Positions 1 to 64,000 of a stretch of DNA of 64,000 nucleotides are shown here, one piece after another. The notes under the pieces were generated by a model. That model was not told where the DNA came from and searched no databases. It worked only from the letters and a program-made list of their open reading frames with translations. Position numbers and translations under genes: made by a program. The number at the start of each line of letters is the position of its first letter. Position 1 is the stretch's first letter. Source of the stretch: Curvibacter sp. GWA2_63_95 (GTDB lineage: Bacteria; Pseudomonadota; Gammaproteobacteria; Burkholderiales; Burkholderiaceae_C). The stretch spans positions 1 through 64,000 of the forward strand of contig MGPB01000017.1 in the NCBI GenBank assembly GCA_001795455.1. The letters are read 5' to 3'.

Positions 1-89
1 ATGCCGACGCCAAGCTGAAGGAAGTCTTCGGCAAAGCCCAGGTGTCCATGTTTGAGATGGCTGGCCTGATCGGCAAGCACCTCAAGTAA
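1..89 (+). CDS. SWIB/MDM2 domain protein, C-terminal end (partial)
   Basis: The window opens inside a gene. Reading from base 3 gives 28 residues ending KLKEVFGKAQVSMFEM and GKHLK, then TAA. This matches the end of the SWIB (BAF60b) fold of small chromatin-like or DNA-associated proteins common in Burkholderiales, where the last helix typically reads FGK..V.MFEM..L...HLK. Only the tail is visible, so length and N-terminal domains cannot be judged. A strong terminator follows directly. Confidence 0.75.
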   Translation, partial: ADAKLKEVFGKAQVSMFEMAGLIGKHLK

Positions 90-111
90 TCGCCAGATTG
101 CCGAAAAAAAA

Positions 112-137
112 GGCCGGAACCCTCCGGCCTTTTTTTG
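112..137 (+). terminator. Rho-independent terminator after the SWIB gene
   Basis: Inverted repeat GGCCGGA (112-118) and TCCGGCC (123-129) with a 4-base loop is followed by seven T residues. It ends the upstream transcript and separates it from the peptide transporter operon. Confidence 0.9.
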
Positions 138-210
138 TTGGCATCACCATTGCTTGTCACTTGGGTGACTGGTGCCTGACCTCATAAGGGAAAGTCGCTA
201 GTTGTTATTG

Positions 211-231
211 GTGCTGATCACGGTTCAGCAC
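211..231. promoter_or_regulatory. Inverted repeat just upstream of dppB
   Basis: GTGCTGA (211-217) and TCAGCAC (225-231) form a 7-bp inverted repeat with a 7-base spacer, ending 8 bases before the first possible dppB start. It could be an operator or a leader hairpin. No T tract follows, so it is not an intrinsic terminator. Function is unknown. Confidence 0.35.
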
Positions 232-239
232 TGTCCTAC

Positions 240-1271
240 ATGCCTAGAATCCACCCCCTCATGCTGAGATTCCTCTTTACCCGCCTGAGCCTGATCATCC
301 CGACTTTCATCGGAATGACACTGCTCGCCTTCTTCCTGATCCGCCTCGTTCCGGGCGATCCCATCGAAACCCTCGCCGGTGAACGCGGCATTGACGCCGC
401 CCGCCACGCCGTCCTCTTGAAGGAGTACGGCCTCGACCAGCCGATCATGGTGCAGTACGGCATCTACATCGGCAAAGTGCTGCAAGGCGACCTGGGCAAA
501 TCCATCATCACCCGCGAATCGGTGCTCAGCGAATTCGCCACCTTGTTCCCCGCCACCATCGAGCTTGCCCTGTGCGCCATCCTGTTTGCGCTGCTGCTGG
601 GCATTCCGGCCGGCATTCTGGCGGCGGTCAAGCGCAACTCCGTGCTGGACCACGGTGTCATGGGGGCTGCGCTCACCGGCTACTCCATGCCCATCTTCTG
701 GTGGGGGCTGCTGCTGATCCTGCTGTTCTCGGTGCAACTGGACCTGACGCCCGTGTCAGGCCGCATCAGCGTGCAGTACTTCATTGAGCCGACCACCGGT
801 TTTCTGCTCATCGACAGCCTGCTGTCCGAAGACAAGGGGGCCTTCCTTTCAGCCCTGTCACATCTGATCCTGCCCACCATCGTGCTGGGCACCATCCCGC
901 TGGCGGTGATTGCGCGCATGACACGCTCGGCCATGCTGGAGGTGATGGGCGAAGACTACATCCGCACCGCCAAGGCCAAGGGTCTGACGGGCCTGCGCGT
1001 CGTGGCGGTACATGCTTTTCGCAATGCACTCATTCCGGTTGTGACCGTGATTGGCCTGCAAGTGGGCCATATGTTTACCGGGGCCATCCTGACCGAGACG
1101 ATTTTTTCCTGGCCCGGCGTGGGCAAATGGCTGATCGAAGCCATCAGCCGGCGTGACTATCCCGTATTGCAAGGTGGCATGTTGCTGCTGGGCATCGTGG
1201 TCATGACCGTGAACCTGTTGGTGGACATCACCTACGGCATCATCAACCCCCGTATTCGCCACCAAAAGTAA
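240..1271 (+). CDS. dppB: Peptide ABC transporter permease, DppB type
   Basis: Inner-membrane permease subunit of a dipeptide/oligopeptide importer. The protein begins with the characteristic N-terminal segment of the family (FLFTRLSLIIPTFIGMTLL, then RLVPGDP) and has about six membrane segments. The EAA-like cytoplasmic loop that contacts the ATPases is at GEDYIRTAKAKGLTGLRVV, followed by HAFRNALIPV. Length of 343 residues (336 if started at 261) is normal. The ATG at 261 gives the usual DppB N-terminus and may be the true start; neither ATG has a clear ribosome-binding site. First gene of dppBCDFA; its TAA overlaps the ATG of dppC by one base. Confidence 0.93.
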   Translation: MPRIHPLMLRFLFTRLSLIIPTFIGMTLLAFFLIRLVPGDPIETLAGERGIDAARHAVLLKEYGLDQPIMVQYGIYIGKVLQGDLGKSIITRESVLSEFATLFPATIELALCAILFALLLGIPAGILAAVKRNSVLDHGVMGAALTGYSMPIFWWGLLLILLFSVQLDLTPVSGRISVQYFIEPTTGFLLIDSLLSEDKGAFLSALSHLILPTIVLGTIPLAVIARMTRSAMLEVMGEDYIRTAKAKGLTGLRVVAVHAFRNALIPVVTVIGLQVGHMFTGAILTETIFSWPGVGKWLIEAISRRDYPVLQGGMLLLGIVVMTVNLLVDITYGIINPRIRHQK

Positions 1272-2170
1272 TGACTACTACCGCTATTCATACGCCGGTG
1301 GCGTCGCAACCCGCCCATCCGCTGCAAGAGTTCTGGCGCTATTTCCGCGTCAACAAGGGCGCCATGGCCGGCCTGGCTATCGTGGTGCTCGTGCTGCTGA
1401 TGGCCCTGTTCGCCCCCTGGTTGGCGCCCTACGCCCCCGACCTGACCAACAACGCAGCCTTCTTGAAGCCCCCGGCCTGGCAAGCGGGTGGCTCGTCGGC
1501 CCACCTGCTGGGTACCGATGCCATTGGGCGCGACATCCTCTCGCGCCTTATGCACGGCGCCCGCCTCTCGCTGGTCATCGGCATTGCCGTCGTGTCCATC
1601 TCCGTCGTGGTCGGCACGGTGCTCGGCCTGGTGGCCGGCTACTTCAAGGGTCTGCTGGAAATCGCCATCATGCGGGCCATGGACATCATCCTCACGCTGC
1701 CCAGCCTGCTGCTGGCCATCGTGATCGTGGCCATCCTCGGGCCCGGTCTGGTGAATGCCATGCTCGCCGTGGCGATTGTGGTGCTGCCGCACTACGTGCG
1801 TATCACACGCGCGGCGGTGATTGCCGAGACCTCACGCGACTATGTGACCGCAGCCCGCATGGGTGGCGCCAGCCACCTGCGCCTGATGTTCAGCGAGGTG
1901 CTGCCCAACTGCACCGCACCACTGATCGTGCAGGCCTCCATGGGCATTTCCACCGCCATTCTGGATGCCGCCGCACTGGGCTTTCTGGGCCTGGGCGCAC
2001 AGCCGCCGTCCCCCGAGTGGGGCACCATGCTGGCCGATGCACGCGAATTCGTGCTGCGCGCCTGGTGGGTCGTGACCTTTCCCGGTCTGGCCATTTTGAT
2101 CACAGTGCTGGCGTTCAACTTGCTTGGGGATGGACTGCGCGATGCGCTGGACCCCAAACTCAAACGTTAA
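1271..2170 (+). CDS. dppC: Peptide ABC transporter permease, DppC type
   Basis: Second permease of the importer, 299 residues. It shows the DppC/OppC hallmark: a soluble N-terminal stretch, one membrane helix (AGLAIVVLVLLMALFAPWLAPY), a periplasmic loop with LLGTDAIGRDILSRL, then five more membrane segments. The EAA loop is TSRDYVTAARMGGASHLRL and is followed by HVLPN-like EVLPN. It starts on the last base of the dppB stop codon, so translation is probably coupled. A 21-bp gap separates it from dppD. Confidence 0.94.
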   Translation: MTTTAIHTPVASQPAHPLQEFWRYFRVNKGAMAGLAIVVLVLLMALFAPWLAPYAPDLTNNAAFLKPPAWQAGGSSAHLLGTDAIGRDILSRLMHGARLSLVIGIAVVSISVVVGTVLGLVAGYFKGLLEIAIMRAMDIILTLPSLLLAIVIVAILGPGLVNAMLAVAIVVLPHYVRITRAAVIAETSRDYVTAARMGGASHLRLMFSEVLPNCTAPLIVQASMGISTAILDAAALGFLGLGAQPPSPEWGTMLADAREFVLRAWWVVTFPGLAILITVLAFNLLGDGLRDALDPKLKR

Positions 2171-2191
2171 GCCGAAAAGAGAACAACGCCA

Positions 2192-3169
2192 ATGGCATTG
2201 CTAGAAATTGAAAACCTGTCCGTGGAGTTCCCGTCGCACAACGGCGTGATGCACGCGGTACAGGATGTCAGCCTCACACTCGAGGCTGGAGAAGTGTTGG
2301 GTGTGGTGGGTGAATCCGGCTCGGGCAAAAGTGTCACCATGATGGCACTGATGGGCCTGGTCGCCTTCCCCGGTCGCGTGCAGGCCAAGACACTGCGCTT
2401 CGATGGCCACGACCTGCTGGGCCTGAGCGAGCGCGAACGCCGCCGCTTCACCGGCAAAGACATGTCCATGATTTTTCAGGACCCGACCACCAGCCTGAAC
2501 CCCTGCTTCACCGTGGGCTACCAGCTGGCCGAAACGCTCAAGCTGCACCTGGGCATGGACCGCAAGGCCGCACACAAGCGCTCCATCGAGCTGCTCGAAC
2601 AGGTGGGCATTCCCGCCCCCGAGAGCCGCCTCAAGGTCTACCCACACCAACTCTCGGGCGGCATGAGCCAGCGCGTGATGATTGCCATGGCGATTGCCTG
2701 CAACCCCAAGCTACTGATTGCCGACGAGCCCACCACGGCGCTGGATGTGACCATCCAGGCGCAGATTCTGGACCTGCTGAAGAGCCTGCAAAAAGACCGC
2801 GGCATGGCCTTGGTGCTGATCACCCACAACATGGGCGTGGTATCTGACATGGCGCAACGCGTGGCCGTGATGTACGCCGGCCAGGTGATGGAAGAACGCA
2901 CGGCCGACGCCCTGTTTGCCGCGCCGGCCCACCCCTACACCGAAGCCCTGCTCTCGGCCATGCCCGAACGCAGCCTGCACCAGAGCCGACTCAACACCAT
3001 TCCCGGCATGGTGCCCGGCCTGCATGACCGCCCCAGTGGCTGCCTGTTCGGCCCGCGCTGCAGCCATGCACGTGAAGGCACCTGCGCCCAGCGCCCCAGC
3101 CTCAGCCCCTGGCAAGGCGGCAGCGTGCGCTGCCACTTTGCGCTGGGCCAGGAAGAGGTGACCGCATGA
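2192..3169 (+). CDS. dppD: Peptide ABC transporter ATP-binding protein, DppD type
   Basis: First ATPase of the importer, 325 residues. Walker A is GESGSGKS at residues 40-47, the signature is LSGGMSQR, Walker B is [12 protein letters not shown] and the switch histidine is in LVLITHNMG. The C-terminal oligopeptide-ABC extension carries the cysteine pattern [16 protein letters not shown] and VRCHF that binds an iron-sulfur cluster in some family members. The last four bases overlap the start of dppF (ATGA). Confidence 0.94.
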
Positions 3170-4161
3170 GCACCCCCCCCAACAACACCCCCGTGGTCGA
3201 GGCCCAAGGCCTGCGCCAGGTCTACACCATCCGCCGCGGCTTCATGCAGGCGCCCGACAAGCTGCAGGCCGTCTCCGGTGTGTCCTTCAGCGTGCAAGCC
3301 GGCCGTACCCTGGCCGTGGTTGGCGAGTCCGGCTGTGGCAAGTCCACCTTGGCACGCATGGTCTCGCTGATCGAATCCCCCACCGAAGGCAGCCTGCGCC
3401 TGGGTGGCGTAGACGCCACCGACCCCAGCAACAAATCCACGCTGCGCCAGAAGGTGCAACTGGTGTTTCAGAACCCCTACGGTTCGCTGAACCCGCGCAA
3501 ACGCATTGGCCAGATTCTGGAAGCGCCGCTGGAGATCAACACCAACCTCAACGCGGCGCAACGGCAGGATAAAGCCCGCGCCATGCTGGCCAAGGTGGGC
3601 CTGCGCCCCGAGCACTACGACCGTTACCCCCACATGTTTTCGGGTGGCCAGCGCCAGCGCATTGCGATTGCACGCGCGCTGATGCTGGACCCTGCGCTGG
3701 TGGTGGCCGACGAGCCGGTATCGGCACTGGACGTATCCATCCAGGCGCAGGTGCTGAACCTGCTGGCCGACCTCCAAAACGAGCTGGGCCTGGCCTACCT
3801 GTTCATCTCGCACGACCTGGGTGTGGTACGCCACATTGCCCACGACGTGATGGTGATGTACCTGGGCCAGGTGGTAGAGCATGGCGACAAGACCACCATC
3901 TTCGAGCAGCCCTTGCACCCGTACACCCAGGCCTTGATGGCCTCCACCCCCGGCATGCATGCGCCGGGTGGCAAGAGCCAGCGCATTGTGCTCAAGGGCG
4001 AGCTCCCCTCGCCCTTGAACCCGCCAGCAGGCTGTGTGTTCTCCACGCGCTGCCCACACGCCACGGAACGCTGCCATGCCGAGCGGCCCGTATTGCAAAC
4101 TTTGGCTGGCAGGCAAGTTGCTTGTCACGAAGCTTCGCGTTTTAGCCAACCCGCTGCATAG
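3166..4161 (+). CDS. dppF: Peptide ABC transporter ATP-binding protein, DppF type
   Basis: Second ATPase of the importer, 331 residues. Walker A is GESGCGKS, the signature is [15 protein letters not shown], Walker B is [11 protein letters not shown] and the H-loop is FISHDLGVV. The C-terminus has the family cysteine pattern [15 protein letters not shown] and VACHE. It pairs with DppD as a heterodimer. A 29-bp gap with a strong AGAGGAG ribosome-binding site separates it from the binding-protein gene. Confidence 0.94.
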
Positions 4162-4190
4162 GCAGCATCAACCCCAGAGGAGTAACTCCC

Positions 4191-5819
4191 ATGACCCTGA
4201 AACTGAAGAATGCCTTGGCCACCCGCCGCACCAAAAGTGCGTGGTTGTGCGCATTGGCACTGCCCGCTGCTCTGGCCCTCACGCCGGTAGCCGCCAAGAC
4301 CCTGGTGTACTGCTCGGAAGGCAGCCCCGAAAACTTCTACCCCGGTGTCAACACCACAGGGACGTCGTTTGACGTGACAGAACAGATTTACGACAACCTC
4401 GTGCACTTCGAGCGCGGCGGCACCAAGGTGGAGCCCTCGCTGGCCGAGAGCTGGACCATCTCCAAGGATGGCCTGGAATACACCTTCAAGCTGCGCAAGG
4501 GCGTGAAGTTCCAGTCCAACAAGAACTTCAAACCCAGCCGTGACTTCAACGCAGACGACGTGTTGTTCATGTTCGAGCGCCAGTGGAAAGAAAACGACCC
4601 CTTCTTCCGCGTGACCAGCCCCAACCACGCCTACTTCGGCGACATGGGCATGCCCAAGCTGCTCAAGTCGGTGGACAAGGTCGACGAGTACACCGTCAAG
4701 ATCACGCTGAATGCCCCAGAAGCGCCCTTCCTGGCCAACCTGGCCATGCAGTTCGCCGGCATCCAGTCCAAGGAATACGCGATTGCCATGCTCAAGGCTG
4801 GCGCGCCTGAAAAGATCGACCAAGACCCGCTGGGCACCGGCCCCTACCAGGTGGTGCAGTACCAGAAGGACTCCATCATCCGCTTCAAGGCCAACCCCGC
4901 GTACTGGGCTGGCAAGGCCAAGATCGATGACCTGATCTTCTCCATCACGCCCGATGCATCCGTGCGCTGGGCCAAGCTGCAAAAGGGTGAATGCCACGTC
5001 ATGCCCTACCCCAACCCGGCCGACCTGGACGCCATCCGCAAGGACGCCAACGTCACCGTGATGGAACAGCCCGGCCTGAACATCGGTTATCTGGCTTACA
5101 ACACCACCAAGAAGCCGTTTGACGACGTGCGCGTGCGCAAGGCCATCAACATGGCCATCGACAAGAAGGCCATCGTGTCTGCCGTGTACCTGAGCACCGG
5201 TGTGGCTGCGGTCAATCCGATTCCGCCCGGCCAGTGGTCCTACAACAAGGCCCTGAAAGACGATGCATTCAACCCCACCGAAGCCAAGAAGCTGCTGGCT
5301 GCCGCTGGTTACCCCAACGGTTTCAGCACCGACCTGTGGGCCATGCCTGTGCAACGCCCCTACAACCCCAATGCCAAGCGTATTGCGGAGTTGATGCAGG
5401 CTGACCTGGCCAAGGTCGGCGTGACCGCTGAAATCAAGAGCTTTGAATGGGGTGAGTACCGCAAGCGCATGCAAGCCGGTGAACACCAGATGGGCATGCT
5501 GGGCTGGACTGGTGACAACGGAGATCCAGACAACTTCCTGAACACCTTGCTGGGTTGCAGCTCGGCCAAGCAAAACGGCTCCAACGTGGCCAAGTTCTGC
5601 TACCAGCCGTTTGAAGACCTGGTGCAGAAGGCCAAGGTAGTGTCCAACCCCGCCGAGCGCACCAAGCTGTACGAAAAAGCACAGGTGATCTTCAAGGAGC
5701 AGGCGCCCTGGTTCACCATCGCCCACGCCGTGCAACTCAAGCCCGTGCGCAAGGAAGTCGTGGACTTCAAGCTGAGCCCCTTCGGCCGCCACACCTTCTA
5801 CGGCGTGGACATCAAGTAA
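4191..5819 (+). CDS. dppA: Periplasmic peptide-binding protein, DppA type
   Basis: Extracytoplasmic solute-binding protein family 5, 542 residues. A positively charged start (KNALATRR), a hydrophobic core (LCALALPAALAL) and a cleavage region near VAAKTLVYC give a Sec signal peptide. The mature N-terminus KTLVYCSEGSPENFYP is very close to the DppA consensus, and PSLAESW plus LRKGVKFQ follow as usual for the family. AGAGGAG lies 7 bases before the ATG. Being last and preceded by its own good ribosome-binding site fits the need for excess binding protein. Substrate is probably dipeptides, possibly haem or aminolevulinate as in some homologues; this cannot be read from sequence alone. Confidence 0.93.
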   Translation: MTLKLKNALATRRTKSAWLCALALPAALALTPVAAKTLVYCSEGSPENFYPGVNTTGTSFDVTEQIYDNLVHFERGGTKVEPSLAESWTISKDGLEYTFKLRKGVKFQSNKNFKPSRDFNADDVLFMFERQWKENDPFFRVTSPNHAYFGDMGMPKLLKSVDKVDEYTVKITLNAPEAPFLANLAMQFAGIQSKEYAIAMLKAGAPEKIDQDPLGTGPYQVVQYQKDSIIRFKANPAYWAGKAKIDDLIFSITPDASVRWAKLQKGECHVMPYPNPADLDAIRKDANVTVMEQPGLNIGYLAYNTTKKPFDDVRVRKAINMAIDKKAIVSAVYLSTGVAAVNPIPPGQWSYNKALKDDAFNPTEAKKLLAAAGYPNGFSTDLWAMPVQRPYNPNAKRIAELMQADLAKVGVTAEIKSFEWGEYRKRMQAGEHQMGMLGWTGDNGDPDNFLNTLLGCSSAKQNGSNVAKFCYQPFEDLVQKAKVVSNPAERTKLYEKAQVIFKEQAPWFTIAHAVQLKPVRKEVVDFKLSPFGRHTFYGVDIK

Positions 5820-5843
5820 TTCAACACCCGTTGAATGTCAAAA

Positions 5844-5871
5844 GGGCCGGTACACACCGGCCCTTTTTTTA
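5844..5871 (+). terminator. Rho-independent terminator after dppA
   Basis: GGGCCGGT (5844-5851) pairs with ACCGGCCC (5856-5863) across a 4-base loop, followed by seven T residues. It ends the dppBCDFA transcript. The first copy of the dispersed repeat begins about ten bases further on. Confidence 0.92.
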
Positions 5872-5880
5872 TGCTTTTTA

Positions 5881-5929
5881 GGCCTCTAGCCCCCGCAGAA
5901 TAAGCGCGAGCAGCTCCTAAATCAATAGC
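5881..5929 (-). repeat. Dispersed ~50-bp intergenic repeat, copy 1
   Basis: Read on the minus strand it runs GCTATTGATTTAGGAGC, then TGCTCGCGCTTATTC, then GGGGGCTAGAGGCC. It lies between the convergent dppA and FAD-oxidoreductase genes, directly after the dppA terminator. Same family as the copies at 10482, 14559, 15945, 32113, 37015, 44151, 48432 and 63668. Confidence 0.85.
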
Positions 5930-5941
5930 GCCACAAGACCA

Positions 5942-8095
5942 TCAAACAGGCCCTTGCGAGGCTGGGTAGCCCACAATGTCCGCCAGCGCCGGGTAACCCG
6001 ACACCGCGAACGACGCCAGGCGCCCGCCCATGACCGCGCCCTCCACACTGCCCACATTGAGGCCGGTGTATATCCAGTCACCCGCCAGCGTGAGGTTGGC
6101 AAAACCGCTGCCCCAGGCCTTCAGGCGCGCCTTGGTGCTGCCGGGGGGCGACGTCACATAACTCTCGGTCGGGTCGATATTGGCGCGCCAGAACTGCTGG
6201 TTGAAGCGTTGCACACCCACGCCCGGATGGGCCGGGTTGGTGCGCAACAGGCTGAAATCCAGACCCATGGGGTCGCCAGGCGGGCTGACCACATTGGTGG
6301 TGGCCAGCGGCAGCAGCGGCCCCATGCTGGCCTGCAGGTACTGCACACACTGCGCCTGCACGCGCGCGTGGGCACGGGCGGGGTAGCCGGTGTCGGTGAA
6401 CGGTGGCGGCGCTTCGTACTCGGCCATGGCGCCGCTGAAGTACCACAGCGCCTTGGGGGCCGAGTCTTGCGGCCAGTCTTCCCACTGCAACAGGTGGGTG
6501 AAGTCCACCTGGCCGTCCAGCGGGTTCAGGTAGGTGGCACCAATCACCGTGTCGGTGGGGTTTTGGAACTCGATGTCCCAACCCAGTTCAGTGGTGCTGC
6601 GGTTCATCCACAGCTGCATGGTCTGGGTCTGCACGGTGGTCACCTTGTCCACCATCGTGCGCCACTGCGGGCTGGCGTCCAGCAGCTCGCGGCACAGGTA
6701 GGGCACGGCGCCAATCGAGATGGCAAACACCAGTTGGTCGAAGTCCTGCCCGGCGCGCAGCGTGCGGTGCGCCACCGGCTGCCAGCCGCTCCAGTACGAC
6801 TCCAGATCCACCCGCCCGTCGCGCAGTGCGTCACCCTGCTCCAGTTGCGCGTAGCGCGGCTGGCCCGGCCAGGCCGGCAAGCCCTTGACAGCAATCAGCG
6901 GCTCGTACGGGCGCTGTTGGTCCTTGAGGGTGGCTTGCACGGCGAAGTGCACTTCCTGCACCTGCGACTGGTCGGCGCTGAGCTTCAACGACTCGACCTT
7001 GTGGAAAAACTCGAACTTCACGCCGCGCTTACGCAACACCTCGTAGAGCGGCGCAATCACGGTCTCGCCCGTACCGGCCTCAAACAGCCAGGCAAACGCA
7101 CCCGCGTAGGCAAAGCTGCGCAAGGTCCAGTGCAGGTAGCAGCCGGCGCCCATGAGCGCGGTGCGCGCCGTGTCGCCCTGGGGGTACTGGTAGGACAGGT
7201 TCACCGTGTTCAGTGCCATGGGACTGGATGCCACCATGACCGACGCGCCATGCCGGATCAGCCAGTCGCTGAAGTTCTCTTCATCCAGCGGGTCAAAGCC
7301 TTTGGTGGCCACCTCGTCACGGATGCAGCCCCGCAAAATGGCCAACAGAAACTCGGCCACGATCAGCAGGCGGCGCAGCTCGGTGTTGTCCTTTACCAAG
7401 GTTTCGGCCGTGTCGCGCACCCAGTTCCAGGCCGCGTCCAGGGCCTTCCACAGCGCCGACTCCACCCCGTGCAGGGCCACCGACTCAGACTTGAGCAAAG
7501 CCACCACGCCCTTGACCAGCGTGCGCCCCAGCGCCCATTGGGCCGATTTCACCAGGCCCAAATCGGCATAGGCGTGCGCGTGGTGGTCCAGCAGCGCATC
7601 CAGCACATCAGCCGTGGCGGCCACCCAGTGCGCCACCGACTGCAATTTGGCCAGCGACGCCGGATCGCCGGGCACCAGCGCATTGCGCGGCGAGGTGAAA
7701 GGCCAACGGCTCATCTTGCCGTCGATGTATTCCCACATCAGCACAAAACTCTCGGGCTTGAAGGCCTCATCAAACGTGGCCAGCGGCTGGTCGGGCGTGC
7801 GGCCCAGGGCCTCGTAGCACCGGCGCATGACTGGCAGCGCGTTGTAATAGCTGCCCAGGAAACCGTGGATGCCGTGCTCCTCGATGCGCATGTGCTCGCC
7901 GCGTGCGGTGGCGCATTTGCCACCCAGGCGCCAACCCATCTGGTAGAGCGTGATGTCCAGCGACTGCTCCCAACCGGGCTGGCTGGTCAGTTCAAACGCA
8001 GTGGTGAGTGCGGAAATGCCGCCACCCAGAATGGCCACCTTGCGGGGCCGGACAGATGGAGACAGGACGCTTGCATCAGGGTTGACAGTGGGCAC
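5942..8095 (-). CDS. FAD-dependent oxidoreductase, phytoene-desaturase/amine-oxidase-like
   Basis: Predicted soluble flavoprotein of 717 residues. An N-terminal Rossmann motif (VAILGGGISALTTAFEL, about residues 19-35) is followed by a conserved Arg/Gly-rich stretch (MGWRLGGKCATARG) and EEHGIHGFLG. The C-terminus has the second FAD-contact motif of the amine-oxidase/carotenoid-desaturase superfamily (LAGDWIYTGLNVGSVEGAV, then GGRLA). It has a large helical insertion of about 200 residues after the FAD motif, making it longer than typical desaturases. No signal peptide is visible. It sits 53 bp downstream of a same-strand regulator gene and is probably cotranscribed with it. Substrate unknown; no carotenoid genes are nearby. 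Confidence 0.75.
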   Translation of the reverse strand: MPTVNPDASVLSPSVRPRKVAILGGGISALTTAFELTSQPGWEQSLDITLYQMGWRLGGKCATARGEHMRIEEHGIHGFLGSYYNALPVMRRCYEALGRTPDQPLATFDEAFKPESFVLMWEYIDGKMSRWPFTSPRNALVPGDPASLAKLQSVAHWVAATADVLDALLDHHAHAYADLGLVKSAQWALGRTLVKGVVALLKSESVALHGVESALWKALDAAWNWVRDTAETLVKDNTELRRLLIVAEFLLAILRGCIRDEVATKGFDPLDEENFSDWLIRHGASVMVASSPMALNTVNLSYQYPQGDTARTALMGAGCYLHWTLRSFAYAGAFAWLFEAGTGETVIAPLYEVLRKRGVKFEFFHKVESLKLSADQSQVQEVHFAVQATLKDQQRPYEPLIAVKGLPAWPGQPRYAQLEQGDALRDGRVDLESYWSGWQPVAHRTLRAGQDFDQLVFAISIGAVPYLCRELLDASPQWRTMVDKVTTVQTQTMQLWMNRSTTELGWDIEFQNPTDTVIGATYLNPLDGQVDFTHLLQWEDWPQDSAPKALWYFSGAMAEYEAPPPFTDTGYPARAHARVQAQCVQYLQASMGPLLPLATTNVVSPPGDPMGLDFSLLRTNPAHPGVGVQRFNQQFWRANIDPTESYVTSPPGSTKARLKAWGSGFANLTLAGDWIYTGLNVGSVEGAVMGGRLASFAVSGYPALADIVGYPASQGPV

Positions 8096-8148
8096 GGCGG
8101 GCTTTCAGGAAGCTGCAGCGGCACAGCGCCGCCACAAAGCCTGAAAGT

Positions 8149-9816
8149 TTAAGCCTGCCACCCCGCGTCGCGCAGGGCGCCGAGAAACTTTTCCCGGTGC
8201 TCCACTTTCACAAAAGGGTGACCAAACATGAGGGACTGCAAGTTGTAGCCCCGCCCGCTCAGCGCCTTGGTCAGGCTGTCTTGTGCCGACGCCATATCCC
8301 CCACCGCCGACAGGCAGGCCGCCATCAGCAAGTGGTTGAAGTACCAGTCGGCACGCTTGGCGGTGGCCTCGCGGGCGTAGCGCACCGCATCGGCATGGCG
8401 GCCGTCGATAAAGCAAGCAATCGCACGGCTGCGGATCCACAGGCTCAGGTGCGGGTCATGCGGGCTCGCGTCGATGGCCTGCAAGATGAATTCCTCGGCC
8501 TCTTCGGTGCGGCCGGAGAACACCAGCAAGCGCCCCAGCTCACCCGCCGCGGCCGAGGCCTGCGGGTACAGGGCCAGCGCACACTCCATCTCGGCAATGG
8601 CGGCCTCCATCTGGCCGGCGCACGACATCGCGGTGCCCAATGTGAAATGGGCAAAGGCATCCCGCTCGTCATTGCGCACGGCCACCAGGGCCAGGCGGTT
8701 GGCCTCGGCCACGGTGGCGCGTGGGTCTTCGGCCCAGGCGCCCCAGATTTTGGCCAGGTGGGTAAAGGCCATCAGCGACAGGCTGGGCGAATCGTTGGGC
8801 TTGATCTCCAACGCCCGTGTCAGCAGGGCTTGTGCCTGCACCACATGGTCGGGCGTGGTGCGCCAGAAATGCCAACGCGCCCGCATCAGCAGGTCCCAGT
8901 GCTCCAGGTCCTGGTTGGGCACCTCGGCCGCCACTTTCTCTTCGCTGTGCAGGTAGACCGGCTCAATGGCGCTGACAATCTGCGCCGAAATCTCGGCCTG
9001 GATGGCAAACATGTCTGTCAGAGGCCGGTCAAAGCGGTCGGACCACAGAGTCTCTGCGGTGGAGGTGTCCACCAGCTCAGCCGTCATGCGCAGGGTCTGC
9101 CCGGCCTTGCGCACCGTGCCTGACACCAGATACCGCGCGCGTAGCGCCTGCCCCACAGCCTGGCTGCTGTCGCTGGACTTGCGGTAGGCAAACGACGAGT
9201 TGCGCGACACCACCAAGAGCCAGGGCGAACGCGTCAGATGGCTGATGATGTCCTCGGCCAAGCCGTCCGAAAAATACTCCTGTTCGGGGTCCGCGTTCAG
9301 GTCCACAAAAGGCAGCACTGCAATGGTGCGGCGGTAGGCCTGCTGGTCGGAAGCACGCCCCTGGCTATTGGCAGCCCGCACGGGCTCCGCGGTGGGTGCA
9401 GGGCTCTCGGCCATGCGCATGGTGAAGCGGTAGCCGCGCCCGGGCACTGTGGCAATGGCGTCAGCACCCAGAATGCGCCGCAGGCTGGAGACGTGCACCT
9501 GCAGGTTGTTCTCTTCGACCACCAGGCCAGGCCAGACCAGGTCGAACAGCTGTTTTTTGGTGACCAACTGGCCCGCATGGTCCACCAGCACACACAGCAC
9601 ATCAAAGGCGCGGGCCCCCACCATGACCGGTTGGCCGTCCCGCAGCAGGCGGCGTTCATGCCGCTGCAGGGCACAAGCGCCAAACATGCTGATGCCGGGA
9701 TCGGGTGCGGTGGAAGCAGTGGTCACAGGCAAATCAATCTTTCTGAGCGGCTTTGGGGCCTGGTCGGTCACGAATTCAGGAATTTTAAGGAGTCCTTGAG
9801 GACATTTTTGTGGCAT
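8149..9816 (-). CDS. Winged-helix regulator with TolB-like and TPR domains
   Basis: Up to 555 residues. An OmpR/CadC-type winged-helix DNA-binding domain occupies about residues 44-140 (QLVTKKQLFDLVWPGLVVEE, then VSSLRRILG and GRGYRF). A TolB-like N-terminal domain follows from about 165 (IAVLPFVDLNADPEQEYFSD, GLAEDIISHL), then a helical tetratricopeptide region to the end. No membrane helix is visible between the domains, so unlike CadC it is probably cytoplasmic. An internal ATG at 9687 begins right at the winged-helix domain and is an equally plausible start. It lies upstream of the FAD oxidoreductase and divergent from the gene at 9861, so it probably controls one or both. Confidence 0.8.
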   Translation of the reverse strand: MPQKCPQGLLKIPEFVTDQAPKPLRKIDLPVTTASTAPDPGISMFGACALQRHERRLLRDGQPVMVGARAFDVLCVLVDHAGQLVTKKQLFDLVWPGLVVEENNLQVHVSSLRRILGADAIATVPGRGYRFTMRMAESPAPTAEPVRAANSQGRASDQQAYRRTIAVLPFVDLNADPEQEYFSDGLAEDIISHLTRSPWLLVVSRNSSFAYRKSSDSSQAVGQALRARYLVSGTVRKAGQTLRMTAELVDTSTAETLWSDRFDRPLTDMFAIQAEISAQIVSAIEPVYLHSEEKVAAEVPNQDLEHWDLLMRARWHFWRTTPDHVVQAQALLTRALEIKPNDSPSLSLMAFTHLAKIWGAWAEDPRATVAEANRLALVAVRNDERDAFAHFTLGTAMSCAGQMEAAIAEMECALALYPQASAAAGELGRLLVFSGRTEEAEEFILQAIDASPHDPHLSLWIRSRAIACFIDGRHADAVRYAREATAKRADWYFNHLLMAACLSAVGDMASAQDSLTKALSGRGYNLQSLMFGHPFVKVEHREKFLGALRDAGWQA

Positions 9817-9860
9817 CGCAGCAAACTTGGGCCCAAGTCGTTGAAAGAAGAGAACAAACC

Positions 9861-10478
9861 ATGCAAAACAGCATCCCCGGCACCCAGAAAAACACCCCCC
9901 AGGGCATTACCTGGCAACAAACGGTGGTGATGCGCAATGCGCAGGGCCAGGAAGAAGCTTTCAGCATCGGCCCCGATGGAAGCGTCTGGAGCTTTATCGC
10001 CGACAGCGGTGACAGCCGTTTTGATGCCACCGGCCAGCGCCTGGAGAACCTGGGCCTGGCGGCCGACTTTCTGACCGTGGGCCGCAATGTGGCAGGCGCG
10101 CTGGTCGTGATTGCCGCCAAAGGCTTGCACACCCAGTACCGCACCGAAACACCCCTGGAAGGGCTCACGCTGGCCGACGGCCTGCGCAAACGCTGGTCGC
10201 CCGCCCAGTCCATCCACCTGCCCACCATTGGGGGGGCCACCGGCGTGCGGCGGCTCTACACCCAGACCGACTTCAGCGGCATGCGCATTGCCATGATTGT
10301 GGACACCGAGCAGCCCGGCGTCGGCGCCAGCTACGTCATGGCCTGCTCGCAGTGGGGCGAGGCGGGCCCAGGCCCCTTCATCGTGCTGCCGCCGCTGGGC
10401 ACCCCCGGTGCAGGCCAGCCTGGCAAAACCACCGCCACGCCGGGTCAGCCCCTCTTTCGCGTTGCACATTCGGCCTAA
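9861..10478 (+). CDS. Unknown protein divergent from the TPR regulator
   Basis: A 205-residue protein I do not recognise. The ATG at 9861 is preceded by a purine-rich GAAAGAAGAGA at 9843-9853, which makes it a better start than the in-frame ATG at 9810. The sequence lacks a signal peptide and membrane segments. It contains GPDGSVWSFIADSG near residue 40 and a Gly/Pro-rich end. Composition matches its neighbours, so it looks native. The promoter must lie in the short gap shared with the divergent winged-helix gene, which suggests regulation by that protein. Function is unknown. Confidence 0.6.
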   Translation: MQNSIPGTQKNTPQGITWQQTVVMRNAQGQEEAFSIGPDGSVWSFIADSGDSRFDATGQRLENLGLAADFLTVGRNVAGALVVIAAKGLHTQYRTETPLEGLTLADGLRKRWSPAQSIHLPTIGGATGVRRLYTQTDFSGMRIAMIVDTEQPGVGASYVMACSQWGEAGPGPFIVLPPLGTPGAGQPGKTTATPGQPLFRVAHSA

Positions 10479-10481
10479 ATA

Positions 10482-10530
10482 GGCCTCTAGCCCCTGTGGA
10501 ATAAGCGCGGGCAGCTATCGATTCAGGAGC
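10482..10530 (-). repeat. Dispersed ~50-bp intergenic repeat, copy 2
   Basis: Minus-strand reading: GCTCCTGAATCGATAGC, then TGCCCGCGCTTATTCC, then AGGGGCTAGAGGCC. It fills the gap between two convergent genes. The two arms of the small left hairpin do not match each other here, unlike copies 7, 8 and 9. Confidence 0.85.
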
Positions 10531-10546
10531 ATTCTGGCGGCATCAC

Positions 10547-12325
10547 TCAGCGCTGCAGCGCCGTTTGCACCAGGGCGGCCTGGGTCATTGCGGCCAAGGT
10601 GCCGCGTGTGCTGATGAGCTCAGGCTCCAGCACCACCTCAATCACCGTTCCATGGGGCCGCGCCAATGCGGCCAGCAGTTCGGCCTCAAAGTCCGCGCTT
10701 TTGCGAATGGTCACGCCCGCATAGCCATAGGCTTTCGCCAGCGCCGCAAAGTCGGGGTTGTTGAGGGCGGTGCCCGCCACACGCTCCGGGTACTCACGCT
10801 CCTGGTGCATGCGGATGGTGCCGTACATGCCGTTGTTGAGCAGCAAGATGATGCTCTTGGCCCCATGCTGCACGGCCGTGGCCAGCTCCTGGCCGTTCAT
10901 CAGAAAGTCTCCGTCGCCCGCAATCGTGAAAGCGACCCGCCCGGTCGTGATGGCCGCCGCAATGCCGGCGGGCACACCGTAGCCCATGGCGCCATTGGTC
11001 GGCGCCAGCTGGGTCTTGTGGCCGCTGGCCAGCCCCGTGTAGCGGTAAAAGCGGTGCAACCAACTGGCAAAGTTGCCCGCGCCATTGGTCAGCACCGCAT
11101 CCTTGGGCAAGTGTTTTTGCAGCACGGCAATCACCGAGGGCATGTCCACCAGCCCGCGCTCGTTGTCGGCGGGCAGGTCCTGAATCACGCTGGGCACCAG
11201 GTTGGCCTGGTAGTCGGCGTTGCAGCCCTGCGTCCAGGCCTCCCAGGGCAGGTTCACCGGGGCTGTCAGCACCTCCAGCGAACGGGCTGCGGCACGCATG
11301 CTGGCGTGGATGGCCAGGTCGGCCTGGTAGACGCGGTTCAGCTCCTCGGCACTGGCGTGGATGTGCACCAGTGTCTGGGCCGCCTTGGGGGCCTGCAGCA
11401 GCGTGTAGCCACCGGTGGTCATCTCGCCCAGGCGCGGGCCGATGGCGATGATGAGGTCGCTTTCGCGCACGCGTTTGGCCAATGCGGGGTTGATGCCAAT
11501 GCCCACGTCACCCGCGTACTGCGGGTGGTGGTTGTCAAAGGTGTCCTGAAAGCGAAAGGCATTGCCCACCGGCAAGCGCCAGTTCTCGGCAAAGCGCTGC
11601 AGCGCCTGTGCGGCCTGCGGTGTCCAGCCACCACCACCGGCAATGACCAGGGGGCGCTCTGCTTTGAGGAGCAGCTGGCGCAGGTTGCGCAAGGCGCCAG
11701 GGTCGCTCCAGGCCTCTACGGGCTCCACACGCGCCAGCGGCTGGGGCAACTTGCCCGCCGCATTGGGCACCAGGGTTTGGGTCAGCATGTCTTCGGGCAG
11801 CACCAGCACCACCGGGCCGGGGCGGCCGTTCATGGCAGTGGCAAAGGCACGTGCGATGTACTCGGGAATACGCGCGGCATCGTCGATGCGCTCCACCCGT
11901 TTGGCCATGCCCAGCGCGCTGGGGCCAAACATCACGCGGTAGTCCATTTCCTGGAAAGCCTCGCGGTCGCGCTGGTCGCTGGCGACGTCCCCCACCAGCA
12001 AGACCATGGGCGTGGAATCCTGAAACGCCGTGTGCACGCCAATGCTGGCGTTGGTGGCACCTGGCCCGCGGGTCACAAAACAAATGCCGGGGCGGCCGGT
12101 GAGCTTGCCGTGCGCCTCGGCCATGAAGGCGGCCCCGCCCTCTTGCCGATTGACGATGAACTGGATCTGCGCGCGGTAGCGGTGAAAGCCGTCCAGCACG
12201 GCCAGGTAACTTTCACCGGGCACACCAAAGGCGTGGGTCACACCTTGTTCCACCAGGCACTGCACCAGCAGGTGGCCAGCGAGTTGGGGGGACGACGGTT
12301 CAGGGGAGGAGTGAGGTCTCTGCAT
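10547..12325 (-). CDS. Thiamine-diphosphate enzyme, acetolactate-synthase-like
   Basis: 592 residues from the ATG at 12325; the open frame runs further upstream but would overlap the neighbouring gene and the extension is low-complexity. Family N-terminus is FGVPGESYLAVLDG, the catalytic glutamate is E62 in NRQEGGAAF, and CFVTRGPGATNASIG follows. The cofactor-binding motif is GDGDFLMNG with the closing LLNNGMYGT. The three-domain layout fits acetolactate synthase, oxalyl-CoA decarboxylase or related TPP enzymes; the subfamily is not certain, and no small regulatory subunit gene lies nearby, which argues against the anabolic IlvB. It lies 44 bp downstream of the cysteine desulfurase-rhodanese gene on the same strand. 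Confidence 0.82.
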   Translation of the reverse strand: MQRPHSSPEPSSPQLAGHLLVQCLVEQGVTHAFGVPGESYLAVLDGFHRYRAQIQFIVNRQEGGAAFMAEAHGKLTGRPGICFVTRGPGATNASIGVHTAFQDSTPMVLLVGDVASDQRDREAFQEMDYRVMFGPSALGMAKRVERIDDAARIPEYIARAFATAMNGRPGPVVLVLPEDMLTQTLVPNAAGKLPQPLARVEPVEAWSDPGALRNLRQLLLKAERPLVIAGGGGWTPQAAQALQRFAENWRLPVGNAFRFQDTFDNHHPQYAGDVGIGINPALAKRVRESDLIIAIGPRLGEMTTGGYTLLQAPKAAQTLVHIHASAEELNRVYQADLAIHASMRAAARSLEVLTAPVNLPWEAWTQGCNADYQANLVPSVIQDLPADNERGLVDMPSVIAVLQKHLPKDAVLTNGAGNFASWLHRFYRYTGLASGHKTQLAPTNGAMGYGVPAGIAAAITTGRVAFTIAGDGDFLMNGQELATAVQHGAKSIILLLNNGMYGTIRMHQEREYPERVAGTALNNPDFAALAKAYGYAGVTIRKSADFEAELLAALARPHGTVIEVVLEPELISTRGTLAAMTQAALVQTALQR

Positions 12326-12369
12326 GCCCGCCATTGTGCCGTTGCAAGGCATGCGTTTTGCGCACCACC

Positions 12370-13974
12370 CTATGCCATTTCCGCCAGGGCCAGGCCACCC
12401 TCTAGGTGCCACACCTGGCCGTGCCCGCGCGCGCGCAGCAAGGCAGCCGCCTGCTGGCTGCGCGCGCCGCTGCGGCAAAACAGCACCAATGGCCCCTGTG
12501 CCTGGGGCAGGTCCGCCAGCCTGCTGCGGCGCAGGGTCTCCAGTGGCAGGTTCAGGGCCGGGGTTTGCAGGGTCAGGGTGTCGGGCCAGGGCAGCAGGTT
12601 GTGGCCGGCCTGGTGCTCGGCCACATCGCGCACATCCACCAAACGCGCATCCGGGTAGAGCTGAAAAAAGGCGGACAGTGCCTGGGGCGACACGGCAGCC
12701 GCGCCAGCCTCCGCGTCAACACCCCACTCCGCCCCCGCGTCCAAGCCAGTATCGGCCGGGGGCAGGCCATCGCCGCATGCCGACGACCGCAGCACCTGCC
12801 CGCACCTTGCAATGCGCGCACAGGCCTCGTCCAGGAAGGCATCGTCCACCGTCGCGCCGATGGACAAGCGGGCTGCGCCCAGGGTTTGCCAATCCGGCAA
12901 GCCCATGGCCTGGAGCACATAGCTGGGCTCGGCCTTGGCAGCGCTGCAGGCACTGCCTGCACTGATGCGCATGCCCGCCGCGTCAAACACGTTCAACAAG
13001 GTCTTGCTGCTGAAGCCAGGCACCGAGAAATTGAGCGTGGTGGGCAGGCTGCCCTCCCAGGGCATGTTGAACACTACCCCGGGGAAGGCTGCCACCAGGG
13101 CATCGGCAATGCGGGCCCGGTCGCGGACGAGCTGCGGGTGCGAGCGAAAGACGCCCTCCCCGCCTTCCTCCAGCACCTGCAGCACCGCGCCCAGGGCGGC
13201 AATGCCGGGCATGTTTTCGGTGCCCGCTCGGCTCCCGCCCTCTTGCCCGCCACCGGCCATCAGGGCGGTGTAGGGGCTGCCCTCGCGCACATACAACATG
13301 CCAATGCCTTTGGGCGCATACAACTTGTGGCCCGAAAACGGCGCGTAGTCGATACGCGTGGCCTGCAGGTCCAGCGCCAGCTTGCCCAGCGCCTGCACAC
13401 AGTCCACCAGCCACAGGGCGCGGGAACCGCTGGCCTGCAGCAGCGCCTCGATGCCTGCAATATCCGACACCACCCCGGTTTCATTGTTGGCCGCCATGGT
13501 GCACAGCAGCGTGGCAGCGGGAAGATGCGCTTTCAAAAACGCCAAGTCATGCAGGCCTTGGGTATTGACCGGCACCGTGAGCACCGGCAAGTGCAGGCCC
13601 AGCAGGCGGTTCCAGTGCGCCACCGCTTGCGGCACCGCCTTGTGCTCGGTGGCGCCCAGCAGAATCGGGCCCTCCACCCGCTCACCGGCATCGCGCCGCG
13701 CCCGCACCGCGCACAGCGCGGACAACACCGCCGTCTGGATGCCCTCAGTGGCGCCGCTCACAAACAGCAACTGGCCCTGGCCTGTCCCCAACACCCGGGC
13801 GGCCTGCGCACGCACGCCGTCCAGCAGCGCCTTGGCCCGCAGGCCGGCGCTGTGGCTGCTGCTGGGGTTGCCGAACTGGCCCATGAGCGCGCGCAGGGCA
13901 GCGTCGCGCGCAGCGGGCAGCACCGGTGTGGTGGCATTGCAGTCCAGGTAAATCTCGTGGGCAGGTGCGTGCAT
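12370..13974 (-). CDS. Cysteine desulfurase (class V aminotransferase) fused to a rhodanese domain
   Basis: 534 residues from the ATG at 13974, which has GAGGA seven bases upstream. Residues 1-395 are a NifS/IscS-like PLP enzyme: EIYLDCNATTPV at the start, PLP lysine K217 in FSGHKLYAPKGIG, and the desulfurase cysteine C343 in SAGSACSAAKAEPS. After a linker of about 35 residues rich in Ala/Gly, residues 432-534 form a rhodanese domain with LVDVRDVAEH and the active-site cysteine C500 in LFCRSGARS. The fusion would pass persulfide sulfur from desulfurase to rhodanese. The next gene on the same strand is a TPP enzyme; a divergent Lrp regulator starts 127 bp upstream. Confidence 0.88.
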   Translation of the reverse strand: MHAPAHEIYLDCNATTPVLPAARDAALRALMGQFGNPSSSHSAGLRAKALLDGVRAQAARVLGTGQGQLLFVSGATEGIQTAVLSALCAVRARRDAGERVEGPILLGATEHKAVPQAVAHWNRLLGLHLPVLTVPVNTQGLHDLAFLKAHLPAATLLCTMAANNETGVVSDIAGIEALLQASGSRALWLVDCVQALGKLALDLQATRIDYAPFSGHKLYAPKGIGMLYVREGSPYTALMAGGGQEGGSRAGTENMPGIAALGAVLQVLEEGGEGVFRSHPQLVRDRARIADALVAAFPGVVFNMPWEGSLPTTLNFSVPGFSSKTLLNVFDAAGMRISAGSACSAAKAEPSYVLQAMGLPDWQTLGAARLSIGATVDDAFLDEACARIARCGQVLRSSACGDGLPPADTGLDAGAEWGVDAEAGAAAVSPQALSAFFQLYPDARLVDVRDVAEHQAGHNLLPWPDTLTLQTPALNLPLETLRRSRLADLPQAQGPLVLFCRSGARSQQAAALLRARGHGQVWHLEGGLALAEMA

Positions 13975-14042
13975 GGCAGTCCTCAAAAGCAGTCGGGAAT
14001 GCGGCAAATCTTAGGGCTAGCGCCCGGAAAAATCGTTTCATA

Positions 14043-14071
14043 TTTACCGCAATACCAGCGATTTGTAGAAT
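14043..14071 (+). promoter_or_regulatory. Sigma-70-like promoter for the Lrp regulator at 14102
   Basis: TTTACC (14043-14048) and TAGAAT (14066-14071) are separated by exactly 17 bases, and the start codon lies 30 bases downstream. The overlapping palindrome GAACGTTC begins right after the -10 element and could be an autoregulatory site. Confidence 0.45.
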
Positions 14072-14101
14072 GAACGTTCTTTTAATTCGCAGTTCAGCAG
14101 C

Positions 14102-14560
14102 ATGAAAGAACTAGATCGCATGGACCGGGCCCTTCTGGCCGCACTGCAAACCGACGGCACGCTGTCCGCCGCCCAGTTGGGCGAGAAAGTGGGCCTGTCG
14201 GCCACGCCGTGCTGGAAACGCGTAAAGGCGATGGAAGAGTCCGGCCTGATTGAGAAGCGCGTGGCCATCGTCAACCGCGCGCAAGCCGGGCTGCCGGTGA
14301 CCGTGTTTGTGAGCCTGCGCACCCACCGCCACGACGAGGCCTGGCTGCGCGAGTTTGCAGCCTCGGTGTCCAGCATGCCGGAGGTGATGGAGTTCCACCG
14401 CATGAGCGGCGATGTGGACTACCTGCTCAAGGTCGTGGCAGCCGACATCGCGGGCTACGACCGCTTCTACAAACGCCTGATCCAGACCGCGCAGCTGGCC
14501 GGCGTGTCGTCGGCCTTCTCCATGGAAGAGATCAAGAGCACTACGGCGCTACCGTTGTGA
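14102..14560 (+). CDS. Lrp/AsnC family transcriptional regulator
   Basis: 152 residues, the normal size for the family. An N-terminal helix-turn-helix (residues about 5-60: LDRMDRALLAAL, LSAAQLGEKVGLSATPCWKRVK) is followed by a RAM ligand-binding domain (VTVFVSLRTH, PEVMEFHRMSGDVDYLLKVV). It is divergent from the cysteine desulfurase-rhodanese gene, so that operon is the likely target. The DxDYLLK motif near the end of the RAM domain is typical of amino-acid-responsive members. Confidence 0.9.
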   Translation: MKELDRMDRALLAALQTDGTLSAAQLGEKVGLSATPCWKRVKAMEESGLIEKRVAIVNRAQAGLPVTVFVSLRTHRHDEAWLREFAASVSSMPEVMEFHRMSGDVDYLLKVVAADIAGYDRFYKRLIQTAQLAGVSSAFSMEEIKSTTALPL

Positions 14561-14596
14561 TAGCAGCTTGCGCATATTCCATGGGGGCTAGAGGTC
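14559..14596 (+). repeat. Dispersed intergenic repeat, copy 3 (left arm missing)
   Basis: Begins at the lrp stop codon and reads ATAGC, AGCTTGCGCATATTCC, ATGGGGGCTAGAGG. The first arm of the left hairpin is absent. It marks the left edge of a lower-GC segment that contains the DUF5063 and DUF2513 genes; copy 4 in the same orientation marks the right edge. Confidence 0.8.
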
Positions 14597-14716
14597 GAGT
14601 TGTCTCTAAAACCGCCTAGTCGCATCGGTTCGCTCCATATTCGCCCATCGCGGAACGCGGGCGAGCTAATCACCCATCTGGGGGATGCTCTGTAACTGAC
14701 AACGCACGTACACTGA

Positions 14717-14749
14717 ACGCCAACTGCGGCTGGGTTTGGCGTTTTTTTA
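14717..14749 (+). terminator. Hairpin with T tract upstream of the DUF5063 gene
   Basis: ACGCCAA (14717-14723) pairs with TTGGCGT (14736-14742) across a 12-base loop, followed by seven T residues. It would stop transcripts entering from the left, or end a short unannotated RNA in the 14600-14740 gap. No other gene is visible in that gap. Confidence 0.6.
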
Positions 14750-14771
14750 TTTCGATTGAAGGCATTGCAAC

Positions 14772-15362
14772 ATGCCAAAAATCCAGTCCACATGGGGCTT
14801 TCAAGGGAGATCAGATGTCCAGTTTATTGAGCAAGGGCCAACTTATAGAGCAGGTTTTGCTCTGGACATTGCGTTAAAACGCATGGAACGCAGTGCTGCT
14901 AGTGCCGCAGACTTCGCAGAAGTTGCGCGCGGGTATTGTTCTTGGTGCGAGAACCCACCGTCCGCGAATGCTAATGTCGAGGCCGCATTTTGGCTTGGCC
15001 GCCTTTATTCGTCCGCCCTGATGCTACCAAAGGTCTCTTGTGAAAATGAGGATGGTCTACCTGATATCCCTTCGGAAACACTCGCAAGGGCGATAGCAAA
15101 CTTGGCACCTTTTTCAGGTTGGTACTACCGTGAAGTTTTTGATCCCCATCCTTATCGCACCGAAGTACCCGGCATGGGCGATATCGGTGACGATTTACTC
15201 GATACGTACAAAGACATACGCGCTGGCTTGGTGCTGTTCGATCGCGGTGAGGTTGACGACGCTCTGTGGCATTGGTCGTTCCTGCATCTAATCCATTGGG
15301 GTCGCCACGCAGTTGGCGCCATGTATGCGCTCCATTGCCTTGCAATCTCTCAAAACGAATGA
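14772..15362 (+). CDS. DUF5063 family protein
   Basis: 196-residue soluble protein. The C-terminal part fits the DUF5063 family: DIGDDLLDTYKDIRAGL, then DALWHWSFLHLIHWGRHAV near residues 160-180. N-terminal part is helical with CSWCENP. Function of the family is unknown. Base composition is visibly less GC-rich than the flanking genes and codon use is more mixed (TTT, TTG, AAT, GAT), which suggests transfer. Its TGA is followed within 8 bases by an attC-like recombination site, as in integron gene cassettes. Confidence 0.75.
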   Translation: MPKIQSTWGFQGRSDVQFIEQGPTYRAGFALDIALKRMERSAASAADFAEVARGYCSWCENPPSANANVEAAFWLGRLYSSALMLPKVSCENEDGLPDIPSETLARAIANLAPFSGWYYREVFDPHPYRTEVPGMGDIGDDLLDTYKDIRAGLVLFDRGEVDDALWHWSFLHLIHWGRHAVGAMYALHCLAISQNE

Positions 15363-15368
15363 CAATGC

Positions 15369-15456
15369 GTTTTAACATGCCAATCGACACGGACCCACAA
15401 CAGCAGGAGGCGGCTTCGCCGCGACGTGTTGTGGTCCGGTCATCTTCACGTTAGGC
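15369..15456 (+). other. attC-like integron recombination site
   Basis: An 88-bp imperfect palindrome. The right core is GTTAGGC (15450-15456), a perfect match to the GTTRRRY core; the left core TTTTAAC (15370-15376) keeps the AAC and pairs with the right core through A:T and wobble pairs. The arms GGACCCACAACA (15391-15402) and TGTTGTGGTCC (15427-15437) match except for one extra C on the left arm; a second extra base, A15389, is bulged next to GAC/GTC pairs. Extra bases on the left arm only are the known extrahelical bases of attC sites. GCGGC-TTC-GCCGC makes the terminal loop. It sits immediately after the DUF5063 stop codon. Confidence 0.75.
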
Positions 15457-15502
15457 CTCACCAAAACCCGCCCCGACGCTTCTCCGCTATGGATCAAACC
15501 TC

Positions 15503-15877
15503 ATGAAACGCGACTTCGATCTAGTCAGGAAGATCCTTCTTCAGTTCGAAGAGAAGGAAAGTTCGACGATTGTCGAGAAGCCTGAAGTCGAGGGCTATTC
15601 CTACGAGATCGTGTCATATCACTGCCGCCTTCTATACGACGCAGGCTTGTTGCGCTGTGAACCCGTTGTATCTACCACAAGTGATCGGCTCATCAAGGTC
15701 TCCCCTTTCGAACTTACCTGGGACGGACACGAGTTCTTAGACAAGATTCGGTCCGAGACGACATGGAACAAAATCAAGATCCAGGCTAAGGAAAAGGGCC
15801 TCGCACTCTCGTTCAGTATCGTCACTGAACTCGCCAAGCGCCTCGCAGCACAACTCCTGAATGGCATAGCCTACTAA
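15503..15877 (+). CDS. DUF2513 family protein
   Basis: 124 residues. The opening MKRDFDLVRKILLQFEE is the hallmark of DUF2513, followed by a probable winged-helix-like region (YEIVSYHCRLLYDAGLLRC, then ELTWDGHEFLDKIR). Families of this type are common on mobile DNA and in integron cassettes; function is unknown. The gene begins 46 bases after the attC-like core, as the second cassette of an array would. GC is lower than the neighbours. It has no attC of its own; a different palindrome follows. Confidence 0.8.
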   Translation: MKRDFDLVRKILLQFEEKESSTIVEKPEVEGYSYEIVSYHCRLLYDAGLLRCEPVVSTTSDRLIKVSPFELTWDGHEFLDKIRSETTWNKIKIQAKEKGLALSFSIVTELAKRLAAQLLNGIAY

Positions 15878-15932
15878 GCGTGGGCATGGGGCACGTTGCC
15901 CACAGCCAGCTACTGCATCAATCGCACGCTTA
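15875..15932. repeat. Nested inverted repeat after the DUF2513 gene
   Basis: TAAGCGTG (15875-15882) and CACGCTTA (15925-15932) are a perfect 8-bp inverted repeat that includes the stop codon. Inside it GTGGGCA (15880-15886) pairs with TGCCCAC (15897-15903). There is no T tract and no GTTRRRY core, so it is neither a standard terminator nor a recognisable attC. It may be the scar of the right boundary of the cassette. Confidence 0.5.
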
Positions 15933-15944
15933 CGATTTCACTGG

Positions 15945-15996
15945 GCTACTACTATTTTTTGTAGCTGCGCACGCAATATCTACGTGGTCTAGAGGG
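15945..15996 (+). repeat. Dispersed ~50-bp intergenic repeat, copy 4
   Basis: GCTAC (15945-15949) and GTAGC (15961-15965) form the small left hairpin, then TGCGCACGCAATATC and GTGGTCTAGAGGG. It lies just past the 3' end of phhA and in the same orientation as copy 3, so the two form direct repeats around the cassette-like segment. Confidence 0.8.
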
Positions 15997-16011
15997 CATT
16001 TTCTCTATCAA

Positions 16012-16869
16012 TCAAACCGATGCAGGTGCCTGTTCCCGCAAGTAAGCCCTATCCCCCCGCTGAAACACCTTGTCGCCAGGCAACACATCCCCCGGCGCAA
16101 ATGTAGGCCCGCTGTTGAGCCGCTCGTACACCGGATCGAAGTCGATGCGGGCCAGGGCCAGCAGGTCGTCCAGGCTGTCGAGCACGAAGTAGCACTCCTG
16201 GAAATCGTCAATCCGGTAGCGGGTGCGCATGACCCGCTCCAGGTCAAAGCCGATGCGGTGGGGCGATGGGCTTTGCACGGAGAAGCCGCTTTCGGTGAAT
16301 GAAGAAGCGATGCCCGCACCGTAGATGCGCAAGGCCTCTTCAGCACCATGTTCGCCCTGCACCTGTTCTTTCACCAGGCCAAACTCCACCGTGTACCAAT
16401 ACACCCGCGCCAGCTCGGTGAGCTTGCCGATGCGCTGTGCGCGGAGCCCGGCCTGGCCATAGAGCTGGATGAAATCCGCCATCACCGGGTGCATGAGCAT
16501 GGGCACATGGCCAAACACGTCGTGGAACACATCGGGCTCCTGCAGGTAGTCCAGCTGGTGGGCACCGCGGATGAAGTTGCCCGACGGGAAACGCCGGTTC
16601 GCCAGGTGCTCAAAAAACACCTCGTCGGGCACCAGGCCCGGCACCGCCACCACCTGCCAACCGGTGCTCTGGCCCAGGGTTTGGTTGAGCTCGGCAAAGT
16701 CCGGAATCTGCTCGGCCGACAGCGGCAGCTGGCGCATGCCCTCTACAAACTCGGCGCAGGCCAGCCCGGGCAGCAGCGCGGTTTGCCTCTCAAACAGCGT
16801 CTTCCACACCGCGTGGTCTTGTGCGGTGTAGTGCGTCCAGCGCTGGGGAATGGTGTAGTCGTGTGCCAT
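16012..16869 (-). CDS. phhA: Phenylalanine 4-hydroxylase
   Basis: Converts phenylalanine to tyrosine with a pterin cofactor and iron in the cytoplasm. 285 residues, the usual bacterial monomeric size. Iron ligands are visible: H116 and H121 in EPDVFHDVFGHVPML and E162 in YWYTVEFGL. The gene starts 12 bases after the fahA stop and closes the hpd-VOC-fahA-phhA operon, so phenylalanine is fed into the same degradation route as tyrosine. No pterin-carbinolamine dehydratase gene is adjacent. Confidence 0.95.
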   Translation of the reverse strand: MAHDYTIPQRWTHYTAQDHAVWKTLFERQTALLPGLACAEFVEGMRQLPLSAEQIPDFAELNQTLGQSTGWQVVAVPGLVPDEVFFEHLANRRFPSGNFIRGAHQLDYLQEPDVFHDVFGHVPMLMHPVMADFIQLYGQAGLRAQRIGKLTELARVYWYTVEFGLVKEQVQGEHGAEEALRIYGAGIASSFTESGFSVQSPSPHRIGFDLERVMRTRYRIDDFQECYFVLDSLDDLLALARIDFDPVYERLNSGPTFAPGDVLPGDKVFQRGDRAYLREQAPASV

Positions 16870-16881
16870 GCCCGGACTCCT

Positions 16882-18162
16882 TTACCGCGCTGCCAGCAGC
16901 GTGCCCCGGCACTCGCCAAAACCAATGCGCCGCGCCCCTGCTGCCTCGCAAGCGCCGCGCAGGATGATGGTGTCGCCATCTTGCAAGAAGGTGCGCACCT
17001 CGCCATTGGGCAAGGTGATGGGCTGCTTGCCGCCTTGGGTCAACTCGAGCAATGAGCCGCCCTGCTCCGGCGCCGGGCCGGACAAGGTGCCGGTACCCAG
17101 CACATCGCCGGGGCGCAGGTTGCAGCCGTTCACCGTGTGGTGGGCCACCAGCTGCGCCAGTGTCCAGTAGGCGTCGCGCAGGTTGGATTGCGAGAGGCGC
17201 TCGCCCGCACTGCCTGCAGCGCGCATGGCGGGGGTCTGCAGCCAGACTTCCAGCTGCACATCCAGCGCCCCGGCGCTGCGGTTATGCGCGGAGTCCAAAT
17301 AGGCCATGGGCTGCGGGTCATCTGCGCTGCGCACAAAGGCCGCACGAAACGGCGCCAGTGCTTCCATCGTTACCAGCCAGGGCGAAACGGTGGTGGCAAA
17401 GTTCTTGGCCAAAAACGGCCCCAGCGGCTGGTACTCCCAGGCCTGCACATCACGTGCGCTCCAGTCGTTGAGCAGGGTGAGGCCGAACAGGTGGTCTTCG
17501 GCATCCGCTATGGAAACAGGAGCGCCCAGCGCATTGTCCATGCCCACCCAGGCTGCCATTTCCAGTTCGTAGTCGAGCCGCGCGGTGGGCCCAAAGTCCG
17601 GCACGCTGGCACCGGGCTTGAGCGTCTGCCCGCGTGGGCGATGGAACTGCTGGCCACTGGCGCCAATGCTGCTGGCGCGGCCGTGGTAGCCAATCGGCAC
17701 CCATTTGTAATTGGGCAAGAGCGGGTTGTCCGGGCGGAACAATTTGCCCACCGTGGTGGCGTGGTGGATGCCGGTGTAGAAGTCGGTGTAGTCGCCCACC
17801 TCGCAAGGCAGACCCAGCTCCACTTCGGTCTGGCGCAACAGTGCGTCGCTCCACACCTTTTGCAGGGCAGAGCCCGCACGCAGCCCTTCCCAGATGGCCA
17901 GACGCAGCGCGCGGCGTTCTTCCACGGGTGCCGCCATCAGCCGTGCCATGTTGTTGTGGTCAATCAGGCCCGTGGCGTGCAGGTCCAGCACACGGTCGCC
18001 AATGGCCACGCCAATCTGCCAGGGCTCCAGCGCGTTGTGGCGAAAGCGGCCAAACGGCAGGTTCTGGATCGGAAAGTCCGTATCCACCGCATTGGCTGAC
18101 TCCACCCAGCTTTGCGTCGCAGGGGCATGTGTGGCGTTCAGCGCCGTCAACGCAGCGCTCAT
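16882..18162 (-). CDS. fahA: Fumarylacetoacetase
   Basis: Hydrolyses fumarylacetoacetate to fumarate and acetoacetate, the last step of tyrosine breakdown. 426 residues from the ATG at 18162, whose ATGA overlaps the stop of the VOC gene; longer in-frame extensions are rejected because they run through that gene. N-terminal FAH domain (FPIQNLPFGRF) and catalytic domain with DFYTGIHHATTVGKLF, VPIGYHGRASS and FGLTLLNDWSARDVQ, GPFLAKNFATTVSPW. The histidine of the HATTVG motif is the expected catalytic base. Confidence 0.95.
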   Translation of the reverse strand: MSAALTALNATHAPATQSWVESANAVDTDFPIQNLPFGRFRHNALEPWQIGVAIGDRVLDLHATGLIDHNNMARLMAAPVEERRALRLAIWEGLRAGSALQKVWSDALLRQTEVELGLPCEVGDYTDFYTGIHHATTVGKLFRPDNPLLPNYKWVPIGYHGRASSIGASGQQFHRPRGQTLKPGASVPDFGPTARLDYELEMAAWVGMDNALGAPVSIADAEDHLFGLTLLNDWSARDVQAWEYQPLGPFLAKNFATTVSPWLVTMEALAPFRAAFVRSADDPQPMAYLDSAHNRSAGALDVQLEVWLQTPAMRAAGSAGERLSQSNLRDAYWTLAQLVAHHTVNGCNLRPGDVLGTGTLSGPAPEQGGSLLELTQGGKQPITLPNGEVRTFLQDGDTIILRGACEAAGARRIGFGECRGTLLAAR

Positions 18163-18704
18163 GCCTTGGCTCCCAGCTCGTTGGCGTGCAAAAAGGCCGC
18201 ATGTTTGGGCGCGCGCTTGGTCACGCTCCACTCCTCCAGCATGGCCCATTTCACGGCATCGGCCTGGGCGATCTTGGCGGCTTCTTCTGGGTCCGGACAG
18301 GCCAGCTCCAGGCGGTGGCCGTTGGGGTCGAAGAAGTAGATGCTGTGGAACATGCCGTGGTCGGTCACGCCCAACACGTCTACGCCTTGCGCCTCCAGGT
18401 GTGCCTTGAACTCCAGCAGCTCGGCGCGGTCTTTCACGCGGAAGGCGATGTGCTGCACCCACTCCGGCGTGTTCGGGTCACGGCCCATGGGCGGCTGCGT
18501 GGGCAGCTCAAAAAAGGCCAGCACATTGCCCTGCCCTGCGTCCAGAAAGATGTGCATGTACGGGTCCGGTGCCTTGGTGCTGGGCACCAGGTCTTCGGCG
18601 ATGGCCAGCACAAAGTCCATGTGCAGCATCTTCTGGTACCAAAGCACGGTTTCCTTGGCGTCCTTGCAGCGGTAGGCGACGTGGTGGATGCGGTCGATTT
18701 TCAT
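18159..18704 (-). CDS. VOC family protein in the tyrosine operon
   Basis: 181-residue vicinal-oxygen-chelate (glyoxalase/extradiol dioxygenase) fold protein. Two beta-alpha-beta-beta-beta modules are suggested by HHVAYRCKD at residues 7-15 and QHIAFRVKD at 84-92. Candidate metal ligands are H8, H85 and E133 (HRLELACP), the 2-His-1-Glu set used by type I extradiol dioxygenases and glyoxalases. It is transcribed between hpd and fahA, with a 27-bp gap to the first and a 4-bp overlap with the second. In the usual pathway homogentisate 1,2-dioxygenase and maleylacetoacetate isomerase act at this point, and neither is present here. Its exact activity is an inference only. Confidence 0.75.
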   Translation of the reverse strand: MKIDRIHHVAYRCKDAKETVLWYQKMLHMDFVLAIAEDLVPSTKAPDPYMHIFLDAGQGNVLAFFELPTQPPMGRDPNTPEWVQHIAFRVKDRAELLEFKAHLEAQGVDVLGVTDHGMFHSIYFFDPNGHRLELACPDPEEAAKIAQADAVKWAMLEEWSVTKRAPKHAAFLHANELGAKA

Positions 18705-18731
18705 GGTGTTGTCTCCTCGGTGCGCCTGGGT

Positions 18732-19829
18732 TCACTTGGCGGCTTCGAGCACGCCACGGTTGATCTGGTCACGCTCCAGCGACTCAAACAGGGCCTTGAA
18801 ATTACCTTCGCCAAAGCCCTCACGGTAGTTGCCCTTACGCTCGATGAACTCGAAAAATACTGGCCCCAGCAGCGGCTGCGAGAAGATCTGCAGCAACAAG
18901 CGCGGTTGGCCACCTTCGGTCGTGCCGTCGAGCAGAATGCCACGCGCCTGCAAATCACCCACCGGCTGGCCGTGACCCGGCAGGCGCTTGGCCAGGTTCT
19001 CGTAGTACACGTCATTGGGAGCCGTCAGCAGCGGAATTCCTGCCATCTGCAATTTGTCGATAGCGCTCGGCAGGTCTTCGCACAGCAGAGCGATGTGCTG
19101 GATACCCTCGCCGTTGAACTGCATCAGGAATTCCTCGATCTGCCCCCCGCCCTGGCGCGCCTCTTCGTTGAGCGGAATGCGGACCAGCCCATCCGGCGCG
19201 GTCATGGCTTTGGAGGTAAGGCCGGTGTATTCCCCCTGAATGTCGAAGTAGCGGATTTCCTGGAAATTGAACAGCTTGCTGTAGAAATCTGCCCAGTACG
19301 CCATGCGGCCCCGGTACACGTTGTGCGTGAGGTGATCGACCACGCTAAAGCCGTGGCCGACCGGGTGGCGGTCCACGCCTTCGATGAACTCAAAGTCAAT
19401 GTCGTAAATGGACTTGCCATCTTCATAACGGTCAATCAGGTACAGCGGCGCTCCGCCAATGCCCTTGATGGCCGGCAGGTTCAGTTCCATGGGGCCGGGG
19501 CGCAATTCGACGGGCTGAGCGCCCAGCTCCAGCGCGCGTTTGTAGGCCAAGTGCGAGTCCTTCACGCGGAATGCCATGCCGCAGGCACTGGGGCCGTGCT
19601 CGGCGGCAAAGTAGCCGGCCACGCTTTTGGGCTCGCGGTTGACGATGAAATTGATCTCGCCCTGGCGGTACAGCACCACGTCCTTGGAGCGGTGCTTGGC
19701 CACCAGCGTGAAACCCATACGCTCAAACACGGGCTCAATCACGCCCGCCAGCGGCGATGCAAACTCCACAAACTCAAAGCCCATCAGGCCCATCGGGTTG
19801 TCAAACAAATCACCTGTTGCTGTGGCCAT
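18732..19829 (-). CDS. hpd: 4-Hydroxyphenylpyruvate dioxygenase
   Basis: Turns 4-hydroxyphenylpyruvate into homogentisate using iron and oxygen. 365 residues from the ATG at 19829, chosen over an upstream TTG because GAGGAG lies ten bases before it. N-terminal [14 protein letters not shown] is typical of bacterial HPPD; iron ligands are expected in [19 protein letters not shown] and FFEFIERKG, all present. The [17 protein letters not shown] segment is also family-specific. First gene of the operon and divergent from an Lrp regulator. Confidence 0.96.
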
Positions 19830-19922
19830 GGTTGTGCTCCTCAAACGCTGTTCTTGAAGGCTTGATTGTGGTCAATTGGACATGCAAAGGGTGTGCAAGT
19901 TGCAGCTGACAAGACAGCCTAG

Positions 19923-19939
19923 ATGCATAATTTATGCAT
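19923..19939. promoter_or_regulatory. Perfect palindrome overlapping the start of the hpd-divergent Lrp gene
   Basis: ATGCATAA-T-TTATGCAT is an 8-bp perfect inverted repeat around one central T with an AT-rich core. It lies in the 108-bp gap between hpd and the Lrp gene and covers the likely start codon of the latter. A symmetric, AT-centred site is what Lrp-type dimers bind, so it is a strong candidate operator for both autoregulation and control of the catabolic operon. Confidence 0.6.
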
Positions 19940-20441
19940 GAAACTTGAAAAACATGAAGATTCGTTGCTGGATAGCTTTGATATCAGTCTTCTTGCTGCA
20001 CTGCAACGCGATGCCCATGCCACCCACCAGCAAATTGGGGAGCAGGTGCATTTGTCGGCCTCGCAGGTCAGCCGCCGCGTGCAGCGCCTGCAGGCCAGCG
20101 GCATCATCCGCCGTTATGTGGCGCTGCTAGAGCCCGCAGCCCTTGGCCTCGGGGTGCGCGCCATCTCGTACGTGACGCTGACCCGCCACAGCGGCGACGA
20201 AGGCCTGGCCTTCGAGCGCGAGATCGCCGGATTCCCGGAGGTGCTGGAGTGTTACTCGGTGGCCGGCGAATCGGACTACATCCTGCAGATCGTGGCGGCC
20301 GACCTGAGTGTGCTGTCCGAGCAGGTGCTGCGCCGCCTCACCCGCATCCAGGGCGTGGGCAGCATCCGCTCCAACATCGTGCTCAACCGCATCAAAAGCA
20401 GCACCGAGCTACCGCTGGCGCACCTCAAACGCACCACTTAG
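19938..20441 (+). CDS. Lrp/AsnC family regulator of the tyrosine operon
   Basis: 167 residues from the ATG at 19938; an in-frame ATG at 19923 exists but lies inside the palindromic operator. Helix-turn-helix region: LLAALQRDAHATHQQIGEQV, HLSASQVSRRVQRLQ. RAM domain: VRAISYVTLTRHSGDEG, FPEVLECYSVAGESDYILQIV. Divergent orientation from hpd marks it as the likely regulator of phenylalanine/tyrosine breakdown, as for HpdR- and HpdA-like Lrp proteins. It converges on kdpE with a gap of only a few bases (kdpE ends at 20438), so the two coding ends overlap. Confidence 0.9.
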   Translation: MKLEKHEDSLLDSFDISLLAALQRDAHATHQQIGEQVHLSASQVSRRVQRLQASGIIRRYVALLEPAALGLGVRAISYVTLTRHSGDEGLAFEREIAGFPEVLECYSVAGESDYILQIVAADLSVLSEQVLRRLTRIQGVGSIRSNIVLNRIKSSTELPLAHLKRTT

Positions 20442-21139
20442 ACCATCAAGCGATAACCGACCGCCGTTTCCGTCAAGAGATGCTGCGGTTGGCTGGGGTC
20501 TGCCTCCAGCTTCTGCCGCAGGTGGCCCATGTAGATGCGCAGGTAGTGGCTCTGGTCGGCATGCGACGGGCCCCACACTTCGCGCAGCAGCTGGCGGTGC
20601 GTGAGCACCCGCCCGGCGTTGGCCACCAGCACCAGCAGCAGGCGGTACTCGATGGGGGTGAGGTGCACCTCGGTGCCCGCGCGGCGCACCAGCCGGGCCT
20701 GTCGGTCCACAGCCACCTCGCCAAACACAAACAGCGAATCGTCTGCCTTGCCCTCGGCACTGGCCGCACGCGGGCGACGCAGGTTGGCGCGCACCCGGGC
20801 CAGCAGCTCGCCCACGCCAAAGGGTTTGGTCAGGTAGTCATCGGCGCCAGCATCCAGCGCGGCAATCTTGTCGCCCTCGTCGCTGCGGGCCGACAGCACC
20901 ACGATAGGCACCGCCGACCAGTTGCGCACATCGCGGATCACGTCCAGCCCGTCTCCATCGGGCAAGCCCAGGTCCAGCACCAGCAGGTCGGGCTTGCGGG
21001 TGGCGGCGTCGCGCAGGCCATGCTGCGCGGTTTCGGCCTCAAACACCTGCCAGCCTTCGGCCTCCAGTGCCACGCGCACAAAGCGGCGAATCTGGGGCTC
21101 GTCTTCAATCAGAACGGCAACGGGGGACGGCGTAGACAT
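20438..21139 (-). CDS. kdpE: Kdp response regulator
   Basis: OmpR-type response regulator, 233 residues. Receiver domain with the phosphoacceptor D56 in LLVLDLGLPDGDG, acidic pair in IEDEPQIRRF, and the KDP lysine in DDYLTKPFGVGELLARV. C-terminal winged helix: HLTPIEYRLLLVL, HRQLLREVWG, LRIYMGHLRQKLE. Activates kdpFABC when potassium is limiting. It follows kdpD with a 5-bp gap and is the last gene of the operon. Confidence 0.96.
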   Translation of the reverse strand: MSTPSPVAVLIEDEPQIRRFVRVALEAEGWQVFEAETAQHGLRDAATRKPDLLVLDLGLPDGDGLDVIRDVRNWSAVPIVVLSARSDEGDKIAALDAGADDYLTKPFGVGELLARVRANLRRPRAASAEGKADDSLFVFGEVAVDRQARLVRRAGTEVHLTPIEYRLLLVLVANAGRVLTHRQLLREVWGPSHADQSHYLRIYMGHLRQKLEADPSQPQHLLTETAVGYRLMV

Positions 21140-21144
21140 GGGGC

Positions 21145-23910
21145 TTAAGGTTCGTCGACTTCAGTGGGGGCAAGCGGTGGCGCGCGCCGCGGCAAGGTAA
21201 TCGTGAATTCTGCACCACCGCCATCCGCATTGCGGGCCGTAATACGCCCCTTGTGCGCATCAACAATGGCCTTGCAAATGGCCAAACCCAGCCCCACGCC
21301 GCGTGTGGTGGACTCATTTTTACCGCGGGTGAATTTTTCGAAGAGGTCGGCTTCCTTGCCCAGGCTGGCCGGCGGCAATCCCGGACCATGGTCACGTACA
21401 CGCAACTCCAAGGTGTCTTGCCTCGCCTGCGCCAAAACCTCTACAGCCGGCGTGTGTGGCGGCGTGTTTACGCCGTACTTGGCGGCGTTCTCCATCAGGT
21501 TCACCAACACACGCTCGATCAGCCCCGCATCAAACTCCACCAGAGGCAGGTCCGACGCAATCGTGGTGTGCACGGCCAGTGGGCCCAGCGCATGCCGCGC
21601 CGCACGAATCGCACTGCCCACCACCTCCTCCACCGACTGCCACTCCAGCCGCAGCTCCACCTGGCCGCTTTCCAGCCGGGCCATTTCCAGCAAATTGCCC
21701 ACCAGGGCACTCAGCTCCCGCGCCTCGTGGCTGATGGCGTCGGCAGCGCCTTTTTGGTCCGGGGTCAGTTGCTCCGAGCCGGCCAAAGACTCGGCTTGAC
21801 CAATCAGCGCCGTCAGCGGCGTGCGCACATCGTGGGACATGGCCGCCAGCAGCGTGTTGCGCAAGCGCTCCGACTCCATTTGCACCACCGCACCCTGCGC
21901 GACTTCCACATAGTGCACACGCTCCAGTGCAATCGCGATTTGCCTGGCCAGCGTATCGAGTTGTTGCACCTGCTCGGGAATCAGCAGCCAGCGGGCCTGC
22001 GCCGGCTGCAGCGCCAGCACGCCGCGCACCCGCATGGGGGCTTGCAGCGGCACATAGTGCCAAGGGTTGGACGGCAGGGTCGACGTCGCCATCCCCGCGC
22101 GCTGGCCGTTGTGAAAGGCCCAATCGGCAATGCTGCCGTCCAGGCCATTTGGCAGGTCTGCGGGCAAGGCAAGCTGGTCGCGGGCATCGGGCAGCAGCAC
22201 CTTGGCCTGGCCGCCAAAGGTGCGCCGCACGGCGGCTTCGCCCAACTCCACCACCTGCTCGGTTTGCAGCGCGGCCGACAGCTCGCGCGTGAGCTCAAAC
22301 AGGGCCTGGGCACGCCGCTCGCGGCTGGCAGCCACATGGGCCGAGAAGCGCAGATTGGCGGTGAGTTGTCCGATCAACAGCCCCACCACCAGCATCACCG
22401 CAAAGGTGACCAGGTACTGCACATCACTCACCGCAAACGACAGGCGCGGCTGCACATAGAAAAAATCAAACGATGCCACCGACAGCACCGCGGCCAGGCT
22501 GGCCGGCCCACGCCCCAGCTTGACCGCCACCAGCACCACCCCCAGCAAAAACAGCATGACGATGTTGGCTAGGTCAAACCAGGGCAACAGGGGTTGTGTG
22601 ACCACGGTGGTGAGCAGGCAGGCTGCCACTGCGCCGCCATAACGCGCCCATTGCGTGCGCCAGCGCGATGCGACGGGCTCATCTTCGGGACTGCGGCCCA
22701 GAGGCTGGCCCAGCTTGCGCACGCTGTCGGTAAAGCCCACTTCCACAATGTCCAGCGCAGGTGCCAGTGTGGCGAGCTGGCGTGTCAGCGTGGGGCGCAG
22801 CACACGCCACAGGCCACGCCAGTCATGCCGTACCGGGCGTCCCAGCACCAGCGTGGCGCAGTTCAGTGTCTGGGCCTGTTGCAACAGCGCCATGGCAATG
22901 CTGTCACCGGTCAGCACCGCCGTGCTGCCACCCAGCTCCTCCGCCAGCTTGAGCACCGCCAACGTGCGGTCACGGTCCTGCGCGGCCAGTCGCTGCAGCG
23001 CTGGCGTTTCCACATAGGCGGCGTGCCAACGCACATTGAGCTGCCCGGCCAGGCGTGCCGCGGTGCGCACCGCGTGCTCGGCCCCGGCGTGCGGGCCCAC
23101 ACACACCAGCAGCGCGCCGGAGGTGTTCCAGGCAGGCTGGTCGGCGGAGTCCTGCGCACGCGCGGTTTGCACCAGGTGCTGGCGGTAGCTGCGCACATCG
23201 TCGCCCACATGCTCCGCGGTGCGGCGCAGCGCAATTTCGCGCAGCGCGATCAGGTTGCCCTTGCGAAAGAAGTTCTGGCTGGCGCGCTCAGCCTGCTGCG
23301 GGATGTAGACCTTGCCGGCCTTCAGGCGCGCCAGCAGTTCGTCTGCGGTCACGTCCACCAGCACAATCTCGTCGGCACCATCCAGCACGGTGTCGGGCAC
23401 CGTCTCGTTGACACGCACGCCCGTGATGGCGCCTACCGTGCCATTGAGGCTTTCCAGGTGCTGCACGTTCAGTGCGGTCCAGACGTCGATGCCCGCATCC
23501 AGCAGCTCCTGCACATCCTGCCAGCGTTTGGGGTGGCGCGAACCGGGGGCGTTGCTGTGGGCCAGTTCGTCCACCAGCAGCACGTCAGGCTTGGCAGCCA
23601 GGGCGGCGTCAAGGTCCAACTCCAGCAGCACTTGGCCGCGGTAGGCCAGTTCCTGCAAGGGCAGCACGTTCAGCCCGGCCTGCAGCTCCATCGTGTCCTT
23701 GCGGCCATGGGTTTCCACCACGCCAACCAGTACCCGCTGGCCTGCGCGCTGCGCACGTTGGGCCGCGCTGAGCATGGCGTAGGTTTTGCCCACACCCGCG
23801 TTGGCCCCAAAGTAGATGCGCAGCTTGCCGCGCTGCTGGCTGGCCTGCGCCTCTTGCAGCTGGGCCAGCAGAGCGTCCGGATCGGGCCGTGAATCTAAAG
23901 GGCTTGCCAT
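21145..23910 (-). CDS. kdpD: Kdp sensor histidine kinase
   Basis: 921-residue membrane sensor. An N-terminal KdpD domain carries a Walker-like GANAGVGKTYAML near residue 34 and LLVDELAHSNAPG; a universal-stress-like domain follows (LLVCVGPHAGAEH). Four membrane segments sit around residues 430-530 (VAACLLTTVVTQPLL, IVMLFLLGVVLVAV, YLVTFAVMLVVGLLIG). A GAF domain precedes the kinase core: phosphoacceptor histidine in AAMSHDVRTPLTALIG, N box in LMENAAKYG, G boxes in RDHGPGLPP and GVGLGLAICKAI. Works with KdpE. Confidence 0.96.
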   Translation of the reverse strand: MASPLDSRPDPDALLAQLQEAQASQQRGKLRIYFGANAGVGKTYAMLSAAQRAQRAGQRVLVGVVETHGRKDTMELQAGLNVLPLQELAYRGQVLLELDLDAALAAKPDVLLVDELAHSNAPGSRHPKRWQDVQELLDAGIDVWTALNVQHLESLNGTVGAITGVRVNETVPDTVLDGADEIVLVDVTADELLARLKAGKVYIPQQAERASQNFFRKGNLIALREIALRRTAEHVGDDVRSYRQHLVQTARAQDSADQPAWNTSGALLVCVGPHAGAEHAVRTAARLAGQLNVRWHAAYVETPALQRLAAQDRDRTLAVLKLAEELGGSTAVLTGDSIAMALLQQAQTLNCATLVLGRPVRHDWRGLWRVLRPTLTRQLATLAPALDIVEVGFTDSVRKLGQPLGRSPEDEPVASRWRTQWARYGGAVAACLLTTVVTQPLLPWFDLANIVMLFLLGVVLVAVKLGRGPASLAAVLSVASFDFFYVQPRLSFAVSDVQYLVTFAVMLVVGLLIGQLTANLRFSAHVAASRERRAQALFELTRELSAALQTEQVVELGEAAVRRTFGGQAKVLLPDARDQLALPADLPNGLDGSIADWAFHNGQRAGMATSTLPSNPWHYVPLQAPMRVRGVLALQPAQARWLLIPEQVQQLDTLARQIAIALERVHYVEVAQGAVVQMESERLRNTLLAAMSHDVRTPLTALIGQAESLAGSEQLTPDQKGAADAISHEARELSALVGNLLEMARLESGQVELRLEWQSVEEVVGSAIRAARHALGPLAVHTTIASDLPLVEFDAGLIERVLVNLMENAAKYGVNTPPHTPAVEVLAQARQDTLELRVRDHGPGLPPASLGKEADLFEKFTRGKNESTTRGVGLGLAICKAIVDAHKGRITARNADGGGAEFTITLPRRAPPLAPTEVDEP

Positions 23911-23914
23911 CTAC

Positions 23915-24484
23915 TTAGTGTGCATCAAGCGCCAGGTTCAGTTGCAGCACATTCACCACGGGTTCGCCCAGCACGCCCAGCAACGGGCGTGTGGTGTGTT
24001 GCGCGATCAGCGCTTGCACCGCGTCTACTGGCAGCTTGCGGGCGGCCGCCACACGGGCCAGCTGGTACTGGGCGGCGGCGGGGCTGATGTGGGGGTCCAG
24101 CCCGCTAGCCGAAGCGCTCACCAATTCCACCGGCACCTGTGCGGTGTTGCTGGGGTCGGCGGCACGCAGGGCGTCCAGGCGGCCTTTGGCTGCATCCACC
24201 AAGGCCGGGTTCAGCGGGCCCTGGTTGGAGCCACCAGAGGCTGCGGCGTTATAGGGCGCAGGGCTGGTGGCCGAGGGGCGGCCCCAGAAGTGGCCGGGGT
24301 CGCTGAAGTTCTGGCCGACGAGGACCGAACCCACGGGCTTGCCGTCGCGCAGGATCAGGCTGCCATGCGCCTGGTTCGGAAAGACGGCCTGGCCAACGCC
24401 GGTGACCACCAGCGGGTAGGCCACACCGGTAACCAGAGTGAGTGCTGCAAACACCACCAGCAGGGGACGTACTGTTTTTTTCAT
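23915..24484 (-). CDS. kdpC: Potassium-transporting ATPase subunit C
   Basis: 189 residues. One N-terminal membrane helix ([20 protein letters not shown]), then the periplasmic domain with conserved [20 protein letters not shown] and [17 protein letters not shown]. KdpC stabilises the KdpAB complex. The gap to kdpD is only 4 bases, and 11 bases separate it from kdpB; all are cotranscribed. Confidence 0.96.
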
Positions 24485-24495
24485 GAGAGGACTCC

Positions 24496-26571
24496 TTAAA
24501 CCAGATTCAATGCAACGAGCAACAGGTCAATGGCCTTGATGCCGAGGAAGGGCACGATCAGCCCGCCCAGGCCATAGATGGCGAGGTTGCGGCGCAAGAG
24601 TGCAGCGGCACCCACGGGGCGGTACTTCACGCCTTTGAGCGCCAGCGGGATCAGCACCACGATGATCAGCGCGTTGAAAATCACGGCCGACAGGATGGCC
24701 GAGTTGGGGCTGCCCAGGCGCATCACGTTGAGTGCGGCGAGCTGTGGGTAGGTGCTGACAAAAATGGCCGGGATGATGGCGAAGTACTTGGCCACGTCGT
24801 TGGCAATGGAGAAGGTGGTGAGCGAGCCGCGCGTCATCAAGAGCGCCTTGCCGGTCTCCACAATCTCCAGCAGCTTGGTGGGGTTGGAGTCCAGGTCCAC
24901 CATGTTGCCGGCTTCCTTGGCGGCCTGGGTGCCGCTGTTCATGGCCACGGCCACGTCGGCCTGGGCCAGTGCCGGGGCGTCGTTGGTGCCGTCGCCCGTC
25001 ATGGCGACCAGGCGGCCTTCGGCCTGGTAACTGCGGATCAGCGTCAGCTTGTCTTCGGGCGTGGCCTCGGCCAGGAAGTCGTCCACACCCGCCTCGGCGG
25101 CGATGGCGGCAGCGGTGAGCTTGTTGTCACCCGTGATCATCACGGTCTTGATGCCCATACGGCGCAGCTCGCCAAAACGCTCCTTGATACCGGCCTTGAC
25201 GATGTCCTTGAGCTCGACAATGCCCAGCACCTGGTTGCCATCGACCACGGCCAGCGGCGTGCTGCCGCGGCGCGACACTTCATCGGCAGCGCGCAACACT
25301 TCGGGTGGCATGGTGTTGCCTTGCGCCTGCAGGACCTTGCGCACGGCGTCCACCGCACCTTTGCGCAGCTGGCGGGTGCTGCCATCGGGACGCGTCACGT
25401 CCATGCCGCTCATGCGGGTCTGCGCGGTGAAAGGCACTTCCTGCGTCTTGCCCACCAGCGGCTCGATCTGCACCTTGCTTTGCGCCAGTGTCACGATGCT
25501 GCGGCCTTCGGGCGTTTCATCGGCCATGGAGGCCTGTGCGGCACACAGGGCCAACTGGCTCAAGCTGATGCCGGGCGCAGGAATGAACAGCGCGGCCTGG
25601 CGGTTGCCGTGGGTGATGGTGCCGGTCTTGTCCAGCAGCAAAACATCCACATCCCCCGCGGCTTCCACCGCACGGCCCGAGGTGGCAATCACATTGGCCT
25701 GCATCATGCGGCTCATGCCTGCCACACCCACGGCCGACAACAGGCCACCAATGGTGGTGGGGATCAGGCATACCAGCAGCGCAATCAGCGCGGTGATGCT
25801 GACCACGGTACCGCTGCCCGCAGCTTCCACGCTGAAGATGGAGAACGGCAGCAGCGTGACCGTGACCACCAGGAACACGATGGTCAGCGCCACCAACAGA
25901 ATGGTCAGCGCCACTTCGTTGGGCGTCTTCTGGCGCTTGGCGCCCTCCACCATGCCAATCATGCGGTCCAGAAACGACTCGCCAGGGTTCACGCCAATAC
26001 GCACCACCAACCAGTCCGACAACACCCGGGTACCTCCGGTGACCGAGGCAAAGTCGCCACCCGACTCGCGCACCACCGGGGCCGATTCGCCGGTGATGGC
26101 GCTCTCGTCCACCGTGGCCACGCCCTGGATCACTTCACCGTCCACAGGGATCATGTCACCGGCTTCCACCAGCACCACGTCACCCTTGCGCAGGTTCTCG
26201 GCTTGTTCCGGCAACCAGGTCGAGCCATGTACCGGGTCTTTGAGTTTCTTGGCCCAGGTGCTTTTCTTCAAGCCCTTGAGCGAATCGGCCTGGGCCTTGC
26301 TGCGGCCTTCGGCCAATGCTTCGGCGAAGTTGGCAAACAGCACGGTGAACCACAGCCACACGGCCACGGTCAGGATAAAGCCGGCCGAATCACCCACCGT
26401 GCCTTGCAGCGCCTGCAGGCCTAAAAGCGTGGTGACGATGCTGCCGATGTAGACCACAAACATCACCGGGTTGCGCCACTGCACACGGGGGTTCAGCTTG
26501 GTGAACGCGGCCCATACGGCGGGTTTCACCAATGCGGGGTCCATCAACGTTAAAGAAGTTTTGCTTGTCAT
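24496..26571 (-). CDS. kdpB: Potassium-transporting P-type ATPase subunit B
   Basis: Energises potassium uptake by ATP hydrolysis. 691 residues from the ATG at 26571; the longer open frame upstream overlaps kdpA and is rejected. P-type landmarks in order: phosphatase motif ([11 protein letters not shown] in place of TGES loop), phosphorylation motif [13 protein letters not shown], nucleotide-binding region with KGAVDAV, and hinge [17 protein letters not shown]. Conserved [12 protein letters not shown] and [12 protein letters not shown] are also present. Confidence 0.96.
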
Positions 26572-26597
26572 AAAGTTTTCTCGCAAATAGGGGGCGT

Positions 26598-28310
26598 TTA
26601 AACGGATGGCCAGAGCATCAGGTGCTCGACCACCGGGCCCAGGGCCAGCGAGGGCACGTAGTTCAGCAAGCCCACCAGCAGCACCGTGCCCATCAGCAGC
26701 ACGACAAACAGCGGGCCATGCGTGGGGAAGGTGCCAGCCGTGGCCGGCAGGCGCTTCTTGGCGGCCAGTGCACCGGCAATCGCCAGCACCGGCACGATCA
26801 CGCCAAAGCGACCAAACCACATGGCAATGGCCAGCAGGTAGTTGTAGAACGGTGTGTTGGCCGACAAGCCCGCAAAGGCGCTGCCGTTGTTGTTGGCAGC
26901 CGAGGTCAGCGCGTACAGGATTTCAGAGAAACCATGGGCGCCGGGGTTGGCAATACCGGCCTTGCCCGCACCCGCCAGCACGGCAATGGCGGTACCTGCC
27001 AGCACCAGAATCGGTGTGACCAGAATCGCCATCGAGGTGAGCTTCATCTCATGCGACTCGATCTTCTTGCCCAGGTACTCGGGGGTGCGGCCAATCATCA
27101 GGCCCGCAATAAACACCGCCAGGATGGCGAAGATCAGCATGCCGTACAGGCCGGTGCCCACGCCACCAAACACCACTTCTCCCAGCTGCATCATCACCAT
27201 GGGCACCATGCCACCCAGCGGGGTGAAGGAGTCGTGCATGGCGTTCACCGCACCGCAGGAAGCGGCCGTGGTGATGACGGCAAACAGGCTGCTGGCGGTG
27301 ATGCCAAAGCGCGTCTCCTTGCCTTCCATGTTGCCGCCGCTCTGCAGGCTGCTGGCGGTCTGGTCCACACCCAGTGCGGCAATCTGCGGGTTGCCCATTT
27401 GCTCGGCCGGCATGATGGCCGCCACGGCAATCACAAACATGACCGTCATGGCGGCGAGCACGGCCCAGCCCTGGCGCGGGTCGCCCACCTCGCGGCCAAA
27501 GGCAAAACACAGCGCCGCGGGGATCAGGAAGATCGCCAGCATCTGCAAGAAGTTGCTCAGTGCCGTGGGGTTCTCGTACGGGTGGGCCGAGTTGGCGTTG
27601 AAGAAACCGCCACCGTTGGTGCCCAGCATCTTGATGGCCTCTTGCGACGCCACCGGGCCCATGGGCAGGGTTTGGGGGCTTCCCGCCAGCGTGGTGACAT
27701 CCTGGTAGGCGTCAAAGTTCTGGATCACGCCCTGGCCCACCAAAACGATGGCAATGACCAAGGAGATCGGCACCAGCAGCCAGGCGGTGATACGCGTGAT
27801 GTCGACCCAGAAGTTGCCAATCACGGCGGTGGATTTGGCGGCAAAACCACGGAACAGCGCAAACACCACGGCGATGCCGGTGGCCGCGGACAAAAAGTTC
27901 TGCACCGCCAGGCCCAGCATCTGCGTGAGGTAGCCCATGGTGGACTCGCCCGCATAACCCTGCCAGTTGGTATTGGTGGCAAAACTCACCGCAGTGTTCA
28001 GCGCCGAGTCCACCGACACGGCGCCCATGCCCGCCGGGTTAAGCGGCAACATCGCTTGCCAGCGCTGCAGCAGGTAGACCACCAGCGCGCCCAGCACATT
28101 GAAGGCCAGCAGCGCAACCGTGTATTGCTTCCAGGGCATGGACTGCTCGGGCGACGTGCCCGCCAGGCGGAACAGCGGCGCCTCCAGCCGCAGCAGCCAC
28201 TGCGGCAGGCGGCCAGAACTGATACGTGCTACCCAGATGCCCAAAGGCCAGGAAGCGATCAAAAGGGTTGTGAGAAAGAGGGCCAGCAGCCCCCAAGCCG
28301 AGCTGCTCAT
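26598..28310 (-). CDS. kdpA: Potassium-transporting ATPase subunit A
   Basis: Potassium-selective channel-like subunit, 570 residues from the ATG at 28310, which has GGAGGA upstream and overlaps the kdpF stop. About ten membrane segments. Selectivity-loop glycines are visible in [45 protein letters not shown] and [13 protein letters not shown]. The pattern is complete, so the pump should be functional. Confidence 0.96.
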
Positions 28311-28420
28311 TAAAAGTCCTCCGCGCACACCAGCGCATAAACCAGATAGGCCAGCAACAAGGCGGCACACATGCCGCCCAGGCCGTAGACCACATGCAAT
28401 GTGTTCACCGTTTCCATCAT
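28310..28420 (-). CDS. kdpF: KdpF small membrane subunit
   Basis: A 36-residue peptide, short enough to be missed by gene finders. It has one membrane helix and the KdpF-like C-terminus [15 protein letters not shown], which resembles the family ending LGYLVYALLNAE.F. AGGAGAA lies directly before the ATG at 28420; a second ATG follows at 28417. Its TAA overlaps the kdpA ATG. KdpF stabilises the KdpABC complex. Confidence 0.85.
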
Positions 28421-28487
28421 TTCTCCTGCATCAAATCGATGGGAGAAGTGTGGTCAGGCAGGCGTAAAAACGGGGTTTAGATTGGGA

Positions 28488-28515
28488 GCGGGGGTATAAA
28501 AAAAGCGTAAATACG
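28488..28515 (-). promoter_or_regulatory. Candidate KdpE-binding site upstream of kdpF
   Basis: On the minus strand the sequence runs from TATTTACGC through seven T residues to TATACCCCCGC. This strongly resembles the enterobacterial KdpE site, a T-rich block with TTTATAC/TTTACAC halves followed by CCCCGCC, as I remember it. It lies about 70 bases before the kdpF start, a normal activator position. Confidence 0.5.
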
Positions 28516-28521
28516 CGCGGC

Positions 28522-29745
28522 TTACTTGGCGGTGCGCAAGCCCACACCCAGCGCCGCGCCCACGCTCAGCAGCAGCACCAGGGCCGCGCCCAAGAGCGTG
28601 GCGCCGTACCAGCCGCGGTCCATGAACACGCCAAACACCAAAGGCGAAACCGCAAAACCGGTGTCCAGACCCGAGTACACCAAGCCGTAAACGCGGCCGG
28701 TCGCGCCCTTGGGCGTGGCCTTCTTGATCATCATGTCGCGCGAAGGGCCGCCAATGCCCACCGCAAAACCGGTGATCGCCAGCACCACCATGGTGCCGGT
28801 GGCACCCAGCAAGCCGGTACCACACAGGGCCAGCAACACGGCGCCAGCCGCCATGGCCAGGGCCACCACGCGGTCCGAGTGCTTGGACTTGGCCGCCACA
28901 AAGCCGCCAATGAACATGCCTACCGCGCCGCACAGCATGTAGGACGAAATGGTCAGCGTGGCCGCCTCAAAGCTCACGCCATGCATGGCCTTGAGGATGG
29001 ACACCGCGTAGCTCTGCACCACAGCCAGAGTCATAGTGGACAGCAAAAAGAATCCAAAACACCACCACACCACGGGCAGCTTCATGAACGCCATGTCGTG
29101 CTCGGTCTTGGCATGGGCGGCCACGCGCGGTGCCACCGTGGTGCTCAGGTGTTCGCGCTGCACCACCAGTAGCGCCAGGATGGCGGCGTACATCACGGCC
29201 GCGGCCAAGTAGGCATTGCGCCAGCCCATCAGGGCACCCAGCCCTGCAAAGAACACCGGTGCCACGGCCCAGCCCAGATTGCCGGTCAGCCCATGTGCGC
29301 TGAAGGCATAGCCCAGCCTCGGGGTGGAGACGCGTTGGTTCAGGATGGTGAAGTCCACCGGGTGAAAGGTTGCATTGCCCAGGCCTGCCAAGGCAGCTAC
29401 CGCAAACAGGCCGGTGTATCCGGTCACAAACGACGCGGCAATGCATGCCCCAATGAAAAGCCCCAAGGCCACAAACATCAGCGGGCGAGCGCCCAGCCGG
29501 TCCACCACAAAACCGGCGCAGGCCTGGCCAACGCCAGACACCACAAAAAACATGGTCATGAGCAAGCCCAGCTGCGAGTAGCTCAAACCAAACTCCTGCA
29601 TAAACACCGGAAACAGCAGCGGCAGGATCAGGTGCCCAAAGTGCGAGCTGGCGTGGGCCAAGCCCACCAGGCCAATCACGGTGGCGTCTTGTTTCATGGG
29701 GATGGAGGGTGCGGCGGTGCCGGAAGTGAAGGTTGCGCTGGTCAT
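28522..29745 (-). CDS. MFS transporter
   Basis: Major facilitator superfamily exporter of about 407 residues with twelve predicted membrane helices. The family motif between helices 2 and 3 is GFVVDRLGARPLMFVALG, and GLVGLAHASSHFGHLILP in helix 1 is seen in the Fsr/fosmidomycin-resistance-like group. The ATG at 29745 was taken; 29754 is possible and neither has a good ribosome-binding site. Divergent from an AraC regulator, which is the likely controller. Substrate unknown. Confidence 0.85.
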   Translation of the reverse strand: MTSATFTSGTAAPSIPMKQDATVIGLVGLAHASSHFGHLILPLLFPVFMQEFGLSYSQLGLLMTMFFVVSGVGQACAGFVVDRLGARPLMFVALGLFIGACIAASFVTGYTGLFAVAALAGLGNATFHPVDFTILNQRVSTPRLGYAFSAHGLTGNLGWAVAPVFFAGLGALMGWRNAYLAAAVMYAAILALLVVQREHLSTTVAPRVAAHAKTEHDMAFMKLPVVWWCFGFFLLSTMTLAVVQSYAVSILKAMHGVSFEAATLTISSYMLCGAVGMFIGGFVAAKSKHSDRVVALAMAAGAVLLALCGTGLLGATGTMVVLAITGFAVGIGGPSRDMMIKKATPKGATGRVYGLVYSGLDTGFAVSPLVFGVFMDRGWYGATLLGAALVLLLSVGAALGVGLRTAK

Positions 29746-29791
29746 GGTCGGCATCGTACGGACGAACGCGCTTTCTTGATTACGACAAAAA

Positions 29792-29804
29792 GACAATAAT
29801 TGTC
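29792..29804. promoter_or_regulatory. Palindrome between the MFS and AraC genes
   Basis: GACAAT-A-ATTGTC is a perfect 6-bp inverted repeat around one base, and a flanking CGACAA upstream repeats part of the arm. It lies midway in the 95-bp divergent gap, so it may be an operator. AraC proteins usually bind direct repeats, so another regulator is also possible. Confidence 0.4.
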
Positions 29805-29840
29805 GAAATTCCGCCAAACCAGACCCAACGATCAACGCCC

Positions 29841-30659
29841 ATGAAACGCAAGACTCCGCTCCGGCCCGTGTCGTTTGACACCTCGGCCCAACGCCCGCCC
29901 ACGGCCGAGCGCCCGGTGCGCAGCCGGGCCCGCGCGCTGGCCATGGATGCGCACATCGAACCCCACCAGCACCCGTGGTCGCAGTTCACCTACTGCGCCA
30001 GCGGGCTCATGCAGGTCACGGTGACGCAGGGCGAGCGGCAAACCACCTTCATCGTGCCCCCCAGCCGCGCGGTGTGGATTCCGCCCCATGTGCAACACAA
30101 CGTGGTGGTGCTGGAAACCGCCGAGCTGCGCACCGTGGACATAGCGCCCAGCGTGCTGCCCGCTAGCTGGACCGAATGCCGCGTGCTGGTGGTGAGCAAG
30201 CTGCTGCGCGAGCTGGTGCATGCGCTGGAAGGCAGCGAACCCGGCCCGCGCGACACCGCGCTGATGGCCCTGACCGCTGATGAAGTAAGCCGCGCCGACA
30301 CCCAGGCCTTGGGCGTGCCCATGCCCCACACCGAGCATGGCGACAAGCGCCTGCGCGCGCTGTGCGAAGCGGTGCTGCGCGACCCGGCCGAAAAAGGCCA
30401 GCTCAAGGAATGGGTGGCCGACGTGGGCGCCAGTGAGCGCACCATGGCCCGCCTGTTCCGCGACGAACTGGGCACCAGCTACCAGCAGTGGCGCACCCAG
30501 GCCGTGCTGGCGCACGCCCTGCCCCAGCTGGCGCGCGGCGTGCCCATTGCCCAGGTAGCTGCCGCCGCCGGCTACGCCAGCGACAGCGCGTTTTCTGCCA
30601 TGTTCAAGCAGAGCATGGGCAAGCCACCCAGCCACTTTCTGGCCCGCAACGTGGCCTGA
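29841..30659 (+). CDS. AraC family regulator with N-terminal cupin
   Basis: 272 residues from the ATG at 29841. Residues about 35-110 form a cupin-like sensor (EPHQHPWSQFTYCASGLMQV, PSRAVWIPPHVQHNV). The C-terminus has two helix-turn-helix motifs (EWVADVGASERTMARLF, then VPIAQVAAAAGYASDSAFSA, FKQSMGKPPSHF). Divergent from the MFS transporter, a common arrangement for inducible efflux. Confidence 0.88.
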   Translation: MKRKTPLRPVSFDTSAQRPPTAERPVRSRARALAMDAHIEPHQHPWSQFTYCASGLMQVTVTQGERQTTFIVPPSRAVWIPPHVQHNVVVLETAELRTVDIAPSVLPASWTECRVLVVSKLLRELVHALEGSEPGPRDTALMALTADEVSRADTQALGVPMPHTEHGDKRLRALCEAVLRDPAEKGQLKEWVADVGASERTMARLFRDELGTSYQQWRTQAVLAHALPQLARGVPIAQVAAAAGYASDSAFSAMFKQSMGKPPSHFLARNVA

Positions 30660-30710
30660 AGGGTCTTGACACCACGGCTAGAATTCCGCCCGCAGCCCGT
30701 AACGGTTGCC

Positions 30711-30863
30711 GCGTTCTCAGGGCGGGGTGCAATTCCCCACCGGCGGTATCTGTGGCTTGACCTCAGCAGCCCGCGAGCGCCCACGCCAGCCTCTGCCAGC
30801 GTGGGGTCAGCAGATCTGGTGAGATGCCAGAGCCGACGGTCATAGTCCGGATGAAAGAGATCG
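30711..30863 (+). ncRNA. FMN riboswitch (RFN element)
   Basis: Conserved RFN blocks are all readable: GTTCTCAGGGCGGGGTGCAA, ATTCCCCACCGGCGGTA, AGCCCGCGAGCGCC, GTCAGCAGATCTGGTGAGAT, GCCAGAGCCGACGGTCATAG and TCCGGATGAAAGAGA. After the aptamer, AACAGGC (30875-30881) pairs with GCCTGTT (30896-30902) inside a longer GCGCAC/GTGCGC stem (30863-30868 with 30914-30919). No T tract follows, so control is probably at translation or by Rho. The regulated gene is the lumazine synthase at 30953. Confidence 0.96.
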
Positions 30864-30952
30864 CGCACACCTGGAACAGGCTCGTCTTGGCGCGCGCCTG
30901 TTGCTGTGTTTGCGTGCGCCCTGATTCTTGTTAACCCTCTTTTGAGACCATC

Positions 30953-31417
30953 ATGAATCAGCCTTCCTCGCCGCGCATTGCCATCATCAGCTCCTCATGG
31001 CACCGCGACATCGTCACCAGCAGCACCGAGGCCGCCAAAGCCGAACTGCAGCGACACGACATTTCCCCCAAGCAGGTTGACCACTTCGAGGTGCCCGGCG
31101 CCTTCGAGATCCCGTTGCATGCCCAGCGCCTGGCACGCAGCGGTCGTTACGACGCCATCATTGCCTGCGGCCTCATCGTCAATGGCGGCATCTACCGCCA
31201 CGAGTTCGTCACCACCGCCGTCATCGACGGCCTCATGCGCGTGCAGCTGGACACCGATGTACCCGTCTTCAGCGCCGTGCTGACGCCGCGCGATTTTCAC
31301 GAGCACGAAGAGCACTTGCGCTTCTACCGCGAGCACTTTGTAAAGAAGGGCACCGAAGTCGCCCAGGCCTGCCTGCAGACCCTGCGCAGCCTGCAGGCGC
31401 TGCCGGCCGTCGCATAA
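30953..31417 (+). CDS. ribH: 6,7-Dimethyl-8-ribityllumazine synthase, RibH2-like
   Basis: 154 residues. Condenses 5-amino-6-ribitylamino-uracil with a butanone phosphate to give the riboflavin precursor. Substrate-site segments: SSSWHRDIV near the N-terminus, VPGAFEIPL, and the catalytic histidine in GGIYRHEFV. The sequence style (WHRDIV, LTPRDFHEHEEHLRFY) resembles type II decameric enzymes known from Brucella and Mesorhizobium rather than the common pentamer/60-mer form. It stands alone under an FMN riboswitch with no other rib genes around, so it is probably a second, flavin-controlled copy. Confidence 0.92.
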   Translation: MNQPSSPRIAIISSSWHRDIVTSSTEAAKAELQRHDISPKQVDHFEVPGAFEIPLHAQRLARSGRYDAIIACGLIVNGGIYRHEFVTTAVIDGLMRVQLDTDVPVFSAVLTPRDFHEHEEHLRFYREHFVKKGTEVAQACLQTLRSLQALPAVA

Positions 31418-31452
31418 ACTGCTAGCCCACCTGCCCCATCCGGACATTGACC

Positions 31453-32109
31453 ATGCACCTCTCCAACTGGCTCGTTTTCTGTGGCGTCGCATTTTTGGTC
31501 ACCTTCAGCCCCGGGCCTGGCGTGCTGCTGGCTATCTCCAACGCCATGGCGCATGGCAAGCGGGACTGGGTGGCCAGCTCGCTGGGCAATGCCACGGGGC
31601 TGTTCATCATCTCGGGCGTGGCGATGGCGGGCATGGGCGCCATCCTGGCCGTGTCGGCCCTGGCGTTTACCGTGCTCAAGGGGGTGGGCGCGCTGTATTT
31701 GGTCTACCTGGGCATCCGTCAGTGGCGCAGCCAGGCGGTGTCGTTTGCCGCGGCGGCTTCGGCCACCGCAGAGGTTGGCACACCGGCCGACAAAACCATC
31801 ACCCGCCGGCTCTATGGCCAGGGCATGGGCGTGGCGCTCACCAACCCCAAGGCCATCCTGTTCTTCTCAGCGCTGTTTCCGCAGTTCATCACGGCGGATG
31901 CGCCGGTGTTTGAGCAGGTGGCGGTGCTCACCTGCACCTTTGTCGCCATGTCACTGCTCTCGCATTTGTTCTATGTGCTGGTGGCGCGCCTGTTCAAGGG
32001 GCAACTGGCCAACCCGCACAAGCAGCGCTTGTTCAACCGCGTCTCGGGTGGCCTGTTTGTGCTGCTGGGCCTGAGCCTGCTGCGCCTGAAAAACAAGGTG
32101 GCGGCCTAA
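31453..32109 (+). CDS. LysE/RhtB family amino-acid exporter
   Basis: 218 residues with about six membrane helices. Family motif at the start: LVTFSPGPGVLLAISNAMAHG, then ASSLGNATGLFI. LTNPKAILFFSALFPQFI is the second conserved block. The ATG at 31453 is used in preference to a TTG two codons earlier. Probably exports a neutral or basic amino acid or a homoserine-like compound. Confidence 0.88.
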   Translation: MHLSNWLVFCGVAFLVTFSPGPGVLLAISNAMAHGKRDWVASSLGNATGLFIISGVAMAGMGAILAVSALAFTVLKGVGALYLVYLGIRQWRSQAVSFAAAASATAEVGTPADKTITRRLYGQGMGVALTNPKAILFFSALFPQFITADAPVFEQVAVLTCTFVAMSLLSHLFYVLVARLFKGQLANPHKQRLFNRVSGGLFVLLGLSLLRLKNKVAA

Positions 32110-32112
32110 AAC

Positions 32113-32161
32113 GCTATCAAATCAGGAGCTGTTCGCGCAATATCCATGGGCGCTAGAGGCC
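32113..32161 (+). repeat. Dispersed ~50-bp intergenic repeat, copy 5
   Basis: GCTATCAAATCAGGAGC, then TGTTCGCGCAATATCC, then ATGGGCGCTAGAGGCC. It starts 4 bases after the LysE stop codon, between two convergent genes. Confidence 0.88.
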
Positions 32162-32181
32162 TAAAACGCTTAAAAATCCCC

Positions 32182-32601
32182 CTATTGGGCCGACTGCGGC
32201 AGGCCAAAGATGCGGTCAAACGCCCAGGTAAAGCCCACGGTGTAGACAAAGAAGAAGGCCAGCAGGCCCAGGTCCGCCACAAAGGCGGCCCACAAAGAGA
32301 TGTCCAGCCAATACGCCATCACCGGCGCCAGAATGATGGCCAAGCCACCCTCGAAGCCCAAGCCGTGCACAAAGCGGCGCATGGGCGAGCGGCCCTTCAC
32401 GGTCTGGCGCGCTTCCCAGCGCTCAAACAGGCTGTTGAAGATGTAGTTCCAGGCCAGCGCGATGCTGGACATGACGGCCGACAGCACAAAGGCCGAGCCG
32501 GGTGGATGGGAGAAGGCCAGGGCCAGCGTGGGCGTAACCACGGCAATGGCGATACTTTCGTACAGGGCGGCTTGGAGGATGCGGCGGGTAAAGGGAGACA
32601 T
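32182..32601 (-). CDS. PACE family efflux protein
   Basis: 139 residues, four membrane helices in two tandem bacterial transmembrane pair domains. Family landmarks: RRILQAALYESIAIAVVTP, WNYIFNSLFERWEAR and FVHGLGFEGGLAI, YWLDISLWAAFVADLGL. The acidic residue in the first helix (E of ALYES) is conserved for proton-coupled export in AceI-type proteins. The family exports chlorhexidine and other biocides or short diamines. ATG at 32601 follows GGGAGA-like purines poorly; a GTG one codon earlier is possible. Confidence 0.88.
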   Translation of the reverse strand: MSPFTRRILQAALYESIAIAVVTPTLALAFSHPPGSAFVLSAVMSSIALAWNYIFNSLFERWEARQTVKGRSPMRRFVHGLGFEGGLAIILAPVMAYWLDISLWAAFVADLGLLAFFFVYTVGFTWAFDRIFGLPQSAQ

Positions 32602-32713
32602 CACCCAATCGTAACGGCTACCCCCTGCTGCGCTATACGCACCGCCATATCACGGCCATGGCCCGCGCATTGCTTGCCTTGGGCCACCACTGCCCGTTTT
32701 TTGGAGCCTCGCC

Positions 32714-33508
32714 TTGCTGATTGCCCAACTGTCTGACCTGCATGTGCGCCCGCCCGGCGCGCTCTACCGTGGCGTGGCCGACTCCAACCGCGCGCTGACC
32801 AACGCCATCGCCCACCTGCACCAGTTGGACCGCAGGCCCGACCTGGTCGTCATCACTGGCGACCTGGTGGACTATGGCGAGGCGGATGAATATGCGAACG
32901 CACGCGCCCTGCTCTCGCAGCTCACCATTCCTTACCTCGTGCTGCCCGGCAACCACGACCACCGCGAGGCGTTTCGCACCGCCTTTGCCGACCACAGCTA
33001 CCTGCCGACGGATGGCCCGTTGCACTACTGCGTGGACGACTACGCGGTGCGCATCATCGCGTTGGACTCGTGTGTGCCAGGGCAACACCATGGCGCATTG
33101 GATGCCGCCGGCTTGCAATGGCTGCAGCACACACTGCAGGCCAACCCGCACAAACCCACGCTGGTGCTGCTGCACCACCCACCGTTTGTGAGCGGCATTC
33201 CGTATCTGGACGAATACGCCTACCGCGACCCGGCTCCGCTGGAAGCCGTGTTGCGCACGGCCAGCCATGTGGAGGCCGTGCTCTGCGGCCATGTGCACCG
33301 CCCCATGGTGCGGCGCTGGGCTGGCACCGTGGTGGCCAGCTGCCCCAGCACCACCACCGAAATCGCGCTGCAGCTGGCGCCCAAGGCCGTGCCGCAGTCC
33401 TTTATCGGCCCCGCGGCCTGCCTGCTGCACCTGTGGCAGCCCGCGCACGGGCTGGTCAGCCACACCAGCTACATCGGCGCCTACCCGGGGCCGTATCCTT
33501 TCTTCTAG
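32714..33508 (+). CDS. Calcineurin-like phosphodiesterase (GpdQ/CpdA type)
   Basis: 264 residues. Dimetal motifs in order: QLSDLHV, TGDLVDYGEADEY, LPGNHDHREAF, LVLLHHPPFVSG and LCGHVHRP. This set fits class III cyclic-nucleotide or glycerophosphodiester phosphodiesterases. Translation begins at a TTG (32714) with TTGGAGC about seven bases upstream; no in-frame ATG lies near the conserved start. Substrate not decidable from sequence. Confidence 0.88.
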   Translation: MLIAQLSDLHVRPPGALYRGVADSNRALTNAIAHLHQLDRRPDLVVITGDLVDYGEADEYANARALLSQLTIPYLVLPGNHDHREAFRTAFADHSYLPTDGPLHYCVDDYAVRIIALDSCVPGQHHGALDAAGLQWLQHTLQANPHKPTLVLLHHPPFVSGIPYLDEYAYRDPAPLEAVLRTASHVEAVLCGHVHRPMVRRWAGTVVASCPSTTTEIALQLAPKAVPQSFIGPAACLLHLWQPAHGLVSHTSYIGAYPGPYPFF

Positions 33509-33528
33509 CTACCTGGGTTAGCGCGCGC

Positions 33529-35103
33529 CTAAGCGACAACAAATGCCCGGTCAGCAGGCTGCAGCCGGAAGGCACTGATGGCATCCACCAACAGCCGCGC
33601 CTGCTGGCTCAAGCTGTCGGCCGCCGCGGCAGACTGCTCCACCATGGCAGAGTTCTGCTGGGTGGCCTGGTCTAGGTGCGCCACCGACTGGTTCACCTGC
33701 ACGATGTCCCGGCTCTGCGAAGACGACATGGTGCCAAGCTCGGCAATTAAGCTCACCACGCGCCCAACCTGCTCGCGAATATCGGCCATGTTGGTGCCCG
33801 CTGTCTCCACCAGACGCGAGCCCGCATCGACCTTCTCCACGTTGCTGCTGATTAAGGTCTTGATCTCGCGCGCAGCGGTGGCCGAGCGTTGTGCCAGACT
33901 ACGAACTTCCGAGGCCACCACGGCAAACCCGCGTCCCTGCTCTCCCGCCCGGGCCGCCTCAACCGCAGCATTTAGCGCCAGGATATTCGTCTGGAACGCA
34001 ATGCCATCGATGACACTCACGATGTCGGAGATACGCTGGGACGCCACGTTGATCTGAGACATAGTGCTCACCACCTGACTGACCACGTCACCACCGCGCT
34101 CCGCGGCCCCGTTGGCCGCATGGGCACAGTCATTGGCCTGCTGGGCCAGGGCCTCGCTGCTGCGCACCATGGTAGAGATTTGCTCCATGGCCGCGGCGGT
34201 TTCTTCCAGGTTGGAGGCCTGCTGCTCCGTTCGGTGGGACATGTCGCCATTGCTTGCAGCGATCTCGGAAGCACCCAATGCCACAGCATCACTGCTGCTG
34301 CGCACCATCCCCACCAGATTGCGCAGCGACTCCTGCATAGACCGCAGGGACTCCATCAAGCGCCCCACTTCGTCCTTGGCCTCCGGCTCAACATGGGTGC
34401 TCAAGTCACCCTGGGCAATACGCTGCGTCACATGCACGGCCGCCAGCAGCGGACGTGTCACGCTGCGGGCGGTCCAATTGGCAATCAGCGCCCCCGAAAC
34501 CATCGCCATCGCCAGCAGCAGCAACATCGCATACCCGGCCTGACGCACCGTGCTATCGGTCGAGTGGCGCGCATCCTCCATGCGCTCCCGCTGCATGGCA
34601 ATCAGGTCATCTAGTTCAGTGAAATACGTTTTTTGCAGCAACGTCACCTCACCCACCAATAAGTCACGCGCTGCCTCGTTATTACCTTCCAGGCCCAGCT
34701 TTACCGACTGATCCAACTTGGCTGCATACGCCAAGCGCTTGGTGGACACTTCCTTGAACTTGGCTTGCTCTTCAGGAAGCGGCAGCAATTCCTCCAACTG
34801 CTTAAGCAAGGCGCGGGTGGAGGTGCGGTTGCTGTCGATAATGGTTTTTTCGACTAGCTTGCCCTGGGGGTCGGTCTGCAATGCAATGTTGCGGGCGGCA
34901 CGAGCCGTGAGATTGACGTTGTCTTTGATGTTAGACAGCACGGTCACCGCCACCAGATTGTGTTCTGTGAGTGCGCGCACCTGGCCACCCACCTGGTCCA
35001 AGGCCAGGCGCCCGAACAGGGCCACCGCAATACTCACCAGGATGAGCAAACCAAAGCCCAAGCGCATGCGTGTCGCAATGGAACGGTTTTTCAGCAACTT
35101 CAT
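33529..35103 (-). CDS. Methyl-accepting chemotaxis protein
   Basis: 524 residues from the ATG at 35103, which has GGGAG at correct spacing; the ATG two codons earlier does not. Membrane helix near residues 13-30, periplasmic four-helix-bundle sensor to about 190, second helix (AMLLLLAMAMVSGALIANW), HAMP domain (ARSVTRPLLAAVHVTQRIA) and a signalling domain with the hairpin tip RISDIVSVIDGIAFQTNILA, LNAAVEAARAGEQGRGFAVV. No C-terminal NWETF pentapeptide, so it likely relies on other receptors for CheR. Ligand unknown. Confidence 0.93.
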   Translation of the reverse strand: MKLLKNRSIATRMRLGFGLLILVSIAVALFGRLALDQVGGQVRALTEHNLVAVTVLSNIKDNVNLTARAARNIALQTDPQGKLVEKTIIDSNRTSTRALLKQLEELLPLPEEQAKFKEVSTKRLAYAAKLDQSVKLGLEGNNEAARDLLVGEVTLLQKTYFTELDDLIAMQRERMEDARHSTDSTVRQAGYAMLLLLAMAMVSGALIANWTARSVTRPLLAAVHVTQRIAQGDLSTHVEPEAKDEVGRLMESLRSMQESLRNLVGMVRSSSDAVALGASEIAASNGDMSHRTEQQASNLEETAAAMEQISTMVRSSEALAQQANDCAHAANGAAERGGDVVSQVVSTMSQINVASQRISDIVSVIDGIAFQTNILALNAAVEAARAGEQGRGFAVVASEVRSLAQRSATAAREIKTLISSNVEKVDAGSRLVETAGTNMADIREQVGRVVSLIAELGTMSSSQSRDIVQVNQSVAHLDQATQQNSAMVEQSAAAADSLSQQARLLVDAISAFRLQPADRAFVVA

Positions 35104-35417
35104 ATGCATCTCCCTTTTGAAACCCAAAACGTATGATTTCCAACGCCTTAGCTTCAAGCGCTTCTGCGAGCGCTGCTGATGACACAGTATGCGGCGATCC
35201 AAAGGCCTTGGCAACACGTGGTCGTGGGCTTGGACGGAAGGCTCCCGGCATGGTGGCTGACATAGCGCTCTACGCGCTGGTTGACCCACACTACTACGAC
35301 GTGGCCGTGGGGCAGTTGGCGAGTGGCTGGCGGCCTTGGTTTAAGGGGCTGTGTGCCAACATTGGAGTTCAGATACTGTCCTATGCAGGCCTGCGCCGAG
35401 AGGTTAACCTCTTCACC
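35104..35417. other. Gene-free divergent gap of about 314 bases
   Basis: Lies between the divergent chemoreceptor and dehydratase genes and must hold both promoters. The dehydratase frame stays open upstream to 35133, but that extension has no family resemblance and no better ribosome-binding site. I see no clear terminator, RNA gene, repeat or promoter consensus in it. Confidence 0.5.
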
Positions 35418-36344
35418 ATGTCGCAAACACCCCTCCACCTACAAACCCCTCTCCTCGAATCCCGCGCCCTCAGCCTCGCCGCGCAGCGCACCGTCTGGCT
35501 CAAGATGGAAGCGCTGCAGCCCCCAGGAAGTTTCAAGATTCGCGGCATCGGCCACGCCTGCCAGATCCATGCGCAGCGCGGGGCCAAGCGGTTTGTGTCG
35601 TCGTCTGGTGGCAATGCGGGCATGGCGGTGGCGTATGCGGGGCGGGTGTTGAACATCCCTGTGACGGTGGTGGTGCCGCAGACCACCACGGCGCGGGCGC
35701 AAGAGCTGCTGCGGCTGGAAAACGCCGATGTGATCGTGCATGGCGCGTCGTGGCAAGAGGCGAATGAACTGGCGCTCTCCATGGTGGGGCCGGACGATGC
35801 GTTTTTGCATCCGTTTGACGACCCGCTGCTGTGGACCGGCCACGCCAGCATGGTGGACGAAGTGGCCCGCGCGGGCGTGGTGCCCGATGCAGTAGTGCTG
35901 TCGGTAGGTGGTGGTGGCCTGCTGTCGGGCGTGGCCGAGGGCATGGCGCGCAATGGCTGGGGTCAGGTGCCCATCATTGCCGTGGAAACAAATGGTGCCG
36001 CGTCGCTGCACGCGGCCATGCAGGCCGGGCACACGGTAGCGCTGGACGCCATCACCAGCATTGCCGGATCACTGGGCGCCAAGCGCGTATGCGAACAGGC
36101 TTTCCAGTGGACGCAAAAGCGCCCGGTACAAAGTGTGTTGGTGTCAGACGCGAGTGCGCTGGATGCGTGCGAGCGTTTCTTGGCCGACCACCGCGTGCTG
36201 GTGGAACCGGCTTGCGGTGCCAGCCTGGCGCTGGCCTATGAAGCCAACGCGGCGCTGGCGCCCTACCGCAACGTGTTGTTCATCGTGTGCGGCGGCGCCA
36301 CCGCCACGGTGGCGCAAATCCGCCAGTGGCGGCAAGCCGCTTAG
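35418..36344 (+). CDS. Serine/threonine dehydratase, SDS-like
   Basis: 308-residue fold type II PLP enzyme. The start LHLQTPLLESRALS and MEALQPPGSFKIRGIGHAC are very close to animal serine dehydratase; the PLP lysine is in SFKIRG, the substrate loop is SSSGGNAGMAVAYAG and the phosphate loop is VGGGGLLSGVAEG. It would deaminate serine and threonine to pyruvate and 2-oxobutanoate. No ACT regulatory domain, so it is probably a catabolic, non-feedback-controlled form. ATG at 35418 fits family length. Confidence 0.87.
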   Translation: MSQTPLHLQTPLLESRALSLAAQRTVWLKMEALQPPGSFKIRGIGHACQIHAQRGAKRFVSSSGGNAGMAVAYAGRVLNIPVTVVVPQTTTARAQELLRLENADVIVHGASWQEANELALSMVGPDDAFLHPFDDPLLWTGHASMVDEVARAGVVPDAVVLSVGGGGLLSGVAEGMARNGWGQVPIIAVETNGAASLHAAMQAGHTVALDAITSIAGSLGAKRVCEQAFQWTQKRPVQSVLVSDASALDACERFLADHRVLVEPACGASLALAYEANAALAPYRNVLFIVCGGATATVAQIRQWRQAA

Positions 36345-36357
36345 CGGGGCCAGAGGT

Positions 36358-36837
36358 TTAAGGGGCAGCGTTCTTCTTGGCAATTTCATTGCCAACGTAG
36401 CCGCCGCCCACTGCACCGGCGATGGTGGCCAGGGTCTTGCCATCGCCACTGCCAATCTGGCTGCCCAGCGCACCACCCACCAGAGCACCAATACCGATAC
36501 CAACCGCGCTGTTTTTCTCGGCCGGAGCCGCGGGCGCCGCAGCGGGTTGCGCAGGGACGCTGGAATTGCTTGCCACCTGGGTGGAGGATTTTTGCGTTGC
36601 TGGCTTTTGGCTTGCAGCCTTCTGCACGGGAGCTTTTGCCGCAGGGGCGGACACATCCGCTGGAGCACTGATGGCAACACCATCGGACGCTGCCTTGGCA
36701 TTGGAGTTGGGAAGAATGCCCGAAATGGCAGCGGCGCCCAGCAGGCTCACCAGCACCACGGAGCCTGCGGCAACCGCGATCAGCGGATGCAGACGCGACA
36801 CGCGAGTTTGATTGCTAGGGATGGGGTACGAGTTCAT
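36358..36837 (-). CDS. Glycine-zipper membrane protein
   Basis: 159 residues from the ATG at 36837, with GAAGGA seven bases upstream. One N-terminal membrane helix (LIAVAAGSVVLVSLLGAAAI), a long Ala/Lys/Pro/Ser-rich linker (residues about 50-110), then a glycine zipper (GIGIGALVGGALGSQIG, IAGAVGGGYVGNEIAKK). This Rick17kDa/OsmB-like 2TM motif occurs in outer-membrane or periplasmic stress proteins. Specific role unknown. Confidence 0.8.
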   Translation of the reverse strand: MNSYPIPSNQTRVSRLHPLIAVAAGSVVLVSLLGAAAISGILPNSNAKAASDGVAISAPADVSAPAAKAPVQKAASQKPATQKSSTQVASNSSVPAQPAAAPAAPAEKNSAVGIGIGALVGGALGSQIGSGDGKTLATIAGAVGGGYVGNEIAKKNAAP

Positions 36838-37014
36838 GGATTTTCCTTCTGTGGTGACTGAATAAACCACGCCGCCAGTGTGGCTGGCGCACGCGCTCGG
36901 AACCAGAGGAAAAAATCCCGACTTGGCGTAGGAATACGCCTACAAGCGCCACGCCGCTAGCTTGCCGACAGTTGGTCAGGCAATGTGCATCAGGCGCTGC
37001 GTGAAGAAATATTT

Positions 37015-37061
37015 GCTATTAAATTAGTAGCTGCTCGCGCATATTTCACAAGGGCTGGATG
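37015..37061 (+). repeat. Dispersed ~50-bp intergenic repeat, copy 6 (divergent right half)
   Basis: GCTATTAAATTAGTAGC, then TGCTCGCGCATATTTC, with a weaker right end (AAGGGCTGGAT). It lies between the end of the LysR gene and the start of the glycine-zipper gene, in a 262-base gap that also holds a GGCGTA/TACGCC hairpin near 36924. Confidence 0.8.
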
Positions 37062-37099
37062 CACTTTTATCTATAAAAGTCGCTGCCCCGCCTCCCCGT

Positions 37100-39059
<1,960 letters not shown>

Positions 39060-39084
39060 TCGTCCAGATCCTTACTCCATTGCC

Positions 39085-41824
<2,740 letters not shown>

Positions 41825-41831
41825 GCAAGCC

Positions 41832-42920
41832 ATGGCACGCGCACCAAAGGTCACATGGAACGCCATAACAACATGGCGTTGGCCGGTGCGCGCTCGCAAG
41901 CTGCTTGGCCGGATGCTTCCCGTGCTGCTGGCACTGCCCTTGAGCGAAGCCCGTGAGGTAACACCCGCGTCCTCCGCCGCAGCGGCCGTGCACGCGGCCG
42001 AGAAAGGGCGGGTCGTTTCCAGGTTCCCGCCTCTGCGCACGGCCGACAGTCTGGGCACCTTGCTGAACCACCCCGCCTTTCGCGGCTTTGCACCGCGCAT
42101 GTTGCCGTGGGATGGGCGCGCCTATGACACGGCCATGCCGCTGGCCGACATCGGGCAACTCTTGCCCTACCACAGCGAGGTGCGCCCGGCCGTTGTGGTG
42201 GACGCACTGAACCGGATGGTCGACGACACCCATGCGGGCCGCACCGTGTTCCATGACTTCCATACCGAAGCCGAGAAGCAGGCCCACCCGGCCTTGCGCC
42301 ACACCGGTCTTTTTTTCTTCCGCGGCAAGCCGGGTGCCCCCTTCGCGGTCATCGCGCCGGGTGGCGGGTTTGCCTACGTCGGTTCGGTGCATGAGGGCTT
42401 TCCTTACGCCCAAGCCATCAGCCAACAGGGGCTCAATGCCTTCGTGCTGAAGTACCGCGCGGGTGAAGGGGGACACGTGGCAACCGAAGATCTGGCGGCG
42501 GCGGTGTCTTACATCTTCCAGAACGCCAGCGCACTGCAAGTCAGCACAGTGGGTTATTCACTGTGGGGCAGTTCCGCTGGCGCGCGCATGGCAGCGGCCA
42601 TTGGTTCCCATGGCACGGCCGCCTTTGGCGGGCAGCCGCTGCCCAAGCCGTCGGCGGTGGTGATGGCGTACACCAGCCACGCGGATGTGGCCGCGTCCGA
42701 GCCGCCGACGTTTGTGGTGGTGGGCGAGCGCGATGGCATTGCACCGCCTGCCTCCATGGAAGCCCGCGTCAACGCGCTGCGACGCCTGGGAACCCCGGTG
42801 GAGTTCCACATTTACCCAGGGGTGGCACACGGATTTGGCACCGGCCAGGGCACCCGTGCCCAGGGCTGGATCGAACAGGCCACGCAATTCTGGCAACAAC
42901 AACTTCGGACAACACCATGA
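41832..42920 (+). CDS. Exported alpha/beta hydrolase (esterase/lipase-like)
   Basis: 362 residues with a basic start and hydrophobic leader (WPVRARKLLGRMLPVLLALPL). Oxyanion region FAVIAPGGGFAYVGSVHEGF, nucleophile elbow LWGSSAGARMAA, acid in VVGERDGIAPP and catalytic histidine in GVAHGFGTG. This matches the BD-FAE/acetyl-esterase type. Its TGA overlaps the ATG of the cytochrome P460 gene, so the two are translationally coupled. Confidence 0.85.
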   Translation: MARAPKVTWNAITTWRWPVRARKLLGRMLPVLLALPLSEAREVTPASSAAAAVHAAEKGRVVSRFPPLRTADSLGTLLNHPAFRGFAPRMLPWDGRAYDTAMPLADIGQLLPYHSEVRPAVVVDALNRMVDDTHAGRTVFHDFHTEAEKQAHPALRHTGLFFFRGKPGAPFAVIAPGGGFAYVGSVHEGFPYAQAISQQGLNAFVLKYRAGEGGHVATEDLAAAVSYIFQNASALQVSTVGYSLWGSSAGARMAAAIGSHGTAAFGGQPLPKPSAVVMAYTSHADVAASEPPTFVVVGERDGIAPPASMEARVNALRRLGTPVEFHIYPGVAHGFGTGQGTRAQGWIEQATQFWQQQLRTTP

Positions 42921-43414
42921 AGCAATTCACCCAAACATTCGTTCGCTGGGGCGCGCTGGCCACCGCAGGGATCACCCTGGCCGTGTGCATCGCAGGCCTG
43001 CAGGCGCATGCAGAGCCCAACCGTGTGACCTTCCCCAAGCTGGACGAACTGGTGCACTACACCACGGTGCGCCGCGGTGAGGTGACGGAGCACATCTCCA
43101 CCACGCGGGCCGCCATCGAGGCCATTCAAAAAGGCCTGCCGGTGCCCAACGGCACACATTTCGTGCTGGCGGACTACCGGGACGAGAAGATTTTTCGCTA
43201 CTTCGTGATGGAAAAAGGCGCGGGTTGGGGCAACGACTTTGAGGAGCGCCGCCGCACCGGTGATTGGCAGTACCAGTGGTTCAAGCCAGACCGGACCATC
43301 AATCTGCAGGAAAACACCGCACGCTGCATGGCCTGCCATGCGTCGCAGAAGGACAGTCAGTACCTGTACACCGCCAGACGCTTGTCCGAGTTCCGTGGCA
43401 AGCCGGTGGAATAA
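42917..43414 (+). CDS. Cytochrome P460 family protein
   Basis: 165 residues from the ATG at 42917. Signal peptide (GALATAGITLAVCIAGLQAHA) then a P460-type beta-sheet domain (FPKLDELVHYTTVRRG, GTHFVLADYRD, FEERRRTGDWQYQWF). The haem-c attachment motif CMACH is at residues about 137-141. Family members oxidise hydroxylamine or detoxify nitric oxide, or act as electron carriers. It is coupled to the upstream esterase gene and followed by a membrane protein that may accept its electrons. Confidence 0.85.
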   Translation: MKQFTQTFVRWGALATAGITLAVCIAGLQAHAEPNRVTFPKLDELVHYTTVRRGEVTEHISTTRAAIEAIQKGLPVPNGTHFVLADYRDEKIFRYFVMEKGAGWGNDFEERRRTGDWQYQWFKPDRTINLQENTARCMACHASQKDSQYLYTARRLSEFRGKPVE

Positions 43415-43439
43415 GCCCCAGACCGCCAGGAGCCCTGCC

Positions 43440-44120
43440 TTGAACCCTGTTTTTCTGCTGCGACTGGCGCTGGACGGCGTGGCCGCCGGTTTGCTGCTGT
43501 TTGCTTTTTCCTACTACTGGCAAGGTAATGCAGCGCATGAGGTGGCGGGCCTCAGCATGTTCATGCTGCTGATGGTGCATGGGGCATTCCATCGCCGCTG
43601 GTTTGCCGGTCTGGCCAAAGCGCCTCGTGCACGGCGCGGCAAGTTCAACATCGCCCTCACCTTGCTGCTGCTCACGGGCATGCTGGTGCTGCTGGCAACG
43701 AGCCTGGTGATTTCCGAGACCGTGTTTGCCGGGCTGCGCTGGGACGACGATTTCACGGCGCGGCGGTTGCATGCCGGTGGCGCCTACTGGCTGTTGCTGG
43801 TGGTCGCCATTCATCTGGGACTGCGCTGGCCCTTGCTGATGGCCACGGCCAGCCGGCTGTTCGGCATCACCCAACCCAACCGGGCACGGACGGCAGTGCT
43901 GCGCAGCATTACGCTCGGCATTGCAGTGCAAGGTCTGATCAGCGCGCAGGCCCTGAATCTGCGCGACAAGCTGCTGTTTCAAATGTCCCTGGACTGGTGG
44001 GACTTCGGCGCCTCGGTGGCCGGATTTTTCGGACACTGCCTGGCCGTTGCGGGCCTGTGCATTGCCGTCACCCACTACGCCATGCGCGGGCTGCGTCACG
44101 GCCAGCGCATGGCTGCGTGA
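43440..44120 (+). CDS. DUF4405-like membrane protein, possible haem-b carrier
   Basis: 226 residues from a TTG at 43440, with AGGAG eight bases upstream and no nearby ATG. About six membrane segments. Histidines lie inside or at the edges of helices (LMVHGAFHRRWF, RRLHAGGAYWLLLVVAIHLG, FFGHCLAVAGLCIAVTHYAM), a pattern like the b-type cytochromes of formate-dehydrogenase gamma or DUF4405. A role in passing electrons to or from the upstream cytochrome P460 is inferred from position only. Confidence 0.65.
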   Translation: MNPVFLLRLALDGVAAGLLLFAFSYYWQGNAAHEVAGLSMFMLLMVHGAFHRRWFAGLAKAPRARRGKFNIALTLLLLTGMLVLLATSLVISETVFAGLRWDDDFTARRLHAGGAYWLLLVVAIHLGLRWPLLMATASRLFGITQPNRARTAVLRSITLGIAVQGLISAQALNLRDKLLFQMSLDWWDFGASVAGFFGHCLAVAGLCIAVTHYAMRGLRHGQRMAA

Positions 44121-44150
44121 TCGGGGCAGCTGCGGCAGCGCGCGCGGATT

Positions 44151-44199
44151 GCTACAAAATCAGTAGCTGCTAGCGCATATTCCATGCGGTATAGAGGCC
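44151..44199 (+). repeat. Dispersed ~50-bp intergenic repeat, copy 7
   Basis: GCTAC-AAAATCA-GTAGC makes a perfect 5-bp hairpin, then TGCTAGCGCATATTCC, ATGCGGTATAGAGGCC and AATTTGACC. It lies between the convergent DUF4405 and DUF427 genes. Confidence 0.88.
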
Positions 44200-44219
44200 A
44201 ATTTGACCAATAAATCAGC

Positions 44220-44501
44220 CTAGGCCGTGACCTGCACGCCCTTCCAGAACGCCACCCGGTCGCGCACCATTTCCGCTTCGGGTTTGGGGTCGGCGTAGTA
44301 CCAGACGGCGTCGATGTTCATCTCGCCATTCACCAACAGCGAGTAGTAGCTGGCCTGGCCTTTCCAGGCGCAGCTGGTCTTGTGGTTGCTGAACTGCACG
44401 TAGTCGCGGTTCAGGGCGCTGGCGGGAAAGTAGTGGTTGCCTTCCACCAGCACGGTGTCATTACTTTCGGCTATTACGGTGCCGTTCCAAATTGCTTTCA
44501 T
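44220..44501 (-). CDS. DUF427 domain protein
   Basis: 93 residues, a single DUF427 domain. Recognisable by KAIWNGTVIAES at the start, VEGNHYFPASALN, KTSCAWKGQASYYSL and the end FWKGVQV. Family function is unknown. Intact and of normal length. Divergent from the ABC-transporter binding-protein gene; the shared gap is 117 bases. Confidence 0.88.
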   Translation of the reverse strand: MKAIWNGTVIAESNDTVLVEGNHYFPASALNRDYVQFSNHKTSCAWKGQASYYSLLVNGEMNIDAVWYYADPKPEAEMVRDRVAFWKGVQVTA

Positions 44502-44618
44502 TGCAGGCTCCGGGCTCGCATTCAGGGGCTCCCATTGCACCACAGCACCGGCCATCCGGAGGGTTACCCGGGCTATTCGCTTTCGCTTATCCTGTGCCCT
44601 CATTTGAAAGGACCCGCC

Positions 44619-45548
44619 ATGCGTACATCCTCGCTTTTTGCCCGCCGCCACCTGCTGGTGCTGGCAGCCGGCCTGCTGACTAGCTGGGCCGCCCAGGCCC
44701 AAAGCCCAGTGCGCGTGGGCTCCAAGATCGACACCGAAGGCAAACTCCTGGGCAACATCGTGGTGCTGGCACTGGAGGCCCATGGCATCAAGACCGAGAA
44801 CAAGGTGGCACTGGGCAATACCAAAGTAGTGCGCACCGCCCTGCTGGCCGGCGAGATTGATATTTACCCCGAATACACCGGCAACGGCGCCTTCATGCTG
44901 GGCGACGAGAGCAACCCGGCATGGAAGAACCTGCGCGCTGGCTACGAGCTGGCCAAGAAAATGGACCTGGGGAAGAACAAAATCGTCTGGCTGGAGCCGG
45001 CCAATGCCAACAACACCTGGGCGATTGCCGTGCGCCGCGACGTGGCCACGGCCAACAAGCTGCGTACGCTGGACGACATGGGCCGCTACATCGCCAAGGG
45101 CGGCACCTTCAAGCTGGCGGCCTCGGCCGAATTCATGGAGCGGGCCGATGCCATGCCAGCCTTCCAGGCGGCGTATGGCTTCAAGCTGCGCGCCGACCAG
45201 TCGCTGGTGCTGGCCGGTGGCGACACCGCAGCCACCATCAAGGCCGCGGCCGAAAAGACATCGGGCGTGAACGCCGCCATGGCCTACGGCACCGACGGCC
45301 CGGTAGCCGCGTTGGGCCTGGTGGTGATGGACGACCCCAAGGGCGTGCAACCCGTGTACGCACCCGCGCCCCTGGTGCGTGAAGAAGTGCTCAAGAAATA
45401 CCCCGCCATTGCCACGGTGCTGGCGCCCATCTTCAAGGCGCTGGACGGCCCCACGCTGCAAATGCTGAACGCACGCATCCAGCTCGAAGGCCAGGACCCA
45501 CGCAAGGTAGCCACCGCCTTCTTGCAGAGCAAGGGCTTCCTGAAATAG
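44619..45548 (+). CDS. Osmoprotectant ABC transporter binding protein (OsmF/YehZ-like)
   Basis: 309 residues from the ATG at 44619 with AAAGGA seven bases upstream. Signal peptide (RRHLLVLAAGLLTSWAAQA) then an OpuAC-type fold: VRVGSKIDTEGKLLGNIVV, LAGEIDIYPEYTGNGAFM. The IYPEYTG motif and late LVVMDDPKGVQPVYAPAPL are typical of glycine-betaine/choline or OsmF-type binders. First gene of a four-gene operon. Ligand not certain. Confidence 0.9.
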   Translation: MRTSSLFARRHLLVLAAGLLTSWAAQAQSPVRVGSKIDTEGKLLGNIVVLALEAHGIKTENKVALGNTKVVRTALLAGEIDIYPEYTGNGAFMLGDESNPAWKNLRAGYELAKKMDLGKNKIVWLEPANANNTWAIAVRRDVATANKLRTLDDMGRYIAKGGTFKLAASAEFMERADAMPAFQAAYGFKLRADQSLVLAGGDTAATIKAAAEKTSGVNAAMAYGTDGPVAALGLVVMDDPKGVQPVYAPAPLVREEVLKKYPAIATVLAPIFKALDGPTLQMLNARIQLEGQDPRKVATAFLQSKGFLK

Positions 45549-45556
45549 CCGCCGCC

Positions 45557-46723
45557 GTGGCGGACACGCCCTCCCGGCGCAGCAACCCGGTGCTGGCACT
45601 GTGTGTGGCACTGGCACTGGCTGCCGCCTGGGCCCTGCCCTTTGTGCGCGTGGCGCCCAACCGCCTGCTCTCGGGCGAACCCGTGTTTGTGATGGACCTG
45701 CTGCAGGGCCTCGGGGCTTGCTTGGTCGCCGCGCTGCTGCTGGCGCTGGCCATGGCGGCAGTGCAGGCCCAGCGCCGCGCCACGCACGGGCTGGTGCTGG
45801 CCGCCATGGCGGCCGCGCTGGCCGGGCTGTGGCTGCTGGCCGGTGCACATGCCCAGCACGTGGCGCACACCGAATCTTCTTTGCACCGCACGGCACTGGG
45901 TGCTGGCTTCTGGACGCTGGCGGGCCTGGCCTGGCTAGTGGCGCTGGACGCCGTGGCCCGGTTGCGGTTGGGCACGCTGGCGCGGCTGGCGGTGCTTACC
46001 GCCGCCGCCCTGCCCTTGCTGGCCGTACTGGGCATGGGGCAAGACTTGTCCATTGCCCAGGAGTACACCAACCGCAGCGATGTGTTTGGCGCCGCCGTGC
46101 TGCGCCACCTGCAGATCGTGCTGCTGTCCATCGTGCCCGCGGTGGCCATGGGTGTGCCGCTGGCCTGGGCCATGGTGCGCGCGCCACGGCTGCGCCAGGC
46201 GCTGTTTCCCGTGCTCAATGTGATCCAGACGATTCCCTCCATCGCACTGTTTGGCCTGCTGATGGCGCCGCTGGCCTGGGCCGCCGCGCAGGCACCGGTG
46301 CTGGGGCAGATGGGCATCAGCGGTGTGGGCCTGGCGCCCGCGGTGCTGGCACTGCTGCTGTATGCGCTCTTGCCCATCGTGCGCTCCACGCTGGCCGGGC
46401 TGGAGCAGGTGCCCGTGGCAGTCACCACGTCGGCGCGTGCCATGGGCATGGCGCCCTGGCAGGTGCTGTGGCAGGTGGAGCTGCCGCTGGCGCTGCCGGT
46501 GCTGCTGGTGGGCCTGCGCACGGCGGTGGTGCAGACCACGGGCCTGGCCGCGGTGACTGCGCTGGTGGGTGCCGGGGGCTTGGGGCACATCATGTTTGAC
46601 GGCCTGTTCAGCGCGGCCAATGAGCTGGTGATGCTGGGCGTGCTGCCCATTGTGCTGCTGGCCGTACTGGCCGATGCCCTGTTCAAGGCGCTGGCCGCGC
46701 TGCTGGAAACCCCCACCGCATGA
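45557..46723 (+). CDS. Osmoprotectant ABC transporter permease (YehY/OsmY-like)
   Basis: 388 residues from a GTG at 45557, nine bases after the binding-protein stop. The long N-terminal region with several extra membrane helices is followed by the usual permease core: RHLQIVLLSIVPAVAMGVPL, VIQTIPSIALFGLL and VTTSARAMGMAPWQVLWQVE, LPLALPVLLVGLRT. The extra helices are a feature of the YehY branch. The ATG of the ATPase gene overlaps its stop. Confidence 0.88.
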   Translation: MADTPSRRSNPVLALCVALALAAAWALPFVRVAPNRLLSGEPVFVMDLLQGLGACLVAALLLALAMAAVQAQRRATHGLVLAAMAAALAGLWLLAGAHAQHVAHTESSLHRTALGAGFWTLAGLAWLVALDAVARLRLGTLARLAVLTAAALPLLAVLGMGQDLSIAQEYTNRSDVFGAAVLRHLQIVLLSIVPAVAMGVPLAWAMVRAPRLRQALFPVLNVIQTIPSIALFGLLMAPLAWAAAQAPVLGQMGISGVGLAPAVLALLLYALLPIVRSTLAGLEQVPVAVTTSARAMGMAPWQVLWQVELPLALPVLLVGLRTAVVQTTGLAAVTALVGAGGLGHIMFDGLFSAANELVMLGVLPIVLLAVLADALFKALAALLETPTA

Positions 46724-47661
46724 TCACCTTCGACCACACCAGCAAGTCGTATGACGGGACGACTGCCATCACCGACCTGGACCTGACCATTGCCCGCGGC
46801 GAGCTGTTGGTGCTGATTGGCCCCTCGGGCTCGGGCAAGTCCACCGCGCTCAAGATGATCAACCGCATGGTGGACCACGACGGCGGCCGCATTCTGCTGG
46901 ACGGACAAGAGATCTACAGCTTCAACGTGCGCGACCTGCGCCGGCGCATGGGCTATGCCATCCAGTCGGTGGGCCTGTTCCCGCACTGGACCGTGGCGCG
47001 CAACATTGCCACCGTGCCGCAGCTGCTGGGCTGGAGCCAAGAGCGCATCGAAGCGCGTGTGACCGAGCTGCTGACCCTGTTTGCGATGGAGCCCGCGCAG
47101 TACCGCGACCGCTACCCGCACCAGCTGTCGGGCGGGCAGCAACAGCGTGTGGGCGTGGCGCGCGCACTGGCAGCCGACCCCGATGTGCTGCTGATGGACG
47201 AACCCTTTGGCGCGCTGGACCCGGTGACACGCGCTGCGCTGCAGCTCGAACTGAAACGCGTGCACCAGGCGTCTGGCAAAACCATTGTGCTGGTCACGCA
47301 CGACATCGACGAAGCCCTGCTGCTGGCCACACGCATGGTGCTGCTGCGCCAGGGCCGCATCGAACAGGTGGGCACACCGCTGGAACTGCTGGCCACGCCA
47401 GCCAACGACTTTGTGGCGGATTTTTTGGGCCGTGCGGACCGCGGGCTCAAGCTGCTCTCGCTGCGGCCCGTTGCACCGCTGGTGCAGCCACTCAACGGGC
47501 CCGTGCCCACCGTGCAGATTGCCGATACCGCCACCGTGCGCGAAGCCCTCTCGCAGATGGCGGCGCATGCGGTGTCGGCGCTGCGGGTGGTGAATGCTGC
47601 GGGCGAGCCACTGGGCCAGGTGCGCGCGGCCGATCTGCTGGAAGCGCAGGCCCGTGGCTAA
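46720..47661 (+). CDS. Osmoprotectant ABC transporter ATP-binding protein
   Basis: 313 residues. Walker [10 protein letters not shown], signature [15 protein letters not shown], Walker [15 protein letters not shown]-loop [12 protein letters not shown]. The Q-loop [13 protein letters not shown] is typical of betaine transporters. A single CBS-like module at the C-terminus ([19 protein letters not shown]) may sense ionic strength as in OpuA-type systems. Overlaps the start of the second permease by eight bases. Confidence 0.93.
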
Positions 47662-48418
47662 GGACGTGGTGAACGCCCCGCACCCGGCCCGCGCCTGGTG
47701 GGCCGACCGCCTGCTGTGGACAGTGGCCCTGCTGCTGGCGCTGGCCTATGGCCTGCCGCACAGCGCGCCGCTGTTTGCCGCGCTGTTCCCCGCCCTGCCG
47801 CGTCCGGTCTACCTGCAAGAGCCACTGGCTGCGCTGCTGTGGCAGCACCTGGGTCTGGTGTTGTTGTCCAGCGCGGTGTCGGTGCTGCTGGGCACGGCGG
47901 CCGGGCTGGCCGCCACGCGCCCGGCAGGCCGCGCCTTCCGCCCGCTGCTGGAAACCATCGCCGCCCTGGGGCAAACCTTTCCGCCCGTGGCCGTGCTGGC
48001 CGTGGCAGTGCCCGTGGTCGGTTTTGGGGAACTGCCGGCGCTCTTGGCGCTGTCACTGTTTGGCCTGCTGCCGGTGCTGCAGGCCACGCTGGCGGGGGTG
48101 GAGTCGGTGCCGCAGCCGGTGCAAGAGTCTGCCCGCGCCATGGGCCTCTCGCCCTGGCAACAGCTGTGGCAAGTGCAAGTGCCGTTGGCCTTGCCGCTGT
48201 GGGTGGCCGGCGTGCGCACCTCCGTCATCATCAACATCGGCACCGCCGCCATCGCCTCCACCGTAGGTGCCAAGACGCTGGGCTCGCCCATCATCGTGGG
48301 CCTGAGTGGCTTCAATACCGCCTATGTGCTGCAAGGCGCGGTGCTGGTCGGCCTGCTGGCCGTGGCCGCCGACATGGCGTTTGAGCGGCTGGCGCGGCAG
48401 GTGCAGTGGCAGCACTGA
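47654..48418 (+). CDS. Osmoprotectant ABC transporter permease (OsmW/YehW-like)
   Basis: 254 residues from a GTG at 47654; GTG at 47666 or 47669 is also possible. Five to six membrane helices with [37 protein letters not shown] and the coupling loop [38 protein letters not shown] is highly characteristic of the betaine/choline permease family. Completes the four-gene operon. Confidence 0.9.
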
Positions 48419-48431
48419 GCGGCCGAAATAC

Positions 48432-48480
48432 GCTATACATTTAATAGCTGCTTGCGCAATATCCACGGGGACTAGAGGCC
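48432..48480 (+). repeat. Dispersed ~50-bp intergenic repeat, copy 8
   Basis: GCTAT-ACATTTA-ATAGC makes a perfect hairpin, then TGCTTGCGCAATATCC, ACGGGGACTAGAGGCC and AATTTGG. It follows the permease stop by 13 bases. Confidence 0.88.
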
Positions 48481-48602
48481 AATTTGGCGCTTAAAAAGCG
48501 TGGGAGCAGCCGTTCCGCACGCGATCCACCGTTGTTTGCGCCGGGTCAAGGCGCCCCCGCGCCGTGCTGCCTACAGTCAAGCTTTCAGCCACGGAGCCCG
48601 GC

Positions 48603-48962
48603 ATGAGCAGCTTTGACCACAGCACCCTGATCAAGAACATCAACGACAACCTCAGCCCTTTGCGCAAGGCGCAGCCGGACGCCCTGCAAGGCTTCGGCCA
48701 GTTGGCCAAAGCGGCCATGGCCGAAGGCACTGTGAGCGCCAAACACAAGGAGCTGATTGCGCTGGCCATTGGCATCACCCAGCATTGCTCGGGGTGTATC
48801 GGTTTTCACATCAAGGCGCTGCACAAACTGGGCTGCACCCGCACCGAGCTGGACGAAATGCTGGCGGTGTGTGTGTACATGGGCGGCGGCCCCGCCTTGA
48901 TGTACGCCGCCGAGGCCGGTGCTGCCTGGGACAGCATGGCACCTGCGCCCGTAGCGGCCTGA
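48603..48962 (+). CDS. Carboxymuconolactone decarboxylase family protein, AhpD-like
   Basis: 119 residues from the ATG at 48603, which has GGAG seven bases upstream. The redox motif HCSGCIGFH (CxxC plus histidine) and the ELIALAIGITQ helix are the AhpD/CMD core. Such proteins are thiol peroxidase-like antioxidants. Stands alone, with its own promoter presumably in the 100 bases upstream. Confidence 0.88.
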   Translation: MSSFDHSTLIKNINDNLSPLRKAQPDALQGFGQLAKAAMAEGTVSAKHKELIALAIGITQHCSGCIGFHIKALHKLGCTRTELDEMLAVCVYMGGGPALMYAAEAGAAWDSMAPAPVAA

Positions 48963-49035
48963 AGCACGGTTTGATGCAGGTCAGAACTTGCATCTGCCAC
49001 ACGCCTACGATGGCTTTGACACTTAGGAGAAAACC

Positions 49036-49164
49036 ATGAAACTGATGACCGACCTGTTTTCCACCGACTACGGCCTAATGAGTGTGGCGGTGCTGGCCTT
49101 CATTGTGGTGATGGCCATTTGGTTTGGCGCCTTCTTCCGGCGCAAGATGAACGAAAACGCCTGA
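49036..49164 (+). CDS. DUF3149 small membrane protein
   Basis: A 42-residue protein too short for most ORF callers. AGGAGAAAACC precedes the ATG. The pattern is a short amphipathic start (KLMTDLFSTDYGLMS), one membrane helix (VAVLAFIVVMAIWFGAFF) and a basic end (RRKMNENA), which fits the DUF3149 family. Function unknown. Confidence 0.75.
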   Translation: MKLMTDLFSTDYGLMSVAVLAFIVVMAIWFGAFFRRKMNENA

Positions 49165-49181
49165 AAGCCCACGCCCAACAA

Positions 49182-49209
49182 CAAAACGCACCGTCACCGG
49201 TGCGTTTTG
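49182..49209. terminator. Bidirectional terminator between DUF3149 gene and clpB
   Basis: CAAAACGCACC (49182-49192) and GGTGCGTTTTG (49199-49209) form an 11-bp perfect stem with A and T runs on opposite ends, so it can stop transcription from both convergent genes. Confidence 0.85.
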
Positions 49210-49231
49210 CATTGGGGGGCTCCGGCTGGCT

Positions 49232-51829
<2,598 letters not shown>

Positions 51830-51975
51830 TGCTGCTCCCGCGACGGTTTATGGAATGACAACCAGCTTGGGGCCATGGTGCCCCATTTCAAGGCCAGCGC
51901 CCGTGCGCCAGCGGACATTGGCAGGCGGTTTGATCCACATCAAACCGCCCTGCCCCTCGCGCCGGTGTCCGCCAC

Positions 51976-54900
51976 TCAGGCCAGGGTCCACTCGGTCACC
52001 ACCTGGTCGGGGGTGCTCACATCAAAACGGCGCATGCTGAAACTGGCGCGCAAGCGCTGGCCGCCGCTGGCCAGCGGCGCCAGCTCGCACTCGAGCCAGC
52101 CGTCGCCGTTCCAGGCCTGCGCTTCAATCTGCGCATTGCCACCCGCCAACGGCACCGTCTCCTGCGCCAGCACATCGCTGGCGGCCACGTTGGCAAACCG
52201 CAGCGGCGCGTGCAGCGGCGGTGCGACCAGCGCGTAGGCCAAAACCTGGCTGTGGCTGAAGGTGATGGTGGCACTGGCCGCACAGTGGTAATCGCCCGAG
52301 AGGAAGACCACGTTGCTGATGTGCTGCGTGGCAATGAAGTCCAGCACACGCTGGCGGTCGCCTTCGGCAAACTGCCAGTTGTCGGTGGACCGCGGTGAGG
52401 GCCGGCCCAGCCCCTGCACCAGGCCCGGTGCCAGCACCGCGCCCGTGGCAATGAACTTGGCATGGTGGCCGCGTGCCTGCTCTTGCAGCAGCCAGGCTTC
52501 CAGCACCGGCCACTGGCCGGGCTCCAGCAGGCGCCGCTCGGCGCCCAAGGCGCGGTTGCGGTGCACCCGGGTGTTGAGGGAGAGAAATGCCGCTGCCGCG
52601 TGCGAAACCGCTCCGTCGTGCCCCTGCGGCCCCAGCGGTGCCGGGCCATGGGCGCGCTGGAAGGCGGCAAAAGCGCTCAGTGCATTGCGCGTGAGCACGG
52701 CGCGCGCCGTGCCCAGCCGCTCTTCGTCGCGGCTCCAGTTGTCGGCAATCTCGTGGTCGTCCATGGCCATGTAGAACGGCAGGCTGCGTGCGAGTTGGCG
52801 AAAGCCCGCCGAGCCAAAGGCTTCGCGGTAGCGCGGCAGCAGCGACTCGATGGGGGAGCTGCTGGAGGCCAGGCCGGCGCGTGCATCGGCATAAATCTGG
52901 TCGCCCAGCATCCACATCAGCGAAGCTGGCGCCTGCCGCTGGCGCTCGGCCAGCTGCTGCAGGGTGTGGTCGCTGCGGGCGGCCTCCAACGCGGTGATGC
53001 CTGGGTGGCGGCAGGTGGCGGCCACAAAACGCAGGCCGTTTTGGGGGGCCAACACATCCGCTTGCAGGCGCAGCACGCAGTCGCGCATCCAGCGCAGGCT
53101 ACGGCGCTCGCGTGACAGCGTGCCGGGCTGCGCGCGCAGTGCCACGGCGCGCTGCTCGCGCACCAGCGCGGCCAGGGGCCGCAGCAGGGCCACGGCGTCG
53201 TCCAGCGTCAGGTCCAGCGGCAGGGGCTGCAGCGCACCATGGCCTACCGCGTGCGGCACGGCGGTGGCTGTCGGGGCCAATTCCCAACCTGCGGCTCCTT
53301 GGCCCTGTGCCAGGGTTTGCCGGTAGTCCGCATGTGCAGCCTCGGCCGACGGTGGCACCGCAGGCACCGGGCTGCGCCCGGCACTGTGCGCCACATCCTG
53401 CACGGTCACCGGTGCGCCCCACACATCGGGCCAATGCAGCGCCTGGGCTGCGCCATCGGTGGGTGCATCGGCAGCAATGCGGTGCAGGCTCACCATGGCG
53501 ACGGTGATGGCACCCTGCCAGTCGGCGGGCACACGCAGATCGGCCACCGCATACACAATGCTTTGGTCGGGTGCTGCGTCCTGTGCCACGCCCACCAGGC
53601 CTTCGAGCGGACTGCTGACCAAGGACCAGGCGTGCACACTGCGCTGGCGCCCCACCGAGAGCAGTGTCATGGCGGCCACGGCGGTGTCGGCCTGGGAGTT
53701 GTCCACCTCCATCCACACGCGCAGCACTGTCTCATCCCCCTCACGGCGTACCCACCCCGTGAGCGGTCCGGTGCGCGGCAAGCGCGCACGCAGGCGGTTT
53801 TGCGTTACCGGTTCGGGTAGGTCGGCAGCCTGGGCTTGGTTGAAAAAGTCCACCACCTCCGAAAAAATGACCTCGGGCGCACGCTTGCCAATGGTGCAGT
53901 CAAAGTGCGCATGTTCGGGTGCCACCAAAAAGCGGTCGAGACCGGTGGCCAGGCGCTGCCCGCCAAAGGCACGGCTGAACTGGCGTTGCGTCTCGTGCAG
54001 CGACTCCTGGTCGAACAACACGTTGTCAGCCCCATGCAGCAGCATGACCGGCATGCCCAGGTAACGGCGCACGTTCTCATCCGTCACGTAGATGTTCTGG
54101 CCATCGGCGTCCACCAGGTGTTCGTACTCCACACACTTGGCACCGTGCAAAAACACGCCCAGGTTGGTGCGGCCAAAGTACAGGTCCAACTTTTCGTGCG
54201 TGCCGGGGCGGCCGGGTTGGCTCTCAATCAACTGGTCGTGGCGGAACAGGCGGCTCAGGAAGCCGGCCATGCGTTTGCAGGAGGTGCTGTCGGGCTGGTG
54301 CACGCGCAGGTCGTGTTCGTGCGGGCAGCGCTCGGCCTCGTCGTAGTGGAAGCTGGCAAACAGCCGATCCATCAAGGCATGCAGGCCATCCGCCTGCGCC
54401 GTGCCCGCGGCAAAGTTCACATACTCCAGGCCCAGCGCATTGACCATGAGTGCGGCCACCTGCAGGCGCATTTGCGCGGTGACGGAGCCAATCACATAGG
54501 GCTGGAACTGCGAGAACAGCACCGCCGCCACTTTGGGCTTGCCCGCTTCGTGCATGAGGTGCCCGCCCAGCAGCGCCATGGCGGTAGAGGCCGAGCCCAC
54601 GCAGTGGCTGAACACGCTGAGCTGGCCCGGCAGCAGCTCCGGCTCGCTGCGTTCGGCCTGCAGCACGGCCAGCGCGTGGTTGACCGCAGCCGGCAGGTCG
54701 CAGGCGCCAATGTCATCCATGCTGGACAGCCGGGCCGAAGCGCGCAGGAAGGGGCTTACGCGGTATTCGAGCAGCCACACGTCCCAGCCCTGCGCATACA
54801 GCATGGCGGCCAGCGCACGTTCGCCCAGCTCCTCGGCCACAAAGGGCAAGGTGTTTTGTGCAAAGCCGTTGAGCAGGATGATGGACTTGAAACGCCGCAG

Positions 54901-57900
54901 GCCCTGCGCGGTAACGCTGGACTCGACCCGCGGCTGGGCGTAGCGCACCAGGCCGATGCGGATGGTTTCGGTTTTCGGGTCCGACGCATCGGCCCCGGCA
55001 CGCAAAGGCACCGTCAGGCACACCGGTGCCTGTGGCGGCACCACACGGCCATCGGGCAGGCGAATGGGCGGGTACTGGTCCGCCGTCAGCTCAAAGTCGC
55101 CGTTGTCGGGCAGCGTGGCAGGGTCGGTGGCTGGGAGGTCTTTTTTGTAGTCGGGCAGGCGGAAGTCGAGCATGCGGCTGCTGACCACGTAGCGCAGGAT
55201 GGTGAGTGGGTAGGTGATGAAGGCGGCCAGCGCGTTCACCGTGTCGGGGCCCGGTTTCATTTGTGGCGCGATGCGGCGCACCATCTCGGGCACATCCATG
55301 GTGAGGCGGCCCGTGGCCAACACGCGCCCACCCTTGGCCTGCATGAGCTGCACGTCCAGCTGGGTCAGCTCGTCCCACACACTGCGGCGTTGTGGGGCGG
55401 GCCAGCCGCCGTGCCGAAGTTTCTTGCGCAGCCAGCCCCACAGCTCCGCCCAGCTCAAGGCAGGCTGGATCAGCTTTTCACCTTGCAGGTACCAGCTGCG
55501 TTCGCCGTCACTCAACGTGAGGCGGTAGTCAAAGGTTCGGGCAGCACTGGCATGCCAGAGCAGCTTGAGGCCGTCCCAAACCATATCGCTCAGCCTTTGT
55601 TTCTTGTCTCCCTCTTCCTTGGGACGCAGGCTGTCGGGGTACCAGCGGGTGATGCCGTAGGTGAGCCCGGCGCGCACCGCGCGGCAGGCTCGGGCCCCCA
55701 AACCCTCGGGGGCGGCGCGGAACAACTGCACCGTGCCACCAGTGACGTGCAACACGGTGGATGGCCCCTGGGTGGCATCGATCACCAAACGCGAGGTCGT
55801 GAGGCTGCGCGCCGTAGGGGTGCCCGGCAAGGCTTGTAACGTGTGGCGGGGGTCCTGCCACAGGCGCGTCCAGTCGGCCACATCCATCTGCAAAAACAGC
55901 GCCGCAGCCGGTGCAGCTGGCCCGGCGGGCCACCAGGGTGGCAGCACGGCATCGGGCTTGGGCTGCAAGGGGCCGCGCAACACCTCGGCCAGCACAGCGC
56001 CGTGGGGGGCCTCGGGCTCGGCTTTCACCATGGGGGCCACGGGCGGGTGCGGGGGCAAGGCGCGGGTTTGCGGCGCGCGGGCGGTCTCGTTTTGCAGCAG
56101 CAAACGGCAGGTCCGCTCGGCCAATGCAGTGATGGTGAGCAAGGGGTTGACCCCCAGCGAGGTGGGGATGACCGAGCCGTCCACCACCAGCAAGCCGGTG
56201 TGTACGCCCCCATCGGGCAGGAAGACCTGGCCCAGGTGGTTGACCACCCCCTGTGTGGGCGAGGCCCCCATGCGGCAGCCGCCCAGCGGGTGCACCGTGA
56301 CCCAGCCGCTCTCGGCCTTGGGACCACTGAGCACGCTGGCAATCTTGTCGGGCAACACGCCGCTGGCCGGGTTGGGCAAAAACTCGGCCCCCACGCCTTC
56401 CACACTGGCAGCACGGCTGCGGTGCAACCCGGGCGCGGGGTCCACCGCACCACTGCCCCAGGACCAGGCGATGCGCGACTGCGGCTTGGCCAGCCGGGCC
56501 TGCCCGGCCGAGCTGTCGTGCCCCATCCCCAGCATGACCAGGCTGCGCGCGGTGCGCCGGGGGTCCGCCACCAGCGGGTCCTGGCTAGCCGTTTGGCGCA
56601 GACCAAAACGCGCCAGTTGGGGCAGCACCCCCAGCGTGGCCAGGGCTTCACCCACCACGGGGGCGAGCATGCCGGGGATACCGCCGTCTTCGGTGACCGT
56701 GCTGCGGGTGTGGTCCTGGGTGTCGTGGTAGCGGATCACCGCACTGATGGTGGGGCCGACCTTGTCGGAGGCAGCGCGCACGGCGCCACTGCCCTCCCCC
56801 AGTGCGTTGGCCGTGTCTGCCATGTCATAGGCGGCGCTCAGGTCATCCCCATTGGCCGAGATGCCCCGGCCCAGCCAGCTGTGGGCCACGGGCAAGCCAT
56901 GCTCCCGCGAGCGCAACAGGATTTCACTGGAGCCAAAGGTGCCCGCACTGAGCACCACGCGGCCGGTGCGCAGCACAAATTCGTAGGCGCTGTTGAGCGG
57001 TCCCTCCGGTGCCTCGAAGGACTGCTCCCAAGTGCCGCGCTCGGTGGTGCGCACGCAGTGCACCAGCCAGTCGCGTCCGGGGTGGGCCACATCGGGCTGG
57101 TGCCGCACATACAAGACGCTGACGCCGGTGAACATGCGCGCACCGGCTTGGGCCGCGCGCGGCAGGTAGGTTTTGTCCAGGCTGAGCTTGGCGTTGTGGT
57201 TGCAACCCGAACAACAGTCGCCACAGCCCACGCAGGCATCGCGCGGGCCCAGGGTCAGCGGGGCATCGGCGCGAAACTCGATCGCCAGGGGCACGTCTTC
57301 GGTGCTGACCTTGAGGCGGGCATTGGCAAACCGGTCTGCGGCGGCCTGGCCGATCTCCTGCATGCGCTGGTATTTGGCGGTGTGCTGCGGCACACAGGCT
57401 GGCGAAGCGCGCTGGGCAGCGGGTGACTGAACTTCCAGCACCTGTACGGCCTGCGCGTAGTCGGCATCCAGCGAAGCCTCGCGCAGCGCCACAGGCCACG
57501 CCTCTTGCTGGAACACGCGTGCATCGGGGCGCAGCGCCACCGCCGCGTTGATCAGGCTGCCACCGCCCAGGCCATTGCCCACCAGGGCCGTGGCGCGCGT
57601 ACCCACGCGAAAGTCAAACAGCGCATCCTCGTACCCCATCGCCGCAGGCCCCTGTTGGCGTTCGGCATTACCACCCACCTCAACCCGCACAAAGCCGCCG
57701 AACTGGCCAAAGTCAGTGGGGAATTCACCGGCAAGGTACTCAGCACCTCGCTCCAGCACGGCTACGCTGTGGCCATGTTCGGCAAAACGCAATGCGGCCA
57801 CCGAGCCGCCATACCCCGAGCCCACCACCACCACCTCGGGCGCGTAGCCCTCTTCCTGGGTGCTGGCAATCAGTTGCTCCACACCGTGTGACAGCCAATG

Positions 57901-57903
57901 CAT
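51976..57903 (-). CDS. Three-domain enzyme: GMC/cholesterol-oxidase-like, alpha/beta hydrolase, PhoD-like phosphatase
   Basis: A single uninterrupted 1975-residue frame; GGGAGA precedes the ATG at 57903. Residues 1-610 are a GMC oxidase of the cholesterol-oxidase type: FAD motif VVGSGYGGS at 26-34, [12 protein letters not shown] at 109-120, cysteine-rich [11 protein letters not shown] at 224-234, catalytic histidine in [12 protein letters not shown] at 535-546. Residues about 670-960 resemble the linker found between oxidase and hydrolase in related proteins. Residues about 1000-1360 are an alpha/beta hydrolase with SHCVGS at 1099-1104 (nucleophile position is cysteine), acid in [11 protein letters not shown] and histidine H1331 or H1333. 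Residues about 1600-1975 are PhoD-like: LGDQIYAD (1666), DDHEIADNW (1715), LSGDYHCAA (1868). No signal peptide. Confidence 0.85.
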
Positions 57904-57933
57904 GGCAGATCTCCCTGAATGTTTCTATGGATT

Positions 57934-60381
57934 TCACCGCACAAAAGGCAGTTGTGTTTCGCACCAACGGTCAAACTCGGGCACGGGCATGGGTGCCGCA
58001 GCAAACCAGCCTTGCGCATAGTCGCAGCCAATGGCCCGCAGTAGCGACCACTCCTCCGCATCCTCGGCCCCCTCGGCCACCACCGTGAGCCCCAGCCGGT
58101 GCCCCATGGCAATGGTGGACTCCAGCAGTGCAGCACCGTCGCTGCCGGGGCGCACATTGCGCACAAAGGCGCGGTCGATCTTGAGTTCGACCACCGGCAT
58201 TTTTTGCAGGTAGGCCAGCGAGGAGTAGCCGGTACCGAAGTCGTCAATTGACAGGCTGAAGCCGCTGGTGCGCAGCGCGTTCATCACCTCCAGCGCCGAG
58301 GCCGGGTCCTGCATGGCACCGCTCTCGGTGATTTCGAGCCGGATATCACCCGGATCCACACCCACCTCGTGCGCCAGGATGGCGGTGCGGGCTGCAAAGC
58401 CGGTTTCGCCCAGATCAAAGGTGGAGAGGTTGACCGATATCTGCAAGGGCCGCCCCTGGGCGCGGTAGCTGGCGGCCAGGCGCATGGCCCGCTCCAGCAC
58501 CCAGCGGGTAATCAGCGTGATGCGCCCGGTCTTCTCGGCAAAGGGCACAAAGTCGCCGGGCGGAATCATGCCGCGGCGTGGGTGCTCCCAGCGCACCAGT
58601 GCCTCGGCACTGCCCACCGTGCCGTCGCTCAGGCGTACCTTGGGCTGCAGGTACAGGCGCAGCTCGTTCTGCTCCACCGCCCGCTTGAGCTCGGACAGCA
58701 AGTCCAAATCGGCCCGCTGGCTCGTCTCCATTTCCTGCTGGTACAGCAGCCAGTTGCGGTGCTGGGTGCGCCCCGCGTCGAGTGCGATTTCGGCGTTGCG
58801 CAGTAGTTGCGCCATGGTGGTGTGGTCAGCGGGGGGCAGTGCCACCCCCACTGCCAAGGTGATGTCGACCGCCTGGCCCTCAATCTCTGCGGGACTGTTG
58901 AACGCGTAGTCCACCTCTTCGCGCATGGCCGTGAGGCCGATGTCGCTGGGAAACACCAGACAAAACTGGTCTGCGTGCATGCGCCCCACACAGGCGCTGG
59001 CGTGCACTCGGCAAACGGCCTGTAGTCGGCGCCCGGTTTCCTTGAGAATCTGGTCCCCCAGCGTGGGGCCCAGGGTTTCGTTGATGGCGTGAAAACGCTC
59101 CACATTGAGCATCAGGGCCGCGGGCACATCCCCTTCGTCGATGCGCAGTTGGCCATACTGCCGTGCGCCCTCGCGGTTGAGCAGACCTGTGAGCGCATCA
59201 AAGCGGGCCATGCGAGAGGTCTCACGCTGCAGGCGCAGCGTGCGGTCGGCAATGCCGTAGCAAAACGCAACGGGCAGCAACAGGGTGCGCGCGAAATCGA
59301 AAGTGGAGCCCAACGCCACCGCCGAAGGCATGGGCTCGCGCAGAAGCACGTTGTAGAGCAAGAAAGCAAGCCAATAGACGGCAATCGGGGTGAGCCCCAG
59401 CAGCAGAATGCCACAGCCGCGCTCACCTCCACGCCAGCCGCGCCAGTTGCCGGAGAGCAGCACCAGAAAGTGCAGCGGCACCAGCCCATAGATCAGCACA
59501 TTGGCCAAACCGGGCCACAGGTAGTGCAAAGGGATCATGCTGGCAAACAGCACAGCCACACCATAGGCCACCTTGGTGGTGCGGGGGCTGTGTTTGGCAA
59601 AACGTCCAAAACGCACGCTTAGCAATACCGACAGCACACCGACCAGGTAATTGAAAATCCAGGCATTGAGCCAGAGCGGAGAGCTCGCATCCAGCACAAA
59701 CGGCAGCCCGCTCTTGGTGAAAATGGTGAGCGACTGCAGGCTCGCATACAGCGCATAAATGGCGTAATTGACCTCTCGCAGGGTAATGCTGAAAAACAGC
59801 GCCACCAGCGCGGTGGTGAACAGAAAGACTGCGCCACTGTGGTTGAGAAGGTCGGTCCCGTGTTCGTCGCGCAGGCTGTCTTCGGGCACCACGGCCTCCA
59901 CCAGAAGGGTGCGCGCCAGACCGGGGTAGGCCAGAGCACCCAGGGCCGGCTCAAAGCGGGCGTAGAGCGGAAACACGGCCACGGCATCGGGGGGAAACAG
60001 GGCACGCAAGCCGGTGACCACCGCCCCACTGCTGGGGCCCAAGCGCAAGGCCTGCCCCAAGGGCTTGCCCCGGGCATCGAACAGGGCAATGTCCACGCGC
60101 TGCACATTGAGGTCGGCAAAGGACAGCCAAGGCCGGGTTTGCTGTGCCTGGGCCGCAGGCAAGTGGCGGATGCGAATCCAGCAGGCGCCGCCTTCCGGGT
60201 CCACCGGCACCTTGCCATCGGGCGCCGCAGTCCAGCCGTTGTCGGGATGGGCCATGGGCTGCTGCACCGACTGCAGGTCGCAACGATAGTCCACCGGCAA
60301 GGCAGCAGCCCACACCCACGCACTCCACAGCGTGACCGCCACACCCCCTCCAAGCCGCAGTGCGAGTCGCCGGAAATCCAT
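57934..60381 (-). CDS. Membrane EAL phosphodiesterase with degenerate GGDEF domain
   Basis: 815 residues from the ATG at 60381 (AAGGG five bases upstream; a longer frame upstream lacks support). Signal-like helix, a periplasmic 7TMR-DISMED2-like sensor (ALPVDYRCDLQSV, CWIRIRHLPA), a seven-helix membrane region around residues 180-370, a GGDEF domain whose signature is changed to HADQF (VGRMHADQFCLVFP), and an EAL domain with all key motifs intact: SAEALVRW, ISVNLS, LEITES, SIDDFGTGYSSLAYL, LKIDRAFV and VVAEGAED. It should break down cyclic-di-GMP and not make it. The end lies 30 bases upstream of the 1975-residue fusion gene, so the two may be cotranscribed. Confidence 0.9.
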   Translation of the reverse strand: MDFRRLALRLGGGVAVTLWSAWVWAAALPVDYRCDLQSVQQPMAHPDNGWTAAPDGKVPVDPEGGACWIRIRHLPAAQAQQTRPWLSFADLNVQRVDIALFDARGKPLGQALRLGPSSGAVVTGLRALFPPDAVAVFPLYARFEPALGALAYPGLARTLLVEAVVPEDSLRDEHGTDLLNHSGAVFLFTTALVALFFSITLREVNYAIYALYASLQSLTIFTKSGLPFVLDASSPLWLNAWIFNYLVGVLSVLLSVRFGRFAKHSPRTTKVAYGVAVLFASMIPLHYLWPGLANVLIYGLVPLHFLVLLSGNWRGWRGGERGCGILLLGLTPIAVYWLAFLLYNVLLREPMPSAVALGSTFDFARTLLLPVAFCYGIADRTLRLQRETSRMARFDALTGLLNREGARQYGQLRIDEGDVPAALMLNVERFHAINETLGPTLGDQILKETGRRLQAVCRVHASACVGRMHADQFCLVFPSDIGLTAMREEVDYAFNSPAEIEGQAVDITLAVGVALPPADHTTMAQLLRNAEIALDAGRTQHRNWLLYQQEMETSQRADLDLLSELKRAVEQNELRLYLQPKVRLSDGTVGSAEALVRWEHPRRGMIPPGDFVPFAEKTGRITLITRWVLERAMRLAASYRAQGRPLQISVNLSTFDLGETGFAARTAILAHEVGVDPGDIRLEITESGAMQDPASALEVMNALRTSGFSLSIDDFGTGYSSLAYLQKMPVVELKIDRAFVRNVRPGSDGAALLESTIAMGHRLGLTVVAEGAEDAEEWSLLRAIGCDYAQGWFAAAPMPVPEFDRWCETQLPFVR

Positions 60382-60524
60382 TGCTACCCTTGTTGAATGC
60401 GCTGAGGCGGAGACTGAATGGGGCAAGACCCACTGCAGCAACTGCCTGCGAATGATTGTAGGTGGATCAGGCCCAAAGCGCCTGTTTTCAGGGCCCGGGT
60501 GCTACGCTTTTCGCCACAGGGGGC

Positions 60525-61025
60525 TCAGGCGTTGCGTGCCTCTATGCCCCAACGCGCCAGGGCTTCGTCGTCACTGACGCGGGCATCCACCCAATGCGCG
60601 CCGGCGGCCGTCTGCTCCTTCTTCCAGAAAGGCGCTTGGGTTTTGAGGTAGTCCATCAAAAACTCGCAGGCCTGGAAGCTCTGCCCGCGGTGGGCCGAGG
60701 TCACGGCGACCAGGACCACGCCGTCGGTCGGGTACAACAGGCCCACGCGGTGCACTACGCGGGCGCCCAGGATGTCGAAACGTGCAAAAGCCGCGTCCAC
60801 CATGGCTTCGATGGACTTCTCGGTCATACCGGGGTAGTGCTCCAACTCCATGGTTTGCACCGACCCTTCCGCACCCGGCACATTGCGGTCCCGCACCGTG
60901 CCCACAAAAGTGCAGACGGCACCCACACGCGGATCACCGGCCTGCAGGGCGGTAATCTCTTGCGCCACATCGAAAGGCTGTGGCTGGATTCGAACACGGG
61001 GGGAAGAAATGGCGTCAGAAGGCAT
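60525..61025 (-). CDS. moaE: Molybdopterin synthase catalytic subunit
   Basis: 166 residues from the ATG at 61025. Converts precursor Z to molybdopterin together with thiocarboxylated MoaD. Family motifs: GAVCTFVGTVRD, MELEHYPGMTEK, HRVGLLYPTDGVVLVAVTSAHR, and the catalytic lysine region APFWKKEQT. Separated from moaD by a dapA-like gene on the other strand, although the two normally lie together. Confidence 0.95.
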   Translation of the reverse strand: MPSDAISSPRVRIQPQPFDVAQEITALQAGDPRVGAVCTFVGTVRDRNVPGAEGSVQTMELEHYPGMTEKSIEAMVDAAFARFDILGARVVHRVGLLYPTDGVVLVAVTSAHRGQSFQACEFLMDYLKTQAPFWKKEQTAAGAHWVDARVSDDEALARWGIEARNA

Positions 61026-61059
61026 GGTCGAATTGTGGCACCGTGCTAGCATGGCAGCC

Positions 61060-61158
61060 ATGTTCACAGACACCACACGCTTCACCATGGCCATTTTGGC
61101 TCTGGCAGGCGCGTGCGCGATGGCTGCGAACACTTCCAAAAAACCCAAGCTCATTTGA
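61060..61158 (+). CDS. Possible small exported peptide
   Basis: A 32-residue frame divergent from moaE. It has a hydrophobic stretch (FTMAILALAGACAMAA) and a lysine-rich end (TSKKPKL) like a tiny lipoprotein or membrane peptide; the LAGAC sequence resembles a lipobox. An in-frame ATG at 61087 is also possible. No clear ribosome-binding site. It could be chance; similar small frames would need to be found in relatives. Confidence 0.25.
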   Translation: MFTDTTRFTMAILALAGACAMAANTSKKPKLI

Positions 61159-61286
61159 CCGGAGCTGCGGTTCCGTCCTCAGATGAGCGATGGAACTGCG
61201 AACAACACCCTCCCCCGTTTACGCAAACCGCCGCGCAGCTGACGATGGTTCTTTCCATCGGTCTTGTTTCTGCAAAGGATGTTTTC

Positions 61287-62162
61287 GTGCACGCTCCCTC
61301 CACCTTCTCCGGCCTGTGGATCCCACTGGTCACCCCGTTTCGGGACAACACCGTGGACCACACGGCCCTGCGCAAGCTGGTGCAGCACCTGGTGCCGCAA
61401 GGCATTGCCGGCATTGTGGTCTGCGGCTCCACGGGCGAAGCCGCCGCGCTGAGTGCCGACGAGCAACTGGCCGTGCTGGACACCGTGGCGCAGGCTGCCC
61501 CGGGCCTGCCACTGGTAATGGGCCTGTCGGGCTACCACCTGCCGGACACGCTGGACTGGGTGCGCACCCTGCGCACGCGCCCGCTGGCGGGCCTGCTGGT
61601 GCCGGCACCCCACTACATCCGGCCCTCGCAGGCCGGGCTGTTGCAGTGGTTCACTGCGATTGCCGATGCAAGTGCCCATTCTGTGGTGGTGTACGACATC
61701 CCTGCGCGCACCGGAGCCCTGCTCACGCTGGCCACGCTGCGCACGCTGGCTCAGCACCCCAACATCATTGCCATCAAAGACTGCGGTGGCGACCTGGCCA
61801 AGACCCAGGCGCTAATTGCCGACAGGCAGTTGCAGGTGCTGGCCGGGGATGATGCCAATATCTTCACCACCTTGGCGCTGGGCGGAACCGGTGCGATTGC
61901 GGCCAGCGGCCACGTCCACACGGCGCGCCTGGTGGCGCTGATGCACCATGTGGTGCGCGGTGAACTGGGGGCAGCACAGGCGCTATGGCGCCCACTGCTG
62001 CCGTTGATAGAGGCGTTGTTTGCCGAACCCAACCCGGGGCCGGTCAAAGCGCTGTTGGCGCAGCAGGGGCTGATGCAGGCGGAGCTGCGCCCCCCGATGA
62101 CCGCGGCCTCCGTCGCGCTGACAACCCAACTGGCGGCGCTTAGTGCTGCGGTGGCGGTCTAG
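61287..62162 (+). CDS. Dihydrodipicolinate synthase family protein
   Basis: 291 residues from a GTG at 61287, which has AAAGGA eight bases upstream and gives the standard DapA length; longer frames upstream are rejected. TIM-barrel aldolase: FSGLWIPLVTPF, VVCGSTGEAAALS, catalytic tyrosine in VVVYDIPARTG, Schiff-base lysine in IIAIKDCGGD, and ALGGTGAIAASGH. STGE replaces the more usual TTGE, so it may be DapA itself or a paralogue (for example a KDG or N-acetylneuraminate type lyase). It sits on the opposite strand inside the moaE-moaD-moeA-thrC set. Confidence 0.85.
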   Translation: MHAPSTFSGLWIPLVTPFRDNTVDHTALRKLVQHLVPQGIAGIVVCGSTGEAAALSADEQLAVLDTVAQAAPGLPLVMGLSGYHLPDTLDWVRTLRTRPLAGLLVPAPHYIRPSQAGLLQWFTAIADASAHSVVVYDIPARTGALLTLATLRTLAQHPNIIAIKDCGGDLAKTQALIADRQLQVLAGDDANIFTTLALGGTGAIAASGHVHTARLVALMHHVVRGELGAAQALWRPLLPLIEALFAEPNPGPVKALLAQQGLMQAELRPPMTAASVALTTQLAALSAAVAV

Positions 62163-62410
62163 CCCCCGGTAACGGGCGGAAAGAAGGCAACTTCACAGCT
62201 GGCGGTGAGTGGCGTGGACTCGGGGCTCATCACCTGGTCCAGCGCCATGCGCACCGCACGGCCGGGGGCCAGGGCCTCGGCCCCTGCGCCGCCACGGGCC
62301 ACCAGCTCGGCGCGCAGCGCGCCCAGCGTGGCAGCCTGGGTGTCCAGCACCTCGGTACCGGTGCCCATGGCTTCGCGCACGGACGCAAAGTAGCGCACAG
62401 TAATTTTCAT
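62159..62410 (-). CDS. moaD: Molybdopterin synthase sulfur carrier subunit
   Basis: 83-residue ubiquitin-like protein. MKITVRYFASVREAMG at the start and the C-terminal PPVTGG, whose terminal Gly-Gly is adenylated and thiocarboxylated by MoeB. The stop codon overlaps the end of the convergent dapA-like gene; the ATG overlaps the stop of moeA by four bases, so it is translated with moeA. Confidence 0.95.
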   Translation of the reverse strand: MKITVRYFASVREAMGTGTEVLDTQAATLGALRAELVARGGAGAEALAPGRAVRMALDQVMSPESTPLTASCEVAFFPPVTGG

Positions 62411-63657
62411 GCCAACAACTCGCTAAACGGGATGTAGCGCACTGTGGCGCCATAGAGGATGGGTTCGCCCGGTGGCGTGTCAATGAGGCCATCGCCCCAG
62501 ACTGCAGACGTCAGCACGCCGGAGCTCTGGTTGGTGAAGAGATCGAGGCCACCATGGTCGTTGCGGCGCACGCGCAAAAATTCACGGCGTTTTTCGGCCC
62601 TGGGCCAATCAAAGTCTGCGCGGGCAGCTATGCTTTTCATAGCAACATCCTGCACCTTCTGCAGGCGCAGCAACAAGGGCCGTACCAGCAAGACAAAAGT
62701 GACAAAGCTGGACACCGGGTTACCCGGCAAACCCACGAAGTGCGCCGCGCCAATGCGGCCATGCGCAAAGGGTTTACCGGGTTTGATGGCGATTTGCCAC
62801 AGGTCCAGCTGCCCCAGGGACTGCACGGCAGGTTTGATGTGGTCTTCCTCTCCCACCGAGACACCGCCGCTGGTGAGTACCAGGTCGTGGCTGGCGGCAG
62901 CCTGTTGCAACGCATGCACGGTCGCATCCAGCCGGTCGGGCACGATGCCCAGGTCGGTCACCTCGCAGCCCAGGCGGCGCAGCATGGCGCTGAGGAAGAA
63001 TCGGTTGGAGTTGTAGATGGCACCCGGTGGCATCTGCTCGGGCGGCACGGTGCCGGGCAGCACCAGCTCGTCGCCCGTGGAGAACAGCGCCACACGCGGC
63101 TTGCGCACCACCTGCAGTTGGGCCATTCCCACGCTGGCGGCCAGGCCCAGCGCGGCGGGCCCCAGGCGGGTGCCAGCGGCCAGCACCACGTCGCCACGGG
63201 CCACATCCTCGCCCGAACGGCGGATGTTTTGGCCAGGCAACGGGGTGGCATTGATCTGAACACGGGGTGGCGCCGAGGCATCCGTCACCTCCAACACCGT
63301 GCACTCTTCCTGCATCACCACCGCGTCGGCCCCCGGTGGCACTGGCGCACCGGTGAAGATGCGAGCCACGGTACCCGGCTGCAAGGCCGAGCCCACGCTG
63401 CCGGCTGCAATGCGCTGCGACACCGGCAAGGCGCCCTGCGCAGCCAGCACGTCGTCCACGCGCACCGCATAACCATCCATGGCGCTGTTGTCACAGGGCG
63501 GCACCTGCAGCCCCGAGACAATGGCCTCTGCCAGCACGCGACCATCGGCATCGCTGGTGGACACAGACTCGGTCTGGGCCAAGGGTTGCACGCTGGCCAG
63601 CAGTTGGGCCAGCGCGTCGTCCAGCGGCATCAGGGGTTTGCGGGGGGCTGTAGACAT
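62407..63657 (-). CDS. moeA: Molybdopterin molybdenumtransferase
   Basis: 416 residues, standard length. Inserts molybdenum into molybdopterin. Motifs: LAEAIVSGLQVPPCDNSAMD, GYAVR, RRSGEDVARGDVVL, ALFSTGDELVLPG, TSGGVSVGEEDHIKP and IKPGKPFAHGRIG, FVGLPGNPVSSFV. Follows thrC on the same strand with an 80-base gap that holds a repeat copy. An internal stretch at 62617-62643 matches the left half of the dispersed repeat. Confidence 0.96.
   Translation of the reverse strand: MSTAPRKPLMPLDDALAQLLASVQPLAQTESVSTSDADGRVLAEAIVSGLQVPPCDNSAMDGYAVRVDDVLAAQGALPVSQRIAAGSVGSALQPGTVARIFTGAPVPPGADAVVMQEECTVLEVTDASAPPRVQINATPLPGQNIRRSGEDVARGDVVLAAGTRLGPAALGLAASVGMAQLQVVRKPRVALFSTGDELVLPGTVPPEQMPPGAIYNSNRFFLSAMLRRLGCEVTDLGIVPDRLDATVHALQQAAASHDLVLTSGGVSVGEEDHIKPAVQSLGQLDLWQIAIKPGKPFAHGRIGAAHFVGLPGNPVSSFVTFVLLVRPLLLRLQKVQDVAMKSIAARADFDWPRAEKRREFLRVRRNDHGGLDLFTNQSSGVLTSAVWGDGLIDTPPGEPILYGATVRYIPFSELLA
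62617..62643 (-). repeat. Half copy of the dispersed repeat inside the moeA coding region
   Basis: On the minus strand it reads GCTATGAAAAGCATAGC then TGCCCGCGCA, matching the left hairpin and first core of the repeat. It is read in frame as AMKSIAARA within moeA near residue 345. The right half of the repeat is absent. Confidence 0.5.
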
Positions 63658-63667
63658 GCTCTTTCTT

Positions 63668-63712
63668 GCTATGGTTTATATAGCTGCTCGCGCATATTCC
63701 ATGCGGGCTAGG
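63668..63712 (+). repeat. Dispersed ~50-bp intergenic repeat, copy 9
   Basis: GCTAT-GGTTTAT-ATAGC forms a perfect hairpin, then TGCTCGCGCATATTCC and ATGCGGGCTAGG. It lies between thrC and moeA, both on the minus strand, and so inside a probable operon rather than between convergent genes. Confidence 0.88.
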
Positions 63713-63736
63713 CAGCTATTTCGCTCATATTTTGGC

Positions 63737-64000
63737 TCAGTAGCCGCACTCCGCGGCAATCAGCGCCTGGATGGCGGCTACGTCGGCGTCCATGACTTGC
63801 ACCCGCTTGGGCAGGGCCTCGATGCCTTCAAACTTCGCGGGCCGCTCGGGCTCGCGGCCCAGGGCTTCCACGATGGTGGCCGCAAACTTGATGGGCAAGG
63901 CGGTTTCCAGCACCACCATGGGCACACCGGGCGTGCGCTGCTCCAACGCCACCTTCAGGCCATCGGCCGTGTGGGTGTCGATCACCATGCCGTGCTGCTC
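63737..64000 (-). CDS. thrC: Threonine synthase, C-terminal end (partial)
   Basis: The visible 87 residues end a class typical of bacterial threonine synthase: HGMVIDTHTADGLKVA, LETALPIKFAATIVEALG, REPERPAKFEGIEALPKR, VMDADVAAIQALIA. The gene runs off the window at 64000; the internal ATG at 63988 is not its start. In related genomes thrC precedes moeA in this order, as I remember it. Confidence 0.9.
   Translation of the reverse strand, partial: EQHGMVIDTHTADGLKVALEQRTPGVPMVVLETALPIKFAATIVEALGREPERPAKFEGIEALPKRVQVMDADVAAIQALIAAECGY

Follow-up and report, generated by a model that had tools for sequence, protein, structure and literature searches.

The locus and its reading frame

In the window, i.e. 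the whole 64,000-nucleotide stretch of Curvibacter DNA that was analysed, a single minus-strand gene encodes, from the N- to the C-terminus, a GMC flavoprotein domain, a middle region, an acid-lipase-like alpha/beta hydrolase, a linker and a PhoD domain (Table 1). The first-pass annotation, made from the letters of the sequence, had described one frame of 5928 bases, and this was borne out, with no internal stop codons between the ATG and the terminal stop.

Table 1. Features of the gene and its upstream neighbour, in window coordinates
Feature	Residues	Position	Strand	Basis or remark
Whole CDS	1975 aa	51976..57903	minus	ATG to stop
Ribosome-binding-site-like AGGGAGA		57910..57916	minus	sequence read; 6 bases 5' of start codon
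GMC flavoprotein domain, cholesterol-oxidase-like	1-620	56044..57903	minus	Pfam; profile A7
Ferredoxin-like motif within GMC	C224-x2-C227-x2-C230-x3-C234	57202..57234	minus	all four Cys in 63/63 covered members
Middle region, without known family	621-985	54949..56043	minus	PDB, Pfam searches
Hydrophobic helix-like segment near middle-region end	889-907	55183-55239	minus	hydropathy
Alpha/beta hydrolase domain, kin of gastric/lysosomal acid lipase	986-1420	53644..54948	minus	profile A4
Nucleophile position, SHCVG	Cys1101	54601..54603	minus	Cys in 65/65 and 54/54; aligns with lipase Ser
Acid position	Asn1294	54022..54024	minus	54/54; aligns with Asp at 316 of 1hlg chain
Histidine position, AHFD/GHxD	His1333	53905..53907	minus	54/54; aligns with His at 345 of 1hlg chain
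Linker, weakly conserved	1421-1600	53104..53643	minus	dN/dS, alignment A1
PhoD domain	1601-1975	51979..53103	minus	Pfam; profile A6
Upstream neighbour, 7TMR-DISM - GGDEF - EAL		57934..60441	minus	ends 30 bp 5' of the start codon

Records from Rhodoferax, Curvibacter and Burkholderiales contain orthologues spanning residues 1-1974/1975 (L002-L005 and L007; identity 67-92 %); a Pseudomonadaceae and a Pseudomonas bin contain partial ones (59 and 62 %). In comparisons with L002-L004, dN/dS was 0.02-0.11 in every one of five segments, the linker included, and purifying selection acts along the entire protein. An assembly error or a chance read-through, for which only the odd size of the protein speaks, is thus extremely improbable and was ruled out, since the full-length architecture occurs in several independent records and other genomes and the linker is itself under purifying selection.

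Domain composition and conserved residues

The N-terminal domain exceeded the Pfam cut-offs for both halves of the GMC family (GMC_oxred_N, PF00732, 100-331, E 7.5e-11, 42.7 bits against 23; GMC_oxred_C, PF05199, 531-594, E 5.8e-14, 53.3 bits against 24.6; as the query started at codon 2, Pfam domain coordinates plus one give the ATG numbering). It carries the FAD motif GSGYGG at residues 28-33 and retains H538 and N586, which we take to be the GMC catalytic His/Asn pair and which are kept in 44/44 aligned GMC domains. The nearest solved GMC structure is type I cholesterol oxidase (PDB 4u2l, 1coy; profile A7, E 3.8e-52), which, unlike the domain described here, has no cysteine motif at the aligned site. 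The names cholesterol oxidase, choline dehydrogenase and mycofactocin MftG were rejected, all of them falling far under the NCBIfam cut-offs (148.6 bits against 850 for the cholesterol oxidase equivalog NF058674).

The cysteine motif within this domain has the form CxxCGxCxxGC, with a weak Fer4_6 match over it in 32 of 36 sequences. The catalytic subunit of FAD-glucose dehydrogenase (6a2u; profile 2.2e-18) has the GMC fold in common and, according to PMC6719666, a cysteine cluster in loop residues 197-229 that carries a 3Fe-4S cluster with Cys212, Cys218 and Cys222 as ligands, a spacing that differs from the CxxCxxCxxxC found here. Given the ferredoxin-like motif, an Fe-S alcohol dehydrogenase, with a putative cluster at these cysteines, would be likelier than an oxidase for the GMC part. 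The earlier label 'cholesterol-oxidase-like' therefore stands for the family likeness and the FAD motif, but not for 'oxidase', as the motif suggests Fe-S electron transfer. CxxCxxCxxxC was also found in 11/12 looser GMC-only relatives, and the motif was consequently rejected as a hallmark of the fusion.

Searches with the middle region returned no convincing relative in the PDB (best E 0.13) and single-member matches only in Pfam (best 0.0086).

The nearest solved relatives of the hydrolase domain are the gastric and lysosomal acid lipases (profile A4, 54 rows: 1hlg, 9.2e-20; 6v7n, 6e-18). No Pfam hydrolase model matched the protein's own hydrolase region at E 0.01; Abhydrolase_1 was matched over this region by 46 of the 54 aligned relatives. 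The lipase Ser-Asp-His triad is replaced by Cys-Asn-His, with each of the three residues conserved in 54/54. Eleven rows (L003, L006, L008, L021, L053, L055, L056, L059, L061, L067 and L088) were excluded from this alignment, and the Asn and His motifs are visible in nine of them; L008 ends short of both, and the divergent member L021 has neither residue at the expected place. A cysteine nucleophile and a lipase-like fold are shared with the PHA synthase PhaC (9knj, 6k3c), although the profile match is weak (9knj, 3.5e-5). According to PMC5509742, PHA synthase, an enzyme with an established Cys nucleophile, can be superimposed on gastric lipase and has a Cys-Asp-His triad, whereas the acid position in the present family is Asn in all 54 rows, the Cys and His being kept. 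The hydrolase elbow noticed in the first-pass annotation is hence real, with Cys rather than Ser as the nucleophile, and the ordinary esterase proposed earlier is not supported, Ser and Asp being replaced.

The Cys-His-Asn triad may have little or no catalytic activity, and the substitution of both the Ser and the Asp of the lipase triad would be compatible with a non-catalytic, acyl-binding scaffold, with activity confined to the GMC and PhoD domains. Such a role appears improbable, however, because Cys, His and Asn are invariant (54/54 each) and because in all five comparisons dN/dS was lower in the hydrolase than in any of the other four segments (0.02-0.04 against L002-L004), which fits a working site.

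The C-terminal domain matched Pfam PhoD (PF09423, 1658-1938, E 1.4e-19, 70.9 bits against a cut-off of 27), and profile A6 matched B. subtilis PhoD (2yeq, 2.9e-23); the NCBIfam model for alkaline phosphatase PhoD gave 20.6 bits against a cut-off of 1000. The candidate PhoD residues are C1631, D1668, Y1671, D1715, D1716, D1721, N1722, D1871 and H1873. Among 31 aligned rows, C1631, D1668, Y1671 and D1871 are kept in 30 and D1715, D1716 and H1873 in all, with position 1722 occupied by Asn in 23 and by Asp in four. The Fe/Ca ligand positions are thus retained and the domain belongs to the PhoD family, which according to PMC4223295, the source of these ligand positions, also takes in a phospholipase D. 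B. subtilis PhoD and Streptomyces chromofuscus phospholipase D have the Pfam domain and the ligand positions in common with this protein; unlike them, the domain here is fused and no export signal was seen. Inspection of the N-terminus by eye revealed no N-terminal (Tat) signal peptide, and the most hydrophobic stretch of the protein lies at residue 409. Both the PhoD metal motifs and the absence of a signal peptide had been stated in the first-pass annotation and were supported, while the catalytic degeneracy of two of the three domains, which it had raised as an argument against novelty, was not found, the residues being conserved.

Fusion, fission and gene neighbourhood

Recurrence was assessed on a tree of 58 GMC domains, drawn from 65 GMC-hydrolase frames after seven fragments or near-duplicates were left out (L006, L008, L061, L053, L055, L056 and L059). 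Sequences with a GMC part and no whole GMC-hydrolase frame (L032, L033, L039, L049, L050, L074 and L083) and the hydrolase-PhoD fragment L037 were not counted, and L045, in which the PhoD part is interrupted within its contig, was entered as fused; tree rows share kinship, so that the counts below are not independent. A 'short' clade accounts for 24 of the rows; the other 34, the long rows, all carry PhoD, as part of the same protein in 23 and in an adjacent gene in 11, and at least four fusion or fission changes are required across the tree. The idea of a single machine is supported to the extent that the trio turns up repeatedly, in one protein or in genes side by side, and behaves as one functional unit; of the three steps originally ascribed to it, the oxidase and the ordinary esterase are not retained. 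The arrangement is also recurrent, as had been anticipated as a challenge to its novelty, although no description of it was found in those portions of the open-licence literature that were searched.

The short clade consists of proteins of ~1150 residues annotated 'alpha/beta fold hydrolase' or 'GMC oxidoreductase' (for example WP_149201188.1 and WP_338815766.1), which have the GMC domain, the Cys-nucleophile hydrolase and the cysteine motif in common with the long type. Unlike the latter they have PhoD in 0/24, and a different metallophosphoesterase gene lies within 600 bp in 12 of the 24 sampled. An additional 13 sequences comprised 12 GMC-only proteins and one GMC-hydrolase of the short type with an adjacent metallophosphoesterase (L091, not in the tree); other GMC-only hits, with frames of 539-611 aa, lay outside the sample.

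The gene directly upstream of the window gene encodes an EAL domain (Pfam, 2e-68) with the intact motifs EALVRW, DDFGTG and KIDR, together with a degenerate GGDEF domain (HADQF), as expected of a c-di-GMP phosphodiesterase. The neighbour survey covered signalling, PhoD and phosphoesterase genes. Of the 33 long rows that could be tested, 31 have a signalling gene next to the enzyme gene or fused with it, none being detected for L007 and L057. In the short clade one row of 24 has such a gene within 600 bp, a contrast that shrinks at greater distance (6/24 within 2.5 kb). The signalling proteins of the long rows are hybrid histidine kinases in 23, GGDEF-EAL proteins in five and adenylate cyclases in three. 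C-di-GMP was accordingly ruled out as a general special partner: the signalling neighbour pointed out earlier is present, but kinase, cyclase and GGDEF-EAL genes interchange, and a hybrid histidine kinase adjoins most long rows. For the kinase neighbour, a CqsS/LqsS- or RpfC-like sensor was considered as a candidate.

Of the kinase genes, 21 share the strand of the enzyme gene, and 18 of these stop no more than 35 bases from where the recognisable GMC domain begins. In L020, a single genome whose junction contains a homopolymer run, the kinase, a receiver and all enzyme domains lie in one frame of 2443 residues. This termination of kinase genes at the enzyme-gene start, and the apparent in-frame fusion, would agree with a module that synthesises or degrades a small lipid-like signal sensed by the kinase, cyclase or GGDEF-EAL protein encoded next to it. 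We regard this as unlikely, as the input regions of seven kinases gave no Pfam match at E 0.01, and hence no hint of lipid sensing, and the swapping among unrelated signalling proteins argues against a single fixed ligand. A little less doubtful, though still rather unlikely, is that the trio is a dedicated output of signal transduction, a three-step lipid-processing enzyme on which hybrid histidine kinases, or class III cyclases and GGDEF-EAL proteins in their place, would act directly at the protein level, with a lipid-derived messenger or a remodelled membrane lipid as the product; if so, this would define a new effector class, with the L020 polypeptide as its extreme. The adjacent kinases may also simply regulate transcription.

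The gene is accessory and patchily distributed, occurring in 3/61 genomes of the genus (3/30 among the good ones), with extra DNA at the moaE-clpB site. This pattern would suit a purely catabolic enzyme taking phosphate, acyl groups and hydroxyl hydrogens off esterified alcohols or phosphoesters as a source of food or phosphate, with the sensor merely an inducer. Each of the three parts has hydrolytic or oxidative relatives, the enzyme gene of one Ensifer plasmid is followed directly by TRAP-transporter genes, and the short clade is paired with a phosphoesterase, mostly with no adjacent signalling gene. Against this stand the probable cytosolic location of PhoD, the replacement of Ser-Asp by Cys-Asn and the three unrelated types of signalling neighbour, and we consider such a role possible yet doubtful.

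Proposed role and significance

The reading that we tentatively prefer, at somewhat below even confidence, is that selection maintains the protein as a multi-domain enzyme, part of a recurrent module that would process lipids or esters in the cytosol and be linked to signalling. The module was delimited from computed architecture, residue conservation, co-occurrence, fusion and fission, and signalling neighbours; from these we infer the Fe-S cluster, the acyl-thioester chemistry, the lipid-type substrate, the location and the direction of the signalling link. AlphaFold2 models of residues 1-1000 and 970-1975, built on 8-row alignments, had mean pLDDT values of 29.6 and 37.3 and were not used as evidence.

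Under the proposed scheme, which would be set in the cytosol and perhaps at the membrane face, PhoD would take a phosphate or phospho-head group off a lipid or long-chain phosphoester, and the lipase-like domain would take over an acyl group, or pass it on, by way of a thioester at its Cys, acting as a hydrolase or an acyltransferase. The GMC domain would oxidise a hydrophobic alcohol, with electrons passing from FAD to the putative Fe-S cluster, and the product of the adjoining signalling gene, whether hybrid histidine kinase, cyclase or GGDEF-EAL protein, would couple this processing to a signal.

If this is correct, a family filed under 'alpha/beta fold hydrolase' would be a signal-linked lipid-processing system with two unusual chemical features, namely a ferredoxin-like motif in a cholesterol-oxidase-like flavoprotein and an acid-lipase fold with Cys-His-Asn. 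The fused, split and partner-swapped versions are natural experiments that may lead towards the substrate, and the family would connect sensor kinases or second messengers with lipid chemistry in a way that can be tested.

Reading frame and genomic locus

The single 1975-residue reading frame called in the first-pass annotation was borne out, with no internal stops, and Pfam placed two GMC domains and PhoD in it, all above cut-off. No Pfam model matched the window protein's own hydrolase region at E 0.01; Abhydrolase_1 was matched by 46 of the 54 aligned relatives of this region. Full-length orthologues (67-92 % identity) are found in Rhodoferax, Curvibacter and one further Burkholderiales record, and incomplete ones in one Pseudomonadaceae bin and one Pseudomonas bin (59 and 62 % identity). 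By the Nei-Gojobori method, comparison of the window with L002-L004 (L numbers denote loci of relatives) gave dN/dS of 0.02-0.11 across all segments, with dS above 1 in two segments of the L002 comparison; the hydrolase had the lowest ratios (0.02-0.04). With L005 and L007 dN/dS was 0.09-0.49, highest in the linker, these values being rough since dS exceeds 1.

In nine well-assembled genomes of the genus, the moaE-clpB spacing was 234-802 bp in the seven without the enzyme versus 8.7-8.8 kb in the two with it (8695 bp in the window), and the GGDEF-EAL gene and enzyme therefore constitute extra DNA at this site. The gap between the two genes is 30 bp, and the enzyme gene has a ribosome-binding-like site of its own. 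The neighbour had been annotated as a cyclic-di-GMP phosphodiesterase, which its intact EAL motifs uphold. At L007 the enzyme lies at the moaE-clpB site, where no GGDEF-EAL gene was found.

Features of the window and of related loci
Feature	Location	Remarks
Enzyme gene	window 51976-57903 (-)	GMC, middle region, hydrolase, linker, PhoD
7TMR-DISM-GGDEF-EAL gene	window 57934-60441	upstream of enzyme; GGDEF degenerate (HADQF), EAL intact
clpB and moaE	window 49232-61154	flanks of accessory insertion site
Presumed osmoprotectant (glycine betaine/choline type) ABC transporter cluster	window 44382-48418	beyond clpB
Cysteine motif	C224-VG-C227-GD-C230-CSG-C234 (window protein)	GMC part, between flavin motifs
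Kinase-enzyme frame	L020:1003-8331	hybrid histidine kinase, receiver and GMC-hydrolase-PhoD enzyme
Adenylate/guanylate cyclase genes, ~1370 aa	L060:3459-7565, L067:3455-7564, L080:7356-11462	divergent to GMC-hydrolase-PhoD gene(s); L060/L067 Ensifer plasmid pair, L080 one genome of same phylum
Short-clade metallophosphoesterase pairs	L064:6229-7908, L038:8023-9780, L066:4456-5904, L062:6029-7879	L062 partner annotated metallophosphoesterase
Short-clade locus, Leptospira borgpetersenii plasmid	L088:5504-14299	annotated sphingomyelin phosphodiesterase gene ~3.5 kb from GMC-hydrolase gene
GMC-only protein, ~550 aa	L097:4425-6074	ferredoxin-like cysteine motif variant; others in L091-L103

Recurrence and phylogeny

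Matches were found in 3 of 61 genomes in the genus (1e-100), 35 of 200 in the family (1e-20), 21 of 300 in the order (1e-80), 14 of 369 in the class (1e-60) and, with a different query, 5 of 249 in the phylum (1e-60), counts that take in the window's own genome and, beyond the genus, many GMC-only matches. Forty plasmid records had matches, just one of them spanning 80 % or more of the query; the sole annotation of an Ensifer plasmid fusion (WP_205239617.1) is 'alpha/beta fold hydrolase'.

The fetched loci yielded 65 GMC-hydrolase frames, and in an unrooted tree of 58 GMC domains a fully supported branch (100/100) set apart a short clade of 24 rows (frames of 1141-1656 aa, measured stop to stop) from a long group comprising the remaining 34. 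PhoD accompanies every long-group row, within the same frame in 23 (including L045, whose PhoD part is interrupted) and as a gene within 600 bp in 11, with a minimum of four changes between the fused and adjacent states, and was found in none of the 24 short-clade rows. A different metallophosphoesterase lies within 600 bp in 12/24 short-clade versus 0/34 long-group rows, so that the GMC-hydrolase pair has phosphoesterase company in two guises. The additional short-type locus outside the tree, L091, is also adjoined by a metallophosphoesterase, and such pairs also occur on plasmids and in Bacteroidota.

Signalling neighbours

Among 33 long-group rows (L045, which begins at a contig edge, being left out), the partner was a hybrid histidine kinase in 23, a 7TMR-DISM-GGDEF-EAL gene in five (the window and L002-L005) and a divergent adenylate cyclase in three (L080 and the near-identical Ensifer rows L060 and L067), with no signalling neighbour detected in two (L007 and L057). 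As the rows are mutually related, they cannot be counted as independent events; at least five partner-type switches are needed on the tree. HisKA, HATPase and receiver domains were verified by Pfam in seven of the kinases. Eighteen of 21 same-strand kinase frames end no more than 35 bases from the enzyme, as measured to where the recognisable GMC domain begins and not to the true start codon. Layout differs in L073, with the kinase on the opposite strand, and in L020, a single genome in which kinase and enzyme share one open frame of 2443 aa, possibly through a small sequencing error given the G run at their junction. Within the short clade, a signalling gene lay within 600 bp in 1 of 24 rows (L027), and in five more (L043, L044, L079, L086 and L088) a homologue of a kinase or cyclase was found at a distance of 0.8-2.4 kb; the contrast between long and short rows is thus partly distance-dependent.

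Co-occurrence shows both the three-part unit and its signalling ties. The main rival to a unit tied to signal transduction is a catabolic enzyme merely regulated by its neighbouring gene, a reading that the TRAP-transporter genes immediately following the enzyme gene on one Ensifer plasmid (L060) would suit.

Predicted chemistry of the three parts

A profile of 44 GMC relatives matched cholesterol oxidase best (3.8e-52), with FAD-glucose dehydrogenase (catalytic subunit, 6a2u) at 2.2e-18 among the lower-ranking matches. Cholesterol oxidase as an identity was rejected, the equivalog score of 148.6 bits being far below the cut-off of 850. All four cysteines C224, C227, C230 and C234 are kept in the 63 relatives covering the site (63/63), short pieces around them gave weak matches to ferredoxin models (Fer4_6 in 32 of 36 members, best 1.3e-4), and the corresponding stretch of cholesterol oxidase, as aligned to the window protein by phmmer, is without such cysteines. 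FAD-glucose dehydrogenase is a GMC enzyme in which, according to PMC6719666, Cys212/218/222 within the loop 197-229 bind a 3Fe-4S cluster at 12-13 A from the flavin; judging by aligned ranges and similar numbering, the motif of the window protein would sit in the same loop. Together, the motif, the ferredoxin matches, the cysteine-free stretch of cholesterol oxidase and this precedent make an Fe-S flavoprotein dehydrogenase more likely than an O2-using oxidase, contrary to the 'oxidase' label of the first-pass annotation. Of 12 more loosely related GMC-only proteins, 11 carry a similar motif, which therefore marks a wider GMC subgroup, not the fusion.

The hydrolase profile (54 relatives) matched gastric lipases (1hlg, 9.2e-20; 1k8q, 5.7e-19) and lysosomal acid lipase/cholesteryl ester hydrolase (6e-18), followed by PHA synthase (3.5e-5) and then PHB depolymerase. 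In the profile alignment with gastric lipase, the lipase Ser corresponds to Cys1101, the Asp at chain position 316 to Asn1294 and the His at 345 to His1333; these lipase residues would be the triad published as Ser153, Asp324 and His353. In the 54 aligned rows, Cys, Asn and His are invariant (54/54 each); among all 65, the Cys is found in 65 and the Asn and His in 63, the exceptions being L008, which stops short of both sites, and L021, in which neither is seen. Cys as nucleophile has a precedent in PHA synthase, which has a lipase fold and whose triad overlays on gastric lipase (PMC5509742); that triad is Cys-Asp-His, the arrangement here Cys-Asn-His. Given this known Cys nucleophile, acyl transfer or thioester chemistry would be as likely as hydrolysis.

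The PhoD profile (31 relatives) matched Bacillus subtilis PhoD at 2.9e-23. Residues shown to be necessary there in PMC4223295 (C180, D207, D265, D266, N272 and D436) match C1631, D1668, D1715, D1716, N1722 and D1871 once a difference of 56 between the numbering of the paper and that of the chain is allowed for; N271 is replaced by Asp1721. The matched residues are conserved in 30 or 31 of 31 relatives. Exceptions are position 1722, with Asn in 23, Asp in 4 and another residue in 4, and position 1721, with Asp in 24, Asn in 5 and another residue in 2. The same paper places a phospholipase D in the PhoD family. A second, ordinary PhoD (363.5 bits) is encoded on another contig of the genome. Searches with the middle region (residues 621-985) gave no convincing match; a hydrophobic segment close to its end, with a similar one seen by eye in 6 of 12 other rows displayed, is possibly membrane-touching.

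GMC-hydrolase proteins already have database entries, and each part comes from a known family; searches of the open-licence literature returned no description of the three-part form, a Cys-Asn-His lipase or the recurring signalling neighbours. The fusion is most likely a cytosolic three-enzyme unit tied to signal transduction which, by the chemistry proposed from its residues, would act on a lipid or lipid-like ester or phosphoester.
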